A stretch of DNA of 64,000 nucleotides from Burkholderia anthina (GTDB lineage: Bacteria > Pseudomonadota > Gammaproteobacteria > Burkholderiales > Burkholderiaceae). Of the stretch, positions 1-64,000 are shown piece by piece. The notes under the pieces were generated by a model. That model was not told where the DNA came from. It saw only the letters and a list, made by a program, of their open reading frames with translations, and did not search any database. The translations under genes were made by a program, and so were the position numbers. The stretch is taken from assembly GCF_001547525.1 (NCBI RefSeq), contig NZ_CM003768.1:3472001-3536000 (forward strand), read 5' to 3'. Position 1 is the stretch's first letter, and the number at the start of each line of letters is the position of its first letter.

Positions 1-231
1 ATCATGCACCTGACGTCGCCGGCGTCCGCGATCCTGTCCGCGGTGATCTTCAACGCGCTGATCATCGTCGCGCTGATTCCGCTCGCGCTGAAGGGCGTGA
101 CCTACCGGCCGCTCGGCGCCGCGTCGCTCTTGCGCCGCAACCTGCTGGTCTATGGCCTCGGCGGCGTGCTGCTGCCGTTCCCGTTCATCAAGCTGATCGA
201 CATGACGCTCGCCGCGCTCGGCTGGGCCTGA
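1..231 (+). CDS. kdpB: Potassium-transporting ATPase subunit B, C-terminal end (partial)
   Basis: This is the last 76 codons of KdpB, the P-type ATPase subunit of the high-affinity KdpFABC K+ uptake system in the inner membrane. The gene starts before the window. What is visible is the final membrane part: a hydrophobic helix around the run [20 protein letters not shown], a short basic loop ([11 protein letters not shown]) and a last helix ending at [11 protein letters not shown], which are typical of the KdpB tail. kdpC follows after 25 bp, the normal kdp gene order, so the assignment depends on both sequence and context. The catalytic phosphorylation domain lies outside the window. Confidence 0.93.
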
Positions 232-256
232 GCCCGCCGCACTTGAAGGAACCATC

Positions 257-838
257 ATGAAATCGTTGATTCGCCCGCTCGTCGTGCTGTTCGTCATCCT
301 GACCGCCGTGACGGGGCTCGCTTACCCGGCCGTGATGACCGTGTTCGGTCAGGCCGTGTTTCCGTCGCAGGCCAACGGCAGCCTGATCGAGCAGAACGGC
401 AAGATCGTCGGCTCCGCGCTGATCGGCCAGCCGTTCGACGCGCCGAAGTATTTCTGGGGCCGGCTGTCGGCCACCGCGCCGATGCCGTACAACGCGGCCG
501 GCTCCGGCGGCTCGAACCTCGGCCCGCTGAACCCGTCGCTCGCCGATCAGGTGAAGGCGCGCATCGCCGCGCTGCGCGATGCCGGCACCGACCTGTCGAA
601 GCCGGTGCCGGTGGACCTCGTGACGGCGTCCGCCAGCGGCCTCGATCCGGAGATCACGCCGGCCGCCGCCGCGTACCAGGTCGAGCGCGTCGCGAAGGCG
701 CGCGGCCTGGCGCCGGACGCGGTCGCGCAACTCGTCGCCGCGAACACGACGGGCCGCCAGTTCGGCGTGCTCGGCGAGCCGCGCGTGAACGTGCTGAAGC
801 TGAACCTCGCGCTCGACGCGGCGCAGGCCGTGCACTGA
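257..838 (+). CDS. kdpC: Potassium-transporting ATPase subunit C
   Basis: KdpC, 193 aa, is the single-pass accessory subunit that stabilises the KdpFABC complex and supports K+ transport. An N-terminal helix ([23 protein letters not shown] region, residues 4-26) is followed by the usual periplasmic part with the YFWGRLSAT motif and the conserved segments [14 protein letters not shown] and [17 protein letters not shown]. Length agrees with the family (about 190 aa). The ATG is preceded by GAAGGAACC. It lies in the same transcription unit as kdpB. A terminator-like hairpin follows it and separates the structural genes from kdpD. Confidence 0.97.
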
Positions 839-858
839 TCGGTCGCGCGGGCTGACCG

Positions 859-896
859 GCATCCGGCGCGGCCTGAACCGTGCCGGATGCGCTTTT
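859..896 (+). terminator. Terminator-like hairpin between kdpC and kdpD
   Basis: A 13-bp stem (859-871 with 878-890, one G-U pair, six-base loop) is followed by GCTTTT. It could end or attenuate kdpFABC transcription before kdpDE, which starts about 100 bp further on. Confidence 0.6.
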
Positions 897-990
897 CCCG
901 ACGGCGCGCGCGCCGTCTTTGCCTTTTGCGGCGATTTGGAACCACAATGCTCGTACCCGCGCGCATCCGGGCGCTCCGCTTTCCTCACGC

Positions 991-3834
991 ATGAATCGTC
1001 CCGATCCCGACCAACTCCTCGACAAGCTGCAGCGAGACGAAGAAAAGCAGCGGCGCGGCCAGCTCAAGATCTTCTTCGGCGCGTCCGCCGGCGTCGGCAA
1101 GACCTACGCGATGCTGCAGGCCGCGCGTCAGCGCGTGCAGGAAGGCGTCGACGTCGTCGTCGGCATCGTCGAGACCCACGGCCGCGCCGAGACGGCCGCG
1201 CTCCTCGACGGCCTCGACGTGCTGCCGCCCGCCCGCATCGACTATCGCGGCCGCACGCTCGCCGAATTCGATCTCGACGGCGCGCTCGCGCGTGCGCCGC
1301 AACTGATCCTCGTCGACGAGCTCGCGCATTCGAACGTGCAGGGCGGGCGGCACCTGAAGCGCTGGCAGGACGTCTACGAGCTGCTCGACGCGGGCATCGA
1401 CGTATATACGACCGTCAACGTCCAGCACCTCGAAAGCCTGAACGACGTGGTCGGCGCGATCACCGGCATCCGCGTGTGGGAGACCGTGCCCGATCGCGTG
1501 TTCGACGCGGCCGACGAAGTCACGCTCGTCGACCTGCCGGCCGAGGAGCTGCTCGAGCGGATGCGCGACGGCAAGGTCTATCTCGCGCAGCAGGCCGAGC
1601 GCGCGGTGCGCAACTTCTTCCGCAAGGGCAACCTGATCGCGCTGCGCGAGCTGGCGCTGCGGCGCACGGCCGATCGCGTCGACGCGCAGATGCGCGAGTA
1701 CCGTGCCGACCGTTCGATCCAGCGCATCTGGCAGGCGCGCGAGCGGCTGCTCGTGTGCGTCGGCCCGGGCGCCGAGGCGCCGACGCTCGTGCGTGCGGCC
1801 GCGCGCCTCGCCGCGAGCCTGAAGGCCGACTGGATCGCCGTGTACGTCGAGACGCCGCGCCTGCAGCGGCTGCCCGACGCGCGGCGGCAGCGCACGCTCG
1901 ACGCGCTGAAGCTCGCGGCCGAGCTCGGCGCGGAGACGGCCACGCTCGCCGGCGCCGACGCGGTCGCCGCGCTGATCGGCTATGCGAAGGTGCGCAACGT
2001 GTCGAAGCTCGTCGCGGGCGGCTCGCCGAAGGTCGGACTCGCGCGCCGCTTCGCGCGGCCGTTCGGCGAGCAACTGGCGGAACGCGCGGGCGACGTCGAC
2101 CTGATGCTGATTCGCGCGTCCGCGAGCGACGAGGCGCGCGCCGCGCCGCTCGACGCGCGGGCGCGCGACTGGCGCGATGCATTCGCGCAGTTCGGCACGC
2201 ACCGCTCGCCGCCGCGCCACTACGCGTATGCGGCGGCGATCTGCGCGGCGATCACCGTCGTCGCGAGCGTCGTGTCCGCGCGGCTCGACCTCACGAACCT
2301 CGTGATGCTGTACCTGCTCGGCGTGGTGTTCTCGGCCGTCCGGCTCGGGCGCGGCCCGGGCGTGCTGCAGTCGTTCCTGTCGGTGGCCGCGTTCGATTTC
2401 TTCTTCGTGCCGCCGCGCATGTCGTTCTCGGTCAGCGACACGCAATACCTGCTGACCTTCTTCGGGATGCTGCTGACGTCGCTCGTGATCAGCCACCTGA
2501 CGTCGACGCTCACGCGCCAGGCAAGCATCGCGCAGCGCCGCGAGCGCCGCACCGGCGCGATCTACGCGATGGCGCGCGAGCTCGGCGCGGCGCTGACGAC
2601 CGAGCAGATCGTCGAGATCGGCAGCCGCCACGTGGGCGAGGTGTTCCGCGCGCGCGTCGCGTTCCTGCTGCCCGACAGTGCCGACCAGGTGCGGCAGAAG
2701 ATCGAGGAGCCCGATGCGGCCGTCACGCTGACGGGCGCGGAGCTCGACAGCGACGTCGGCCAGTGGGTGTACGACCAGCAGAAGCCGGCCGGGCGCGGCA
2801 CCGATACCTTGCCGGCGACGGCCGCGCTGTACCTGCCGCTGAAGGCGCCGATGCGCACGCGCGGCGTGCTCGCGGTCGCATCGCGCGAGCCGCGCGAACT
2901 CGAGGTGCCCGAGCAGCAGCGGATGCTCGACGCGTTCGCCGCGCAGATCGCACTCGCGCTGGAGCGCGTGCACTACGTCGAGATCGCGCGCGACGCGCTC
3001 GTCAACATGGAATCCGAGCGGCTGCGCAACTCGCTGCTGTCGGCGATCTCGCACGACCTGCGCACGCCGCTCACGACGATCGTCGGCTTCTCGTCGATGC
3101 TCGCGAACGGGCGCGCGGCCGCGCAGGCCGGCGACGCCGCGGCGGCCGCGCGCCTCGCGCAGCGCGAGGGCGAGCTCGTCGACGCGATTCACGACGAGGC
3201 GCTGCGCATGACGGGCATCGTCACGAACCTGCTCGACATGGCGCGGCTGCAGGCCGGCAGCCTGCAGCTCAAGCGCCAGTGGTCGCTGCTGGAGGAAACC
3301 GTCGGCGCCGCGCTTGCCGCCTGCCGGCGCGTGCTCGCGCGCCATCCCGTGCGCGTCGCGCTGCCGGCCGACCTGCCGCTGCTGCAGATGGACGCGGTGC
3401 TGATGGAGCGGCTGTTCACCAACCTGTTCGAGAACGCGGCGAAGTACACGCCGCCCGATACGTCGCTCGACATCGGCGCGGAGCGCGTGACCGACGACGG
3501 GAGCCCGTTCGTGCGCGTGCACGTCGAAGATCACGGCCCGGGCCTTCCGGCCGGCATGGAGGCGCGGATCTTCGACAAGTTCACGCGCGGCGAGAAGGAA
3601 TCGGCGACGCCGGGCATCGGGCTCGGCCTCGCGATCTGCCGCGCGATCGTCGAGGCGCACGGCGGTAAAATCGGCGCACTCAACCGCACCGCGCCCGACG
3701 GCCGCGTGACGGGCGCGCGCTTCTGGTTCACGCTGCCGGTCGACACGCCGCCGGCGGCACCCGCCGTGCCCGACGACGAATCCGACCTGCCGGGCGCATC
3801 GCCCCCATCCGAGTCATTGCCCGACCATGAGTGA
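991..3834 (+). CDS. kdpD: Osmosensitive K+ channel sensor histidine kinase KdpD
   Basis: KdpD, 947 aa, is the membrane sensor kinase that controls kdp expression with KdpE. The N-terminal KdpD domain carries a Walker A motif, GASAGVGKT, at residues 30-38, followed by the conserved VDELAHSN stretch. A universal-stress-protein-like domain covers roughly residues 250-370. About four membrane helices lie around 410-510, then a GAF-like region, then the kinase core with the phospho-accepting histidine in ISHDLRTPLT (His688). The ATPase domain shows the N box (NLFENAAKYTPP) and DHGPGLP. The ATG at 991 was chosen over upstream in-frame starts because those add a low-complexity stretch foreign to KdpD. 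The 3' end overlaps kdpE by 8 bp, suggesting translational coupling. Confidence 0.96.
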   Translation: MNRPDPDQLLDKLQRDEEKQRRGQLKIFFGASAGVGKTYAMLQAARQRVQEGVDVVVGIVETHGRAETAALLDGLDVLPPARIDYRGRTLAEFDLDGALARAPQLILVDELAHSNVQGGRHLKRWQDVYELLDAGIDVYTTVNVQHLESLNDVVGAITGIRVWETVPDRVFDAADEVTLVDLPAEELLERMRDGKVYLAQQAERAVRNFFRKGNLIALRELALRRTADRVDAQMREYRADRSIQRIWQARERLLVCVGPGAEAPTLVRAAARLAASLKADWIAVYVETPRLQRLPDARRQRTLDALKLAAELGAETATLAGADAVAALIGYAKVRNVSKLVAGGSPKVGLARRFARPFGEQLAERAGDVDLMLIRASASDEARAAPLDARARDWRDAFAQFGTHRSPPRHYAYAAAICAAITVVASVVSARLDLTNLVMLYLLGVVFSAVRLGRGPGVLQSFLSVAAFDFFFVPPRMSFSVSDTQYLLTFFGMLLTSLVISHLTSTLTRQASIAQRRERRTGAIYAMARELGAALTTEQIVEIGSRHVGEVFRARVAFLLPDSADQVRQKIEEPDAAVTLTGAELDSDVGQWVYDQQKPAGRGTDTLPATAALYLPLKAPMRTRGVLAVASREPRELEVPEQQRMLDAFAAQIALALERVHYVEIARDALVNMESERLRNSLLSAISHDLRTPLTTIVGFSSMLANGRAAAQAGDAAAAARLAQREGELVDAIHDEALRMTGIVTNLLDMARLQAGSLQLKRQWSLLEETVGAALAACRRVLARHPVRVALPADLPLLQMDAVLMERLFTNLFENAAKYTPPDTSLDIGAERVTDDGSPFVRVHVEDHGPGLPAGMEARIFDKFTRGEKESATPGIGLGLAICRAIVEAHGGKIGALNRTAPDGRVTGARFWFTLPVDTPPAAPAVPDDESDLPGASPPSESLPDHE

Positions 3835-4525
3835 ACCGACCCTGACCGTCGTCCTGATCGAGGACGAAAAGCAGATCCGCCGCTTCGTGCGCGCCGCGCT
3901 CGAAGAGGAGGACATCGCGGTGTTCGAAGCCGAGACGGGCAAGCAGGGGTTGATCGACGCGGCGACGCGCAAGCCCGACCTCGTGATCGTCGACCTCGGG
4001 CTGCCGGACACCGACGGCCTCGACGTGATCCGCGAACTGCGCGGCTGGTCCGAGGTGCCGGTGATCGTGCTGTCGGCCCGCACGCAGGAGGAGGAGAAGG
4101 TCGCGGCGCTCGATGCGGGCGCCGACGATTACCTGACCAAGCCGTTCGGCGTGTCCGAACTGCGCGCGCGGATTCGCGCGCAACTGCGCCGGCGCAACCA
4201 GGGCGGTGCGAACGAGTCGCCGAAGGTGACCTTCGGCGCCGTGAGCGTCGATCTCGCGCTGCGCCAGGTGTGGCGCGACGACGCGATCGTGCACCTGACG
4301 CCGCTCGAATACCGGCTGCTCGCGACGCTCGTGCGCCACGCGGGGCGCGTGCTCACGCACCGCCAGCTGCTGCGCGACGTGTGGGGGCCGTCGCACGTCG
4401 AGAGCCATCACTACCTGCGCATCTACATGGCGCACCTGCGCCAGAAGCTCGAGGCCGATCCCGCGCAGCCCGAGCACATCGTCACCGAGACGGGCGTCGG
4501 CTACCGGCTCGTCGGCGCCGTGTGA
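3827..4525 (+). CDS. kdpE: KDP operon transcriptional response regulator KdpE
   Basis: KdpE, 232 aa, is an OmpR-family response regulator and partner of KdpD. The receiver domain has the acidic pocket (IEDEKQ near the N-terminus), the phosphorylation site Asp56 in DLVIVDLGLPDTDG, and the conserved Lys in LTKPFG. The C-terminal winged helix (about 130-230) includes LTPLEYRLLATLVRHAGRVL and ends with VGYRLV. It overlaps the end of kdpD by 8 bp, so the two are surely co-transcribed. Confidence 0.97.
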   Translation: MSEPTLTVVLIEDEKQIRRFVRAALEEEDIAVFEAETGKQGLIDAATRKPDLVIVDLGLPDTDGLDVIRELRGWSEVPVIVLSARTQEEEKVAALDAGADDYLTKPFGVSELRARIRAQLRRRNQGGANESPKVTFGAVSVDLALRQVWRDDAIVHLTPLEYRLLATLVRHAGRVLTHRQLLRDVWGPSHVESHHYLRIYMAHLRQKLEADPAQPEHIVTETGVGYRLVGAV

Positions 4526-4542
4526 CGGGTGGTGCGCGGCCG

Positions 4543-4568
4543 CGCGCCGGCAGGGTTGCGCCGGCGCG
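4543..4568 (+). terminator. GC-rich hairpin after kdpE, possible terminator
   Basis: A perfect 9-bp stem (4543-4551 with 4560-4568) with an eight-base loop lies 17 bp after kdpE. There is no clear U-tract (ACAGTTTCG follows), so intrinsic termination is uncertain. Confidence 0.35.
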
Positions 4569-4657
4569 ACAGTTTCGCGACCGCAGCCGGCCTTGCACAC
4601 CGGCCGTGCAATCCCCGCTATCCTGACCGTTCCCCGAACGAAAACGAGGAGCGTGCA

Positions 4658-4939
4658 ATGTCCGTCCGTCTGGTCGTCATCTGTGCGCTGGCGCTGGCCG
4701 CGCCCGGCGCGTTCGCCCAGCCGCTGCCGCCCGGGCAGCAGCCGCCCGCGCGGGCCGCGCTGGCCAATCCCGCGTCGGTCAACTGCGAGAAGCTCGGCGG
4801 TCGCCATGTGATCCGTAACCTGTCGAGCGGGCAGGTCGGCATGTGCGTGTTCAAGGACGGCCGCGTGTGCGAGGAGTGGGCGCTGTACCGCGACGACCGG
4901 TGCGTCGGCGGGGGCGCGCCCAGGCGCGTGGCGAACTGA
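4658..4939 (+). CDS. Small secreted DUF333 protein
   Basis: A 93-aa protein with a Sec signal peptide ([20 protein letters not shown], cleavage probably after AFA-QP). The mature part carries the DUF333 pattern [13 protein letters not shown]...[21 protein letters not shown], with cysteines in the usual positions. DUF333 proteins are small envelope proteins sometimes labelled putative haemolysins, and their function is unknown. The ATG follows AACGAGGAG, a good ribosome site. A longer upstream reading would bury the signal peptide, so it was not used. The gene is probably monocistronic. Confidence 0.85.
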
Positions 4940-4995
4940 CCGCGCGGCCCGCTGCGCCCCCGCACCGGCCGCCCGCAAGCCTGTAAGCCGCTTGT

Positions 4996-5001
4996 TATAC
5001 T
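4996..5001 (+). promoter_or_regulatory. Probable -10 box of the guanidine-riboswitch transcript
   Basis: TATACT lies about 10 bp before the first riboswitch hairpin, which would place the transcript start near 5008. No convincing -35 box is seen. Confidence 0.45.
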
Positions 5002-5010
5002 CGGCGCCGT

Positions 5011-5053
5011 CCGGGGACGACCCCGGGTCATTCGCTTCAACGGGGACGGCCCC
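5011..5053 (+). promoter_or_regulatory. Guanidine-II (mini-ykkC) riboswitch
   Basis: Two hairpins, each closed by an ACGR tetraloop, sit in the leader of the exporter gene. The first is CCGGGG-ACGA-CCCCGG (5011-5026) and the second GGGG-ACGG-CCCC (5042-5053). Paired ACGR-loop hairpins just before a Shine-Dalgarno define the guanidine-II class. Here GGAG at 5063-5066 follows the second hairpin by nine bases, so guanidinium binding would be expected to act on translation initiation. The downstream gene is a SugE/Gdx exporter, the classic target of this riboswitch. Confidence 0.92.
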
Positions 5054-5075
5054 ATCCGATACGGAGTACGTCGAG

Positions 5076-5396
5076 ATGGCGTGGGTATGGTTGTTGATCG
5101 CCGGTTTGCTGGAAGTGGCCTGGGCGGCCGGCTTGAAATCGTCGGACGGCTTCACGAAGCTCGGCCCGTCGGTGTTCACGATCGTGACGGCGCTGGCCAG
5201 CTTCGGGCTGCTCGCGGTCGCGATGCGCCAGTTGCCGCTCGGCACCGCGTACGCGGTGTGGACGGGCATCGGCGCGGTCGGCGCGTTCGTGTTCGGCATC
5301 GTGATGATGGGCGAGGCGCTGACCGTCGCGCGCGTCGCGAGCGCGGCGCTGATCGTCGCGGGGCTGGTCGGCCTGAAGCTGTCGTCGGCCGCCTGA
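5076..5396 (+). CDS. gdx: Guanidinium exporter, SMR family (Gdx/SugE)
   Basis: A 106-aa small multidrug resistance protein with four membrane helices. It carries the central glutamate at residue 13 ([11 protein letters not shown]), the signature [19 protein letters not shown] and the GEAL turn. These features match the SugE/Gdx branch, which exports guanidinium in exchange for protons as an antiparallel dimer, rather than the EmrE-type multidrug branch. The ATG at 5076 follows GGAG by nine bases and directly follows the guanidine-II riboswitch, which supports both the start and the substrate. An upstream in-frame TTG would place the riboswitch inside the coding region and was rejected. Confidence 0.95.
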
Positions 5397-5405
5397 CGAC
5401 GGTAT

Positions 5406-5427
5406 CCCGGGCGCGCGTGCGCCCGGG
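5406..5427 (+). terminator. Perfect GC hairpin after gdx
   Basis: A perfect 9-bp stem, CCCGGGCGC with GCGCCCGGG, has a GCGT loop and starts nine bases after the gdx stop. It lacks a U-tract, so it may be a weak terminator or an RNA 3'-end stabiliser. Confidence 0.35.
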
Positions 5428-5474
5428 CGCCGCGCCGCCTCGCGCAATTGCGCCGGTTGCCCGTCCAGCCTGTC

Positions 5475-5480
5475 TATAAT
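5475..5480 (+). promoter_or_regulatory. Consensus -10 box upstream of the DUF4126 gene
   Basis: A perfect TATAAT lies 134 bp before the ATG. TTGCGC (5448) and TTGCCC (5457) lie upstream at non-ideal spacings of 21 and 12 bp, so the -35 is unresolved. Confidence 0.45.
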
Positions 5481-5613
5481 GGAACGTATTCGGGCCTGAA
5501 TACCGTCGTGCCTGTCGCGGCACGCGGTGCCGGTCGCCACGCGCCGCGCGGCCAGTCTGTCCGACCCGATCCGGTCAATCGGCAAAACGCACGGGAAGTG
5601 CAAGGAGAGGGCC

Positions 5614-6231
5614 ATGATCGAAGCCATTTCCCTCGGCGCGGGGCTCGCGTGGGCGAGCGGCCTGCGCCTGTACCTGACGGTGCTGATCGCCGGCGTGCTG
5701 GCGCGGCTCGGCTGGCTCCATCTGCCCGACACGCTGGCCGTGCTGATGTCGCCGTGGGTCATCGGCGCCGCTGCCGTGCTCGCCGTGACCGAATTCCTTG
5801 CCGACAAGATCCCCGCGTTCGACTCGCTGTGGGATGCCGTGCATACCTTCATTCGCATTCCGGCCGGCGCCGTGCTCGCGGCCGGCGCGCTCGGCCATGC
5901 CGATCCGACCATGCTGGCGGTCGCGGGGCTGGCCGGCGGCTCGCTCGCCGGCGCCGCGCACGTCGCGAAGGCCGGCACGCGCGCGCTGATCAACCTGTCT
6001 CCCGAACCGATTTCGAACTGGTTCGCGTCGTCGACCGAGGACGGTCTCGTGGTCGGCGGGCTCGCGCTCGCCTTCTTCGTTCCGCTCGCGTTCCTCGTGC
6101 TGCTTGCGGCGTTCATCGCGGCGTCGGCGTGGGCGCTGCCGCGCCTGTGGCGCGGCGTGTCGGGCGGCTTCCGCGGGATGGCGAACCACATGGTGTCGCG
6201 GCTCAACTCGATCGGAGGGAAACGCGATTGA
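5614..6231 (+). CDS. DUF4126 family membrane protein
   Basis: A 205-aa integral membrane protein of the DUF4126 family, function unknown. The sequence opens with IEAISLGAGLAWASGLRLYLTVL, followed by a WVIGAAAVLAVTEFLADKIPAFDSLWD segment typical of the family, then further helices and a basic C-terminus (HMVSRLNSIGGKRD). The ATG was chosen because AAGGAGAGG lies just before it. The upstream in-frame extension is rich in Arg and Ser and looks non-coding. Its stop overlaps the TTG start of the next gene (TTGA), so the two are translationally coupled. Confidence 0.87.
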   Translation: MIEAISLGAGLAWASGLRLYLTVLIAGVLARLGWLHLPDTLAVLMSPWVIGAAAVLAVTEFLADKIPAFDSLWDAVHTFIRIPAGAVLAAGALGHADPTMLAVAGLAGGSLAGAAHVAKAGTRALINLSPEPISNWFASSTEDGLVVGGLALAFFVPLAFLVLLAAFIAASAWALPRLWRGVSGGFRGMANHMVSRLNSIGGKRD

Positions 6232-8843
6232 AGGGGCCGCAACACGCGGCGCAGCCGCCGGCCGGGCCCTCCGGCCATGACGGGCGCGCGCATGGCGGCC
6301 GCTTCGGCCTGCGCGACCTGATCCACCAGGCTGCCCGGATGACCGCGCGCGACTGGCGCGCGGGCGAACTGACGCTGGTGGTCCTCGCACTGGTGCTCGC
6401 GGTCGCGGCGCTGACGAGCGTCGGCTTTCTCGCCGACCGCCTGCGCCAGGGGCTCGAGCGCGACGCGCGCCAGATGCTCGGCGCCGATTTCGTCGTGCGC
6501 GCCGATCGTCCCGTCGATCCGTCGTTCGACCGGCAGGCCCGCGCGCTCGGCCTGCGTACCGCGACGACCGCCATCTTCCCGAGCATGATCGCGTCCGCTG
6601 CGGGCGGGCAGGCCGCCGACGCGGCGCCGTCGCGCCTTGCGGCCGTGAAGGCCGTGTCGCCCGGCTATCCGCTGCGCGGCGCGGTCGAGATCCTGCCGCC
6701 CGGCGCGGCCGTCGCGCACAAGGCGGCCGCGATTCCCGCGCCCGGCACCGTATGGGCCGATCCGGCGCTGCTCGACGCGCTGCACCTGAAGGCGGGCGAT
6801 ACGGTGCGCGTCGGGCTGCGCACGTTCACGGTCGCCGCGGCGATCACCCGCGAGCTCGATCGCGGCTTTTCGTTCGTCAATTTTTCGCCGCGGCTGATGA
6901 TGCGTGCGGACGAGCTCGCCGCGACGGGGCTCACGGGCTACGGCAGCCGCGTCACGTACCGGCTGCTGGTCGCCGGCGACGCACCGGCCGTCGCGCGCTT
7001 CGAGTCGTATGCGCATGCGCGCGTCGACGGCGGGAAGCTGCGCGGCGTCGGGCTCGAATCGTTGCGGGAAGGGCAGCCGCAGGTGCGGCAGACGCTGGAT
7101 CGCGCGCGTCATTTCCTGACGCTCGTCGCGTTGCTGACCGCGCTGCTCGCGGCGGTCGCGATCGCGATGGCCGCGCAGCGCTACATGCGGCGCCATCTCG
7201 ACGGATGCGCGACGATGCGCTGCCTCGGCGTGAGCCGCCGCACGCTCGGCGCGCTGTTCGCGCTCGAATTCGCGGGCGTCGGCATCGTGTCGGGCGCCGC
7301 GGGCGCGGTGCTCGGCTATGGCGGGCACTGGGCGTTGCTGGCCGCGCTCGGCAGCCTGATCGACGTCGTGCTGCCGCCGCCGACCTTGTGGCCGGCGCTG
7401 ATCGGCATGGGCGCGGCGCTCGTGCTGTTGCTCGGTTTCGCGCTGCCGCCGCTCGTGCCGCTCACGCGCGTGCCGCCGGTGCGCGTGCTGCGGCGCGAGT
7501 GGGGCGACGCGTCGCGCACCGCGTGGGCCGCGTATGCGGTCGGCGTCGTGCTGTTCGCGGCGCTTCTGATCGTGGCCGCGGGCAACCTGAAGCTCGGCCT
7601 GATCGTCGCGGGCGGCTTTGCCGGCGCGCTGGTCGGGTTCGCGCTGATCGCCCGGCTCGTGCTGTTCGCCGCCGCGCGCGCGGTGCGTGACGCGCGCGTG
7701 GCCGCGGGCGTCGGCTGGCGTTACGCGCTGGCGTCGCTGCACCGGCGCGGCACGGCCAGCGCGCTGCAGATCACCGCGCTCGCGCTCGGCCTGATGTGCC
7801 TGCTGCTGATCGCGATCACGCGCAACGACCTCGTGGCGGGCTGGCGGCAGTCGACGCCGCCTGATGCGCCGAACCAGTTCCTGATCGACATCCAGCCCGA
7901 CCAGCGCGCCGATGTCGCGGCCTATCTGGCCGCGCACGGCGTGCGCGACGCCGTGCCCGCGCCGATGGTGCGCGGCCGCCTCGTCGCGATCAACGGCAAG
8001 CCGGTGAATCCGGACGCGTACCCGTCCGAAGAGGCGCGCCGGCTCGTCGATCGCGAATTCAACCTGTCGTACACGACCGAGTTGCCGTCCGACAACCGGA
8101 TCGTCGAAGGCGACTGGTTCGGCACCGCGGCCACGCCGCAGATCTCGATCGAAGCCGGCCTCGCGAAGACGCTGAACGTGAAACCGGGCGACACGCTGCG
8201 CTTCGACGTGACGGGGCTGACGGTCGACGCACCGATCACCAGCGTGCGCAAGCTCGACTGGGGCTCGTTCCGCGTCAACTTCTTCGTGCTGATGCCGCCG
8301 CCGGTGCTGAAGGATTTCCCGGCCGTCTACCTGACGAGCTTCCATCTGCCCGCATCGAATGCCGCGCTGCTCGATCCGTTGATCGCGCGCTACCCGAACC
8401 TGACCGCGATCGACGTCGCGCCGATCCTCGCGCAGTTGCAACGCATGATGCTGCAGGTGGTCGGCGCGGTGCAGTTCCTGTTCGCGTTCACGCTCGCGGC
8501 GGGCGTGCTGGTGCTGTACACGGCGCTTGCCGGCTCGCGCGACGAGCGCGTGCGCGAGGCCGCGTTGCTGCGCGCGCTCGGCGCGTCGCGCGCGCAGGTC
8601 AATGCGGTGCAGCGCGCCGAATTCGTCGTGGTCGGCACGCTGGCCGGCGCACTCGCGTCGGCGGGCGCGATCGCGGTCGGCTGGGTGCTCGCGTCGCGCG
8701 TGTTCGACTTCCAGCTCGCCGTCGATCCATGGCTCGTGCCGGCCGGCGTCGCGGCCGGTGTCGTCTGCGCGGCTGCGGCCGGCTGGCTGAGCCTGCATAA
8801 TGTGTTGCGGCGCCCCGCGCTGCAGTCGCTGCGCGACGCCTGA
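6228..8843 (+). CDS. Large FtsX-type ABC transporter permease (YbbP-like)
   Basis: An 871-aa permease with the layout of the YbbP/LolC-E-like FtsX superfamily: an N-terminal helix (LTLVVLALVLAVAALTSVG), a large periplasmic domain (SFDRQARALGLR to about VRQTLDRAR), a set of helices around LVALLTALLAAVAIAMAAQ, a second periplasmic domain starting after IAITRNDLVAGWR, and a last helix group with EAALLRALGASRAQV, the FtsX cytoplasmic motif. I call a TTG start at 6228 because GGAGGG precedes it at normal spacing and it overlaps the previous stop. The first in-frame ATG (6340) is 37 codons later. The partner ATPase (YbbA-like) is not encoded nearby. The substrate is unknown. Confidence 0.85.
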   Translation: MKGPQHAAQPPAGPSGHDGRAHGGRFGLRDLIHQAARMTARDWRAGELTLVVLALVLAVAALTSVGFLADRLRQGLERDARQMLGADFVVRADRPVDPSFDRQARALGLRTATTAIFPSMIASAAGGQAADAAPSRLAAVKAVSPGYPLRGAVEILPPGAAVAHKAAAIPAPGTVWADPALLDALHLKAGDTVRVGLRTFTVAAAITRELDRGFSFVNFSPRLMMRADELAATGLTGYGSRVTYRLLVAGDAPAVARFESYAHARVDGGKLRGVGLESLREGQPQVRQTLDRARHFLTLVALLTALLAAVAIAMAAQRYMRRHLDGCATMRCLGVSRRTLGALFALEFAGVGIVSGAAGAVLGYGGHWALLAALGSLIDVVLPPPTLWPALIGMGAALVLLLGFALPPLVPLTRVPPVRVLRREWGDASRTAWAAYAVGVVLFAALLIVAAGNLKLGLIVAGGFAGALVGFALIARLVLFAAARAVRDARVAAGVGWRYALASLHRRGTASALQITALALGLMCLLLIAITRNDLVAGWRQSTPPDAPNQFLIDIQPDQRADVAAYLAAHGVRDAVPAPMVRGRLVAINGKPVNPDAYPSEEARRLVDREFNLSYTTELPSDNRIVEGDWFGTAATPQISIEAGLAKTLNVKPGDTLRFDVTGLTVDAPITSVRKLDWGSFRVNFFVLMPPPVLKDFPAVYLTSFHLPASNAALLDPLIARYPNLTAIDVAPILAQLQRMMLQVVGAVQFLFAFTLAAGVLVLYTALAGSRDERVREAALLRALGASRAQVNAVQRAEFVVVGTLAGALASAGAIAVGWVLASRVFDFQLAVDPWLVPAGVAAGVVCAAAAGWLSLHNVLRRPALQSLRDA

Positions 8844-8886
8844 GCGTCGTCCGCGGCCCCGAAGATTCCGTTTTCCGACTATCCGT

Positions 8887-9297
8887 ATGACCGATGTGAA
8901 TGACGATGCGCCGTCGCAGCCGACGGCGTTCGAGCTCGTGGGCGGCGAAGCCCGCGTGCGCGAAATGGTGGACCGCTTCTACGACCTGATGGACCTCGAG
9001 CCCGAGTTCGCGCAGATTCGCGCGCTGCACCCGCCGTCGCTCGATGGGTCGCGCGACAAGCTGTTCTGGTTCCTGTGCGGCTGGCTCGGCGGCCCGGACC
9101 ACTACATCGGCCGGTTCGGCCATCCGCGGCTGCGCGCACGGCACCTGCCGTTCCCGATCGCATCGGTCGAGCGCGACCAGTGGCTGCGCTGCATGGCGTG
9201 GGCGATGGAGGACGTCGGGCTGGCGGAGCCGCTGCGCGAGCGGCTCATGCACTCGTTCTACGACACGGCGGACTGGATGCGCAACCGGCCCGGTTGA
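8887..9297 (+). CDS. Group II truncated haemoglobin
   Basis: A 136-aa 2-on-2 globin. The group II signature GHPRLRARHLPFPI lies near residues 78-91, with His86 the probable proximal haem ligand. It follows WFLCGWLGGPDHYI, and conserved aromatic residues appear in FYDLMDLEPEF. Such proteins bind O2 or NO and are linked to nitrosative or oxygen metabolism. The exact role here is not evident. The ATG at 8887 gives the expected length. Upstream in-frame sequence is Arg-rich and non-globin. Confidence 0.92.
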   Translation: MTDVNDDAPSQPTAFELVGGEARVREMVDRFYDLMDLEPEFAQIRALHPPSLDGSRDKLFWFLCGWLGGPDHYIGRFGHPRLRARHLPFPIASVERDQWLRCMAWAMEDVGLAEPLRERLMHSFYDTADWMRNRPG

Positions 9298-9401
9298 TCG
9301 ACCGGTACGCCGCTGCCCGCGCGCGGGACGATCTGCGTCTGGGCGCCCGTGCGGCCCGGCGCGACACTGGCCGTTTCCCCCATCGATTCGAGGCTCGCCC
9401 G

Positions 9402-10133
9402 ATGACGACACAAGCGCTGTTTCGCGAAGACGCGTATTTCACGCAATGCGAGGCGATCGTCCAGGCCGTCGGCGACGACGGCATCCGGCTCGACCGCACG
9501 GTGTTCTATCCGCTCGGCGGCGGCCAGGCCGGCGACGCCGGTACGCTCACGCTGCCCGACGGCAGCACGATCGCAATCGCCGACACGCGCAAGGCGAAGT
9601 TCGACGGCGCGACGCCCGACGACGCCGTCCATGTGCCGGCACCGGGCCAGGCGGCGAGCGTCGCGACGCTCGCTCCCGGCACGCGCGTGGTCGCGCAGAT
9701 CGACTGGCTGCGCCGCTACCGGCACATGCGCCTGCATACGGCCGCGCATCTGATGTGCGCGGTGCTGCCGTACGCGGTCGACGGCTGCAGCGTGACGGCC
9801 GACTACGTGCGGCTCGATTTCGCGACGTCCGAGGCGATCGACCGCGACGACGTCGAGCGGCGCCTCGCGGGCTTCGTCGCCGGTGCGCATCCGGTCACGA
9901 CCGAATGGATCACCGACGACGAGATGGCCCAACGGCCCGAACTCGTGCGCACGATGAGCGTGAAGCCGCCGATGGGCCTCGGCCGCGTGCGGCTGCTGCG
10001 CATCGAAAACGTCGACCTGCAGCCGTGCGGCGGCACGCACGTGCGCAACACGTCCGAAATCGGCGGGCTGCGGGTCGCGAAACTGGAAAAGAAGAGCGCG
10101 CGCACACGGCGCCTCGTACTGGAGTTTGCATGA
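9402..10133 (+). CDS. AlaX-type alanyl-tRNA editing protein
   Basis: A 243-aa protein related to the editing and C-terminal domains of alanyl-tRNA synthetase. It should hydrolyse Ser- or Gly-mischarged tRNA(Ala) in trans. The N-terminal GGGQAGDAG segment matches the AlaRS editing family. The zinc site is formed by HTAAH (residues 112-116) and the CGGTH motif (Cys209, His213). No aminoacylation core is present, so it is a free-standing editor rather than a broken alaS. The start at 9402 leaves a standard N-terminus (MTTQALFREDAYFTQCEA). The stop overlaps the next start (ATGA), suggesting coupling with the DUF924 gene. Confidence 0.9.
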   Translation: MTTQALFREDAYFTQCEAIVQAVGDDGIRLDRTVFYPLGGGQAGDAGTLTLPDGSTIAIADTRKAKFDGATPDDAVHVPAPGQAASVATLAPGTRVVAQIDWLRRYRHMRLHTAAHLMCAVLPYAVDGCSVTADYVRLDFATSEAIDRDDVERRLAGFVAGAHPVTTEWITDDEMAQRPELVRTMSVKPPMGLGRVRLLRIENVDLQPCGGTHVRNTSEIGGLRVAKLEKKSARTRRLVLEFA

Positions 10134-10747
10134 CGATCGATACCGGGAAGGCGGGCGCGGCGGCGCTCGATCCGCAGGCACGGGAGATTCTCGATTTCTG
10201 GTTCGGCGAGCCGGGCTCGGCCGAATTCGGGCAGAACCGCAAGATCTGGTTCAACGGCGGCGCGGCGTTCGACGACGTGCTGCGCACGCGTTACGGCGCG
10301 CTGCTCGACGCCGCGTGCGACGGCGCCTGCGATCACTGGGCCGATTCGCCGTCGGGCGCGCTGGCGTTGATCGTCGTGCTCGACCAGTTCTCGCGCAACA
10401 TCCATCGCGGCACGCCGCGCGCGTTTGCCGCCGATCCGAAGGCGCTCGCGCTCGCCCGCCGCGTCGTCGCGGCCGGCTGGGACGCGCGGTTGCCGAGCGG
10501 GCATCACCGTGCGTTCGCGTATCTGCCGTTCGAGCACGACGAGTCGCTCGAGAGCCAGCGCGAGGCCGTGCGCCTGTGCGCGGGCATCCGCGACGAGGCC
10601 GGGTGCGAGAGCTATCACCGCTTCGCGTTGCTGCATGCGGCCGTCGTCGAGCGCTTCGGCCGCTTTCCGCACCGGAACGCGATTCTCGGTCGCGCGTCGA
10701 CCGACGAGGAAACGGCGTTTCTGCGGGAGCCCGGCTCGTCGTTCTGA
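10130..10747 (+). CDS. DUF924 family protein
   Basis: A 205-aa protein of the DUF924 family (YPL067-like alpha-helical fold, function unknown). Recognisable segments are ILDFWFGEPG near the N-terminus, VVLDQFSRNIHRGTPRAFAAD in the middle, and HRAFAYLPFEHDESLESQ followed by RFGRFPHRNAILGR, all hallmarks of this family. GGAG sits nine bases before the ATG, inside the end of the AlaX-type gene, and the two overlap by 4 bp (ATGA). Confidence 0.9.
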   Translation: MTIDTGKAGAAALDPQAREILDFWFGEPGSAEFGQNRKIWFNGGAAFDDVLRTRYGALLDAACDGACDHWADSPSGALALIVVLDQFSRNIHRGTPRAFAADPKALALARRVVAAGWDARLPSGHHRAFAYLPFEHDESLESQREAVRLCAGIRDEAGCESYHRFALLHAAVVERFGRFPHRNAILGRASTDEETAFLREPGSSF

Positions 10748-10794
10748 CGGTCCGGATGGGGGCGTGATGGCGGCAGGGGGCGGCGAGCCCCGTG

Positions 10795-12678
10795 TCACTG
10801 CCGGTGCTGTTCGGGCGTGCGCACGTAGACGCGCAGCAGTTCCTCATTGTCGCCCGGCCGGGCGCCCGTCCAGAACAGCTTCCATTCGCTGCCGGGCGCC
10901 GGATCGACGGCCCGCACGCCCTGCACGATCATCCACGTGCAGCGCGTCGTCTTCGCGTCGTCGATCGGCGTGTGCTGGATGCCGGAGAAGTAGTACAGCA
11001 TCGGCGCTTCCGATTCGCCGAGCCCGTGCAGGCTCGCCATGCAGTCGCCGTCGTTCCATTCGAGCGCGAGATGCGCGTTCAGGTCGTCGAACACCGAGCG
11101 GTAGCTCTTCGCGACGTCGAGCCACGGCAGCAGCAGCGTATAGATGAGCCCCCACGCGACGAGCGCGCCGGCGCCCCACGACAGCGCGCCGCGCCACAGG
11201 CCCGTCGCGCGCAGCTTCGGCAACAGCGTCAGCCAGCCGACCGTCAGCGCGAGCGCGCCGGTCACGAGCGCGGGCTGGATCGGCATCGTCCAGTCGAGCG
11301 GCAGCCAGCGGCCGAGCAGCGCGAGATCGGCGCGCGACGCGGCCGGATCGGCCATCACCGCCCAGATCGCCCATGCCAGCGCGACGACCGTGCCGAACAG
11401 GATGCGGCTCAGGTAGTCCCACGCGAGATGCACGCGGCGCGGCAGGCGGTCGATCGCCTGCGCGGCGACCAGCGCGAGCGGCGCGAAGAACGGCAGGATG
11501 TAGAGCTGGCGCGACGTCGCGGACACCTGCAGCACCACGAGCCCGATACCGGCGAACAGCGCGGGCAGCGCGATACGCGGCTCGCGCCATGCACCGCGCG
11601 CGAGCGCGACGATCGCGAGCGGCGCGACCGGGAAGCCGACCAGCAGGAACGCGCGCAGGATGAAGAACGGCTTGTCGTTTTCCGCGCCGAGTTCGGGGAC
11701 GGAGAAACCGAAGAAGCGCCCGACGTTGTTGTCCCAGAACCACGTCATGAACAGCGTTTCCGAGCGCAGGAACAGCGCGGCCGGCCAGATCAGCGCGAAC
11801 GGCGCAAACACGAGCGCGGCGACGCCGAGCGCGCGTGCGAACGCGCGGGTGCGGCAGGCCGGGTAGAGCGCCAGCGTGCAGACCAGCGTGGCCGCGAACA
11901 CGAGCGGCACGAACAGCCCTTTCGCCATCAGCGCGATGCCGACGCCCGCGCCGAAGAGCGGCGCGGCCCAGCGGCCGGCCGGATGCGGCGGCAGCCCGTG
12001 CCGCATCTGTTGCGCGCGCGCGACGTGCTGCATCACGAGTTCGAGCAGCCCGCAGAATCCCATCGCCGTGCCGGCAAACAGCGCGACGTCCGTCATCATG
12101 TCGTGCACGTGCTTGATGACGACGAGCGTGCTCGCGCTCAGCACGACCGGGCCGAGCACGCGCAGGTCGAACCACGTGTCCGACCGGCTGGCCACGCGGG
12201 CCGCGCGCGCGATGAAACCGAACGCGAGCGCGGCGAACAGGGCGCTCGCCAGACGCGCCGCGTCGTGCAGCGGCATCACGCGCTGCAGCAGCCACGCGAG
12301 GCTCGTCGCGACCCACGCGTAGAGCGGCGGTTTTTCCATGAACGGCAGGCCGGCATTGGTCGGCACGACGAAGTCGCCGGTCTCGAGCATGTGCTGGATG
12401 ATGCCGAACGTGTAGGTTTCGTCCTGTTTCCACGGATCGTGCCCGAGCACGCCGGGCAGCGTGTACGCGCACACCAGTGCGGCGACGAACAGCCACGCGC
12501 GCCAGCCGAGCGGCAGCGAGCGCTCGCGTGGCGGGCTGATCGCGGCGGTCGAGGCGGCGACGGGCGTGCCGGCGGCGTCCAGCGTCGCGATGACGTCGGT
12601 ATCGGCGGTCGAGCGGGTGTGCGCGGACGAGGCGGGCACGGGCGTGCGTCGCCGGCCGGGCGCTGCGGTTCCAGGCAT
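10795..12678 (-). CDS. Family 39 glycosyltransferase (ArnT/PMT-like membrane protein)
   Basis: A 627-aa polytopic GT-C-fold glycosyltransferase. After a disordered Ala/Pro/Thr-rich cytoplasmic N-terminus (residues 1-55) comes the first helix and then DPWKQDETYTFG (81-92), the acidic first-loop motif of GT39 enzymes. The PFMEKPPLYAW segment and many membrane helices follow. Relatives transfer sugars from undecaprenyl- or dolichyl-phosphate donors, for example L-Ara4N to lipid A by ArnT. No arn genes are adjacent, so the acceptor is unknown. The gene stands alone on its strand, with a 226-bp upstream region that contains a direct repeat. Confidence 0.85.
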   Translation of the reverse strand: MPGTAAPGRRRTPVPASSAHTRSTADTDVIATLDAAGTPVAASTAAISPPRERSLPLGWRAWLFVAALVCAYTLPGVLGHDPWKQDETYTFGIIQHMLETGDFVVPTNAGLPFMEKPPLYAWVATSLAWLLQRVMPLHDAARLASALFAALAFGFIARAARVASRSDTWFDLRVLGPVVLSASTLVVIKHVHDMMTDVALFAGTAMGFCGLLELVMQHVARAQQMRHGLPPHPAGRWAAPLFGAGVGIALMAKGLFVPLVFAATLVCTLALYPACRTRAFARALGVAALVFAPFALIWPAALFLRSETLFMTWFWDNNVGRFFGFSVPELGAENDKPFFILRAFLLVGFPVAPLAIVALARGAWREPRIALPALFAGIGLVVLQVSATSRQLYILPFFAPLALVAAQAIDRLPRRVHLAWDYLSRILFGTVVALAWAIWAVMADPAASRADLALLGRWLPLDWTMPIQPALVTGALALTVGWLTLLPKLRATGLWRGALSWGAGALVAWGLIYTLLLPWLDVAKSYRSVFDDLNAHLALEWNDGDCMASLHGLGESEAPMLYYFSGIQHTPIDDAKTTRCTWMIVQGVRAVDPAPGSEWKLFWTGARPGDNEELLRVYVRTPEQHRQ

Positions 12679-12796
12679 GGAAAAGATCTCGGGTCGAGTC
12701 GAGCCGGTCCGGCGACATGGGCTGGACCGATTAGCGGCTACATTCGGGTAACGGACAGCGTGTTCAGGACACCTGTCTGGATGTCCGCTAGTAGAG

Positions 12797-12840
12797 CACG
12801 GAATTGTTACGAATGTTTACTGAAACTGTCACGGAATTGT
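12797..12840. repeat. Direct repeat CACGGAATTGT, 33 bp apart, upstream of the GT39 gene
   Basis: Two identical 11-mers lie at 12797-12807 and 12830-12840, spaced three helical turns apart. They sit 119-162 bp upstream of the glycosyltransferase start, in an AT-rich patch (12780-12845) that stands out from the GC-rich surroundings. They could be binding sites for a regulator, but no family can be named. Confidence 0.4.
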
Positions 12841-12904
12841 GGAGATTTGTGGCGCCGTGACCGAGGGCGTTATCGACGGCCGTATTGTTGCGCCGCGCGT
12901 CAGC

Positions 12905-13666
12905 TCAGCGGCCGCCGCCGACGTCGAGCAGCGCGCCCGTCGTGTAGGACGCCGCATCGCCGAGCAGCCAGACGATCGCCTCGGCGATCTCCTGCGCTTC
13001 GCCGGCGCGGCCGAGCGGCGTCTGCGCGCCGAGGCGTGCCGCACGGCCCGGCTGGCCGCCGCTGGCGTGAATGTCGGTCTCGATCAGTCCGGGGCGCACC
13101 GCGTTGACGCGTACGCCGTGCGGGCCCAGTTCCTTGGCCAGGCCGATCGTCAGCGAATCGACCGCGCCTTTCGAGCCCGCGTAGTCGACGTACTCGTTCG
13201 GCGAGCCGAGCCGCGACGCGATCGACGACACGTTGACGATCGCGCCGCCGCGCCCGCCGCGGTCGGTGGACAGCCGGCGCGCGGCTTCGCGCGCGCACAG
13301 GTACGCGCCGAGCACGTTGGTATCGAACATCCGCCGCAGCCGGTCGACCGGCATGTCGGCGAGCGGCATCGACGGCGCGACGATGCCCGCATTGTTGACG
13401 AGCGCGTCGAGCCGCCCGAACGCCCCCGCGACGGTATCGAACATCGCGACGACGTCCGCCTCGTTCGCGACGTCGCCCGCGACGATGCACGCGCGGCCGC
13501 CCGCGTCGCGCACGGCCTGCGCGGTCAGTTCGGCCGCCGCCGCGTCGCGCGCGTAGTTGATGCCGACGTCCCAGCCGCGCTTGGCGGCGAGCACGGCGGT
13601 CGCGCGGCCGATGCCGCGGCTCGCGCCGGTGATGAGGACGGCCTTGCGGTCGGACGGTGCGGTCAT
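12905..13666 (-). CDS. SDR family oxidoreductase
   Basis: A 253-aa classical short-chain dehydrogenase/reductase. The nucleotide-binding GASRGIG lies at residues 14-20 and NNAG at 91-94. The catalytic Ser is in NVSSIAS (147/148), with Tyr162 and Lys166 in DYAGSKGA. The C-terminus (MLxDVGGGR-like, ALLDVGGGR) is typical of FabG-like reductases. Its substrate cannot be read from the sequence, since FabG-like oxidoreductases are widespread in Burkholderia. It lies 22 bp upstream of the LOG-family gene end on the same strand but after its own separate operon partner set, so no pathway is implied. Confidence 0.9.
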   Translation of the reverse strand: MTAPSDRKAVLITGASRGIGRATAVLAAKRGWDVGINYARDAAAAELTAQAVRDAGGRACIVAGDVANEADVVAMFDTVAGAFGRLDALVNNAGIVAPSMPLADMPVDRLRRMFDTNVLGAYLCAREAARRLSTDRGGRGGAIVNVSSIASRLGSPNEYVDYAGSKGAVDSLTIGLAKELGPHGVRVNAVRPGLIETDIHASGGQPGRAARLGAQTPLGRAGEAQEIAEAIVWLLGDAASYTTGALLDVGGGR

Positions 13667-13688
13667 CGCGTGCGGTTTCCGGTGAAGG

Positions 13689-14270
13689 TTACTTCGCTGT
13701 GTCAGGCGCCCACTTGTCGCGGGCGGGCGGCTGGTAGCGGCGCAGCCGCTCGATCAGCGCGACGGGCTCCGATTCGACGCACAGCGCGTCGAAATAGGCC
13801 GGCCGCATGAAGCCTTCGTCGACCGTATGGCGCAGCAGCGCGATCAGTGGATCGTAGAACGAATCGATGTTGTAGAGCGCGACGGGCTTGCGGTGATAGC
13901 CGAGCTGCGCCCACGTGTAGACCTCGAAGAGTTCCTCGAGCGTGCCTGCGCCGCCGGGCATCGCGACGAACGCGTCGGAGAGGTCGGCCATCATTTTCTT
14001 GCGATGATGCATGTCGGGCACGACGTGCAGCTCCGACAGCCCCGTATGGCCGACTTCCTTGTCGACGAGCAGCTCGGGGATCACGCCGACCGCACGGCCG
14101 CCGGCCGCCATCACTTCGTCGGCGATCACACCCATCAGGCCGACGCGCCCGCCGCCGTATACGAGCGTGAGACCTGCGTCGACGAGCGCGCGGCCGAACG
14201 CGCGCGCGGCATCGGCGTAGACGGGCCGCACGCCGGACGACGAGCCGCAGTAAACGCAGACTGCCTTCAT
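13689..14270 (-). CDS. LOG family protein (TIGR00730, cytokinin-activating type)
   Basis: A 193-aa Rossmann-fold protein with the LOG motifs: CVYCGSSSG at the N-terminus, YGGGRVGLMG around 38-47 and PGGAGTLEE at 105-113. Members hydrolyse nucleoside 5'-monophosphates to base plus ribose 5-phosphate. In plants and some bacteria this releases cytokinins, while in many bacteria the role is simple nucleotide turnover. The ATG overlaps the TetR-regulator stop by 4 bp (ATGA), so translation is coupled to that gene. A much longer reading frame continues upstream but only antisense to or across the regulator, and it was not used. Confidence 0.92.
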   Translation of the reverse strand: MKAVCVYCGSSSGVRPVYADAARAFGRALVDAGLTLVYGGGRVGLMGVIADEVMAAGGRAVGVIPELLVDKEVGHTGLSELHVVPDMHHRKKMMADLSDAFVAMPGGAGTLEELFEVYTWAQLGYHRKPVALYNIDSFYDPLIALLRHTVDEGFMRPAYFDALCVESEPVALIERLRRYQPPARDKWAPDTAK

Positions 14271-15025
14271 TGCTTCGCGTCCTTGGCGGGGGCCGGGCCG
14301 GTGGCGACGGGGCTGCCGGCCGGGCGCGGCGAACCGTCGCGCGGGGGCAGGTAGTCGGTGAACTGGCGCTTGGGCAGCTTGCCGGAGACGAGATCGTCGA
14401 ACAGCTGGCGCGAACGGCCGCGCAGGTACGGCGCCATGATCGAGATCACGTGCATGCTCACCTGGTGCAGCTCTTCGCGGATCGCGTCCTGGTCGTTGTA
14501 CTTGCGCGGATGCATCACGTACTGGTACGACAGCCAGTACGTCGAGATCACCGCCATGTTGGTGGCGATGACTTCGATCTCGGCGGGCGTCGCGACCATT
14601 TCGGCATCGGAGACGAGCAGCTCGCACATGTCGTGCGCAAAGCGCACCTTGTGGCTGATGATCTGCTTGAAGTGCGTCTCGAGCGTGCGGTTGCGGGCGA
14701 GCAGGTCGTTGAGGTCGCGATACAGGAACCGGTAGGTCCACATGAAATCGGCCATGTACTGCAGGTACGACCAGGTTTCGTCGATCGTCGGACGGTGATC
14801 TTCGGGGAAGCGCAGCCGCCGTTCGATCTGCTGCTCGAACTGCGCGAAGATGCTGTTGATGATGTCGTCCTTGTTGCGGAAATGGTAGTACAGGTTGCCT
14901 GGACTGATTTCCATTTCCTCGGCGATCGTCGTGGTGGTGACGTTCGGTTCGCCGATCTCGTTGAAGAGTTTCAACGACAACTCGAGAATCCGTTCGCGGG
15001 TGCGGCGGGGAGGTTTCGCTTCCAT
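14267..15025 (-). CDS. TetR family transcriptional regulator
   Basis: A 252-aa regulator. The N-terminal helix-turn-helix spans RERILELSLKLFNEIGEPNVTTTTIAEEMEISPGNLYYHFRNKDDI (about residues 10-55, quoted here only as landmarks RERILELSL and GNLYYHFRNKDD). The rest is an alpha-helical ligand or dimer domain of the type found in beta-proteobacterial AcrR-like proteins, with a Pro/Ala-rich, probably disordered C-terminal tail (residues 225-252). It is coupled to the LOG gene by an ATGA overlap. The ligand is unknown. A 200-bp upstream gap on the minus-strand side separates it from the diacylglycerol kinase gene and should hold its promoter. Confidence 0.92.
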   Translation of the reverse strand: MEAKPPRRTRERILELSLKLFNEIGEPNVTTTTIAEEMEISPGNLYYHFRNKDDIINSIFAQFEQQIERRLRFPEDHRPTIDETWSYLQYMADFMWTYRFLYRDLNDLLARNRTLETHFKQIISHKVRFAHDMCELLVSDAEMVATPAEIEVIATNMAVISTYWLSYQYVMHPRKYNDQDAIREELHQVSMHVISIMAPYLRGRSRQLFDDLVSGKLPKRQFTDYLPPRDGSPRPAGSPVATGPAPAKDAKQ

Positions 15026-15226
15026 GTCGTCCGGCCCTGTGTGTGCCGGACTGGCGGGCGCTGCAATCGATGCTGCGTGATTCGTCCGGCGCGGGTTGCT
15101 GTTCTATGTCTGGCCGACGATTATAAACCGGGGTTTCGCCCCATCGGGGCATTTCGTGAGCGCGGCCGCCGCGCGGCGCATGGTGCAGCGCCGCACGCGG
15201 GCGGCGGGAAAGAGGCCCGCCGGTTG

Positions 15227-15763
15227 CTAGAAGCCGAGCCAGCGTGCGACGACCGGTCCGAGCACGAAGCCCCAGGTCGTCACGCATGCGAACAGCGCGA
15301 CCGTCACGGCCGCGCTGCCGAGGTCCTTCGCGCGCTTCGAGAGTTCGTGACGCTCGAGCGAGATGCGGTCGATCGCGGCTTCGACGCTCGAGTTCAGCAG
15401 CTCGACGATCAGCACCAGCAGCACCGAGCCGATCAGCAGCGCGCGCGACGCGGCCGGCACCGGCGCGAACGCGCCGATCGGCAGCATCAGCGCGGCGAGC
15501 GTGAGCTCCTGGCGAAACGCGCTCTCCTCGCGGATCGCGACGCGAAAGCCGTTCAGCGAATGCTTGAGCGCGAACCACGCGCGCGTGATGCCGCGGTGGC
15601 GCTTGTACGGGTTCGGCGGCAGCGGCGCGAGCCGATCGTCGGGGCCGAGCGGCTCGTGCGTGTGCGCGTCGGCGTCGGCGTGCGGCTCTTCCTCGTCGAA
15701 CGGGCGGTGCCGTGGCGGCGTCGCGGCGGGGGGCGGAATCTTGTCGTTCAGGTCTCGTTTCAA
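15227..15763 (-). CDS. dgkA: Diacylglycerol kinase (DgkA type)
   Basis: A 178-aa protein whose C-terminal 120 residues form a prokaryotic diacylglycerol kinase, the small three-helix membrane enzyme that turns diacylglycerol into phosphatidic acid. Signature residues are in EESAFRQE and in VELLNSSVEAAIDRIS, the active-site helix. About 55 extra N-terminal residues are acidic/His/Pro-rich (DADAHTHEPLGPDD) and not part of the usual domain. I use a TTG start at 15763 that overlaps the preceding glycosyltransferase stop (TTGA) and has GAAGG upstream. There is no ATG before the kinase domain. It is the third gene of a phosphoesterase-glycosyltransferase-kinase operon. Confidence 0.87.
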   Translation of the reverse strand: MKRDLNDKIPPPAATPPRHRPFDEEEPHADADAHTHEPLGPDDRLAPLPPNPYKRHRGITRAWFALKHSLNGFRVAIREESAFRQELTLAALMLPIGAFAPVPAASRALLIGSVLLVLIVELLNSSVEAAIDRISLERHELSKRAKDLGSAAVTVALFACVTTWGFVLGPVVARWLGF

Positions 15764-16794
15764 ACGGCGGCACCTTCGGCTGGCGAGTACGCGGTCTTCG
15801 GCAGCGGCTTCAGATGCGACGCGAACTGCTCGGATGCCGCGCGCCACGAGAAGCGTTCGGCCCACGCGCGCGCAGTCGTGCGTTCGATCTTCAGCGCCTC
15901 GAGGCAGGCTTCCTGCAGGTCCTCGTGCATCGCGCCGGCATGGCCTTCGCCGAGCACGTCGATCGGGCCCGTGACGGGATACGCGGCCACCGGCGTGCCG
16001 CAGGCGAGGGCTTCGAGCAGCACGAGGCCGAACGTGTCGGTGCGACTCGGAAACACGAACACGTCGGCCGCAGCATACACCTTCGCGAGCTCCGTCTGTG
16101 ACAGCACGCCGAGATAGTTCGCTTCCGGGTAGCGCGACTTGAGCTCCGCGAGCGCGGGGCCTTCGCCCGCGACCCACTTCGAGCCGGGCAGGTCGAGGCG
16201 CAGGAACGCCTCGACGTTCTTCTCGATCGCGACGCGGCCCACGTACAGGAAGATCGGCCGCGCGGTATTGAGCACCTTCGACTCCATCGGCCGGAAGATG
16301 TCGAGATCGACGCCGCGGGTCCACAGCACCACGTTCGTGAAGCCGAATTTCTCGAGGTCCTGCTTGACGACCGGTGTCGGCGCCATCACCGCGAGCGACG
16401 GGCCGTGGAACCAGTGCAGGAAGCGGTAGGTCGCGGCGAGCGGAATGCCGAAGCGCGCCTGCACGTATTCCGGAAAGCGCGTGTGGTACGCGGTCGTATA
16501 CGGCAGCTTGCGGGCGCGCGCATAGCGCCGTGCGGCGAGGCCGAGCGGGCCTTCGGTCGCGATGTGCAGCGCGTCGGGTGCGAACGCATCGATCCGTGCG
16601 CGCAGCTTGCGGTACGGCAGGATCGACAGGCGGATCTCGGGGTAGGTCGGGCAGGGCACCGTGCGGAATTCCAGCGGCGTGAGCAGTTCGACGCGGTGGC
16701 CGAGCGCCGTGAGTTCGCGCGACGTGCTCTTCAGCGTGCGCACGACGCCGTTGACCTGCGGTTCCCACGCGTCGGTGACGATCATGATCTTCAT
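15760..16794 (-). CDS. GT4 family glycosyltransferase, possible diacylglycerol glycosyltransferase (Agt-like)
   Basis: A 344-aa GT-B fold enzyme of family GT4. The N-terminal domain starts IMIVTDAWEPQVNGVVRTL, with the glycine loop before it. TEGPLGLAARRYARA and YHTRFPEYV are typical of the MgtA/SqdX/Agt-like branch. The nucleotide-sugar domain has LYVGRVAIEKN and the EX7E-type segment DTFGLVLLEALACGTPVAA. Relatives glycosylate lipids such as diacylglycerol or phosphatidylinositol. Placement between a PlcP/LpxH-like phosphoesterase and a diacylglycerol kinase suggests a diacylglycerol acceptor, but this is inference. Mannosyltransferase annotation is an alternative. Confidence 0.88.
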   Translation of the reverse strand: MKIMIVTDAWEPQVNGVVRTLKSTSRELTALGHRVELLTPLEFRTVPCPTYPEIRLSILPYRKLRARIDAFAPDALHIATEGPLGLAARRYARARKLPYTTAYHTRFPEYVQARFGIPLAATYRFLHWFHGPSLAVMAPTPVVKQDLEKFGFTNVVLWTRGVDLDIFRPMESKVLNTARPIFLYVGRVAIEKNVEAFLRLDLPGSKWVAGEGPALAELKSRYPEANYLGVLSQTELAKVYAAADVFVFPSRTDTFGLVLLEALACGTPVAAYPVTGPIDVLGEGHAGAMHEDLQEACLEALKIERTTARAWAERFSWRAASEQFASHLKPLPKTAYSPAEGAAV

Positions 16795-16822
16795 CGCGGC
16801 ATGTCCTGTAAGTTGGGTTGTG

Positions 16823-17761
16823 TCAGGCAGCGGCCTTGGCCTTGCGCGACGTGGCTTCCGACGGCGCGGTGCGCATCACCGTCCAGTAGACGATCTTCAG
16901 TTCGCCTTCCATCGTTTCGACGAGCGCGGACAGGCTTTCGACCCAGTCGCCGTCGTTGCAGTACAGCACGCCGTCGATGTCGCGGATCTCCGCCTTGTGG
17001 ATATGGCCGCACACGACGCCGTCGCAGCCGCGGCGGCGCGCCTCGTCGGTCATCACGGTCTCGAACTGCGAGATGAAGTTGACCGCGTTCTTGACCTGGT
17101 GCTTCAGGTACTGCGACAGCGACCAGTACTGGAAGCCGAGCCGGCTGCGGATCCGGTTGAACCAGCGGTTCAGCACGAGGATCAGCGTGTAGAGCGTGTC
17201 GCCGAGGTAGGCGAGCCATTTCGCGTGCTGGATCACGCCGTCGAACAGGTCGCCGTGCACGATCCACAAACGTTTGCCCGCGAGCGTCGTGTGGAACGCC
17301 TCGCCGCGCACCTGGATGTCGCCGAACGCGAGATCGCAGAACTGCCGCGCGCCTTCGTCGTGGTTGCCGGGGATGTAGACGACTTGCGTGCCCTTGCGCG
17401 CCTTGCGCAGGATCTTCTGCACGACGTCGTTGTGCGCCTGCGGCCAGTACCAGCCTTTCTTCAACTGCCAGCCGTCGATGATGTCGCCGACGAGGTACAG
17501 GTATTCCGAATCGTTGTGACGCAAGAAATCCAGCAGGTAGGGCGCCTGGCAGCCGCTCGAGCCGAGGTGGATGTCGGACAGCCAGATGGTGCGGTAGCGG
17601 TGGGCGGACGGCTCGGGATCCTCGTGTTGCGTTGTGTGCGCGACGGGCGGCTTTTGGGACGCCACGCCGTCGGTTGCCCCCGTGCCGGACAGGAACGCAG
17701 TGGCGGCGCGGGCGCCGATGGGGTGGCGAAACAGTGAGGTCGCGGACGTTTTCTGGCCCAT
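16823..17761 (-). CDS. Metallophosphoesterase, LpxH family (PlcP-like phospholipase candidate)
   Basis: A 312-aa calcineurin-like phosphoesterase. Metal-binding motifs are in order: SDIHLG (62-67), GDIIDGW (from 92), GNHDE (132-136), HGDLFDG and CGHIHKAEI. This is the long LpxH-related branch (UDP-2,3-diacylglucosamine pyrophosphatase family) that includes PlcP of Sinorhizobium meliloti, a phospholipase C that makes diacylglycerol from phospholipids when phosphate is scarce. The adjacent lipid glycosyltransferase and diacylglycerol kinase genes, plus a Pho-box-like site upstream, fit that role better than lipid A synthesis. The first 55 residues are low-complexity and the true start could be later, but no better in-frame ATG exists. 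Confidence 0.87.
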   Translation of the reverse strand: MGQKTSATSLFRHPIGARAATAFLSGTGATDGVASQKPPVAHTTQHEDPEPSAHRYRTIWLSDIHLGSSGCQAPYLLDFLRHNDSEYLYLVGDIIDGWQLKKGWYWPQAHNDVVQKILRKARKGTQVVYIPGNHDEGARQFCDLAFGDIQVRGEAFHTTLAGKRLWIVHGDLFDGVIQHAKWLAYLGDTLYTLILVLNRWFNRIRSRLGFQYWSLSQYLKHQVKNAVNFISQFETVMTDEARRRGCDGVVCGHIHKAEIRDIDGVLYCNDGDWVESLSALVETMEGELKIVYWTVMRTAPSEATSRKAKAAA

Positions 17762-17807
17762 GCATGACTCGCGCCGGTTGACATTACCGGCATTCCGCCA
17801 TGCGGGC

Positions 17808-17825
17808 GTGACTGTGCCGTGACAG
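17808..17825 (-). promoter_or_regulatory. Candidate Pho box upstream of the phosphoesterase operon
   Basis: Read on the minus strand the site is CTGTCAC-GGCA-CAGTCAC: two 7-mers with a 4-bp gap, as in the PhoB consensus (CTGTCAT repeats every 11 bp). It ends 47 bp before the ATG. A possible -10 (TAATGT, 17786-17781) is 21 bp downstream, further than usual. The same bases also form an inverted repeat (GTGACTG...CAGTCAC, 17808-17829), so another regulator is possible. Confidence 0.5.
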
Positions 17826-17986
17826 TCACGAGACGTTCTTATTACGACCGTCGAAGGGTGTTTAGCCGTGAATGAACGGACGTTGCGTAATCTGCCGCAC
17901 TGAACGGCTGACGCTTGTCCGGTCAGGCCAGCCCGGCTGGATGAAGCGGCGCCGGACGAACGGCTTCGTCTGCCGAATGCGGCGCG

Positions 17987-18493
17987 TCAGCGCGGCAGGG
18001 CGACGACGCGTGTGCGGGCGATGCGGTCGTGCGGGAACTGGCGGCCAGCGTGCAGCCGCGCGGCGCCGGCCCACACGACGATCCACGCGGCGGTGAGCGC
18101 GAGCGTGACGGGTACCGACAGGCCGAGGAGCGGGTGCAGCGCGAGCGGCGGCAGGAACCACAGCCAGCCGAGCACGTAGCGGACGAGCGCGTGGCCGGCG
18201 CTCAGGGGCCGGCCGCTCGACGATTCGAGCCGCAGCCGCCAGGTTTTCATCGGCAGCGTCTGGCCGCCGTGCGTCCAGAACCACACGAAATACGCGCCGA
18301 CGACGAGCGCGATCCACGCGGCAAGCAGGTTGTGATGGACGAGGCCGTTGCGTTGCTGCGTCGCGAGGCTGAACGCGAGCCCGGCGAAGAATACGACGCC
18401 GAACAGCAGCACGCCTTCGTAGAGCAGCGCGGCGAGGCGCCGCCGTACGGACGGCGCGGCGGCCGGGGGCTCGGGCGCGCGGACCTTCGCCAC
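17987..18493 (-). CDS. RDD family membrane protein
   Basis: A 168-aa membrane protein of the RDD family. Its N-terminal part has the RRRLAALLYEGVLLFGVVF helix (the R..A...D-like motif region), a second helix LLAAWIALVVGAYFVWFWTHGGQTLPMKTWRLRL with the conserved GQTLPMK turn, and further helices towards the C-terminus. RDD proteins are thought to be small transporters or chaperone-like membrane proteins, and their function here is unknown. It lies 6 bp after the DUF3106 gene, the last gene of the sigma-factor operon. Confidence 0.85.
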   Translation of the reverse strand: MAKVRAPEPPAAAPSVRRRLAALLYEGVLLFGVVFFAGLAFSLATQQRNGLVHHNLLAAWIALVVGAYFVWFWTHGGQTLPMKTWRLRLESSSGRPLSAGHALVRYVLGWLWFLPPLALHPLLGLSVPVTLALTAAWIVVWAGAARLHAGRQFPHDRIARTRVVALPR

Positions 18494-18499
18494 GGCCGC

Positions 18500-19261
18500 T
18501 CAGGAGCCCTTGAACAGCGACGGCGCGTCGGCCGGCGACACGGGCGCCACGGCAGGCGGTGCGGATGCGGCGCCGGCCGTCGACGATGCAGGCGCCGGCA
18601 GCGCGGCCGCGCTGGCCGAGGCGGGCGCCGGGGCGGCGGCCGCGCCGCTGGCCGGATGTTCGTGCGCATTGACGAGGCGGCGGACGTCGCGGTCGGCGAC
18701 GGTCGGCGGCGCGCTGACGACGCTCGGCCGGCGGCGGCGCTCGGCGGCGGCCAGCCGTTGCTTCTGCTCCTCGGGGAGCTGCTGGTAGGCCTTCCACGCG
18801 CGCTCGCGCGCCTGCGCCGACAACTCCTTCGCGCTCTGGTAGTTCTCGCGCGCGACGCGGCGTTGCTCGGGCGTCATCTTCGCCCATTCGGTCATCCGTT
18901 CCTGCAGGCGCTTCTGGTCATCCGGCGACAACTTCGCGAAACGGGATGCGATCTTCAGCCATTTTCGTTTGCGGGCGTCGCTGAAGCCGTCCCACTGGTC
19001 GGCGAAGGGGGCGAGGGCCGCGTGCTGGGCGGGCGTGAGGCGCGCCCACGACAGCGGGCCGGCGGCGGCCGGCAGCGGCAGGGGCAGCGGGGGGAGGTCG
19101 GTGGTCAGCCCGGTCGCGGCCGACGCCGGCGCGGCGGGGCTGGTGGTCGCGACGGGCGCCGTCGCCGGGGCCGGGTGGAATCGGGGATACGTGGCGACGT
19201 AGGAAACGGCGATCGCGATCACGCATCCGAAAAATACGGCCAGGCCGCGCTTCTGACTCAC
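18500..19261 (-). CDS. DUF3106 domain protein, membrane-anchored and probably periplasmic
   Basis: A 253-aa protein with an N-terminal membrane anchor (GLAVFFGCVIAIAVSYVATY), an Ala/Pro/Thr-rich linker, a helical DUF3106 core (about 80-165) and a low-complexity Ala/Pro/Ser-rich tail. The core repeats the style LTPAQHAALAPFADQW, LSPDDQKRLQERM, MTPEQRRVARENY and LPEEQKQRL, resembling Spy/CpxP-like LTxxQ repeats. I use a GTG start at 19261 because GAGGGG lies nine bases upstream and no ATG precedes the anchor. The function is unknown. A role in envelope sensing with the sigma factor operon is inference. Confidence 0.75.
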   Translation of the reverse strand: MSQKRGLAVFFGCVIAIAVSYVATYPRFHPAPATAPVATTSPAAPASAATGLTTDLPPLPLPLPAAAGPLSWARLTPAQHAALAPFADQWDGFSDARKRKWLKIASRFAKLSPDDQKRLQERMTEWAKMTPEQRRVARENYQSAKELSAQARERAWKAYQQLPEEQKQRLAAAERRRRPSVVSAPPTVADRDVRRLVNAHEHPASGAAAAPAPASASAAALPAPASSTAGAASAPPAVAPVSPADAPSLFKGS

Positions 19262-19287
19262 CCGTGCGATCCCCTCGTTATTGTCTG

Positions 19288-19722
19288 TCAGTGAGCGCGC
19301 GACAGATACGCGTTGAACCCGTGGTCGAGATACGCGTTGAGCGGCAGGTCGTCGCTGAGCATCGCCGCGTCGATGTCGGCGAGCTCGGCGGTGCGCTGCA
19401 TGTCTTCCCAGTACGCGATGCCGACGAGCCCCGCGAGCAGCAGCGCGAGCGGCCATGCGCGCAGCAGGCGACGGGCGAGCGACGCGGACGGGCGGCCGGC
19501 CGGCGGGCGGTTCGCGGGCGTCGAGCCGTAGGCGCCGGCCGCGCCGGCGAAGGCCGGCACGAACACCGGCGCGCTCGCGGCTTCGGGCTTCTTGCGCGCG
19601 AGCGCCGCCCGGCGGACGACGGCCAGCCGATCGGTGGTCGCGGCAGGCAGCGCGGCCGCGCGCTCGTCCAGCGCGCGGCGCACCTTCAGCGCGAATTCGT
19701 GTTCTCGGTTTGCGGAGCTCAT
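19288..19722 (-). CDS. DUF3619 one-pass membrane protein, possible anti-sigma factor
   Basis: A 144-aa protein with a soluble N-terminal half (HEFALKVRRALDERAAALPAATTDRL), one membrane helix (AWPLALLLAGLVGIAYW, about residues 90-106) and a short outer part (DIDAAMLSDDLPLNAYLDHG). It matches DUF3619, a beta-proteobacterial family of unknown function. Its start overlaps the sigma factor stop by 4 bp (ATGA). A cytoplasmic segment plus single helix encoded directly after an ECF-like sigma gene is the usual layout of a membrane anti-sigma factor, although no ZAS zinc motif (HxxxCxxC) is present. Confidence 0.82.
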   Translation of the reverse strand: MSSANREHEFALKVRRALDERAAALPAATTDRLAVVRRAALARKKPEAASAPVFVPAFAGAAGAYGSTPANRPPAGRPSASLARRLLRAWPLALLLAGLVGIAYWEDMQRTAELADIDAAMLSDDLPLNAYLDHGFNAYLSRAH

Positions 19723-20282
19723 AGCGTGATTCCTTTGGCCTTGAGCGCTTGCGCCAGCGTGTGAGTGGCCCGCGAGCAGTGCGTCTTGACGCTGCCCTCG
19801 GAGCACCCCATTGCGGCGGCAGTCTCGGCGACATCCATATCTTCCCAATAACGCATCAGGAACGCTTCCCGTTGACGCGCCGGAAGCTTCTGGATTTCTT
19901 CGTCGATCAGGGCCAGAACCTGCTCTCGTTCGAGGCGGTGCTCGCTGCTCTCGACGCCCGCGTTGTCGTCCGCGGATTCGAGCGTTTCGAGCGGGTCGAA
20001 GTCTTCGTCGTCGGTGCTGTTCAGCGACGAGAACAGCGTGACCCACGTGTTGCGGACCTTCTGCCGCCGGAACCAGTCGTGGATCGCGTTCTGCAGGATC
20101 CGCTGAAAGAGCAGCGGCAGCTCGGCCGACGGCCGGTCGCCGTACTTTTCCGCGAGCTTGATCATCGCGTCCTGCACGATGTCGAGCGATGCATCGTCGT
20201 CACGCACGGCGTACGCGGCCTGCTTGAACGCGCGCCTTTCGACGCCCGCCAGAAAGTCGGCGAGTTCCTTGTCTGATGCCAT
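19719..20282 (-). CDS. RNA polymerase sigma factor, ECF-like
   Basis: A 187-aa sigma-70 family protein. Region 2 lies in the first part (RAFKQAAYAVRDDDASLDIVQDAM and QNAIHDWFRRQKVR, positions roughly 15-80). An acidic linker follows (STDDEDFDPLETLESADD). Region 4 is LPARQREAFLMRYWEDM through GCSEGSVKTHCSRATHTL, about 133-180, a clear helix-turn-helix. There is no region 1.1 or 3, so it is ECF-like. The ATG at 20282 gives MASDKELADFLAGVE, the usual N-terminus. It is the first gene of a four-gene minus-strand operon (sigma, DUF3619, DUF3106, RDD). Confidence 0.9.
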   Translation of the reverse strand: MASDKELADFLAGVERRAFKQAAYAVRDDDASLDIVQDAMIKLAEKYGDRPSAELPLLFQRILQNAIHDWFRRQKVRNTWVTLFSSLNSTDDEDFDPLETLESADDNAGVESSEHRLEREQVLALIDEEIQKLPARQREAFLMRYWEDMDVAETAAAMGCSEGSVKTHCSRATHTLAQALKAKGITL

Positions 20283-20637
20283 TCCGTGAAGGTATGCGCT
20301 GCGGCCCGCTGCGTGGTGAAAAAGGTCGAAAAATTTCGTAAAACCCGCGGATGCTATCAAATTTTCATGCGGCTTGGCACCGGATCGGGCGCCGCACGTT
20401 GCGCGCGAACCGCGCCGGCCGGGCGCCGGGCGGCGCGCATGATGCGCTGCGGGATATTTTTCTTGACGAGCCAATCACGACCCGCTATCGTCAGCGATTC
20501 GCAACATGAAGTGATGGTCTCATTTGAGGCTGGCCCAAGAAGCCCGCCCTTCAAACTGGACGCGCCGCTTGAACCCGAGCCACAAGCCCGGCAGAGAGCA
20601 CCCGATCAATTTTTTGCCGAAAATTCGAAAGGTCGAA
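20283..20637. other. Intergenic region between the sigma-factor operon and ilvB
   Basis: This is a 355-bp divergent spacer. It holds the ilvB promoter candidate at 20463-20491, an AT-rich patch at 20315-20370 where the minus-strand sigma operon promoter should lie, and a roughly 140-nt ilvB leader. I looked for a leucine/valine/isoleucine-rich leader peptide in this leader and found none. Confidence 0.6.
20463..20491 (+). promoter_or_regulatory. Sigma-70 promoter candidate for ilvBNC
   Basis: TTGACG, a 17-bp spacer and TATCGT. The start point would be near 20498, giving a leader of about 140 nt before ilvB. Confidence 0.6.
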
Positions 20638-22401
20638 ATGAACATGCCCAGCGCGGAATTCTCCACGTCGGAACCCCTTTCCCCTCCCGATAGCGACTCC
20701 ATCGGCGGCACCGTGCTCATGAAGGCACTGGCCGACGAAAACGTCGAATTCATCTGGGGCTACCCCGGCGGCTCGGTTCTCTATATCTACGACGAGCTGT
20801 ACAAGCAGGACAAGATTCAGCACGTGCTGGTGCGCCATGAACAGGCGGCCGTGCACGCAGCCGATGCGTATGCGCGCTCCACCGGCAATGTCGGCGTCTG
20901 TCTCGTGACGTCGGGCCCCGGTGTCACCAACGCGGTGACCGGCATCGCGACGGCCTACATGGATTCGATCCCGATGGTCGTGATCAGCGGCCAGGTGCCG
21001 ACGGCCGCGATCGGCCAGGATGCCTTCCAGGAATGCGACACCGTGGGCATCACGCGTCCGTGCGTGAAGCACAACTTCCTCGTGAAGGACGTGCGCGACC
21101 TCGCGGAAACCGTCAAGAAGGCGTTCTATATCGCCCGCACCGGCCGTCCGGGCCCCGTGCTGATCGACATCCCGAAGGACATCTCGAAGACGCCGTGCCA
21201 GTACGAGCCGATCAAGAGTGTGTCGCTGCGTTCGTACAACCCCGTCACGAAGGGCCATTCGGGCCAGATCCGCAAGGCCGTGTCGCTGCTGCTGTCGGCC
21301 AAGCGTCCGTACATCTACACGGGTGGCGGCATCATCCTCGCCGACGCGTCGCGTGAGCTGAACCAGTTCGCGGACCTGCTCGGCTACCCGGTCACGAACA
21401 CGCTGATGGGCCTCGGCGGCTATCGCGCGTCGGACAGGAAATTCCTCGGCATGCTCGGCATGCACGGCACCTACGAAGCGAACATGGCGATGCAGCACTG
21501 CGACGTGCTGATCGCGATCGGCGCCCGCTTCGACGACCGCGTGATCGGCGACCCGGCGCACTTCGCGTCGCGCCCGCGCAAGATCATTCACATCGACATC
21601 GACCCGTCGTCGATCTCGAAGCGCGTGAAGGTCGACATCCCGATCGTCGGCGACGTGAAGGAAGTGCTGAAGGAACTGATCGAGCAACTGCAGACGGCCG
21701 AGCACGGCCCCGACACCGAGGCGCTCGCGCAATGGTGGAAGGACATCGAGGGCTGGCGCGCGAAGGACTGCCTGAAGTACGACCGCGAAAGCGAGATCAT
21801 CAAGCCGCAGTACGTGGTCGAGAAGGCGTGGGAGCTGACGGACGGCAATGCGTTCGTGTGCTCGGACGTCGGCCAGCACCAGATGTGGGCCGCGCAGTTC
21901 TACCGTTTCAACAAGCCGCGTCGCTGGATCAACTCCGGCGGCCTCGGCACGATGGGCTTCGGCCTGCCGGCGGCGATGGGCGTGAAGATGGCCCATCCGG
22001 ACGACGACGTGCTGTGCATCACGGGCGAAGGCTCGATCCAGATGTGCATCCAGGAACTGTCGACCTGCCTGCAGTACGACACGCCCGTGAAGATCATTTC
22101 GCTGAACAACCGCTATCTCGGCATGGTCCGCCAGTGGCAGCAGATCGAATACAGCAAGCGCTATTCGCATTCGTACATGGATGCGCTGCCCGATTTCGTG
22201 AAGCTCGCCGAAGCGTACGGCCACGTCGGCATGCGGATCGAAAAGACTTCGGATGTGGAGCCGGCGCTGAAGGAAGCGCTGCGCCTGAAGGACCGCACCG
22301 TGTTTCTCGACTTCCAGACCGATCCGACCGAAAACGTCTGGCCGATGGTACAGGCCGGCAAGGGCATCACCGAGATGCTGCTCGGATCGGAAGATCTGTA
22401 A
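20638..22401 (+). CDS. ilvB: Acetolactate synthase large subunit
   Basis: This is the 587-aa catalytic subunit of acetohydroxyacid synthase, which condenses two pyruvates (or pyruvate and 2-oxobutyrate) in valine, leucine and isoleucine synthesis. The catalytic glutamate is near residue 68 (VRHEQAAVHAADAYAR). The TPP/Mg motif runs from GEGSIQ (463) to NNRYLG (490). The C-terminus FQTDPTENVWPMVQAGKG is family-typical. The ATG at 20638 was picked because the frame above it is a poor match to the family; a second ATG lies two codons later. ilvN and ilvC follow, forming the usual ilvBNC operon. Confidence 0.97.
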   Translation: MNMPSAEFSTSEPLSPPDSDSIGGTVLMKALADENVEFIWGYPGGSVLYIYDELYKQDKIQHVLVRHEQAAVHAADAYARSTGNVGVCLVTSGPGVTNAVTGIATAYMDSIPMVVISGQVPTAAIGQDAFQECDTVGITRPCVKHNFLVKDVRDLAETVKKAFYIARTGRPGPVLIDIPKDISKTPCQYEPIKSVSLRSYNPVTKGHSGQIRKAVSLLLSAKRPYIYTGGGIILADASRELNQFADLLGYPVTNTLMGLGGYRASDRKFLGMLGMHGTYEANMAMQHCDVLIAIGARFDDRVIGDPAHFASRPRKIIHIDIDPSSISKRVKVDIPIVGDVKEVLKELIEQLQTAEHGPDTEALAQWWKDIEGWRAKDCLKYDRESEIIKPQYVVEKAWELTDGNAFVCSDVGQHQMWAAQFYRFNKPRRWINSGGLGTMGFGLPAAMGVKMAHPDDDVLCITGEGSIQMCIQELSTCLQYDTPVKIISLNNRYLGMVRQWQQIEYSKRYSHSYMDALPDFVKLAEAYGHVGMRIEKTSDVEPALKEALRLKDRTVFLDFQTDPTENVWPMVQAGKGITEMLLGSEDL

Positions 22402-22512
22402 CGGCGCGACGCGCGCTCAGGCCCGATGCGGCCGCCTTCACGAAGGGCGGTGCGGCACGCGGCGGCGCGCGGCGCGAGTGAATCGACACGGCACATTCTG
22501 GAAGAAGCGAAC

Positions 22513-23004
22513 ATGAGACACATCATTTCCGTCCTGCTGGAGAACGAACCGGGCGCGCTGTCGCGCGTGGTCGGCCTGTTTTCCGCACGCGGCTACAACA
22601 TTGAAACCTTGACGGTGGCGCCGACCGAAGACCAATCGCTGTCGCGGCTCACCATCGTTTCCATCGGCTCCGACGACGTGATCGAACAGATCACGAAGCA
22701 TCTGAACCGCCTGATCGAGGTGGTGAAAGTGGTGGACCTGACCGACGGTGCACACATCGAACGCGAGCTGATGCTGATCAAGGTACGTGCAGTGGGCAAG
22801 GAGCGCGAAGAAATGAAGCGGATGTCGGATATTTTCCGCGGCCGCATCATCGACGTGACCGAGAAGACCTACACGATCGAATTGACGGGCGCGAGCGACA
22901 AGCTCGACGCATTCATCCAGGGGCTGGACGCGGGCGCGATCCTCGAGACCGTGCGCACCGGCAGCTCAGGCATCGGGCGCGGCGAGCGCATCCTGAAGGT
23001 GTGA
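22513..23004 (+). CDS. ilvN: Acetolactate synthase small (regulatory) subunit
   Basis: This is the 163-aa regulatory subunit that activates the large subunit and confers valine feedback inhibition. The N-terminal ACT domain begins MRHIISVLLENEPGALSRVV with the conserved GLFSARGYNIETLTVAPT segment. The C-terminal half (IKVRAVGKEREEMKRMSDIF) is the ALS_ss_C domain. Length and motifs are those of the IlvH/IlvN type. It lies 111 bp after ilvB; the spacer shows no clear terminator, so co-transcription is expected. Confidence 0.96.
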   Translation: MRHIISVLLENEPGALSRVVGLFSARGYNIETLTVAPTEDQSLSRLTIVSIGSDDVIEQITKHLNRLIEVVKVVDLTDGAHIERELMLIKVRAVGKEREEMKRMSDIFRGRIIDVTEKTYTIELTGASDKLDAFIQGLDAGAILETVRTGSSGIGRGERILKV

Positions 23005-23074
23005 TGCCGACGCCGGGTGCGCCGTCATGTCCCGGCCCGCAGTACTCCATCCGAACGAATTGTTGAATTTTTGA

Positions 23075-24109
<1,035 letters not shown>

Positions 24110-24153
24110 GCGCGCCGTGCCGTTCCGGCCCTTCGAATGGAGGGTCGGCATCA

Positions 24154-24193
24154 AAAAGCCGTCCGAAGGCAGCAGTGCCCCGGGCGGCTTTTG
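24154..24193 (+). terminator. Intrinsic terminator after ilvC
   Basis: A 12-bp stem (24154-24165 with 24181-24192, one G-U pair) ends in TTTT. It separates ilvBNC from psd. Confidence 0.8.
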
Positions 24194-24236
24194 CTATGCT
24201 ACGTGCTTTGCAATTCACCGAACACAGAACGAATCC

Positions 24237-24881
24237 ATGAACTATCCTCATCCGATCATCGCGCGCGAAGGCTGGCCGTTCATCGCGATTGCAGCCGTCA
24301 TCGCGCTGTTGATCCATGCCGTCGGGGGCTTCGGCTTCGCGTGGCCGTTCTGGCTGCTGCTCGTCTTCGTCGTCCAGTTCTTCCGCGATCCGCAGCGCCC
24401 GATCCCGGCGCAGCCGAACGCGGTGCTGTGTCCGGCGGACGGCCGCATCGTCGCGGTCGAGACCGCGCAGGATCCGTACGCGAACCGCGAAGCGCTGAAG
24501 ATCAGCGTGTTCATGAATGTCTTCAATGTTCATTCGCAGCGTTCGCCGGTCGATGGCGCGATCAGCAAGGTCGAGTACTTCCCGGGCGCGTTCCTGAACG
24601 CGGCGATCGACAAGGCGTCGACCGAGAACGAGCGCAATGCGGTCGTGATCCAGACGGCGAGCGGCAAGACGGTCACCTCGGTGCAGATCGCCGGCCTGAT
24701 CGCCCGCCGGATTCTCTGCTACGTCCGTGCCGGCGAGCCGCTGTCGCGCGGCCAGCGCTACGGGTTCATCCGCTTCGGTTCGCGCGTCGACGTGTACCTG
24801 CCGCTCGGCAGCCGCGCGAAGGTGTCGATCGGCGAGAAGGTCTACGCGTCGTCGACGATCCTCGCCGAGCTCGAACAGTAA
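24237..24881 (+). CDS. psd: Phosphatidylserine decarboxylase proenzyme
   Basis: A 214-aa short-type phosphatidylserine decarboxylase, which makes phosphatidylethanolamine at the inner membrane. An N-terminal helix pair ([39 protein letters not shown]) is followed by the catalytic domain with the CPADGRIV motif and [17 protein letters not shown]. The self-cleavage site that generates the pyruvoyl group is Gly181-Ser182 in FGSRVDV. The ATG at 24237 begins the membrane helix; the longer upstream reading crosses the ilvC terminator. pssA follows after 15 bp, so substrate production and decarboxylation are encoded together. Confidence 0.96.
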
Positions 24882-24896
24882 CCGGCGGGGCGCACG

Positions 24897-25769
24897 ATGG
24901 CCGCATTCAAACCGCGTCGGCCGCGCAACGGCGCCGGCCAGACGCCACGCCCGTTCCGCCGCAACAAGGTGATGGCGCCGGATTCGGCGCCCATCGAGAG
25001 CCGCCGCGCCGCGCGCCAGCGGTTCCTGAAGACGCGCGGCATCTACCTGCTGCCGAATGCATTCACGACCGCCGCGCTGTTCTGCGGCTTCTTCGCGGTC
25101 GTGCAGGCAATGAACGTGCGCTTCGAGATCGCCGCGATCGCGATTTTCGTCGCGATGGTGCTCGACGGGATGGACGGGCGCGTCGCGCGCATGACGCATA
25201 CGCAGAGCGCGTTCGGCGAGCAGTTCGACAGCCTGTCGGACATGGTGTCGTTCGGCGTCGCGCCCGCGCTCGTGATGTACGAGTGGGTGCTGAAGGATCT
25301 CGGCCGATGGGGCTGGCTCGCCGCGTTCGTCTATTGCTCGGGCGCCGCGCTGCGCCTTGCGCGCTTCAACACGAACATCGGCGTGGTCGACAAGCGCTTC
25401 TTCCAGGGGCTGCCGAGCCCGGCCGCGGCCGCGCTGATCGCGGGGTTCGTGTGGCTCGCGACAGACAACCGCGTGCCGATGAAGCTCGGCTGGCTGCCGT
25501 GGGTCGCGTTCGTGCTGACGATCTACGCGGGCGTGACGATGGTGTCGAACGCGCCGTTCTACAGCGGCAAGGCGCTCGACGTGCGCCATCGCGTGCCGTT
25601 CGCGGCGATCCTGCTGGTCGTCGTCGCGTTCGTGCTCGTGTCGTCCGATCCGCCGCTGATGCTGTTCTGCCTGTTCGTGCTGTACGGGCTGTCCGGCTAC
25701 GTGTTCTGGGCCTACATGGCCGTGCGCGGGCGGGCGAACCCGGCGCGCTCATCGCAGCGCGAGCACTGA
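24897..25769 (+). CDS. pssA: CDP-diacylglycerol--serine O-phosphatidyltransferase
   Basis: A 290-aa membrane enzyme that makes phosphatidylserine from CDP-diacylglycerol and serine. After a basic N-terminal stretch (about 40 residues, KPRRPRNGAGQTPRPFRRNK) come several helices and the CDP-alcohol phosphotransferase motif DGMDGRVARMTHTQSAFGEQ-FDSLSDMVSFG, which fits D-G-x2-A-R-x8-G-x3-D-x3-D. It is of the Bacillus/PssA-II type, not the E. coli cytosolic type. It is in an operon with psd, followed by a terminator and the leuA leader. Confidence 0.95.
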   Translation: MAAFKPRRPRNGAGQTPRPFRRNKVMAPDSAPIESRRAARQRFLKTRGIYLLPNAFTTAALFCGFFAVVQAMNVRFEIAAIAIFVAMVLDGMDGRVARMTHTQSAFGEQFDSLSDMVSFGVAPALVMYEWVLKDLGRWGWLAAFVYCSGAALRLARFNTNIGVVDKRFFQGLPSPAAAALIAGFVWLATDNRVPMKLGWLPWVAFVLTIYAGVTMVSNAPFYSGKALDVRHRVPFAAILLVVVAFVLVSSDPPLMLFCLFVLYGLSGYVFWAYMAVRGRANPARSSQREH

Positions 25770-25791
25770 CGCCGACACGCGATCTGCCCGG

Positions 25792-25819
25792 AAACGGCGG
25801 CCTCGGGGGCCGCCGTTTT
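25792..25819 (+). terminator. Intrinsic terminator after pssA
   Basis: A stem of about 11 bp (25792-25802 with 25808-25818), a TCGGG loop and a short T-run. It isolates psd-pssA from the leuA promoter that follows about 50 bp later. Confidence 0.8.
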
Positions 25820-25871
25820 CATTTGCCCCTTTTTTTCGGGCCGGCCGCGCCGATTCCCGGGTGCCGTCCGA

Positions 25872-25900
25872 TTGCGCGGTCAACGGAATGTCGCTATAGT
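25872..25900 (+). promoter_or_regulatory. Sigma-70 promoter of leuA
   Basis: TTGCGC, a 17-bp spacer and TATAGT. The expected start (about 25906-25908) coincides with the ATG of the leucine-rich leader peptide. Confidence 0.75.
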
Positions 25901-25907
25901 CTTTGGC

Positions 25908-25988
25908 ATGACTGTATTTCCCCGCCTCTCCCTCCTTCTAGCCGGTGCGCCGCTACGCGCGCTAGCTTCGGCGCGCCTGCCGCGCTGA
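25908..25988 (+). CDS. Putative leucine-rich leuA leader peptide
   Basis: A 26-codon open frame, MTVFPRLSLLLAGAPLRALA then SARLPR-stop, lies between the leuA promoter and leuA. Seven of 26 residues are leucine, including a run of three, and three of them use CTA, a codon that is very rare in this GC-rich genome. Such composition is the hallmark of leader peptides in transcription attenuators, where ribosome stalling on scarce Leu-tRNA lets transcription continue. The ATG lies at or within about two bases of the predicted transcript start, so it would be read from an almost leaderless mRNA. No Shine-Dalgarno is seen. Confidence 0.7.
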   Translation: MTVFPRLSLLLAGAPLRALASARLPR

Positions 25989-26023
25989 CCGTTCTCGCCC
26001 TCCGTCAAGCCTCGTCTGTTGTT

Positions 26024-26060
26024 GAGCGTCGCCAGCGGTGGCGCGATCTCGTTACGTTTG
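26024..26060 (+). promoter_or_regulatory. Candidate attenuator hairpin before leuA
   Basis: A stem of about ten pairs with small bulges (arms 26024-26034 and 26039-26050, GCGG loop) lies 36 bp after the leader stop and is followed by the moderately T-rich GTTACGTTTG. An alternative hairpin can form inside the leader (25957-25962 with 25971-25976). It is less U-rich than classic attenuators. Confidence 0.45.
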
Positions 26061-26091
26061 ACTTCCGTATAAAAGAGCCCTGGAGCCCCCC

Positions 26092-27636
26092 ATGACAGAC
26101 AAGCTGATCATTTTCGATACGACGTTGCGTGACGGCGAGCAATCGCCCGGCGCGTCGATGACGAAAGAAGAGAAAATCCGCATCGCGAAGCACCTCGAGC
26201 GGATGAAGGTCGACGTGATCGAGGCCGGCTTCGCCGCGAGCTCGAACGGCGATTTCGACGCGATCCACACGATCGCCGGGCTCGTGAAGGACAGCACGAT
26301 CTGCTCGCTGGCGCGCGCCAACGACAAGGACATCCAGCGCGCGGCCGACGCGCTGAAGCCCGCCAACAGCTTCCGGATCCACACGTTCATCGCGACGTCG
26401 CCGCTGCACATGGAGAAGAAGCTGCGGATGACGCCGGATCAAGTGTTCGAGCAGGCGCGCCTCGCCGTGCGTTTCGCGCGCAAGTTCACCGACAACGTCG
26501 AGTTCTCGCCGGAAGACGGCAGCCGCTCGGACATGGATTTCCTGTGCCGCGTGCTGGAAGCCGTGATCGCCGAAGGTGCGACGACGATCAATATCGCCGA
26601 CACGGTCGGCTACGGCGTGCCGGAGCTCTACGGCAACCTCGTGAAGACGCTGCGCGAACGCATTCCGAACTCGGACAAGGCGATCTTCTCGGTGCACTGC
26701 CATAACGACCTCGGGATGGCGGTCGCGAACTCGCTCGCCGGCGTGAAGATCGGCGGCGCGCGTCAGGTCGAATGCACGATCAACGGTCTGGGCGAGCGCG
26801 CGGGCAACACGTCGCTCGAAGAAATCGTGATGGCCGTGAAGACCCGCAAGGACTACTTCGGTCTCGACGTCGGCATCGACACGTCGCAGATCGTGCCGAC
26901 GTCGAAGCTCGTGTCGCAGATCACCGGCTTCGTCGTGCAGCCGAACAAGGCGGTGGTCGGCGCGAACGCGTTCGCGCACGCGTCGGGCATTCACCAGGAC
27001 GGCGTGCTGAAGGCGCGCGACACCTACGAGATCATGCGCGCGGAAGACGTGGGCTGGACCGCGAACAAGATCGTGCTCGGCAAGCTGTCGGGCCGCAACG
27101 CGTTCAAGCAGCGGCTGCAGGAGCTCGGCGTATCGCTCGACAGCGAAGCCGAACTGAATGCCGCGTTCATGCGCTTCAAGGATCTGGCCGACCGCAAGGC
27201 GGAGATCTTCGACGAGGACATCATCGCGATCGTGTCCGAGGAATCGGCGCTCGCGCAGGAGCAGGAGCACTTCAAGTTCGTGTCGCTGTCGCAGCGTTCG
27301 GAAACGGGCGAGCAGCCGCAGGCGAAGGTCGTGTTCGCGGTCGAGGGCAAGGAAGTGACCGGCGAGGCGCGCGGCAACGGCCCGGTCGATGCGACGTTCA
27401 ATGCGATCGAAGGTGAAGTCGGCAGCGGCTCCGAGCTGCTGCTGTACTCGGTGAACGCGATCACGACCGGCACGCAGGCGCAGGGCGAAGTGACGGTTCG
27501 GCTGTCGAAGAGCGGGCGGATCGTCAACGGCGTCGGCACCGATCCGGATATCGTCGCCGCGTCCGCGAAGGCGTACATTTCCGCGCTGAACAAGCTGCAC
27601 TCGAAGGACGACAAGGTCAATCCGCAGCGCTCGTAA
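26092..27636 (+). CDS. leuA: 2-isopropylmalate synthase
   Basis: A 514-aa type I 2-isopropylmalate synthase, which condenses acetyl-CoA with 2-oxoisovalerate in the first committed step of leucine synthesis. The HMGL-like TIM-barrel domain opens with [17 protein letters not shown] and contains the metal-binding [18 protein letters not shown]. The regulatory LeuA dimer domain (about 390-510), where leucine binds, ends with [23 protein letters not shown] precedes the ATG. The gene has its own promoter and a leucine-rich leader, and it ends at a terminator shared with the convergent SulP gene. Confidence 0.97.
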
Positions 27637-27660
27637 GCGCCGCGCAGGACGCAGCCTCGA

Positions 27661-27700
27661 AACGCCCCGTGCGGCCCTGCGCCGCCGGGGCGTTTGTTTT
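27661..27700 (+). terminator. Terminator after leuA
   Basis: A 9-bp stem (AACGCCCCG, 27661-27669, with CGGGGCGTT, 27686-27694) is followed by TGTTTT. It lies between convergent genes (leuA and the SulP transporter). Confidence 0.75.
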
Positions 27701-27710
27701 CATTGGCCGC

Positions 27711-29261
27711 TCATTCGGCGGCCGGCGCGCGGAACAGCCAGCGGCGGGCGGCCGCGCGCGGCGCGGGGTTGCGCCGGCGGAACTCGACCGCGATCCCGCG
27801 CCGCGGCGCATCGGCGACGAACGCGTCGAGCAGCTCGAGCACGTCGTGGTCGATGTAGTCGGCGCGGGTTGCGTCGATGATCACGGCCGCCCGGTCCGGA
27901 ATGTGTCGCAGGTGGTGCTTGACCTGCACCTTGCCCAGAAACGACACGTCCTTGCGGAACGACAGCAGGAAGTGGTCGTCGTGCTGCGCGAGCGTGACGG
28001 GGCTCTTCAGGTTCGCGACGGCGACGGCCAGCACGCTGCACGCGAGGCCGAGCGCGATGCCGAACAGCAGGTCGACCGCCAGCACGCCGACGATCGTCGC
28101 CGCGAACGGCGCGAACGCGGCCGGGCCTTGCTTCATGACCGAGCGGAACAGCGCCGGTTTCGCGAGCTTCATGCCGGTGTGGATCAGGATCGCGGCCAGG
28201 CTCGCGAGCGGGATCAGGTTGATCAGGCCGGTGAGCGCAAACACGCTCGCGAGCAGCAGGATCCCGTGCACGATCGCGGACATCCGGCTTTGCGCGCCGG
28301 CGTTGACGTTGGCCGAACTACGCACGATCACCGACGTGATCGGCAGGCCGCCGACGGCGCCCGCGACAAGGTTGCCGACGCCCTGTGCCTTCAGCTCGCG
28401 ATCGGGCTGCGTCGGACGTCGCTTCGGATCGATCTGTTCGACCGCCTCGAGACACAGCAGCGTCTCGAGGCTCGCGACGACCGCAAGCGTGATCGCCACG
28501 CGCCATACGTCCGGATTGAGCAGTTGCGCGAAGTTCGGGCCGAGTTCAGCATGCTTGAGCGATGCCGCGAGCGCCGCAAACGAGTCGAACTCGGGCAGCG
28601 TGACGCGATGGGCGGCGCCCGGTGCGGCTGCCGGAGCGACCATGCCGAGCACGAGCGTCGCGCCGATGCCGAGCACGACGACCGCGAGCGGCGCGGGTAC
28701 CGAGCGTACCCACGCGAAGCGCTTGAGCGCCGGCGTGTCCCACGCGATCAGCAGCGCCAGCGACACGAGTGCGATCGCCGTGGCGGCCCATGCGGTCGGC
28801 AAATGCAGCCAGTTCGCAAACGATTGCGCGGCCGGGCCGCCGATGCCGAATGCGAACGGAAGCTGCTTCACGATCAGCAGCAGGCCGATCGCGGCGAGCA
28901 TGCCCTTGATGACGGGCGACGGGACGTAGGCGGCGAAGCGGCCGGCGCGCAGCATGCCGAACCCGAACTGCAGCACGCCGGACAGCAGCACCGCGAGCAG
29001 GAACGCGGAGAAGCTGCCGAGCTGCGCGATCCCTTCGACGACGATCACGACGAGGCCGGCGGCCGGCCCGCTGACGGACAGGGACGAGCCGCTCAACAGC
29101 GCGACGACGATGCCGCCGACGATGCCCGATACGAGCCCGGCGAACGGTTCGACGCCGGAGGCGTTGGCGATGCCGAGGCAGAGCGGCAGCGCGACGAGAA
29201 AAACGACGATGCCGGCGACGATGTCGCGCGGCAGGGTGGACAGGCGCTCGTTCAGTTTCAT
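27711..29261 (-). CDS. SulP family inorganic anion (possibly bicarbonate) transporter
   Basis: A 516-aa SLC26/SulP transporter. The N-terminal membrane domain starts PRDIVAGIVVFLVALPLCLGIANASG, the conserved first helix, and has about 12-14 helices. A C-terminal STAS domain covers roughly 390-516 (RAAVIIDATRADYIDHDVLELL). SulP proteins carry sulfate, bicarbonate or dicarboxylates. The start at 29261 is at the natural N-terminus (MKLNERLSTLP). A beta-carbonic anhydrase gene lies 40 bp upstream on the same strand, which points to bicarbonate or CO2 handling; this is inference from context. Confidence 0.92.
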   Translation of the reverse strand: MKLNERLSTLPRDIVAGIVVFLVALPLCLGIANASGVEPFAGLVSGIVGGIVVALLSGSSLSVSGPAAGLVVIVVEGIAQLGSFSAFLLAVLLSGVLQFGFGMLRAGRFAAYVPSPVIKGMLAAIGLLLIVKQLPFAFGIGGPAAQSFANWLHLPTAWAATAIALVSLALLIAWDTPALKRFAWVRSVPAPLAVVVLGIGATLVLGMVAPAAAPGAAHRVTLPEFDSFAALAASLKHAELGPNFAQLLNPDVWRVAITLAVVASLETLLCLEAVEQIDPKRRPTQPDRELKAQGVGNLVAGAVGGLPITSVIVRSSANVNAGAQSRMSAIVHGILLLASVFALTGLINLIPLASLAAILIHTGMKLAKPALFRSVMKQGPAAFAPFAATIVGVLAVDLLFGIALGLACSVLAVAVANLKSPVTLAQHDDHFLLSFRKDVSFLGKVQVKHHLRHIPDRAAVIIDATRADYIDHDVLELLDAFVADAPRRGIAVEFRRRNPAPRAAARRWLFRAPAAE

Positions 29262-29301
29262 GATTGGGGTGATTTCGTTGACATGGAGGGCAGGGCGCGG
29301 G

Positions 29302-29949
29302 TCAACCGAGCGCGACGGCGGTCGCGGCAGGCTCGGGCTCGGCTTCGGCTTCGGCCGGCGATGGCGCATAGCCGGAATCGAGTTCCTTCAGGTGGCCGTC
29401 GGCGAGCGAAAAGATCCAGCCGTGCACGAGCGGCGGCCGTTCGCGCCCGCGCACGATCGGCGACGCACGCAGCAGCCGCACCTGTTCGAGCACGTTCAGC
29501 TCGGCGAGGCGATCGGCGGCAGCCATGTCGTCGAGCCCGTCGAGCGTATCGCGATGGCGCCGCGCGAGCGCGCAGAGCGGCGCGATGCGGCGCGCGACGT
29601 GCGGCAGGTCGGCGGGCGGCGGCAGCAGCGATGCGCGCACGCCGCCGCACCCGTAGTGCCCGCACACGATCACGTGGTCGACCTTCAACACCCGCACCGC
29701 GTACTCGAGCACGCTGGCGGAATTGTCGTCGTCGGGGTGGAACAGGTTCGCGATGTTGCGATGAACGAACAGCTCGCCGGGCGCGCAGTGCGTGATGGTC
29801 TCGGCCGGCACGCGGCTGTCGGCGCAGCCGATCCACAGTACGCGCGGATTCTGGCCGCGTGCGAGCGCGTCGAAGAAGCCGGGCGTGTGTTCGCGCGTCT
29901 CGCGGGCCCAAGCAATGTTGGCAACCAGCATGCTCTTGGGGCGGTTCAT
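29302..29949 (-). CDS. can: Beta-carbonic anhydrase
   Basis: A 215-aa beta-class carbonic anhydrase (CO2 hydration). The zinc ligands are at the same positions as in E. coli Can: Cys42 and Asp44 in GCADSRVPAE and His98 and Cys101 in CGHYGCGGV. The last 15 residues are an acidic Ala/Glu tail. AGGAGT lies just before the ATG. It is probably first in a two-gene operon with the SulP transporter. A 382-bp AT-rich region with a perfect palindrome lies upstream. Confidence 0.95.
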   Translation of the reverse strand: MNRPKSMLVANIAWARETREHTPGFFDALARGQNPRVLWIGCADSRVPAETITHCAPGELFVHRNIANLFHPDDDNSASVLEYAVRVLKVDHVIVCGHYGCGGVRASLLPPPADLPHVARRIAPLCALARRHRDTLDGLDDMAAADRLAELNVLEQVRLLRASPIVRGRERPPLVHGWIFSLADGHLKELDSGYAPSPAEAEAEPEPAATAVALG

Positions 29950-30070
29950 GAGGACTCCTTTTTGATCAAGGCAAATAAATATCGAGCGAAATGGCGCAGC
30001 CGCATTCTTTCTAAATTGAAAGGTTCGATTTCGACTGATATTAGGGGTATGCCCTAGCACTCGGGGTGGG

Positions 30071-30089
30071 TTGAAACAAATTGTTTCAA
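30071..30089. promoter_or_regulatory. Perfect palindrome TTGAAACAA-A-TTGTTTCAA
   Basis: Two 9-bp arms flank one central base, about 120 bp upstream of the carbonic anhydrase start. This is typical of a dimeric regulator's operator. No regulator gene is adjacent. Confidence 0.5.
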
Positions 30090-30256
30090 ATTGATTGGGC
30101 GTAGTGCATCGCCTGCACCAGTGCGACGCATGACATGCACTAGCTATGCCTATTTAGGCTCAAGCGCCCGCATGACGGGGCGTTCAGCGTATTGCCATCG
30201 GAATATTAACGATCGGAAAAGTTTTCCGTCTTATTCCTGCAATTAAATAAGGCAGC

Positions 30257-30302
30257 GGAAAAAATGAAATGGCCATTCGGCAATCATTCGTGAATGGCCA
30301 TT
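30257..30302 (-). terminator. Terminator of the lipoprotein gene
   Basis: A perfect 11-bp stem, AATGGCCATTC with GAATGGCCATT (30268-30278 and 30292-30302), is followed on the minus strand by a T-rich run (TTCATTTTTTCC). Confidence 0.8.
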
Positions 30303-30331
30303 GCGACAATTGCGTGTCGATGCGCAATCGG

Positions 30332-30844
30332 TCAGAACAGGGTGCGGCGATCGGGATCGTGCAGCGGGTCCGGCGTTTTCTGCGTGGTGCGCAGGATGCC
30401 CTGCGGATCGAAGTAGAAGCTGTACATCATGTACCAGACGTTGTCCTCGAGATACCGGTACGTCCATACCTCGCGCTTCATCAGCGGGAAGTAGGAGGTC
30501 TCGACCGGGCGTCCGAAATTGACGAGGACGTCGGTCTTCGTCCACTTGCCGATCTCCGCGCGATAGAACTCGCTCGGCTGCAGCACCTGGCGCACGTTGA
30601 CGATCCGGTGGGCGGCATCGACGTCGGCCGCGATCGTGATCTCGCCCATCGGCTGGGTCGGCCACATCAGGCGCTTGCCGCCGCCAGGCAGGTCGTAGAT
30701 CTCGCGCGGCGGGCCCATGCGCGCGACGATCGCCGACTCGTCCTGGCCGGCCTGGTATTGCTGCCACGGTTGCGCGCAACCGGCCAGCAGCGCGGCGGCG
30801 CAGGCGGCGAGCACCGGCAGGCGCGCGGGAATGCGAATGCGCAT
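30332..30844 (-). CDS. Outer-membrane-type lipoprotein of unknown function
   Basis: A 170-aa protein with a lipoprotein signal (LPVLAACAAALLAGC, lipobox LAGC, Cys23). The mature part has WPTQPMGEITIAADVDAAHRIVNVRQVL and two later segments with a G-R-P-V...W-Y pattern (NFGRPVETSYFPLMKREVWTYRYL), reminiscent of SmpA/OmlA-like (BamE-fold) domains occurring twice. That resemblance is suggestive only. It is transcribed alone, divergently from the ABC substrate-binding gene, with a clear terminator. Confidence 0.8.
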   Translation of the reverse strand: MRIRIPARLPVLAACAAALLAGCAQPWQQYQAGQDESAIVARMGPPREIYDLPGGGKRLMWPTQPMGEITIAADVDAAHRIVNVRQVLQPSEFYRAEIGKWTKTDVLVNFGRPVETSYFPLMKREVWTYRYLEDNVWYMMYSFYFDPQGILRTTQKTPDPLHDPDRRTLF

Positions 30845-31010
30845 CGGATTCTCCAGAACACGGAAACAGGTCCCGTTTTTATCACGGACGGCGCGCGATC
30901 GCGCATCGGCAGGAAAAAATCGATGCGGATCGGGCCCGCCGCGCTTGCGGGCGGCCGGCGCACCGGCCTATGATCCGCGCTTCTCGGGCAGATTGAAGGG
31001 CAGGTGGCCG

Positions 31011-32270
31011 ATGCAGGGATGGAAGCGGTGGGCGCTCGCGTGGAGCGCGGGGTGGGTGCTGGCGTCGTCCGCGTCCGCCGGCGGCGAGCCGGTGCGGATC
31101 GCGCTGATCGAAGGGATGTCGGGCCCGTTCGCGAACGCGGGCGCGGCGGTCGAGCGCAACCTGCGCTTCGGCGTCGAGCAGGTCAATGCGGCGGGCGGCG
31201 TGAAACTGCGCGACGGCGCGCACCCGCTCGAACTCGCCGTGCTCGACAGCAAGGGCAGCCCGGAAGAGGCGCTCGTGCAGTTGCGCGCGGCGGCCGATCG
31301 GCATATCGGCTTCGTCGCGCAGGGCAACAGCTCGGCCGTCGCCGCCGCGCTCGTCGCGGCGCTCGACAAGCTGAACGCGCGCGATCCGGACAACCGGATG
31401 CTGTTCCTGAACTACTCGGCGGACGATCCGGCGCTGACCGGCGCGCGCTGCAGTTTCTGGCATTTCCGTTTCGATGCGCACGCCGGCATGCGAATGGCCG
31501 CGCTCGCGGACGTGATGGCGCGCGATCGCGCGCTGCACAAGGTCTATCAGCTGAACCAGGACTACAGCTTCGGCCATGACGTCAGCACCCTCGCGCGGCA
31601 GGCGCTGGCCGCGCGGCGCCCGGACGTGACGATCGCCGGCGACGAATTCCACCCGATCGGCCGGATCAAGGATTTCTCGCCGTATATCGCGAAGATCCGG
31701 GCGAGCGGCGCGGACGCCGTCGTGACCGGCAACTGGGGCAACGACCTCACGCTGCTCGTGAAGGCGGCGCGCGAACAGGGGCTGAACGCGAAGTTCTATA
31801 CGTTCTACGGCAACAGCCTCGGCGCGCCGGCGGCGCTGGGCGACGCGGGTGTCGGCCGCGTCGTGGCGGTGGCCGACTGGCATCCGAACGCCGGCGGCGC
31901 CAGATCCGACGCGTTCTACCGCGCGTTCCGCACCCGTTTCCCGGCCGCGCAGGACGACTATCCGGTGCGGCGGATGAGCCAGATGATCGAGATGCTGGCC
32001 GCCGCGATGACCCGCGCGGGTTCGGCCGACCCCGTCGCGGTCGCGCGTGCGCTCGAGGGCCTGCCGTTCGACGACGGCTTTCACGCGTCGCGGATGCGCG
32101 CGCAGGATCACCAACTGATCCAGCCCCTTTACGTGATGGAAATGGACAAGGTCGGCACGCCGGGCGTGCGCTTCGACAACGAGGGATCGGGCTATGGCTT
32201 CCGGACGGTCCTGGCGGTGCCGGCGCAGCGCACGGAGATGCCGTCGACGTGCTCGATGACGCGCCCGTGA
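31011..32270 (+). CDS. ABC transporter substrate-binding protein (branched-chain amino-acid type)
   Basis: A 419-aa periplasmic binding protein of the Leu/Ile/Val (type I) fold. The signal peptide is short (MQGWKRWALAWSAGWVLASSASAGG). Conserved stretches include IALIEGMSGPFANAG, AVLDSKGSPEEALVQLRAAADRH, FVAQGNSSAVAAAL and YQLNQDYSFGHDV. No permease or ATPase genes lie nearby, so it is an orphan binding protein. Relatives bind amides, aromatic compounds or amino acids. The ATG at 31011 gives the best signal peptide. Confidence 0.88.
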   Translation: MQGWKRWALAWSAGWVLASSASAGGEPVRIALIEGMSGPFANAGAAVERNLRFGVEQVNAAGGVKLRDGAHPLELAVLDSKGSPEEALVQLRAAADRHIGFVAQGNSSAVAAALVAALDKLNARDPDNRMLFLNYSADDPALTGARCSFWHFRFDAHAGMRMAALADVMARDRALHKVYQLNQDYSFGHDVSTLARQALAARRPDVTIAGDEFHPIGRIKDFSPYIAKIRASGADAVVTGNWGNDLTLLVKAAREQGLNAKFYTFYGNSLGAPAALGDAGVGRVVAVADWHPNAGGARSDAFYRAFRTRFPAAQDDYPVRRMSQMIEMLAAAMTRAGSADPVAVARALEGLPFDDGFHASRMRAQDHQLIQPLYVMEMDKVGTPGVRFDNEGSGYGFRTVLAVPAQRTEMPSTCSMTRP

Positions 32271-32299
32271 CGGGAGGCGGCAAGAACGGCACCGAGTTG

Positions 32300-32308
32300 T
32301 GCTACAAT
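32300..32308 (+). promoter_or_regulatory. Extended -10 promoter of rpsO-pnp
   Basis: TGC followed directly by TACAAT forms an extended -10 element, 70 bp before rpsO. No clear -35 is visible. Confidence 0.55.
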
Positions 32309-32377
32309 GCGCGCCGGTTGTAAGTCACGGCACGGCCATTCTTCCGTGTCCGCCTGTTCAGTTAGAAAGGAAATCAC

Positions 32378-32647
32378 ATGTCTGTTGCAGATATCAAGAA
32401 GTCGGAAGTCGTTGCTCAGTTCGCCCGCGGTACCAACGACACGGGGTCGCCCGAAGTCCAGGTCGCACTGCTGACCGCACGTATCGTCGAACTGACGGGT
32501 CACTTCAAGACCCACGCGAAGGATCACCACAGCCGCCGCGGCCTGCTGCGCATGGTGAGCCGCCGCCGCAAGCTGCTCGACTACCTCAAGGGCAAGGATG
32601 CCGATCGTTACCGCGCACTGATCGAGAAGCTGGGTCTGCGTAAGTAA
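32378..32647 (+). CDS. rpsO: 30S ribosomal protein S15
   Basis: An 89-aa S15, which binds the central domain of 16S rRNA early in 30S assembly. It has the family sequence [20 protein letters not shown] and [35 protein letters not shown] precedes the ATG. It is followed by a terminator and then pnp, the conserved rpsO-pnp arrangement. Confidence 0.98.
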
Positions 32648-32670
32648 TCGAGGCGATTGCCGCCAGCAAG

Positions 32671-32709
32671 ATGCCTGTGTCAGTCCGCTGATACAGGCAT
32701 TTTGTTTTT
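32671..32709 (+). terminator. Intrinsic terminator after rpsO
   Basis: A 13-position stem with one mismatch (32671-32683 and 32688-32700, TCCG loop) is followed by TTTGTTTTT. Partial readthrough into pnp is likely, as in other bacteria. Confidence 0.85.
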
Positions 32710-32792
32710 GCGCGGTGCGTAGCGTCACACGCATCGCAGGCTGTCCGGCACGTTCGTGCGGGGCCGCCGCCACGACCGATACCGGGGCAGGA

Positions 32793-32845
32793 TTTGTGTC
32801 ATTCCAGCGCGTCGCTGCGTGAGCGCCGCGCTGGAATGGCATAAA
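32793..32845 (+). promoter_or_regulatory. Long hairpin in the pnp leader (RNase III-type site)
   Basis: A nearly perfect 20-bp stem (perfect 12-bp core 32800-32811 with 32827-32838, extended outward by A-U/G-U pairs) lies about 95 bp before pnp. In E. coli the pnp leader forms such a stem, which RNase III cuts and PNPase then degrades to repress itself. An equivalent function here is inferred from position and shape. Confidence 0.55.
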
Positions 32846-32938
32846 AAACACACCTTGCTCCGGGTGATTCGGTCGGGACGCCGCCGCGCGGGGGTCACCG
32901 GCGCGGCGAATGAAATGCATGAATACAAAGGAGCAACC

Positions 32939-35086
32939 ATGTCCATGTTCAACAAGGTCGTGAAGGAATTCCAGTGGGGCCAGCACAAGGTGCGCCTCGA
33001 AACCGGTGAAGTCGCTCGCCAGGCAAGCGGCGCCGTGATCGTCGACGTCGAGGATACCGTCGTGCTGGCAACCGTCGTCGGCGCGAAGTCGGCGAAGCCG
33101 GGCCAGGATTTCTTCCCGCTGACCGTCGACTACCTCGAGAAGACCTACTCGGCTGGCAAGATCCCGGGCGGCTTCTTCCGTCGCGAAGGCCGTCCGTCGG
33201 AGCACGAGACGCTGACGTCGCGCCTGATCGACCGCCCGCTGCGCCCGCTGTTCCCGGAAGGCTTCTATAACGAAGTCCAGGTCGTGATCCACGTGCTGTC
33301 CGTGAACCCGGAAATCCCGGCGGACATCCCCGCGCTGATCGGCGCATCGGCCGCGCTCGCCGTGTCGGGCCTGCCGTTCAACGGCCCGGTCGGTGCCGCG
33401 CGCGTGGCGTACATCGACAACGCGTACGTGCTGAACCCGACGCGTGACCAGCTCAAGGCATCGAGCCTCGACCTCGTCGTCGCGGGTACGGAGCGCGCCG
33501 TGCTGATGGTCGAGTCGGAAGCCGATCAGTTGTCGGAAGAAGTGATGCTGGGCGCCGTGGTGTTCGGCCACGAGCAGATGCAGGTCGCGATCGACGCGAT
33601 CCACGAACTGGTGCGCGATGGCGGCAAGCCCGAGTGGGACTGGCAGCCGGCGCCGAAGAACGAGGCGCTGATCGCGCGCGTGACCGAGCTCGCGCAGAAC
33701 GATCTGCTCGCCGCTTACCAGCTCCGCGACAAGCAGGCGCGCTCGGCGAAACTGAAGGAAGTCTACGCGGCGACCTCGGCGAAGCTCGAGGAAGACGCGC
33801 TGGCGGCCGGCACGGTCGCGGCCGACAAGGCCACGGTCGGCAATATCCTGTTCGACATCGAAGCGAAGATCGTCCGTTCGCAGATCCTGAACGGCGAGCC
33901 GCGCATCGACGGTCGCGACACGCGCACCGTGCGCCCGATCGAGATCCGCACCGGCGTGCTGCCGCGCACCCACGGCTCGGCGCTGTTCACGCGCGGCGAA
34001 ACGCAGGCGCTGGTCGTCGCGACGCTCGGCACGAAGGGTGACGAGCAGATCATCGACGCGCTCGAAGGCGAATACCGCGAGCGCTTCATGCTCCACTACA
34101 ACATGCCCCCGTTCGCGACCGGCGAAACGGGCCGCGTCGGCTCGCCGAAGCGCCGCGAAATCGGCCACGGCCGCCTCGCGAAACGCGCGCTGGTCAAGTG
34201 CCTGCCGAGCGCCGACGAATTCGGCTACTCGATCCGCGTCGTGTCGGAAATCACCGAATCGAACGGTTCGTCGTCGATGGCGTCGGTGTGCGGCGGCTGC
34301 CTCGCGCTGATGGACGCCGGCGTGCCGATGAAGGCGCACGTCGCCGGTATCGCGATGGGCCTGATCCTCGAAGGCAACAAGTTCGCGGTGCTGACCGACA
34401 TCCTCGGCGACGAAGATCACCTCGGCGACATGGACTTCAAGGTGGCCGGCACGGAGCAAGGCGTGACGGCGCTGCAGATGGACATCAAGATCCAGGGCAT
34501 CACGAAGGAAATCATGCAGGTCGCGCTCGCACAGGCGAAGGAAGGCCGCCTGCACATCCTCGGCAAGATGACGTCGGCGGTGTCGGGTGCGAACACGCAA
34601 CTGTCGGAATTCGCGCCGCGCATGATCACGATCAAGATCAACCCGGAAAAGATCCGCGACGTGATCGGCAAGGGCGGTTCGGTGATCCGCGCGCTGACGG
34701 AAGAAACGGGCACGACCATCGACATCTCGGACGACGGCGTCGTGACGATCGCGAGCACGAGCAGCGAAGGCATGGCCGAAGCGAAGAAGCGCATCGAGCA
34801 AATCACGGCCGAGATCGAAGTCGGCCAGGTGTACGAAGGCACGGTGCTCAAGCTGCTCGATTTCGGTGCGATCGTGAACCTGCTGCCCGGCAAGGACGGC
34901 CTGCTGCACATCTCGGAAATCGTCAACGAGCGCGTGAAGGACATCAACGACTACCTGAAGGAAGGTCAGCAGGTGAAGGTCAAGGTGATCCAGACGGACG
35001 AGAAGGGTCGCGTGCGTCTGTCGGCCAAGGCGCTGCTGAATGAAGCAGCGGCGGCAGCGCAGTCGGATACGCCGCCGCAGCAGTAA
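32939..35086 (+). CDS. pnp: Polyribonucleotide nucleotidyltransferase (PNPase)
   Basis: A 715-aa 3'-5' phosphorolytic exoribonuclease and degradosome component. Two RNase PH-like domains are present (the second has [26 protein letters not shown]). A KH domain with the GKGG loop ([14 protein letters not shown]) and a C-terminal S1 domain ([32 protein letters not shown]) follow. AAAGGAGC lies before the ATG at 32939; a second ATG is two codons later. It follows rpsO, with a long leader hairpin that may mediate autoregulation. Confidence 0.98.
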
Positions 35087-35101
35087 GCGGACAGGCGGAT
35101 C

Positions 35102-35138
35102 AACGGCCGGCAGTGCGAAAGCGTGCCGGCCGTTTTTT
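35102..35138 (+). terminator. Intrinsic terminator after pnp
   Basis: An 11-bp perfect stem (35102-35112 with 35124-35134) is followed by TTTT. It also separates pnp from the quinone oxidoreductase gene. Confidence 0.88.
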
Positions 35139-35230
35139 CTGTAGCATCGTTGCGCGGCGCAGCAGCGCCGGCGAGGCGCCCGCGTCGTGCGCGCGTGCCA
35201 TCCGATTCCGATCCTGGAGCGATTCTCACC

Positions 35231-36250
35231 ATGAAAGCCATCGAAATCACCGAATTCGGCGCGCCCGACGTGCTGAAGCTCGCGGAGCGTCCGCGCCCCG
35301 AGCCGAAACGCGGCGAGATGCTGATCAAGGTGGCGGCTTCCGGCGTGAACCGGCCCGACGTGTTCCAGCGCAAGGGCGCCTATGCGCCGCCGCCGGGTGC
35401 GTCGGATCTGCCGGGCCTCGAGGTCGCGGGCGAGATCGTCGGCGGCGATGTGTCCGATGCGGCACTGAACCCGTTCGGCCTGAAGCTCGGCGATCGCGTG
35501 TGCGCGCTGCTCGCGGGTGGCGGCTATGCCGAATATGCGGTCGCGCCGCTGCCGCAGTGTCTGCCGGTGCCGGACGGCCTCACCGATATCGAGGCCGCGT
35601 CGCTGCCCGAGACGTTCTTCACCGTGTGGAGCAACGTGTTCGACCGTGCGCGGCTCGGCGCGGGCGAGGGCGGCCAGCAGGAGACGCTGCTCGTGCAGGG
35701 CGGCTCGAGCGGCATCGGCGTGACGGCGATCCAGATCGCGCATGCGCTCGGCTTTCGCGTGTTCGCGACGGCCGGCACCGCCGACAAGTGCCGTGCGTGC
35801 GAGGCGCTCGGCGCCGAGCGCGCGATCGACTACAAGACCGAAGACTTCGTCGAAGTCGTGAAGTCGCTGACGCACGATCGCGGCGTCGACGTGATCCTCG
35901 ACATGGTGGCGGGCGCGTACGTGCCGCGCGAGTTGTCCGCGCTCGCGGACGGCGGCCGTCTCGTGCTGATCGCGCTGCTCGGCGGTGCGAAGGCCGAGGT
36001 CAACCTCAACGAGATCCTGCGCCGCCGACTGACGGTGACGGGCTCGACGCTGCGCCCGCGTCCGGTCGAGTTCAAGGCGCGCATCGCCGCGCAGTTGAAG
36101 GCGCGCGTGTGGCCGCTGCTGGCCGACGGTCGCATCAAGCCCGTGATCTATCGTGTGCTGCCGGCCGGCGAGGCCGCACAGGCGCATGCGCTGATGGAGA
36201 GCGGCGAGCACATCGGCAAGATCGTGCTTGATTGGGGCGCGAACGCGTGA
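35231..36250 (+). CDS. NAD(P)H-quinone oxidoreductase, zeta-crystallin/PIG3 type
   Basis: A 339-aa medium-chain dehydrogenase without the structural zinc cysteines. Start MKAIEITEFGAPDVLKLAERP, then ASGVNRPDVFQRKGAY and PGLEVAGEIVGG, are hallmarks of the quinone oxidoreductase (PIG3-like) branch. The nucleotide-binding site is GGSSGIGVTAIQIAHALG, typical of NADPH enzymes. Substrates are quinones or alpha,beta-unsaturated carbonyls. The ATG at 35231 gives the family-standard N-terminus; an upstream frame extension is Ala/Arg-rich and was ignored. It appears monocistronic. Confidence 0.92.
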   Translation: MKAIEITEFGAPDVLKLAERPRPEPKRGEMLIKVAASGVNRPDVFQRKGAYAPPPGASDLPGLEVAGEIVGGDVSDAALNPFGLKLGDRVCALLAGGGYAEYAVAPLPQCLPVPDGLTDIEAASLPETFFTVWSNVFDRARLGAGEGGQQETLLVQGGSSGIGVTAIQIAHALGFRVFATAGTADKCRACEALGAERAIDYKTEDFVEVVKSLTHDRGVDVILDMVAGAYVPRELSALADGGRLVLIALLGGAKAEVNLNEILRRRLTVTGSTLRPRPVEFKARIAAQLKARVWPLLADGRIKPVIYRVLPAGEAAQAHALMESGEHIGKIVLDWGANA

Positions 36251-36280
36251 CGCCCGCGCGGCGGGCTTGACATGCGCGGT

Positions 36281-36310
36281 TTGACCGGTTCAAGCCGCGC
36301 GCAGTAAAAT
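36281..36310 (+). promoter_or_regulatory. Promoter of tpiA
   Basis: TTGACC, an 18-bp spacer and TAAAAT, about 80 bp upstream of tpiA. A second TTGACA at 36267 has no matching -10. Confidence 0.65.
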
Positions 36311-36389
36311 CGCGGGTTTGCTTCGCCAGATCCAACCTGACGGCCGGGTTCCGGCACGTTAATGACAAGATAGTGACGAGACAGACACG

Positions 36390-37145
36390 ATGTCGAAACA
36401 ACGAACAAAGCGAGTGATCGGCAACTGGAAGATGCACGGCCGGCTGGCCGGCAACCAGGCGCTGCTGAACGAAGTGGTGCAGGGTGCGGGTTTGGTGGCG
36501 GCTGAAACGTCGATCGGCGTGTGCGTGCCGTTCCCGTATCTCGCGCAGGTTCAGGCCCAGCTCGGCGGTGGCCGTGTCGCGTTCGGTGCGCAGGACGTGT
36601 CCGCGCACGAGCAAGGCGCGTTCACCGGTGAGGTGGCGGCCGCGATGGTGGCGGAGTTCGGCGCGCAGTATGCGATCGTCGGTCATTCGGAGCGTCGCGC
36701 GTATCACGGCGAAAGCAACGAGACGGTCGCGGCGAAGACGCAGCGCGCAGTCGCGGCCGGCCTCACGCCGGTCGTGTGCGTCGGCGAGACGCTCGACGAG
36801 CGTGAGGCGGGTGCGACCGAGCTGGTCGTCGGTGCGCAGCTCGACGCGGTGCTGGCCGTGCTGACGGCTGACGAGGCCGCTCGCATCGTCGTCGCGTACG
36901 AGCCGGTCTGGGCGATCGGCACGGGCAAGAGCGCGACGTCGGCGCAGGCGCAGGACGTGCATGCGTTCCTGCGTGCGCGCCTGGCGGCAAAGGGTGCGGC
37001 GGACGTGTCCGTGCTGTACGGCGGCAGCGTGAAGCCGGACAACGCGCAAGAACTGTTCGCGCAGCCGGACATCGACGGCGGCCTGATCGGCGGCGCGTCG
37101 CTGAAGGCGGAAGATTTCCTGGCGATCTGCCGGGCCGCGCGTTGA
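36390..37145 (+). CDS. tpiA: Triosephosphate isomerase
   Basis: A 251-aa glycolytic TIM-barrel enzyme that interconverts glyceraldehyde 3-phosphate and dihydroxyacetone phosphate. GNWKMHG near the N-terminus contains the substrate-binding Lys. The catalytic His99 lies in [12 protein letters not shown]. The catalytic Glu171 lies in [15 protein letters not shown], followed by the flexible loop. The phosphate-binding [11 protein letters not shown] and [10 protein letters not shown] close the site. It is probably co-transcribed with secG, 72 bp downstream, as in many beta-proteobacteria. Confidence 0.98.
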
Positions 37146-37217
37146 GCGGTCCGGGATCGAATTGAACCATGACGGCGGCCGGTCGGTCCGGTCGCCCGAT
37201 CCAATCGGGTGGGTGTG

Positions 37218-37595
37218 ATGCTGTTATTCAAGACGCTGATTATTGTGGTGCAGGTGCTGTCGGCACTCGGTGTGATTGGGCTCGTGCTGCTGCAGCACGG
37301 CAAGGGTGCCGACATGGGCGCTGCCTTCGGCAGCGGCGCGTCGGGCAGCCTGTTCGGCGCGACGGGCTCGGCGAACTTCCTGTCGCGCACGACGGGCATT
37401 CTCGCGACGATCTTCTTCGTCGCGACGCTCGCGCTGACTTACCTCGGTTCGTACAAGTCGACGCCGTCGGCGGGCGTGCTCGGCACGGCCGTGACCGCGC
37501 CGGCCTCGGCTCCTGCGGCATCGGCGCCGGCTGTCGCGGCGTCCGCCGCCGCCGGTTCGGCCGCGAGCGCGCCGGGCCAGGATGTCCCGAAATAA
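37218..37595 (+). CDS. secG: Preprotein translocase subunit SecG
   Basis: A 125-aa SecG, the accessory subunit of the SecYEG protein channel. Two helices are present: LFKTLIIVVQVLSALGVIGLVLLQ and LSRTTGILATIFFVATLALTYLG. Between them is the conserved HGKGADMGAAFGSGASGSLFGATG loop. The C-terminal 45 residues are Ala/Ser/Pro-rich and specific to this group. The ATG at 37218 begins MLLFK. GTG codons at 37209 and 37215 are alternative starts that would add two or three residues. Confidence 0.96.
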   Translation: MLLFKTLIIVVQVLSALGVIGLVLLQHGKGADMGAAFGSGASGSLFGATGSANFLSRTTGILATIFFVATLALTYLGSYKSTPSAGVLGTAVTAPASAPAASAPAVAASAAAGSAASAPGQDVPK

Positions 37596-37621
37596 AAAGT
37601 TAATTTTTTTGCGGTTGTGCG

Positions 37622-37650
37622 TTGAACAAATCCAGGACTCGGGTTAGAAT
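37622..37650 (+). promoter_or_regulatory. Promoter of tRNA-Leu
   Basis: TTGAAC, a 17-bp spacer and TAGAAT, with a start near 37657, about 50 bp before the mature tRNA. Confidence 0.7.
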
Positions 37651-37705
37651 TTAATTCTTGAAGCGATTCGCGGGAACAAGCAGCACAACCCGAGTTGCAT
37701 GCAGT

Positions 37706-37790
37706 GCCGACGTGGTGAAATTGGTAGACACGCTATCTTGAGGGGGTAGTGGCGAAAGCTGTGCGAGTTCGAGTCTCGCCGTCGGCACCA
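37706..37790 (+). tRNA. tRNA-Leu(GAG)
   Basis: An 85-nt class II tRNA with encoded CCA. The acceptor stem GCCGACG pairs with CGTCGGC. The anticodon stem CTATC/GGTAG encloses the loop TTGAGGG, giving anticodon GAG (reads CUC and CUU). A long variable arm (TGGCGAAAGCTGTGC region) and a T-loop GTTCGAGTC identify it as tRNA-Leu. It sits between secG and nuoA with its own promoter and terminator. Confidence 0.97.
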
Positions 37791-37800
37791 AAGTTACTCA

Positions 37801-37831
37801 ATGCCAGCCGCTTCTAGTGGCTGGCATTTTT
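37801..37831 (+). terminator. Terminator after tRNA-Leu
   Basis: A 9-bp perfect stem, ATGCCAGCC with GGCTGGCAT, is followed by TTTTC. Confidence 0.85.
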
Positions 37832-37887
37832 CATTTCTGGGGTGTGCTTGCGGTTGTCTTGCGATCGCCTGTACTCCGAAATGATTC

Positions 37888-37909
37888 CTTCCGCCGGAAG
37901 TGGTATTCT
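37888..37909 (+). promoter_or_regulatory. nuo operon promoter with palindrome
   Basis: An extended -10, TGG directly followed by TATTCT (37901-37909), lies 35 bp before nuoA. The palindrome CTTCCG-C-CGGAAG (37888-37900) sits just upstream and could be an operator. No strong -35 box is seen. Confidence 0.45.
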
Positions 37910-37943
37910 CCGGACGCTCAGAACCAACCGATAGAGGATTGCC

Positions 37944-38303
37944 TTGAACCTCGCAGCCTATTACCCCGTCTTGTTGTTCCTCCTCGTGGGCACTGGTTTA
38001 GGTATAGCGCTGGTCAGCATCGGCAAGCTCCTTGGTCCCAACAAGCCGGACGTCGAGAAGAACGCACCGTACGAGTGCGGCTTCGAAGCCTTTGAAGACG
38101 CCCGGATGAAATTCGACGTCCGGTACTACCTCGTCGCCATCCTGTTCATCATCTTCGATCTCGAAACCGCATTCCTGTTCCCGTGGGGCGTCGCGCTCCG
38201 GGACATCGGCTGGCCGGGTTTCATCGCAATGATGATTTTTCTGCTCGAATTCCTGCTGGGCTTTGCCTATATCTGGAAGAAAGGCGGGCTCGACTGGGAG
38301 TGA
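37944..38303 (+). CDS. nuoA: NADH-quinone oxidoreductase subunit A
   Basis: A 119-aa membrane subunit with three helices, first of the complex I operon. Conserved sequence: [32 protein letters not shown] and [15 protein letters not shown]. The start is TTG (37944), with AGAGGA eight bases upstream. There is no ATG before the first helix. It is followed by nuoB after 62 bp. Confidence 0.96.
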
Positions 38304-38365
38304 TGGGTTAATCGCCGGTTTGCATGGGCGGCCGCGCTCGGTCGCTCGTCTGGAGTGGAAAGCAA

Positions 38366-38845
38366 ATGAGTATCGAAGGGGTCTTGAAGGAAGGGTTTGT
38401 CACCACGACGGCTGACAAGCTGATCAACTGGACGCGTACCGGCTCGCTGTGGCCGATGACGTTCGGGCTCGCGTGTTGCGCCGTCGAGATGATGCATGCG
38501 GGCGCGGCCCGTTACGATCTGGACCGGTTCGGCGTCGTGTTCCGCCCGAGCCCGCGTCAGTCGGACGTGATGATCGTCGCCGGCACGCTGTGCAACAAGA
38601 TGGCACCCGCGCTGCGCCGCGTGTACGACCAGATGGCCGAGCCGCGCTGGGTGATCTCGATGGGGTCGTGCGCGAACGGCGGTGGTTATTACCACTACTC
38701 GTACTCGGTGGTCCGCGGCTGCGACCGGATCGTGCCGGTCGACGTCTACGTGCCGGGCTGCCCGCCCACGGCCGAGGCGCTGGTCTACGGCGTGATCCAG
38801 TTGCAGGCGAAGATCCGCCGCACCAATACCATCGCCCGTCAATAA
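38366..38845 (+). CDS. nuoB: NADH-quinone oxidoreductase subunit B
   Basis: A 159-aa peripheral-arm subunit that holds cluster N2 next to the quinone site. The ligands are the paired cysteines in [10 protein letters not shown] and the later Cys in [14 protein letters not shown] and [11 protein letters not shown]. The ATG at 38366 gives [20 protein letters not shown], standard for beta-proteobacteria; an earlier in-frame GTG/ATG adds a spurious 14 residues. Confidence 0.97.
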
Positions 38846-38866
38846 AGCCCCGAGCGTCCCCTCAAT

Positions 38867-39469
38867 ATGGCAAGCAAAATCGAGACCCTGAAGGCGAACC
38901 TCGAAGCCGCGCTCGGCGCGCGCGTGGTGAGCCTCACCGAAGCGATCGGTGAACTGACGCTCGTCGTGAAGGCGAGCGATTACCTCGAAGTCGCAAAGAC
39001 GCTGCGCGACGATCCGAAGCTCCGTTTCGAGCAACTGATCGACCTCTGCGGCGTCGACTACCAGACCTTCGGCGACGGCGCCTACGACGGCCCGCGCTTC
39101 GCGGCCGTGTCGCACCTGCTGTCGGTCACGAACAACTGGCGCCTGCGCCTGCGCGTGTTCGCGCCGGACGACGATCTGCCGATCGTGGCGTCGCTGGTCG
39201 ACATCTGGGCTTCCGCGAACTGGTATGAGCGCGAAGCGTTCGACCTGTACGGCATCGTGTTCGAAGGCCACCCCGACCTGCGCCGCATCCTCACCGACTA
39301 CGGCTTCATCGGTCACCCGTTCCGCAAGGACTTCCCGGTGTCGGGCTACGTCGAAATGCGTTACGACCCGGAAGAGAAGCGGGTCGTGTACCAGCCGGTG
39401 ACGATCGAGCCGCGCGAAATCACGCCGCGCGTGATCCGCGAGGATCGCTATGGCGGTCTGAAACATTAA
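38867..39469 (+). CDS. nuoC: NADH-quinone oxidoreductase subunit C
   Basis: A 200-aa 30-kDa subunit of the connecting fragment. Conserved segments: [80 protein letters not shown] (landmarks [12 protein letters not shown] and GHPFRKDFP). It is encoded as a separate gene, not fused to nuoD as in E. coli. Confidence 0.97.
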
Positions 39470-39478
39470 GGGGGCGTC

Positions 39479-40732
39479 ATGGCAGAAATCAAGAACTACA
39501 CGCTCAACTTCGGCCCGCAGCACCCGGCAGCGCACGGCGTGCTGCGCCTCGTGCTCGAGCTCGACGGCGAAGTCATCCAGCGTGCCGATCCGCACATCGG
39601 CCTGCTGCATCGCGCGACGGAAAAGCTCGCCGAATCCAAGACCTTCATCCAGTCCGTGCCGTACATGGACCGTCTCGACTACGTGTCGATGATGGTCAAC
39701 GAGCACGGCTACGTGCTCGCGATCGAAAAGCTGCTCGGCATCGACGTGCCGGAGCGCGCGCAGTACATCCGCGTGCTGTTCGACGAAATCACGCGCGTGC
39801 TGAACCACCTGATGTGGATCGGCGCGCACGCGCTCGACGTCGGCGCGATGGCCGTGTTCCTGTACGCATTCCGTGAACGCGAAGACCTGATGGACGTGTA
39901 CGAAGCGGTGTCCGGCGCCCGGATGCACGCGGCCTACTATCGTCCGGGCGGCGTCTACCGCGATCTGCCTGACGCAATGCCGCAATACAAGGCGTCGAAG
40001 ATTCGCAACGAGAAGGCGCTCGCGAAGATGAACGAGGCGCGCAGCGGCTCGGTGCTCGACTTCATCGACGATTTCTTCACGCGCTTCCCGAAGTGCGTCG
40101 ACGAATACGAAACGCTGCTGACCGACAACCGGATCTGGAAACAGCGTCTGGTCGGAATCGGCGTGGTGAGCCCGGAACGTGCGCTGCAGATGGGCCTGAC
40201 GGGCCCGATGCTGCGCGGCTCGGGCATCGCGTGGGACCTGCGCAAGAAGCAGCCCTACGAAGTGTACGATCGCATGGATTTCGACGTGCCGGTCGGCGTG
40301 AACGGCGATTGCTACGACCGCTATCTGGTGCGCGTCGAAGAAATGCGCCAGTCGGTCCGCATCGCGAAACAGTGTATTGATTGGCTCCGCAAGAATCCGG
40401 GGCCGGTGATGACGGACAATCACAAGGTTGCCCCGCCGTCGCGCGTCGGCATGAAGACCAACATGGAAGACTTGATTCACCACTTCAAGCTCTTCACCGA
40501 AGGTTTCCATGTGCCGGAAGGCGAAGCGTACGCGGCGGTCGAGCATCCGAAGGGTGAATTCGGCATCTACCTCGTGTCGGACGGCGCCAACAAGCCGTAT
40601 CGCCTCAAGATTCGCGCGCCGGGTTTCGCGCACCTGGCGTCGCTCGACGAAATGGCGCGCGGTCACATGATCGCCGACGCCGTCACGATCATCGGTACGC
40701 AGGACATCGTGTTCGGCGAAATCGATCGCTAA
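39479..40732 (+). CDS. nuoD: NADH-quinone oxidoreductase subunit D
   Basis: A 417-aa 49-kDa subunit that forms the quinone cavity with NuoB. Landmarks: [22 protein letters not shown], then [13 protein letters not shown] and the strongly conserved [19 protein letters not shown]. The C-terminal [13 protein letters not shown] is complete. It follows nuoC by nine bp with GGGGCGTC before the ATG. A GC-rich hairpin and 184-bp gap follow it. Confidence 0.98.
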
Positions 40733-40738
40733 TGGTTG

Positions 40739-40762
40739 CGCCGCCCGCGAGCGCGGGCGGCG
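40739..40762 (+). other. Perfect GC hairpin in the nuoD-nuoE gap
   Basis: Stem CCGCCCGC with GCGGGCGG (loop GAGC) lies seven bases after nuoD. There is no U-tract. The 184-bp gap (40733-40916) contains nothing else recognisable. It may be a transcript-stabilising or processing hairpin inside the operon. Confidence 0.5.
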
Positions 40763-40916
40763 AGCAGTTAGTCACACGCGAAGCACCATGCGGTATGCGC
40801 CGAACCGGCGCGGCTTCGCAAGCTGTCAACAGAGTGAGCGCCAGGTCTGCCGTCCATGCACCCCAGTGTGCGGCAGGTTGTTCGTTCGGTAGGAATTGAA
40901 AGAGTCGTGTCTGAAA

Positions 40917-41402
40917 ATGATCTCAGCTGAAGGCCTGAAGGAAATCGATCGAGCGTTGACGAAGTATCCCGCCGATCAGAAACAGTCCGCCGTGATGTCG
41001 GCGTTGGCCGTGGCTCAGGAAGAGCATGGCTGGCTGTCGCCCGAACTGATGCAGTTCGTCGCGGACTATCTCGGCATGCCGGCCGTCGCCGTGCAGGAAG
41101 TCGCGACGTTCTACACGATGTACGAGCTCAAACCGGTCGGCAAGCACAAGATCACGCTCTGCACGAACCTGCCGTGCCAGCTCGGCCCGCACGGCGGCGC
41201 GGAAGCGACTGCCGACTACCTGAAACAGAAGCTGGGCATCGGCTTCGGCGAGACCACGCCCGACGGCAAGTTCACGCTGAAGGAAGGCGAATGCATGGGC
41301 TCGTGCGGCGATGCGCCGGTGCTGCTGGTGAACAATCACAGAATGTGCAGCTTCATGAGCCGCGAGAAGATCGACCAGCTGCTTGAGGAGCTCTCGAAAT
41401 GA
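40917..41402 (+). CDS. nuoE: NADH-quinone oxidoreductase subunit E
   Basis: A 161-aa 24-kDa subunit of the NADH-oxidising module, carrying a [2Fe-2S] cluster. The ligands are in [12 protein letters not shown] (Cys, four residues, Cys) and [14 protein letters not shown] (Cys, three residues, Cys). The ATG at 40917 begins [22 protein letters not shown] seven codons upstream is an alternative. GAAAGAG lies upstream at slightly long spacing. The stop overlaps nuoF by 4 bp (ATGA). Confidence 0.96.
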
Positions 41403-42709
41403 CGTCCCTCCACGACCGTCACATCAAACCGCTGATCCTCGCTGGTCTGAACGGCGAGAACTGGCACCTCGAAGATTACGTTGCGCGCGGCGGCTACAAG
41501 CAACTGCGCCGCATTCTCGAAGAAAAGATTCCGCCCGAGCAGGTGATCGCCGACGTGAAGGCGTCGGGCCTGCGCGGCCGCGGCGGTGCGGGCTTCCCGA
41601 CCGGCCTGAAGTGGAGCTTCATGCCGCGCCAGTTCCCGGGGCAGAAGTACCTCGTCTGCAACTCGGACGAAGGCGAGCCGGGCACGTTCAAGGATCGCGA
41701 CATCCTGCGCTGGAACCCGCACGCGCTGATCGAAGGCATGGCCATCGGCGCGTATGCGATGGGCATCACCGTCGGCTACAACTACATCCACGGCGAAATC
41801 TTCGAAGTGTATCGACGCTTCGAAGCCGCGCTCGATGAAGCGCGCGCGGCCGGGTTCCTCGGCGACAACATCATGGGCTCGGAATTCTCGTTCCAGCTGC
41901 ACGCGCACCACGGCTACGGCGCGTACATCTGCGGCGAGGAAACGGCGCTGCTCGAGTCGCTCGAAGGCAAGAAGGGCCAGCCGCGCTTCAAGCCGCCGTT
42001 CCCGGCGAGCTTCGGCGTGTACGGCAAGCCGACCACGATCAACAACACCGAGACGTTCGCCGCGGTGCCGTTCCTGCTGTCCATCGGGCCGCAGAATTAC
42101 CTCGAGATCGGCAAGCCGAACAACGGCGGCACGAAGATTTTCTCGGTGTCGGGCGACGTCGAGCGTCCGGGCAACTACGAAGTACCGCTCGGCACGCCGT
42201 TCGCGACGCTGATGGAGCTCGCCGGCGGGATGCGCGGCGGCAAGAAGATCAAGGCCGTGATTCCGGGCGGTTCGTCGGCGCCGGTGATCCCGGGCGACAT
42301 CATGATGCAGACCGATCTCGACTACGACTCGATCGCGAAGGCGGGCTCGATGCTCGGTTCCGGCGCGGTGATCGTGATGGACGAGACGCGCTGCATGGTG
42401 CGCTCGCTGCTGCGCCTGTCGTACTTCTACTACGAGGAATCGTGCGGCCAGTGCACGCCGTGCCGCGAAGGCACCGGCTGGCTGTATCGCGTCGTGAACC
42501 GTATCGAGCACGGCGAAGGCCGCCAGGAAGATCTGGACCTGCTGAACTCGGTGGCCGAGAACATCATGGGCCGCACGATCTGTGCGCTCGGCGATGCGGC
42601 GGCGATGCCGGTACGCGGGATGCTCAAGCACTACTGGGACGAATTCGCGTACCACGTCGAGCACAAGCACTGCATGGTCGGCGGCCACGCGCACGCGGCG
42701 GCAGCCTGA
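41399..42709 (+). CDS. nuoF: NADH-quinone oxidoreductase subunit F
   Basis: A 436-aa 51-kDa subunit that oxidises NADH. The FMN/NADH-binding glycine motifs are [17 protein letters not shown] and [19 protein letters not shown]. The N3 [4Fe-4S] cluster ligands are in [15 protein letters not shown] plus a later Cys in [13 protein letters not shown]. It is translationally coupled to nuoE. Confidence 0.98.
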
Positions 42710-42790
42710 GCGAACCCGGTTGCGGAATTTGAGCGCACGGTCGGGCGAACGCGCGAACGGGCGGAAATAGGTTAAGGACCATTCACCATC

Positions 42791-45121
42791 ATGGTTGAAC
42801 TTGAAATAGACGGCAAGAAGGTCGAGGTGCCCGAAGGCAGCATGGTGATCCAGGCTGCGCACAAGGCGGATACGTACATTCCTCACTTCTGCTATCACAA
42901 GAAACTGTCGGTCGCGGCCAATTGCCGGATGTGTCTCGTCGAAGTCGAGAAGATGCCGAAGGCCGTGCCTGCCTGCGCGACCCCCGTGTCGGCCGGCATG
43001 ATCGTGCGCACGCAATCCGACAAGGCCGTGAAGGCGCAGCAGTCGGTGATGGAATTCCTCCTCATCAATCACCCGCTCGACTGCCCGATCTGCGATCAGG
43101 GCGGCGAATGTCAGCTGCAGGATCTGGCGGTCGGCTACGGCAAGTCGTCGTCGCGCTACTCGGAAGAAAAGCGCGTGGTGTTCCACAAGAACGTGGGCCC
43201 GCTGATCTCGATGGAAGAGATGTCGCGCTGCATCCACTGCACGCGCTGCGTCCGCTTCGGCCAGGAAATCGCCGGCGTGATGGAGTTCGGCATGTTGGGC
43301 CGCGGCGAGCACTCGGAAATCACGACGTTCGTCGGCAAGACGGTCGACTCCGAAATGTCGGGCAACATGATCGACCTGTGCCCGGTCGGCGCGCTGACCA
43401 GCAAGCCGTTCCGCTACAGCGCCCGTACGTGGGAGCTGTCGCGCCGCAAGTCGGTGAGCCCGCACGATTCCGTCGGCGCGAACCTCGTCGTGCAGGTGAA
43501 GAACAACCGCGTGATGCGCGTGCTGCCGTTCGAGAACGAAGCGATCAACGAATGCTGGATCTCGGACAAGGACCGCTTCTCGTATGAAGCCCTCAACAGC
43601 GAAGAGCGCCTGACGAAGCCGATGCTGAAGCAGGGTGGCCAGTGGATCGAAACCGACTGGCAGACCGCGCTCGAATACGTCGCGAAGGGCCTGAAGGGCA
43701 TCGCCGCGGATCACGGCGCGAACGCGCTGGCGATGCTCGCGAGCGCGCACAGCACCGCGGAAGAGTTGTTCCTCGTGAAGCAGCTCGCCAACGAACTGAA
43801 CACGCCGAACGTCGACTTCCGTCTGCGCCAGCAGGATTTCTCGGCGCCGGTCCAGGGCGCGCCGTGGCTCGGCATGCCGATCGCCGATCTGTCGAACGTG
43901 GACGCCGCGTTCGTCGTCGGTTCGTTCCTGCGCCGCGACCACCCGCTGTTCGCATCGCGCCTGCGTCAGGCGGCGAAGAACGGCGCGAAGCTGCACTTCC
44001 TGCACGCGACCGCTGACGATTCGCTGATCCCGACCGCGCAACGCATCGTCGCCGCGCCGTCCGCATGGCTCGACGAGCTGGCCGGCATCGCCGCGGCCGT
44101 CGCGCAGCTGCGCGGCGTCGCGCTGCCCGACGCGCTCGCAGGCGTCACCGCGTCGCCGGCGGCCCAGGCTGTCGCGCAGTCGCTCGCGAACGGCGAACGC
44201 CGCGCGGTGCTGCTCGGCAACGCCGCGGTCCGTCATCCGCAATTCGCGAAGCTGCACGCCGTCGCGCAGTGGATCGCCGACAACACCGGCGCCACGTTCG
44301 GCTTCCTGACGGAAGCGGCGAACACGGTCGGCGCGCACGTCGTCGGCGCGCTGCCGGGCGAAGGCGGCCTGAATGCACGCGAAGCATTCGCGCAGCCGCG
44401 CAAGGGCTACGTGCTGCTGAACGTCGAACCGGAATTCGACACCGCCGATCCGGCACAGGCATTGGCCGCGCTGAACCAGGCGGAGATGGTCGTCGTGATG
44501 TCGCCGTTCAAGCACGGCCTCGACTACGCCGACGTGCTGCTGCCCGTCGCACCGTTCACGGAAACGGCCGGTACGTTCGTCAACGCGGAAGGCACCGTGC
44601 AGAGCTTCAACGGCGTCGTGCGCCCGCTCGGCGACACGCGCCCCGCCTGGAAGGTGCTGCGCGTGCTCGGTAGCCTGCTCGGCCTGCCGAACTTCGAATA
44701 CGAGACCGCGGAAGAAGTGCGTGTCGCCGCGCTCGGCGACGCCGGCGTCGCGGGCCGCCTGTCGAACCAGACGTCGGTCGCGCCGGCCCGCGCCGCGGCG
44801 AATGCCGCGAACGGCGGTTTCGAGCGCCTGGCCGACGTGCCGATCTATCATGCCGACGCGCTTGTGCGCCGCGCAGGTGCGCTGCATCTGACGGCCGCCG
44901 CGAAGGCGGCGCATGCCGCAGCCCTGCCGGCCGCGCTGTTCGACAAGCTGGGCTTGAAGGAAGGCGACGCCGTGCGCGTGCGCCAGGGCGAGCGTGCGGT
45001 GCAGTTGCCGGCCGTGCGCGACGCGAATCTTGCGGAGACGGTCGTTCGCGTGTCGGCGGCGACGCCTGCCGGCGCAGCGCTCGGCAGCCTGTCCGGTGAA
45101 CTGGTGGTGGAGAAGGCGTAA
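42791..45121 (+). CDS. nuoG: NADH-quinone oxidoreductase subunit G
   Basis: A 776-aa 75-kDa subunit. The N-terminus binds a [2Fe-2S] cluster (FCYHKKLSVAANCRMCLVE) and [4Fe-4S] clusters (NHPLDCPICDQGGECQLQD, then ISMEEMSRCIHCTRCVRFG). A molybdopterin oxidoreductase-like region follows. The C-terminal half is Ala-rich and variable, as is usual. It lies 81 bp after nuoF. Its stop directly precedes the nuoH ATG. Confidence 0.97.
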   Translation: MVELEIDGKKVEVPEGSMVIQAAHKADTYIPHFCYHKKLSVAANCRMCLVEVEKMPKAVPACATPVSAGMIVRTQSDKAVKAQQSVMEFLLINHPLDCPICDQGGECQLQDLAVGYGKSSSRYSEEKRVVFHKNVGPLISMEEMSRCIHCTRCVRFGQEIAGVMEFGMLGRGEHSEITTFVGKTVDSEMSGNMIDLCPVGALTSKPFRYSARTWELSRRKSVSPHDSVGANLVVQVKNNRVMRVLPFENEAINECWISDKDRFSYEALNSEERLTKPMLKQGGQWIETDWQTALEYVAKGLKGIAADHGANALAMLASAHSTAEELFLVKQLANELNTPNVDFRLRQQDFSAPVQGAPWLGMPIADLSNVDAAFVVGSFLRRDHPLFASRLRQAAKNGAKLHFLHATADDSLIPTAQRIVAAPSAWLDELAGIAAAVAQLRGVALPDALAGVTASPAAQAVAQSLANGERRAVLLGNAAVRHPQFAKLHAVAQWIADNTGATFGFLTEAANTVGAHVVGALPGEGGLNAREAFAQPRKGYVLLNVEPEFDTADPAQALAALNQAEMVVVMSPFKHGLDYADVLLPVAPFTETAGTFVNAEGTVQSFNGVVRPLGDTRPAWKVLRVLGSLLGLPNFEYETAEEVRVAALGDAGVAGRLSNQTSVAPARAAANAANGGFERLADVPIYHADALVRRAGALHLTAAAKAAHAAALPAALFDKLGLKEGDAVRVRQGERAVQLPAVRDANLAETVVRVSAATPAGAALGSLSGELVVEKA

Positions 45122-46189
45122 ATGAGCTTGTTCGATACGATCAACGCGGGCGGGGCCGAGCTTCTCGGCTTCGCGTGGCCGACGGTGTGGGCAGTCGTGC
45201 GCATCCTCGTCGTCTCCGTCGTCATCCTGCTGTGCGTCGCGTACCTGATTCTGTGGGAGCGCAAGCTGATCGGCTGGATGCACGTGCGTCTCGGCCCGAA
45301 CCGCGTCGGCCCCGGCGGCCTGCTGCAGCCGATCGCCGACGTGCTGAAGCTGCTGCTGAAGGAAGTCATTCAGCCGAGCGCCGCCAGCCGCTGGCTGTAC
45401 CTGATCGCGCCGGTGATGACCGTCGTGCCGGCGTTCGCCGTGTGGGCGGTGATCCCGTTCCAGGCGGAAGCCGTGCTCGCGAACGTGAACGCGGGCCTGC
45501 TGTACGCGATGGCGATCTCGTCGATCGGCGTGTACGCGGTGATTCTGGCCGGCTGGGCGTCGAACTCGAAGTACGCGTTCCTCGGCGCGATGCGCGCCGC
45601 GGCACAGATGGTGTCGTACGAAATCTCGATGGGCTTCGCGCTGGTGCTCGTGCTGATGACGGCCGGCAGCCTGAACCTGTCGGAAATCGTCGGTTCGCAG
45701 CAGCACGGCTTTTTCGCCGGCCATGGCGTGAACTTCCTGTCGTGGAACTGGCTGCCGCTGCTGCCGGCGTTCGTCGTCTACTTCATCTCGGGCATCGCCG
45801 AAACGAACCGTCACCCGTTCGACGTGGTGGAAGGGGAGTCGGAGATCGTCGCGGGTCACATGATCGATTACTCGGGCATGGCGTTCGCGCTGTTCTTCCT
45901 CGCCGAGTACATCAACATGATCGTGATCTCGGCACTGGCCGCGACGCTGTTCCTCGGCGGCTGGGACGCCCCGTTCGAATTCCTGTCGTTCATCCCGGGC
46001 ATCTTCTGGCTGGTGCTGAAGGTCTTCGCGCTGCTGTCGGTGTTCATCTGGGTCCGCGCGACGTTCCCGCGCTTCCGTTACGACCAGATCATGCGTCTGG
46101 GCTGGAAGGTGTTCCTGCCCGTCACGGTGATCTGGGTGGTCGTGGTCGGCTTCTGGATGATGTCGCCGCTGAACATCTGGGTGAAGTAA
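45122..46189 (+). CDS. nuoH: NADH-quinone oxidoreductase subunit H
   Basis: A 355-aa membrane subunit next to the quinone channel, with eight or more helices. Conserved: [66 protein letters not shown] and [19 protein letters not shown] (here [14 protein letters not shown]). The ATG begins one base after the nuoG stop. Confidence 0.97.
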
Positions 46190-46204
46190 AGATCGGACGA
46201 AATC

Positions 46205-46693
46205 ATGACGGCAATCCAACACTTCTTTAAGACTTTCTTCCTGACCGAGCTGCTGAAGGGGCTCGCGCTGACCGGTCGCTACACGTTCAAGCGCAAGTTC
46301 ACCGTGCAGTTCCCGGAAGAGAAGACCCCGATTTCGCCGCGTTTCCGCGGGCTGCACGCGCTGCGCCGCTATGAAAACGGTGAAGAGCGCTGCATCGCGT
46401 GCAAGCTGTGCGAGGCCGTGTGCCCCGCGCTGGCGATCACGATCGAATCGGAAACGCGCGCGGACAACACGCGCCGCACGACGCGCTACGACATCGACCT
46501 GACGAAGTGCATCTTCTGCGGTTTCTGCGAAGAGAGCTGCCCGGTCGATTCGATCGTCGAGACGCAGATTCTCGAGTACCACGGCGAAAAGCGCGGCGAC
46601 CTGTATTTCACGAAGGAAATGCTGCTCGCGGTGGGCGACCGCTACGAGAAGGACATCGCCGCGGCGAAGGCTGCCGACGCGCCGTATCGTTGA
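46205..46693 (+). CDS. nuoI: NADH-quinone oxidoreductase subunit I
   Basis: A 162-aa subunit with two [4Fe-4S] clusters (N6a/N6b): [16 protein letters not shown] and [16 protein letters not shown]. It carries electrons from NuoG towards NuoB. It lies 15 bp after nuoH. A 112-bp gap without features separates it from nuoJ. Confidence 0.97.
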
Positions 46694-46805
46694 TTGTGTT
46701 TGCAGTGCCGGCCCGGCATGAACGATGAACGGGCCGAGCCGCCGCGACGGGTGCGGGCGTCCCGCAAGCCGCGCCTGACTATGGCCTAACGATGAACCGG
46801 TAATC

Positions 46806-47456
46806 ATGGAATTCACGACCGTACTGTTCTACATCTTCGCGCTGCTCCTGGTGGTATCAGGGCTGAAGGTGATCACTTCGCGCAACCCGGTGGCGTCTGC
46901 GCTTTTCCTTGTGCTGGCGTTCTTCAACGCCGCCGCGATCTGGATGCTGCTGGAGGCCGAATTCCTCGCGATCCTGCTGGTTCTGGTCTACGTGGGCGCG
47001 GTGATGGTGCTGTTCCTGTTCGTCGTGATGATGCTGGACATCAACATCGACTACCTGCGCCGCGACTTCAAGCGCTTCGTCCCGATGGCAACCGTGGTCG
47101 GCGCGATCATCGTGATCGAAACCGCGCTGATCCTGTGGCGCGGCTACGGCGACACGCACACCGTGCATGCGATGGCGACGGGCGAGATGGCCAACTGGTC
47201 GAATACGCGCCTGATCGGCAAGGTGATCTACACCGACTACATCTTCGCGTTCGAAATCGCCGGCCTCGTGCTGCTGGTCGCGATCATTGCCGCGATCGGG
47301 CTGACCGAGCGCAAGGGCAAGGACAGCAAGCGCCAGCGCGTGTCGGATCAGGTCAAGGTGCGCCGCAACGACCGCGTGCGCCTCGTGAAGATGGAAGCGG
47401 ACAAGCCGCAGCCGGAAACGGCGCAAAGCGAAGCCGGCTCGGGCACCAACGGCTAA
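46806..47456 (+). CDS. nuoJ: NADH-quinone oxidoreductase subunit J
   Basis: A 216-aa membrane subunit with five helices. The conserved VVSGLKVITSRNPVASALFLVLAFFNAAAIWMLLEAEFLAILLVLVYVGAVMVLFLFVVMM region (landmarks RNPVASALFLVLAFF and AILLVLVYVGAVMVLFLF) is near the N-terminus. The C-terminal 40 residues are hydrophilic (RKGKDSKRQRVSDQVKVRR) and acidic at the end, longer than in E. coli. Confidence 0.96.
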   Translation: MEFTTVLFYIFALLLVVSGLKVITSRNPVASALFLVLAFFNAAAIWMLLEAEFLAILLVLVYVGAVMVLFLFVVMMLDINIDYLRRDFKRFVPMATVVGAIIVIETALILWRGYGDTHTVHAMATGEMANWSNTRLIGKVIYTDYIFAFEIAGLVLLVAIIAAIGLTERKGKDSKRQRVSDQVKVRRNDRVRLVKMEADKPQPETAQSEAGSGTNG

Positions 47457-47474
47457 GCGGAGGAAAAGAAAACC

Positions 47475-47780
47475 ATGCTGACTCTTGCTCACTACCTTGT
47501 GCTCGGCGCGATCCTCTTTGCGATCGCGATCGTCGGGATCTTCCTGAACCGCCGCAACGTCATCATCATCCTGATGTCGATCGAACTGATGCTGCTGGCG
47601 GTGAACACCAACTTCGTCGCGTTCTCGCATTACCTCGGCGACGTGCACGGCCAGATCTTCGTGTTCTTCGTGCTGACCGTCGCCGCAGCGGAAGCCGCGA
47701 TCGGTCTCGCGATTCTGGTGACCCTGTTCCGTAAGCTCGACACGATCAATGTCGAGGATCTCGATCAGCTCAAAGGTTAA
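47475..47780 (+). CDS. nuoK: NADH-quinone oxidoreductase subunit K
   Basis: A 101-aa three-helix membrane subunit. Two conserved glutamates lie in the [17 protein letters not shown] and [13 protein letters not shown] helices, and both belong to the proton-path set. GGAGGAAAA precedes the ATG. It lies between nuoJ and nuoL with short spacers. Confidence 0.98.
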
Positions 47781-47797
47781 TTTCAGGCAACGCTGTT

Positions 47798-49852
<2,055 letters not shown>

Positions 49853-49870
49853 GGCGGGGAGACAACACTA

Positions 49871-51361
49871 ATGCACGCTTTTCCGATTCTCAGTACCGCG
49901 ATCTGGCTGCCGATCGTTTTCGGCCTCCTCGTGCTGGCGGTGGGTAACGACAAAAATCCGGGGACGGCTCGCTGGGTCGCGCTGATCGGCGCGCTGCTCG
50001 GTCTCGCGGTCACGATCCCGCTGATCACGGGCTTCGACTCCAGCACCGCTGCGCTGCAGTTCGTCGAGAAGTCGACGTGGATCCAGCGCTTCGACATCGC
50101 GTATCACCTCGGCGTCGACGGCATCTCGATGTGGTTCGTCGTGCTGACCGCGCTGATCACGGTGATCGTCGTGATCGCCGCATGGGAAGTGATCACCGAG
50201 AACGTCGCGCAGTACCTCGCCGCGTTCCTGATCCTGTCCGGGATCATGATCGGCGTATTCTCGGCGGCCGACGGCCTGCTGTTCTACGTGTTCTTCGAGG
50301 CGACCCTGATCCCGATGTACATCATCATCGGCGTGTGGGGCGGCCCGAACCGCGTGTATGCGGCGTTCAAGTTCTTCCTGTACACGCTGGCCGGCTCGCT
50401 GCTGATGCTGGTCGCGCTGATCTACCTGTACACGGAAACGCACTCGTTCGACCTCGCGACGTGGCAGAACGCGAAAATCGCGATGACGCCGCAGATCCTG
50501 CTGTTCATTGCGTTCTTCCTCGCGTTCGCGGTGAAGGTGCCGATGTGGCCGGTGCACACGTGGCTGCCGGACGCGCACGTGGAAGCGCCGACGGGCGGCT
50601 CGGTCGTGCTGGCGGCGATCATGCTCAAGCTCGGCGCATACGGTTTCCTGCGCTTCTCGCTGCCGATCACGCCTGACGCGAGCCACTTCCTGGCGCCCGT
50701 CGTGATCACGCTGTCGCTGATCGCGGTGATCTACATCGGTCTCGTCGCGATGGTGCAGGCCGACATGAAGAAGCTGGTCGCGTATTCGTCGATCGCGCAC
50801 ATGGGTTTCGTCACGCTCGGCTTCTTCATCTTCAACCAGCTCGGCGTCGAAGGCGCGATCGTCCAGATGATCTCGCACGGCTTCGTGTCGGGCGCGATGT
50901 TCCTCTGCATCGGCGTGCTGTACGACCGCGTGCACTCGCGCCAGATCGCCGACTACGGCGGCGTCGTGAACGTGATGCCGAAGTTCGCGGCGTTCGCGAT
51001 GCTGTTCTCGATGGCCAACTGCGGCCTGCCGGGTACGTCCGGTTTCGTCGGCGAGTTCATGGTGATTCTCGCGGCCGTCCAGTACAACTTCTGGATCGCA
51101 TTCGGCGCGGCGTTCACGCTGATCCTCGGCGCGGCCTACACGCTGTGGATGTACAAGCGCGTGTATTTCGGCGCGGTGGCGAACGATCACGTCGCAAAGC
51201 TGAAGGACATCGGCCGTCGCGAATTCCTGATGCTGGCCGTACTCGCCGCGTTCACGCTGCTGATGGGCCTGTATCCGAAGCCTTTCACCGACGTGATGCA
51301 CGTTTCCGTCGAAAACCTCCTCTCCCACGTCGCGCAGTCGAAGCTGCCGCTGGCCCAGTAA
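49871..51361 (+). CDS. nuoM: NADH-quinone oxidoreductase subunit M
   Basis: A 496-aa antiporter-like proton-pumping subunit. Conserved: FFEATLIPMYIIIGVWGGPNRVYAAFKFFLYTLAGSLLML (landmarks EATLIPMYIIIGVWGG and AAFKFFLYTLAGSLLML), PMWPVHTWLPDAHVEAPTGGSV and YSSIAHMGFVTLG. The Lys and Glu of the pumping site are in these segments. It lies 18 bp after nuoL. Confidence 0.97.
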   Translation: MHAFPILSTAIWLPIVFGLLVLAVGNDKNPGTARWVALIGALLGLAVTIPLITGFDSSTAALQFVEKSTWIQRFDIAYHLGVDGISMWFVVLTALITVIVVIAAWEVITENVAQYLAAFLILSGIMIGVFSAADGLLFYVFFEATLIPMYIIIGVWGGPNRVYAAFKFFLYTLAGSLLMLVALIYLYTETHSFDLATWQNAKIAMTPQILLFIAFFLAFAVKVPMWPVHTWLPDAHVEAPTGGSVVLAAIMLKLGAYGFLRFSLPITPDASHFLAPVVITLSLIAVIYIGLVAMVQADMKKLVAYSSIAHMGFVTLGFFIFNQLGVEGAIVQMISHGFVSGAMFLCIGVLYDRVHSRQIADYGGVVNVMPKFAAFAMLFSMANCGLPGTSGFVGEFMVILAAVQYNFWIAFGAAFTLILGAAYTLWMYKRVYFGAVANDHVAKLKDIGRREFLMLAVLAAFTLLMGLYPKPFTDVMHVSVENLLSHVAQSKLPLAQ

Positions 51362-51385
51362 TCGCGAGCGGAGGAACTCAAGATC

Positions 51386-52855
51386 ATGCAAAACGCCCCT
51401 ATGAATGTCCTGTTGCCTGACGCGCTGGTGCTGGCCGCCATCGTCGTCGCATGGCTGAACGACACCTTTACCGGTGCGTCCGGCCGCCGCCTGACCTATC
51501 TGATCGCGGTCGTCTCGTCGATCGTCGCCGGCGTGTGGTTCGCGGTCCAGGCGCTCGACCCGCAGCAGTACTACTTCTTCTCGAAGATGGTCGTCGTCGA
51601 CTCGTTCGCGAGCATGATGAAGGCTGTCGTGTCGTTCGGTTTCGCGGTCTCGCTCGTCTATTCGCGCAAGTACCTCGAAGACCGCGACATGTTCCGCGGC
51701 GACGTGTTCCTGCTCGGCATGTTCTCGCTGCTCGGCCAGCTGGTCATGGTGTCGGGCAACAACTTCCTGACGCTGTACCTCGGTCTCGAACTGATGTCGC
51801 TGTCGCTGTACGCGGTCATCGCGCTGCGCCGCGACGCCGCGCAGTCGAGCGAAGCCGCGATGAAGTACTACGTGCTGGGCGCGCTCGCATCGGGCTTCGT
51901 GCTGTACGGCATCTCGATGCTCTACGGCGCGACCGGCTCGCTCGAACTCGGCGAAGTGTACAAGGCGGTCGGCGGCAACACCGACGCGGCTGTGCTGATG
52001 TTCGGCGTGATCTTCATCGTCGCCGGTATCGCGTTCAAGCTCGGCGCCGTGCCGTTCCACATGTGGGTGCCGGACGTCTACCAGGGCGCGCCGACCGCGA
52101 TGACGCTGTTCGTCGGCGGCGGCCCGAAGGTTGCCGCGTTCGCGTGGGGCCTGCGCTTCCTGGTGATGGGCCTGCTGCCGCTCGCGCAGAACTGGCAGAC
52201 CGCGCTCGTGATCCTCGCCGCGCTGTCGCTGATCGTCGGCAACATCACCGGTATCGTCCAGCGCAACATCAAGCGGATGCTCGCGTACTCGGCGATCTCG
52301 AACATGGGCTTCGTGCTGCTCGGCCTGCTCGCCGGCATCGTGAAGGGCGACGCGGCGGCGCCGGCGAACGCCTACAGCTCGGCGATGTTCTACGCGATCG
52401 TCTACCTGATCACGACGCTCGGCTCGTTCGGCGTGGTGATGCTGCTCGCGCGCCGCGATTTCGAAGCCGAAACGATCGACGACTTCAAGGGCCTCAACAA
52501 GCGCAGCCCGGTGTTCGCGTTCGTGATGATGGTCATGATGTTCTCGCTGGCCGGCATTCCGCCGACCGTCGGCTTCTACGCGAAGCTCGCGGTGCTCGAG
52601 GCGACCGTCAACGCGGGCCTCACGTGGCTGGCCGTGCTGGCCGTGATCACGTCGCTGTTCGGCGCGTTCTACTACCTGCGCATCGTGAAGCTGATGTACT
52701 TCGATGCGCCGCAGGATTCGACGCCGATCTCGGGCGATTTCTGCAAGCGCACGATTCTCGTGCTGAACGGCCTGGCCGTCGTCGTGCTCGGCCTGATCCC
52801 GAGCCCGCTGCTGACCGCCTGCCTGCAGGCAATCCGCCACACGCTGCCGCTGTAA
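51386..52855 (+). CDS. nuoN: NADH-quinone oxidoreductase subunit N
   Basis: A 489-aa antiporter-like proton-pumping subunit and the last complex I gene. Conserved: LGLELMSLSLYAVIALRRDAAQSSEAAMKYYVLGALASG (landmarks ELMSLSLYAVIA and AAMKYYVLGALASGF), KLGAVPFHMWVPDVYQGAPT and RMLAYSAISNMGFVLLG. GGAGG precedes the ATG. An internal ATG five codons later is an alternative. The stop overlaps the DUF2818 start by one base (TAATG). Confidence 0.97.
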   Translation: MQNAPMNVLLPDALVLAAIVVAWLNDTFTGASGRRLTYLIAVVSSIVAGVWFAVQALDPQQYYFFSKMVVVDSFASMMKAVVSFGFAVSLVYSRKYLEDRDMFRGDVFLLGMFSLLGQLVMVSGNNFLTLYLGLELMSLSLYAVIALRRDAAQSSEAAMKYYVLGALASGFVLYGISMLYGATGSLELGEVYKAVGGNTDAAVLMFGVIFIVAGIAFKLGAVPFHMWVPDVYQGAPTAMTLFVGGGPKVAAFAWGLRFLVMGLLPLAQNWQTALVILAALSLIVGNITGIVQRNIKRMLAYSAISNMGFVLLGLLAGIVKGDAAAPANAYSSAMFYAIVYLITTLGSFGVVMLLARRDFEAETIDDFKGLNKRSPVFAFVMMVMMFSLAGIPPTVGFYAKLAVLEATVNAGLTWLAVLAVITSLFGAFYYLRIVKLMYFDAPQDSTPISGDFCKRTILVLNGLAVVVLGLIPSPLLTACLQAIRHTLPL

Positions 52856-53151
52856 TGTCGGCAGCCGGCTGGTTCATCGTGCTGTTGGCGCTCGTATGCG
52901 CCAACCTGCCGTTCCTGAACCAACGCCTCTTCGCCGTCGTGCCGTTCGGCGCGACGAAGAAGAGTGCGTGGGTGCGGATCGGCGAGCTGATCGTGCTGTA
53001 CTTCATCGTCGGCGCGCTCGGCTTCTGGCTCGAGTCGCGCGCCGGCAACCGCTTCGAACAGGGCTGGCAGTTTTACGCGATCACGTTCAGTCTCTTCGTC
53101 GTGTTCGCGTTTCCCGGCTTCACGTTCCAGTATCTCGTCAAACGACGCTGA
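52855..53151 (+). CDS. DUF2818 family membrane protein
   Basis: A 98-aa membrane protein with three helices (GWFIVLLALVCANLPFL, ELIVLYFIVGALGFWLE, FYAITFSLFVVFAFPGF). DUF2818 proteins occur after nuoN in beta-proteobacteria and have no known function. The start overlaps the nuoN stop, so it belongs to the complex I transcript. A role in complex I assembly or stability is only inferred from this position. Confidence 0.9.
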   Translation: MSAAGWFIVLLALVCANLPFLNQRLFAVVPFGATKKSAWVRIGELIVLYFIVGALGFWLESRAGNRFEQGWQFYAITFSLFVVFAFPGFTFQYLVKRR

Positions 53152-53190
53152 CGGCTTCGGCCGTCCGTCGTGCTCATCCAGGAGCCGCCG

Positions 53191-53781
53191 ATGGCCGAAC
53201 TACCCAATCACGACGCCGCACTGACCGAAACCTGCCTCGAGAGCGAGGCGATCTTCGAAGGCGCGTTCCTCAAGCTCAAGCGCGATACCGTCCGTCTGCC
53301 GGACGGCAAGAAAGCCACGCGCGAATACGTGCAGCATCCGGGCGCGGTGATGGTGATCCCGCTGTTCGACGACGGCCGCGTGCTGATGGAGAGCCAGTTC
53401 CGCTATCCGATCGGCAAGGTGATGGCCGAATTCCCGGCCGGCAAGCTCGATCCGAACGAAGGCGCGCTCGCGTGCGCGGCGCGCGAGCTGCGTGAGGAAA
53501 CGGGCTACACGGCGCGCGAATACGTGTTCCTGGCCCGCATTCACCCGATCATTTCCTATTCGACCGAATTCATCGACCTGTACCTCGCGCGCGGGCTGAC
53601 GGCCGGCGAGCGCAAGCTCGACGAAGGCGAATTCCTCGAAACCTTCACCGCGACGCTGGACGACCTGCAGGAGTGGGTGCGCACGGGCCAGATCTCCGAC
53701 GTGAAGACGATCATCGGCACCATGTGGCTCGACAAGGTGCTGTCCGGCACGTGGCCGCTCGGGCCGGTCGTCACGCCCTGA
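53191..53781 (+). CDS. Nudix hydrolase, ADP-ribose pyrophosphatase type
   Basis: A 196-aa Nudix enzyme. The Nudix box runs from residue 84 (GKLDPNEGALACAARELREE) to TGY, with the REXXEE catalytic glutamates. The preceding DGRVLMESQFRYPIGKVMAEFPAG and the following LARIHPIISYSTEFIDLYLAR fit ADP-ribose pyrophosphatases (NudF-like). CAGGAG lies just before the ATG at 53191; a GTG seven codons upstream is a weaker alternative. It lies 39 bp after the DUF2818 gene. Confidence 0.93.
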   Translation: MAELPNHDAALTETCLESEAIFEGAFLKLKRDTVRLPDGKKATREYVQHPGAVMVIPLFDDGRVLMESQFRYPIGKVMAEFPAGKLDPNEGALACAARELREETGYTAREYVFLARIHPIISYSTEFIDLYLARGLTAGERKLDEGEFLETFTATLDDLQEWVRTGQISDVKTIIGTMWLDKVLSGTWPLGPVVTP

Positions 53782-53917
53782 GCGCGGCGTCGGCGGCGGC
53801 CGGGGCGCCGCGTTACAATCTGGCGACGCAGTGCGTTCGCGCTGCGCAATCCGGATTTAGCACGATCGTTCACAAAACCGCTTTTTGCGCTACACTCGTC
53901 ACACGCCCTGATTCAGC

Positions 53918-54340
53918 ATGAAGGTCCTCGATTTACAGTGTCCGCACGGTCATCGGTTCGAAGGCTGGTTCGCTTCCGCCGATGAATTCGAAGCGCAGTT
54001 GTCCCGCAAGCTGGTCGAATGTCCGGTGTGCGGAACGACGGAGATCAACCGGATGCCGTCGGCGCCGCGCCTGAACCTGTCGGGCGCGACGCAGCCGCAG
54101 CCGGCCGATCCGCGTGCGCTGCAGGCGCAGGTGATGCGCGCGCTGCGCGAGGTGCTGGAGAAGACCGAGAACGTGGGCGAGCGCTTCGCCGAGGAAGCGC
54201 GGCGCATTCATTACAACGAGGCGCCGGCACGCAGCATTCGTGGCGTCACGACGCCGGAGGATGCGCAGTCCTTGGTCGAAGAAGGCATCGATGTGATGCC
54301 GCTGCCGATTCCTGCCGCGCTGAAAGAACCGCTGCAATGA
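53918..54340 (+). CDS. DUF1178 family zinc-ribbon-like protein
   Basis: A 140-aa protein of the DUF1178 family, function unknown. The N-terminus MKVLDLQCPHGHRFEGWFAS has a CPHGH motif (Cys8), and a second pair CPVCG (Cys35, Cys38) follows, a probable metal-binding ribbon. EARRIHYNEAPARSIRGVTTPEDAQSLVEEGIDVMPLP is the conserved C-terminal part. It follows the Nudix gene by 136 bp, and the DUF2818-Nudix-DUF1178 cluster after nuo is common in the group. Confidence 0.92.
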   Translation: MKVLDLQCPHGHRFEGWFASADEFEAQLSRKLVECPVCGTTEINRMPSAPRLNLSGATQPQPADPRALQAQVMRALREVLEKTENVGERFAEEARRIHYNEAPARSIRGVTTPEDAQSLVEEGIDVMPLPIPAALKEPLQ

Positions 54341-54427
54341 CGTACGCAGTGTGTCCTTGGCCGGGCCGGACGGTCGCGGCCAGCCTTGCATGAGATCGGA
54401 GCAGGCGCTAGAGCGCGAACTCGGGTC

Positions 54428-54795
54428 GACCGCCGTGGGGGTGGAGTAAGCGCTAAAGCGCTAACTCCACCCAACCACGCCATGGGACCCGAGTAAGCGC
54501 TGAAGCGCTAACTCGAATCGACCGCCGTGGGGGTGGAGTAAGCGCTGAAGCGCCAACTCCACCCAACCACGCCATGGGACCCGAGTAAGCGCTGAAGCGC
54601 TAACTCGAATCGACCGCCGTGGGGGTGGAGTAAGCGCTGAAGCGCCAACTCCACCCAACCACGCCATGGGACCCGAGTAAGCGCTGAAGCGCTAACTCGA
54701 ATCGACCGCCGTGGGGGTGGAGTAAGCGCTGAAGCGCCAACTCCACCCAACCACGCCATGGGACCCGAGTAAGCGCTAAAGCGCTAACTCGGGTC
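54428..54795. repeat. Four 92-bp tandem units, each with two hairpins
   Basis: Units start at 54428, 54520, 54612 and 54704. Each unit holds two palindromes with a shared core AAGCGCTGAAGCGC. One is framed by GGGTGGAGT/ACTCCACCC and the other by CCGAGT/ACTCG arms. Units are nearly identical apart from GAA/AAA and C/T changes in the core, which suggests recent expansion or gene conversion. Confidence 0.92.
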
Positions 54796-54803
54796 GACAG
54801 GAG
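54763..54803 (+). promoter_or_regulatory. Hairpin element adjoining the acyl-CoA dehydrogenase ribosome site
   Basis: Arms ACCCGAGT (54763-54770) and ACTCGGGT (54787-54794) flank the core AAGCGCTAAAGCGCTA. TCGAC and then AGGAG (54799-54803) follow, nine bases before the ATG. The same element with different, still complementary arms lies before the M14 peptidase gene at 63.5 kb. Confidence 0.7.
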
Positions 54804-54812
54804 ACACTGCGC

Positions 54813-56009
54813 ATGGATCTGGATTATTCCCCCGCCGACGACGCGTTCCGCGCCGACGTCCGCGCCTGGCTCGAGGCCAACCTGCCTCACGCACTGCGCG
54901 CCAAGGTACTCGATCACAAACGACTCGACCGCGAGGATTTCGCGAGCTGGCACCGGATTCTCGGCCAGCGCGGCTGGTCCGCGCCCGCTTGGCCGGTCGA
55001 ATATGGCGGCCCGGGCTGGAACGCGACGCAGCGGCACATCTGGGACGAGGAGTGCGCGCGCATCGGTGCGCCGACCGTGCTGCCTTTCGGGGTGTCGATG
55101 GTCGCGCCGGTTCTGATGAAATACGGCAGCGAAGCGCAGAAGCGCCGCTATCTGCCGCGTATTCTCGACGGCTCGGACTGGTGGTGCCAGGGTTATTCGG
55201 AGCCGGGTTCCGGGTCCGATCTCGCGTCGCTGCGCACGCGCGCCGAGCGCCACGGCGATCACTACGTCGTCAACGGCCAGAAGACCTGGACCACGCTCGG
55301 CCAGTACGCCGACATGATGTTCTGCCTCGTGCGCACCGATCCGGCCGCGAAGAAGCAGGAAGGCATCTCGTTCCTGCTGATCGACATGAAAACGCCCGGC
55401 ATCACGGTGCGCCCGATCGTGATGCTCGACGAGGACCACGAGGTCAACGAGGTGTTCTTCGAGGACGTGAAGGTGCCGGTCGAGAACCTCGTCGGCGACG
55501 AGAACCGCGGCTGGACCTACGCGAAATACCTGCTCGGCCACGAGCGCACCGGCATCGCGCGCGTCGGCGCGTCGAAGCGGGAGCTCGCGTTCCTGAAGCG
55601 CATCGCGTCGAACCAGCGCAAGAACGGCAAGCCGTTGCTCGCCGATCCCGTGTTCGCCGCGAAGGTCGCGGCGCTCGAAGTCGAGTTGATGGCGCTGGAA
55701 GTGACGGTGCTGCGCGTCGTCAGCCGCGAGACGAGCGGCAAGGGGCCGGGCCCCGAAGCGTCGATGCTGAAGATCAAGGGCACCGAGGTGCAACAGGCGC
55801 TCACCGAGCTGATGGTCGAAGCGATCGGCCCGCTGGCCGCACCGTTCGACGTGCCGTTCCTCGCCGGCGAACGCGAGCACAGCATCGCCGGCGACGACGA
55901 TGCGGCGCCGCTCGCCGCGTACTACTTCAATTACCGGAAGACGTCGATCTACGGCGGGTCGAACGAGATCCAGAAAAACATCATCGCGCAGATGATTCTG
56001 GGGCTGTGA
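54813..56009 (+). CDS. Acyl-CoA dehydrogenase, pimeloyl-CoA dehydrogenase large-subunit-like
   Basis: A 398-aa flavoprotein of the acyl-CoA dehydrogenase family. Landmarks: LGQRGWSAPAWPVEYGGPGW near the N-terminus, GYSEPGSGSDLASLRTRAER in the FAD-binding beta domain, and YGGSNEIQKNIIAQMILGL at the C-terminus. The closest known type is the large subunit of two-component dehydrogenases such as PimC. The small-subunit-like gene follows by 19 bp, so an alpha2-beta2 enzyme is likely. AGGAG precedes the ATG. The substrate (medium-chain dicarboxylyl- or steroid-type acyl-CoA) is not known. Confidence 0.9.
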   Translation: MDLDYSPADDAFRADVRAWLEANLPHALRAKVLDHKRLDREDFASWHRILGQRGWSAPAWPVEYGGPGWNATQRHIWDEECARIGAPTVLPFGVSMVAPVLMKYGSEAQKRRYLPRILDGSDWWCQGYSEPGSGSDLASLRTRAERHGDHYVVNGQKTWTTLGQYADMMFCLVRTDPAAKKQEGISFLLIDMKTPGITVRPIVMLDEDHEVNEVFFEDVKVPVENLVGDENRGWTYAKYLLGHERTGIARVGASKRELAFLKRIASNQRKNGKPLLADPVFAAKVAALEVELMALEVTVLRVVSRETSGKGPGPEASMLKIKGTEVQQALTELMVEAIGPLAAPFDVPFLAGEREHSIAGDDDAAPLAAYYFNYRKTSIYGGSNEIQKNIIAQMILGL

Positions 56010-56028
56010 TCAGGGAACGGAGACAACC

Positions 56029-57162
56029 ATGGATTTCAGCTTTACCGATGAGCAGCAGCAGTTCGCCGATGCGCTGCGCCGGTATCTCGGCGAGCAATAC
56101 GGCTTCGAGGCACGCCAGGCGATCGTGCGCAGCGATACCGGTGTGTCGGACGCGCAGTGGAGCGCATTCACCGAACTCGGATTGACCGCGTTGCCGGTGC
56201 CGGACGCCCAGGGCGGCTTCGGCGGCGGGCCGGTCGACATGCTGGTCGTGATGCAGGAGCTCGGCCGCGCGCTCGTGATCGAGCCGTACTGGGCCACGGC
56301 GGTCGGCGTCGAGGCGTTGCGGATCGCCGGCTCCGGCGCGGGCGACGACGCCGCGCTGCTGGAGGCGATTGCACAGGGACAAAAGCGCGTGGCGGTCGCG
56401 TTCCATGAGCCGCAGGCGCGCTACGACCTGTACGAACTCGACACGCGCGCGCGCGAGCAGGACGGCACGTACCGGCTGACCGGTATCAAGTCGGTCGTTC
56501 AGCACGGCGCCCAGGCGCACGTCTGGATCGTGCCCGCGCGTGTCGACGGCGGCGGCATCGGCCTCTTCGTCGTCGAACGCGATGCGGCCAACGCGAAGGT
56601 GGTCGACTACCGGACCATCGACGGCCAGCGCGCCGCGACGCTCACGTTCGACGACACGCCGGCCCGACTGCTGACGGGCGGGGCGCGAGACGCGGCGGCG
56701 CTCGAGCAGATTGCCGATTACGCGACCTTTCTGCTATGCGCGGAAGCGGTTGGCGCGCTCGACGAGCTGAATCGCGCGACGGTCGAATACACGAAGACGC
56801 GCGAGCAGTTCGGGGTGCCGATCGCGCGCTTTCAGGCGCTACAGCACCGGATGGTCGACATGCTGATTCATGCCGAGCAGGCGCGTTCGCTGACCTATCT
56901 CGCGGCGGTGCGCTATGCGAACGGCGATGCCGACGCGCGGCGCAAGGCCGTGTCGGCCGCGAAGGCGCGGGTCGGATCGGCCGCGCGCTTCGTCGGCCAG
57001 CAGGCGATCCAGTTGCACGGCGGCATGGGCGTGACCAACGAGGTGGCCGCCGCGCACCTGTTCAAGCGGCTGTCGATCATCGAGACGACGCTCGGCGATA
57101 CCGATCATCACCTCGCCCGCCTCGCGGCGCTGCCGGATTTCGCGCAGACCGACGTAGCATGA
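56029..57162 (+). CDS. Acyl-CoA dehydrogenase, small-subunit-like
   Basis: A 377-aa acyl-CoA dehydrogenase family protein with a weaker N-terminal domain (MDFSFTDEQQQFADALRRYL) and the C-terminal HGGMGVTNEVAAAHLFKRL. It resembles the smaller partner (PimD-like) of two-component acyl-CoA dehydrogenases. In such heteromers only one subunit may keep the catalytic glutamate, so its activity alone is uncertain. It is in an operon with the previous gene. Its end overlaps an ATG (57159) that could serve as the start of the next gene. Confidence 0.88.
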   Translation: MDFSFTDEQQQFADALRRYLGEQYGFEARQAIVRSDTGVSDAQWSAFTELGLTALPVPDAQGGFGGGPVDMLVVMQELGRALVIEPYWATAVGVEALRIAGSGAGDDAALLEAIAQGQKRVAVAFHEPQARYDLYELDTRAREQDGTYRLTGIKSVVQHGAQAHVWIVPARVDGGGIGLFVVERDAANAKVVDYRTIDGQRAATLTFDDTPARLLTGGARDAAALEQIADYATFLLCAEAVGALDELNRATVEYTKTREQFGVPIARFQALQHRMVDMLIHAEQARSLTYLAAVRYANGDADARRKAVSAAKARVGSAARFVGQQAIQLHGGMGVTNEVAAAHLFKRLSIIETTLGDTDHHLARLAALPDFAQTDVA

Positions 57163-57200
57163 CGGCGACGCGCGAGCGCGCCAGACAAGGAGACTTATCA

Positions 57201-57662
57201 GTGGGCATCAGTTACGAAGATCTGGTGGTGGGCAGTACCACCGAAGTGGGCCGCTACACGTTCGAGCCCGACGACATCAAGACGTTCGCGCAGCGCTACG
57301 ATCCGCAGCCGTTCCATGTCGACGAGGAAGCAGGGAAGGCATCGCACTTCGGCGGGCTCGTCGCGAGCGGCTGGCATACGTGTTCGGTGTTCATGAGCCT
57401 GCTGGTCCAGAAGCTGGGGCCGGACTCGACCAGCATGGGCTCGCCGGGCATCGATTCGATCCGCTGGCTGAAGCCGGTACGCGCCGGCGACACGATCACG
57501 ATGTACCAGAAGGTGCACGACAAGCGCGTGTCGGAGAGCAAGCCCGATCGCGGCATCGTGTCGACGGAATGGGTCGGCGTGAACGAAGCCGGCGAGACGG
57601 TGATCAGCGTGCACACCAAGGTGATTTTCGGGCTGCGCCATCCGGCAGGCGCGAACGCATGA
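57201..57662 (+). CDS. MaoC family dehydratase 1
   Basis: A 153-aa single-hotdog-fold MaoC protein, probably an enoyl-CoA hydratase component. The hydratase motif is YDPQPFHVDEEAGKASHFGGLVASGWHT, with the catalytic Asp and His near residues 33-38. I use a GTG start at 57201, because AAGGAGA lies seven bases upstream. An ATG at 57159 overlapping the previous stop (ATGA) would add 14 residues. The next gene overlaps its end by 4 bp. Confidence 0.87.
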   Translation: MGISYEDLVVGSTTEVGRYTFEPDDIKTFAQRYDPQPFHVDEEAGKASHFGGLVASGWHTCSVFMSLLVQKLGPDSTSMGSPGIDSIRWLKPVRAGDTITMYQKVHDKRVSESKPDRGIVSTEWVGVNEAGETVISVHTKVIFGLRHPAGANA

Positions 57663-58135
57663 ACGACGTGACCTTGCCGCTGATCGCCTCCGCGCAGGCG
57701 CTGCAGGCGCGGGTTGGCGCGGAGCCGCTCGCGAGCGGCTGGATCGAGATCGACCAGCCGCGCGTCGACGGTTTCGCCGACGCGACCGGCGATCATCAAT
57801 GGATTCACGTCGACCCCGAACGCGCGCGGCGCGAGTCGCCGTTCGGTGGGCCCATCGCGCACGGGTTCCTGACGCTGTCGCTGATTCCTGCATTGATGAC
57901 CGACGCAATGCGCTTCGAGCAGAAGATGGGCGTGAACTACGGGCTCAACCGCGTACGGTTCTTGAAGCCGGTGCCGGTCGGGGCGCGCGTGCGCGCGCTG
58001 TTCGCGGTGAAGGAAATCGCCGACGCCGCACGCGGCGGTATTCAGGTGACGTGGTCGGTATCGATGCAGATCGAGCGTCCCGACGCGCCGCTGCCGGTAT
58101 GCGCGGCGGAATTCATCACGCTGCATTACTTCTGA
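57659..58135 (+). CDS. MaoC family dehydratase 2
   Basis: A 158-aa MaoC-type (R)-hydratase fold protein, with GDHQWIHVDPERARRESPFGGPIAHGFLT as the hydratase-2 motif (Asp and His present). It overlaps the previous MaoC gene by 4 bp (ATGA). Two adjacent MaoC genes often form heterodimers, with one active and one structural subunit. Here both keep the motif residues. They would act after the dehydrogenase pair in a beta-oxidation-like sequence. Confidence 0.88.
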   Translation: MNDVTLPLIASAQALQARVGAEPLASGWIEIDQPRVDGFADATGDHQWIHVDPERARRESPFGGPIAHGFLTLSLIPALMTDAMRFEQKMGVNYGLNRVRFLKPVPVGARVRALFAVKEIADAARGGIQVTWSVSMQIERPDAPLPVCAAEFITLHYF

Positions 58136-58140
58136 AGCCC

Positions 58141-58164
58141 GCAGCGGCACGCGGATGCCGCTGC
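58141..58164. terminator. Hairpin between convergent MaoC and GST genes
   Basis: A perfect 9-bp stem, GCAGCGGCA with TGCCGCTGC, has a six-base loop. There is no U-tract on either strand, so it may be a weak bidirectional terminator. Confidence 0.4.
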
Positions 58165-58178
58165 GTCCACCCTGCGTG

Positions 58179-58871
58179 TCAGTGCTTCGCGTATTGCGTT
58201 GCGCCGAACAGCACCTCGCGTGCCTTGTCGTCCTGCAGCGCCTTGCGCATCGACGCGAGTACCTCGACGCCGCGCTGCACGGCCGGTCGCGCGGCGATCG
58301 CCTCGTGCCAGCGCTTCACGTTCGGCAACGCGTCGAGCTCGATGCCCTGGTTCCGCCACGAACGCGTCCACGGGAACGTCGCAATGTCCGCGATCGTGTA
58401 CGTGTCGCCCGCGAGATACTCGGATTCGCCGAGCCGCTTTTCCATCACGTTGTACAGGCGCTTCGCTTCGTTCGTGTAGCGGTTGACCGCGTACTCGATC
58501 TTCTCCGGCGCATACAGCCGGAAGTGGTGCGCCTGCCCGAGCATCGGGCCGACACCGCCCATCTGGAACATCAGCCACTCGAGCGTCGCATAGCGCGCGG
58601 CCGGATCGGTCGGCAGGAACTTGCCGGTCTTCTCCGCGAGGTAGATCAGGATCGCGCCCGATTCGAACAGCGAGATCGGTTGGCCGCCGGGGCCATCCGG
58701 ATCGACGATCGCGGGGATCTTGTTGTTCGGGCTGATCTTCAGGAACGCGGGCTCGAACTGGTCGCCCGCACCGATATCGACCGGATGGGCGCGATACGCG
58801 AGGCCCGTTTCCTCGAGCATGATGTGCACCTTGTGGCCGTTCGGGGTCGCCCAGCTATAGACGTCGATCAT
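58179..58871 (-). CDS. Glutathione S-transferase family protein, YfcG/YghU-like
   Basis: A 230-aa GST-fold protein with an N-terminal thioredoxin-like domain (MIDVYSWATPNGHKVHIMLEE, then the SPNNKIPAIVDPDGPGG segment) and a helical C-terminal domain (WLMFQMGGVGPMLGQAHHFRLYAPEKI). SPNNKIPAIVD and FESGAILIYLAEKTGKFLP are shared with E. coli YfcG, a disulfide-bond oxidoreductase with GSH. There is no CXXC. It is probably a Nu-class GST. The ATG at 58871 gives the standard N-terminus. Confidence 0.92.
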   Translation of the reverse strand: MIDVYSWATPNGHKVHIMLEETGLAYRAHPVDIGAGDQFEPAFLKISPNNKIPAIVDPDGPGGQPISLFESGAILIYLAEKTGKFLPTDPAARYATLEWLMFQMGGVGPMLGQAHHFRLYAPEKIEYAVNRYTNEAKRLYNVMEKRLGESEYLAGDTYTIADIATFPWTRSWRNQGIELDALPNVKRWHEAIAARPAVQRGVEVLASMRKALQDDKAREVLFGATQYAKH

Positions 58872-59091
58872 CGTCAACTCCTGTGTGGCATGCGCGAAAA
58901 CGGCGCCGGCGGCGCCGCGACAGGCGGTCATTAGAGCATGGATCGACGCGGGCTGCTGGCGGCGGAAACGCCCGTGCCGGCGGGCATGCGCGGCCGGGCC
59001 CGCGAGCGTCGTCGGCGGTGCTCGCGGCGTCGACGTGCCGCACCGGATGGACGCGGTGGCGTGGCGTCGGTTCGAAGGCCGACGCGGTGGA

Positions 59092-59883
59092 TCAGCGCTT
59101 GTAGCGCGGTTGGCGCTTCTCGAGAAAGGCGCTGATGCCTTCGAGCCCGTCCGCATGATGCAGCGACGCGACGAAATGATCGCGCTCGGTGCCGAGGTGC
59201 GCGTCCAGCGGTTGGGCGGTCGCGTCGTCGAGCAGCGACTTGATGCGCGTGAGCGCGTTCGGCGAGATGCCGGCGAGCGTGTCGGCCCACGCCAGTGCGT
59301 CGCTCAGCGCCGTGCCAGGCGCGGCGAGCCGATTGACGACGCCCAGCGCATGCAGGCGTTCCGCGGCGACCGGTTTGCCTTCGAACAGGATCTCGGCGGC
59401 GGTCGCACGCGGCAACGCGCGGGCGAGAAACCACGAGCCGCCGCCGTCGGGTGTCAGGCCGACGCGTGCATACGACATCACGAATTTCGCGTCGTGTGCG
59501 GCAACGATCAGGTCGCACGCGAGCGCGAGCGAGAAGCCGGCGCCGGCCGCGGCGCCTTCGACGGCCGCGATCACCGGCTTCGTCGACGCGCGGATCGCCG
59601 TGACCCATGCCGCGAGCTGATCGATGCTGTCGGCCTGGAAGGACGGATCCTTCGAGCGATTCTCGAGCAACCGGTTCAGGTTGCCGCCTGCGCAGAAGAA
59701 GCGATCGGCACCCGTCAGCACGACGGCGCGAATCGCCGGATCGCGCTCGGCGGTGGCGAGCGCTTCGATGCCGGCCGCATACATGTCGGGATGCAGTGCG
59801 TTGCGCGCACCGGGATTGGACAGCGTGAGGACGAGCGTCGATTCGCTCTCGGGCGGGCGCGAGGCCAGCAGTTCAGCACTCAT
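59092..59883 (-). CDS. Enoyl-CoA hydratase/isomerase (crotonase) family protein
   Basis: A 263-aa crotonase. The oxyanion-hole motifs are RFFCAGGNLNRL and AAVEGAAAGAGFSLALACDLIVA. In the catalytic stretch SYARVGLTPDGGGSWFLARAL, the positions that are glutamates in typical hydratases appear as non-acidic residues, with an Asp in TPDGG. This resembles isomerase-type members such as PaaG. I therefore expect isomerase or other activity rather than plain hydration. It lies 220 bp upstream of the GST gene end on the same strand, with no clear operon. Confidence 0.87.
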   Translation of the reverse strand: MSAELLASRPPESESTLVLTLSNPGARNALHPDMYAAGIEALATAERDPAIRAVVLTGADRFFCAGGNLNRLLENRSKDPSFQADSIDQLAAWVTAIRASTKPVIAAVEGAAAGAGFSLALACDLIVAAHDAKFVMSYARVGLTPDGGGSWFLARALPRATAAEILFEGKPVAAERLHALGVVNRLAAPGTALSDALAWADTLAGISPNALTRIKSLLDDATAQPLDAHLGTERDHFVASLHHADGLEGISAFLEKRQPRYKR

Positions 59884-60082
59884 GCGAGCGTGTCTCCATC
59901 GGGTGGCGCGGCGACGCCGAGTGTATCCCGCGAACAGCGAGGGCTGTCGCCGAAGCGGATGTAATGTTGTCGTGGCGGACGAAAAACTTGCTTTAGACTA
60001 GCACGAACGTGCTTTTCGGCGCGATGAATCTCGAGGCGGCCGGCGTCGATGCGGCCGTGCTCCAGCAACGAAGGAGACTCCG

Positions 60083-60739
60083 ATGCTACAGCTGTGCGGT
60101 ATTCCGTTGTCCAACTACTACAACAAGGTGAAGTTCGTCCTGCTCGAGCACGATATACCGTTCGAGGAGTCGGTGTGCGCTTTGCCGGTCAGCGATCCGG
60201 TGCAGCTCGCCGATTCGCCGCTCGGCAAGATTCCGTTCCTGAAGACCGAAGAGGGTGCGCTGTTCGAGTCCCAGGTGATCATCGAATACCTGGCGGCGCG
60301 CTATCCCGAGAAAGGCATTTTGCCCGCGAGCCCGTTCGCGGCGGCGAAGGTGCGCGAACTGGTCGAGACGCTCGAGCTGTATCTCGAATGGGTGGCGCGC
60401 GAGGTGTACACGGAAGCGTTTTTCGGCGGCAAGGTCAGCGACGGGATGAAGGCGCACGTCGAGAAGCGCCTGCCGCGCGCGATCGATGCGTTCAAGCAGA
60501 TGACGCGGTTTTCGCCGTATGTGCTCGGCGAGTCGTTCGGCCTCGCGGACATTGCCGCGTGGGTTCATCTGCCGGTGATCGGGATGGCGACGAAGGCCAT
60601 ATTCGGCCGCGACTTCCTGCTCGATGCAGGCATCGACTGGAAGGCGCACGCCAAAACGGTGAGTGAACGCCCTGCCGCGCAGCGCGTGGCAGCCGAGCGC
60701 AAGGCGTATGTCGAAGCGGCGAACGTCGCGCGTTCGTAA
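60083..60739 (+). CDS. Glutathione S-transferase
   Basis: A 218-aa GST. The N-terminal domain starts MLQLCGIPLSNYYNKVKFVLLEHDIPFEES, with the conserved Pro of LGKIPFLKTEEGALFESQVI(IE)YLAARYPEKG (landmarks GKIPFLKTEEG and ESQVIIEYL). The C-terminal helical domain has ELVETLELYLEWVARE and GESFGLADIAAWVHLP. GAAGGAGAC precedes the ATG. A small hairpin, AGCAC-GAAC-GTGCT (60000-60013), lies in the upstream region. Divergent from the crotonase gene. Confidence 0.92.
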   Translation: MLQLCGIPLSNYYNKVKFVLLEHDIPFEESVCALPVSDPVQLADSPLGKIPFLKTEEGALFESQVIIEYLAARYPEKGILPASPFAAAKVRELVETLELYLEWVAREVYTEAFFGGKVSDGMKAHVEKRLPRAIDAFKQMTRFSPYVLGESFGLADIAAWVHLPVIGMATKAIFGRDFLLDAGIDWKAHAKTVSERPAAQRVAAERKAYVEAANVARS

Positions 60740-60753
60740 CCGCGTTTCCCGAA

Positions 60754-60772
60754 GGGCGGCGTGCGGCCGCCC
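60754..60772. terminator. GC hairpin between convergent GST and aminotransferase genes
   Basis: A stem of seven pairs, GGGCGGC with GCCGCCC (60754-60760 and 60766-60772), with a five-base loop. No U-tract; a weak bidirectional terminator at best. Confidence 0.3.
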
Positions 60773-60783
60773 CCGTGCGGGTC

Positions 60784-61956
60784 TTACAGGCGGGCGAGCC
60801 GCTCGAGCGCGGATGCGAGCGTGCTTTCCCGCTTCGCGAAGCAGAAGCGCACGACGCCCGATTCGTGCGGCTCGTGATAGAACGCCGACACCGGAATGGC
60901 GGCCACGCCGATCTCCGACGTGAGCCACGTCGAGAATTCCGCTTCGGGCAGGTCGCTGATCGCCGAGTAATCGACGCACTGGAAGTACGTGCCCGTGCAC
61001 GGCAGCAGCTTGAAGCGCGTGCGCTCGAGGCCGGCCCGGAAGAAGTCGCGCTTTTGCTGATAGAAGCCGGCGAGCGACAGGTACGGCGTCGGGTCGCGCA
61101 GGTAGTCGGCGAGCCCGATCTGCATCGGCGTGTTCACCGTGAATACGTTGAACTGGTGGACCTTGCGGAATTCAGCGGTCAGCGCGGCAGGCGCCGCGAC
61201 GTAACCGACCTTCCAGCCGGTCACGTGATAGGTCTTGCCGAAGCTCGACACGATGAAGCTGCGTGCGGCGAGTTCCGGATAGCGCGCGACGCTCTCGTGG
61301 CGCGCGCCGTCGTAGACCATGTGTTCGTAGACCTCGTCGGACAGGATCAGCACGTTGGTGCCGCGCACGATGTCCTCGAGCTTGCGCATGTCCGCCTCGC
61401 GCCACACGGTGCCCGTCGGGTTGTGCGGCGTGTTGATCAGGATCATCCGCGTTTTCGGCGTGATCGCGGCCGCGAGACGGTCGAACGGGATCGCGTAGTC
61501 GGGCGCCTCCAGCGTGACGAACACGGGCTTGCCGCCGGCGAGCTCGATCGACGGCAGGTAGCTGTCGTAGGTCGGCTCGACGACGATCACTTCGTCGCCC
61601 GGATGCACCGCGCACAGGATCGCCGTCAGCAGCGCCTGCGTCGCGCCGGCCGTCACGGTGATTTCGGCGGCCGAATCGTAGCGCCGGCCGTACACCCGCG
61701 CGATCTTGTCGGCGATCGCGTCGCGCAGCGGCGCGACGCCGGCCATCGGCGGGTACTGGTTGTGCCCGTTGCGCATCGCGGCGGCCACCGCATCGAGGAT
61801 GCGCGGATCGCAATCGAAATCCGGGAAACCCTGGCCGAGGTTCACCGCCCCTTTTTCGGCGGCAAGCGCGCTCATCACCGTGAAGATCGTCGTGCCGACG
61901 TTCGGCAGGCGCGAGGGGAAAACGGGTGTCGTTGGCATATCTGAAGGAGCGTTCAT
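60784..61956 (-). CDS. Pyridoxal-phosphate aminotransferase, methionine aminotransferase (YbdL)-like
   Basis: A 390-aa fold-type I aminotransferase. The start MNAPSDMPTTPVFPSRLPNVGTTIF and QGFPDFDCDPRI identify the YbdL/kynurenine-aminotransferase branch. NTPHNPTGTVW is the substrate/PLP contact and SSFGKTYHVTGWKVGY contains the Schiff-base lysine. It is probably a methionine aminotransferase, but other aromatic or sulfur amino acids are possible. An alternative start six codons later (MPTTPVF, 61938) is possible; no strong ribosome site supports either. Confidence 0.9.
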   Translation of the reverse strand: MNAPSDMPTTPVFPSRLPNVGTTIFTVMSALAAEKGAVNLGQGFPDFDCDPRILDAVAAAMRNGHNQYPPMAGVAPLRDAIADKIARVYGRRYDSAAEITVTAGATQALLTAILCAVHPGDEVIVVEPTYDSYLPSIELAGGKPVFVTLEAPDYAIPFDRLAAAITPKTRMILINTPHNPTGTVWREADMRKLEDIVRGTNVLILSDEVYEHMVYDGARHESVARYPELAARSFIVSSFGKTYHVTGWKVGYVAAPAALTAEFRKVHQFNVFTVNTPMQIGLADYLRDPTPYLSLAGFYQQKRDFFRAGLERTRFKLLPCTGTYFQCVDYSAISDLPEAEFSTWLTSEIGVAAIPVSAFYHEPHESGVVRFCFAKRESTLASALERLARL

Positions 61957-61984
61957 CGATACGGTCGGAATCGGGTGAGGTGCG

Positions 61985-62482
61985 TCAGGCCGGCGTCGCC
62001 GTGACGGGCGGCGCGGCGTCGAGTGCGCAGGCTTGCGCAAATGGCGCGGGTTGCGCAATCCGGAAACCGAAGTCGCGGGCGGTGCGCTTCGCGAGCTTCA
62101 GCAGCGCGCGGTCTTTCGACACGAGCCAATCGGCGTGCGCGGCGCGCGCGAGTTCGAGAAACTTCTGGTCGTCGCGGTCCTTGCACTTCGGCAGCGGCGG
62201 CGCGCCGGCGTCGACGGGCGGCGGTTCGACGAGGCTCGCGAGCCGGGCGACGGTCGCGAGCGCGGCCGCCTTGTCGATCGCGCGCGACTGGAACTGCGGA
62301 TAGTCGAGCACGTATTCGAGTTCGGTCAGGCAGCGGCCGTCGATCACGGCGGCCAGCGTGCCGTGCTCCAGCGCGGCGCGGATCGGGCGCGTGGCGGGGT
62401 CGTCGAATACGAGGATGTCGATCCAGACGTTCGAATCGAGCACGACGCGGCATGCGGCATGCGGGGCGAGAGAGCGGGTCAT
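61985..62482 (-). CDS. PIN domain protein, toxin-like
   Basis: A 165-aa PIN-domain protein. Acidic residues expected for a ribonuclease active site are visible: Asp16 in VVLDSNVWID, Glu54 in CLTELEYVLDYP, and Asp102/Asp104-105 and Asp124 in CKDRDDQKFLELA and SKDRALL. It resembles the VapC-like toxins of the putative-toxin PIN family. No antitoxin-like small gene is adjacent on either side. The start at 62482 overlaps the yaaA upstream region. Confidence 0.85.
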   Translation of the reverse strand: MTRSLAPHAACRVVLDSNVWIDILVFDDPATRPIRAALEHGTLAAVIDGRCLTELEYVLDYPQFQSRAIDKAAALATVARLASLVEPPPVDAGAPPLPKCKDRDDQKFLELARAAHADWLVSKDRALLKLAKRTARDFGFRIAQPAPFAQACALDAAPPVTATPA

Positions 62483-62539
62483 TCGTTACAATCGGTGGTT
62501 TTCGTCTGACCGCAAGGCACGGCGTGCCAGCGAGCCTCT

Positions 62540-63322
62540 ATGATAATCGTTCTCTCTCCCGCCAAATCCCTCGACTACGACACGCCCGCACACGTCCAGT
62601 CTTACACGAAGCCTGCATTCGTCGACGACGCGTCGGAGTTGATCGACGGCCTGCGCAAGCTGTCGCCGCAGGACATCGCGACGCTGATGGATATTTCCGA
62701 TCCGCTCGCGCGCCTGAATTTCCAGCGCTACGCCGACTGGTCGCCGACCTTCACGCCGGCCAACGCGAAGCAGGCGGTCCTGGCGTTCAACGGCGACGTC
62801 TACGAGGGTTTCGACGCGAAATCGCTGTCGTCCGCCGATCTCGACTATGCGCAGCATCACGTGCGCGTGCTGTCGGGCCTGTACGGGCTGCTGCGTCCGC
62901 TCGACCTGCTGCAGCCGTACCGGCTCGAGATGGGCACGCGGTTCGCGAACGCGCGCGGCAAGGATCTGTATGCGTTCTGGGGCGATCGCATCACGCGGGC
63001 GCTGAACGAGCAACTCGAGACGCGCAGCGGCGCGGCGCGCGTGCTCGTCAACTGCGCGTCGACCGAATACTTCAAGTCGGTCAAGCCGAAGCTGCTGGCC
63101 GCACCGGTCATCACGCCGGTATTCGAGGACTGGAAGGGCGGCCGCTACAAGATCATCAGTTTTCATGCGAAACGCGCGCGCGGCCTGATGGCGCGGTTTG
63201 TCGTCGAAAACCGTATCGCCGACCCGAAGGCGCTGAAGGAATTCGCCACCGAAGGCTATGCGTTCGATGCGGCTGCGTCGAACGATTCGACTTACGTATA
63301 TCGCCGGCGCATCGGCGAGTGA
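62540..63322 (+). CDS. yaaA: YaaA peroxide-stress protein (DUF328)
   Basis: A 260-aa YaaA family protein, which limits iron-driven oxidative damage in E. coli. Landmarks: [16 protein letters not shown] at the N-terminus, [15 protein letters not shown] in the middle, [24 protein letters not shown] with the conserved [10 protein letters not shown], and the C-terminal [24 protein letters not shown]. The length matches the family. TACAAT (62487) upstream is a possible -10. Confidence 0.95.
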
Positions 63323-63390
63323 CCCTGCCGGCCGTTCGCGAGACGGTCGGCGCATGCTTGAGGCCGGACGGGCGGTACACCGCCTGCTTC

Positions 63391-63491
63391 GGTCGACAGC
63401 CTCGCATGGGGCTGGCGTAAGCGCTGAAGCGTTAACGCCGGTCGACAGCTTTGCATGGGACTGGCGTAAGCGCTAAAGCGCTAACGCCAGT
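63391..63491 (+). repeat. Two hairpin repeats like the 54.4-kb array, before the M14 gene
   Basis: Two units with a 49-bp period (63391 and 63440) each end in a hairpin with the same core as the 54-kb array: GGCGT-AAGCGCTGAAGCGTT-AACGCC, and ACTGGCGT-AAGCGCTAAAGCGCTA-ACGCCAGT (63460-63491). A TCGACA and the ribosome site AGGAG follow, as at 54.8 kb. The arms differ from those at 54.8 kb but still pair. Confidence 0.8.
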
Positions 63492-63508
63492 CGACACAGG
63501 AGAGAAAG

Positions 63509-64000
63509 ATGGCACTTTCGATCACCAGTAATTTCGACGCAGGCGCAATCGACGTCGTGTCGTGCGACCGCCCCGACGCAATCCGGCTGCGCGTGCGCGG
63601 CGACAATCGTTCGGAATTCGCGCAATGGTTCTACTACCGCTTGACGGGCGCGCGCGGCGAGCGATGCGTGATGACGTTCGAGAACGCAGCCGAATGCGCG
63701 TATCCGTCGGGCTGGCGCAACTACCACGCGGTGGCGAGCTATGACCGCGTCGACTGGTTCCGCGTGCCGACGACGTTCGACGGCAAGACGATGACCATCG
63801 ACCATACGCCGGAGTTCGACAGCATCTACTACGCGTATTTCGAACCGTACTCGGAAGAGCGTCACGCGGCGTTTCTCGGCGCGGTCCAGCAGTTGCCTCA
63901 GGCGAGCGTCGTCGAACTCGGCCGCACGGTCGAAGGCCGTCCGATGTCGCTGCTGACGCTCGGCACGCCCGAGCTCGACGGCGCGCCGAAGAAGAAGGTG
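63509..64000 (+). CDS. M14 family metallocarboxypeptidase, N-terminal part (cut by window end)
   Basis: The first 164 codons of an M14-type carboxypeptidase, running past the window. The visible part is the non-catalytic N-terminal domain (VSCDRPDAIRLRVRGDNRSEFAQWFYYRLTGARGE, FEPYSEERHAAFLGAVQQLPQA) seen in cytosolic carboxypeptidases, and the start of the catalytic domain (LGRTVEGRPMSLLTLGTPELDG). Zinc ligands would lie beyond the window. CAGGAGAG precedes the ATG. Its leader is the repeated hairpin element. Confidence 0.85.
   Translation, partial: MALSITSNFDAGAIDVVSCDRPDAIRLRVRGDNRSEFAQWFYYRLTGARGERCVMTFENAAECAYPSGWRNYHAVASYDRVDWFRVPTTFDGKTMTIDHTPEFDSIYYAYFEPYSEERHAAFLGAVQQLPQASVVELGRTVEGRPMSLLTLGTPELDGAPKKKV

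Follow-up and report, generated by a model that had tools for sequence, protein, structure and literature searches.

A leucine-rich, predicted leaderless leader frame before leuA in Burkholderia and its relatives as a candidate leucine attenuator

Attenuation is a textbook mechanism that was worked out in enterobacteria, and the leuL leader of Escherichia coli and Salmonella (Leu_leader in Rfam) carries rare CTA codons. The leu operon attenuation of enterobacteria has been reviewed (PMC6123439), and that review also speaks of putative leader peptides in various Gram-negative species, citing Vitreschak et al. 2004. LeuL of Campylobacter jejuni and other Epsilonproteobacteria is a leucine leader with rare codons (PMC3847290), leuA of Streptomyces lividans has a leaderless leader, LeuL1 (MRFGLLLLSCRGEGL), that lacks a typical terminator (PMC8079986), and trpL of Sinorhizobium meliloti is a leaderless leader ORF whose peptide and RNA act in trans (PMC7298713). 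The literature matches listed, as far as their accessible portions go, include no leuA leader peptide of betaproteobacteria. Since the review speaks of putative leaders in Gram-negative species, an earlier prediction is possible, and its likeliest place is Vitreschak et al. 2004. Searched for these terms, the main texts of two start-site papers, on Burkholderia cenocepacia (PMC4603805) and Cupriavidus metallidurans (PMC7563307), mention neither leuA nor attenuation.

We analysed a 64,000-nucleotide stretch of Burkholderia anthina DNA (the window), and the elements described below from the hairpin after pssA to leuA lie on its + strand. The gene order is ilvB-ilvH-ilvC-psd-pssA-leuA, with names assigned from sequence and gene order; this includes leuA (26092..27636, 514 amino acids), which we take to encode 2-isopropylmalate synthase. 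Six Burkholderia records (L001-L006) matched the first 203 residues of the window LeuA at 97 to 100%, and a Shine-Dalgarno sequence, GGAG, can be read before the gene (26082..26085). Three prime of pssA, a terminator-like hairpin, AAACGGCGGCC-TCGGG-GGCCGCCGTTT followed by TCATTTGCCCCTTTTTTT (25792..25818), was read directly in the sequence; it is absent from the list of the mechanical terminator scan. This hairpin and a T run close the unit upstream of leuA, which suggests that leuA forms its own transcription unit. The first-pass annotation had placed a good sigma-70 promoter before leuA, and its coordinates, the -10 element TATAGT (25895..25900) and the 17-nt spacer all stood, but the -35 element TTGCGC (25872..25877), part of a TTGC(G/A)-type sequence conserved here in the genus loci, is weak by consensus. 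Because it matches TTGACA at only three of six positions, the mechanical promoter scan found no promoter (0) for leuA in the window. The arrangement TATADT, 7 nt and ATG occurs once in the 64-kb window, both strands counted, where shuffles predict 0.07 occurrences. By eye, no leader was seen before ilvB at 20100-20720. A tRNA-Leu with anticodon GAG (37706-37790) was the sole tRNA gene detected in this stretch, and the window's own genome holds distant leuA-like matches (about 30% identity) at G000:C3:1136109-1137674 and G000:C1:2910321-2911256.

Seven nucleotides after the -10 element, an ATG (25908-25910) without a Shine-Dalgarno sequence opens a Leu-rich leader frame of 26 codons (25908..25988, with the stop TGA at 25986-25988), which rests on genus conservation, the spacing test described below and codon counts. 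The peptide, MTVFPRLSLLLAGAPLRALASARLPR, contains seven leucines, three of them consecutive (codons 9-11), and CTA codons stand at 25938, 25953 and 25962 (codons 11, 16 and 19). CTA makes up three of the seven Leu codons of the leader versus none of the 166 in six flanking window genes. The earlier description of an ATG at the expected transcript start, a 26-codon frame, seven leucines and three CTA codons was confirmed at every coordinate, and the observation itself, a short Leu-rich frame where the RNA should start, is real. A leuA match was found in all 65 genus genomes searched; the 65th (G025) was left out, as it holds only a 3' leuA fragment and no 5' end, and the leader frame lies exactly 7 nt after the -10 element in 64 of the 64 loci with a readable leuA 5' end. 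Among the 63 genus leaders of 26 codons, CTA was present at codon 16 in 63, at codon 11 in 56 and at codon 19 in 58, and the minor-allele cells at the three codon positions numbered 54, 43 and 101, with 13, 13 and 16 variable columns. Chance would give far less conservation than is seen for the leader frame, the place where it starts and its CTA codons. Rfam gave no match to Leu_leader or to any other relevant family up to an E value of 1 between 24000 and 28000.

The position of the leader relative to the promoter was followed in 283 loci, with two that had short upstream DNA left out, and these loci provided 240 distinct regions with at least 300 nt upstream. The ORF was picked by its Leu content alone, regardless of the promoter. 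A Leu-rich ORF was found in 190 of the 240 distinct upstream regions and in 141 of 1,200 shuffled controls. The best -10 element lay 6 to 7 nt before the ATG in 161 of the 190 Leu-rich ORFs versus 1 of the 141 in shuffles, counts that overstate the number of events because related sequences are not independent. By set, this spacing was seen in 57 of 57 genus regions, 52 of 60 from the named loci L001-L080, 23 of 26 of the family picks (from 40 loci hand-picked among the 278 family genomes that matched leuA) and 29 of 47 in the order sample. A Shine-Dalgarno-like 4-mer preceded the leader in 2 of the 190 and was missing in the other 188. It is the position of the ATG relative to the -10 element that is conserved, beyond the peptide, and this gives the strongest support for a leaderless leader. 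From the -10 spacing and the missing Shine-Dalgarno sequence, the leader is predicted to be leaderless, and the counts strengthen what the first-pass annotation had supposed on this point.

The order sample came from the GTDB order Burkholderiales, where 130 of 150 genomes had a leuA match; 70 of the 130 loci were examined, the 30 best matches and 40 that were hand-picked to cover families, and one with almost no upstream DNA (L230) was kept in the denominator. Under a strict rule (a Leu-rich ORF with its ATG 5 to 8 nt after a -10-like hexamer), 36 of these 70 loci carried the leader versus 12 of 1,400 shuffles. Conservation of the leader frame in relatives, on which the annotation had let its reading stand or fall, was thus found both in the genus, at every one of the 64 loci, and in the order. 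The same leader design appeared in Trinickia, Caballeronia and part of Paraburkholderia, and Cupriavidus/Ralstonia, Comamonadaceae-type and Polynucleobacter-type loci carried other leader peptides at the same position. The share of CTA among leader Leu codons was 41 to 76% in the Burkholderia group, Cupriavidus/Ralstonia and the Comamonadaceae-type loci and only 7% in 32 other-family leaders, so that rare-codon sensing is not universal. In 34 other-family leaders, the stop codon varied (TAA in 19, TGA in 11 and TAG in 4) while the frame persisted, and the leader end was fixed at the nucleotide level, typically as CTG CTG CTG CGC NNN GCG CGC stop. Where the residues at this end are Arg, Ala and Arg, the codons were CGC in 25 of 25, GCG in 27 of 27 and CGC in 27 of 27 cases.

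Some relatives kept the promoter without a Leu-rich leader, namely part of Paraburkholderia and Pandoraea. Paraburkholderia-like loci with the promoter and no Leu-rich leader by the rule used were L007, L008, L009, L018, L175-L180, L182-L184, L187, L189 and L192; the hairpin described below was missing in 10 of these 16 and kept in 6, which makes them a natural loss series. Three Pandoraea loci (L026, L028 and L029) showed an ORF of unrelated sequence at the leaderless position.

We consider it likely that this leaderless leader peptide serves as a leucine attenuator of leuA, and, judged from the sequence, the element most likely turns leuA down when leucine is plentiful. Going by the -10 spacing, RNA polymerase would start at or within 1 to 2 nt of the leader ATG and, with no Shine-Dalgarno sequence present, ribosomes would bind directly at the AUG. 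As long as charged Leu-tRNA is sufficient, they would reach the stop codon and cover it together with the next ~14 nt, which would hide a C-rich strand, let the hairpin at 26026-26044 form and bring transcription to an early stop. When leucine is short, ribosomes would stall on the rare CTA codons 11, 16 and 19, the competing strand would be free, and transcription would proceed into leuA. The stopping step presumed here for Burkholderia may be Rho-dependent rather than intrinsic. We infer the transcript start, the translation of the leader and its response to leucine. The proposal of the first-pass annotation that leuA is attenuated through a nearly leaderless transcript gained support from the conserved leader, the -10 spacing and the placement of Leu codons in two clades with clear terminators.

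The Comamonadaceae-type, Cupriavidus/Ralstonia and Polynucleobacter-type loci have a true intrinsic terminator after the leader, and the end of the leader is complementary to the terminator's 5' arm. In 21 Comamonadaceae-type loci, the terminator is GCCCG...CGGGC followed by a U run, and its 5' arm can pair with the leader end GGGCGG (GGGCTGG in L065). For 10 Cupriavidus/Ralstonia loci, GGUCGGGAC in the leader matches CGCCCCGGCCUG in the terminator, and the Polynucleobacter-type loci carry a third leader/terminator sequence pair. This complementarity was modestly above that of dinucleotide shuffles, with mean z values, from loci that are not independent within one clade, of -2.07 (21 Comamonadaceae-type), -2.01 (10 Cupriavidus/Ralstonia) and -1.84 (4 Polynucleobacter-type). 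Sets outside the genus, here as in the masked folding, the post-stop composition and the Shine-Dalgarno pairing, were built wholly or partly knowing that a leader was present, and their counts concern leaders. Among Comamonadaceae-type loci, we also observed an apparent extended -10 element (TGTGNTANANT; among L048-L078) and, in 20 of 21, a leader stop TAG able to base-pair with the part of the leader around the CTA codons.

For the masked folding, the transcript was cut inside the terminator and the ribosome was masked in, at 31 loci of the Comamonadaceae-type and Cupriavidus/Ralstonia clades. When one or another Leu codon occupied the A site, the antiterminator reached at least 0.80 in 31 of 31 loci, and with the ribosome at the stop codon it fell below 0.5 in 29 (the exceptions, L066 and L073, were at 0.75 to 0.77). 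At the last Leu of the cluster, the second of the LL pair, it was at most 0.13 in 9 of the 10 Cupriavidus/Ralstonia loci, and without any ribosome it ranged from 0.00 to 0.96. The Leu codons are placed where stalling should matter in these two clear-terminator clades, and ribosomes stalled on them are predicted to cause antitermination there. What computation shows is that the frame, the place where it starts and its CTA codons are conserved, and that relatives with true terminators have a predicted fold switch, which appears only when the transcript is cut inside the terminator. Folding the full-length leaders at equilibrium was tried as a switch test and rejected: for five loci of the strong-terminator clades, it gave the terminator at every ribosome position tested and cannot show a switch. 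Since the terminator always wins at equilibrium, any switch would have to be kinetic, like that of the textbook attenuator.

In the window, the candidate terminator is the hairpin GCGUCGCC-AGC-GGUGGCGC (26026..26044), identified by pattern and folding and followed by a poor U tract. The first-pass annotation had described a hairpin and T-rich sequence about 40 bp after the stop; the hairpin (GCGTCGCC-AGC-GGTGGCGC) does begin 38 nt past the leader stop, but the tail is poor in T, loosely T-rich at most. The one site reported by the terminator scan, 26038-26055, overlaps this hairpin, with 0.3 sites expected by chance. Within the Burkholderia group (124 distinct of 134 regions, L143 and L006 scored as hairpin negative), the hairpin was present in 99 of 101 leader-positive versus 6 of 23 leader-negative distinct upstream regions, and the losses of leader together with hairpin are probably few independent events. 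Between leader and hairpin, composition and folding mark a C-rich, G-poor tract (25989..26008) as a candidate antiterminator strand or Rho-loading site. Masked folding was applied to 76 of 78 Burkholderia-like sequences; L143 and L144, with a hairpin variant missed by the pattern, were left out. With a ribosome at the stop codon, the hairpin was favored in 52 of 76 sequences and not favored in 24 at footprints 14 and 16 (47 of 76 at footprint 12 and 62 of 76 at footprint 18), versus 1 of 76 without a ribosome and 1 of 76 with Leu stalls. The hairpin is favored mainly with a ribosome on the stop because in the other predicted folds its 3' arm is mostly taken up by the C-rich strand that follows the stop.

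This competing pairing was not above dinucleotide shuffles in the Burkholderia-like group (mean z of -0.55, 52 distinct sequences), and RNAalifold on 28 of 33 Burkholderia-like sequences (L185, L195, L204, L208 and L223 left out) gave five pairs, none of them covarying. Co-changes of GUUU/AAAC to GUUC/GAAC were seen by eye; RNAalifold gave no confirmation, and they were not counted. The Burkholderia antiterminator was rejected as a demonstrated helix, with pairing no better than that of a shuffled C-rich sequence and no covariation. The alternative hairpin pairing that the annotation suggested looking for is thus predicted in the 31 loci of two clades but stays at shuffle level in Burkholderia-like loci. 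Because of this pairing at shuffle level, the missing covariation and the T-poor tail, the stopping device of Burkholderia is poorly supported, while the sensor is well supported. In several Burkholderia-like loci, GUCUG(C/U) in the post-stop region (25989-26030) was seen by eye to be complementary to ACAGAC or GCAGAC in the leuA start region (26092-26105).

A Rho-dependent version of the attenuator is quite possible, although we would not call it probable. It would use the same leucine sensor; Rho would load on the C-rich, G-poor RNA right after the stop, and ribosomes stalled near the leader end would block the action of Rho or of its pause site. Rho loading sites are C-rich and G-poor in composition, and the C-rich tract after the Burkholderia leader stop makes Rho possible. 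C and G made up 52 and 16% of the first 20 nt after the stop in 49 distinct genus loci, and 48 and 8% in 42 other-family leaders; in two clades with intrinsic terminators, the values were 32 and 28% (Cupriavidus/Ralstonia) and 11 and 17% (Polynucleobacter-type). When the three terminator clades were pooled for comparison, Mann-Whitney tests on these nonindependent sequences gave 9e-8 for Burkholderia-like loci and 2e-8 for the other families. However, the Comamonadaceae-type loci, with their perfect terminators, are also C-rich after the stop (42% C and 15% G), which weakens the contrast, and composition is no proof of function. The Burkholderia hairpin, moreover, is kept together with the leader, and Rho would not need it. 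A filter for U-tract terminators was positive in 5 of 41 order-sample leaders, two of them Polynucleobacter-type, but this strict filter overlooked a short hairpin resembling a terminator that was seen by eye in L222. A structure for the other families was sought and rejected: for 33 aligned loci, RNAalifold returned just two pairs, and the post-stop folds were only slightly more stable than shuffles (mean z of -0.9). A motif CAATTCG recurs by eye about 10 to 35 nt past the leader stop, in many cases with GTAGTA or GCAGTAC behind it, for example in L221, L222, L229, L231 and L260. Only tentatively, and with more doubt than for Rho in the first place, we suggest that the order Burkholderiales (betaproteobacteria) may have inherited one leaderless Leu leader whose ancestral output was Rho dependent at the C-rich tract after the stop, and that at least three lineages (Comamonadaceae-type, Cupriavidus/Ralstonia and Polynucleobacter-type) later added different intrinsic terminators with 5' arms complementary to the leader end.

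That the promoter is simply constitutive and followed by a nonregulatory small ORF, or that the peptide works in trans, we regard as unlikely. Relatives that have the promoter without a Leu-rich frame (20 of the 23 leader-negative distinct upstream regions of the Burkholderia group) would fit such a reading, and a trans role is known for the leaderless leader peptide of S. meliloti (PMC7298713), but the conserved Leu codons, the rare CTA codons and the complementarity of leader and terminator in three clades argue against both, and a leader end fixed at the nucleotide level in 34 other-family leaders fits a role of the RNA better than one of the peptide. Least likely, and not supported by the tests here, is translational control like that of the actinobacterial LEU element, in which the leuA Shine-Dalgarno sequence would be hidden depending on ribosome position: actinobacterial leuA leaders likewise lack a clear terminator, and their run of Leu codons is proposed to bind the leuA Shine-Dalgarno sequence (PMC1262725 and PMC8079986), but complementarity to that region was no better than in shuffles (mean z of +1.45 for the leader and +0.56 for the post-stop part in the first 30 of 64 genus loci, and -0.32 to +0.31 in sets of 27 and 42 other loci), and its predicted accessibility was flat across ribosome positions (0.63, 0.63 and 0.64 in 30 genus loci).

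If leucine attenuation by a leaderless leader holds across much of the order, this would suggest that initiation on a bare AUG can reach the speed and regularity that the timing of a kinetic switch demands, and the leucine synthesis of a very large bacterial group would stand under a sensor. The stopping device differs among sister clades, so these clades offer a natural series for how an attenuator switches its mode of termination. Like leuL of E. coli and Salmonella, the Burkholderia locus has a short Leu-containing ORF before leuA, with a ribosome whose position is proposed to decide the fold; in contrast to leuL, the Burkholderia ORF is predicted to be leaderless, its sequence and hairpins are unrelated, and there is no canonical U-tract terminator. 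It shares with LeuL1 of S. lividans a Leu leader before leuA that is leaderless (predicted here) and, in Burkholderia, the lack of a typical terminator, but it belongs to another phylum and has another peptide, no pairing of the Leu run with a Shine-Dalgarno sequence was found here, and several relatives have true terminators. With trpL of S. meliloti, it has in common a proteobacterial attenuator with a leader ORF at the transcript 5' end (again predicted here), whereas the amino acid is leucine here and tryptophan in trpL. On the best reading, leaderless leucine attenuation before leuA belongs to a known type of mechanism, here with a broad range.
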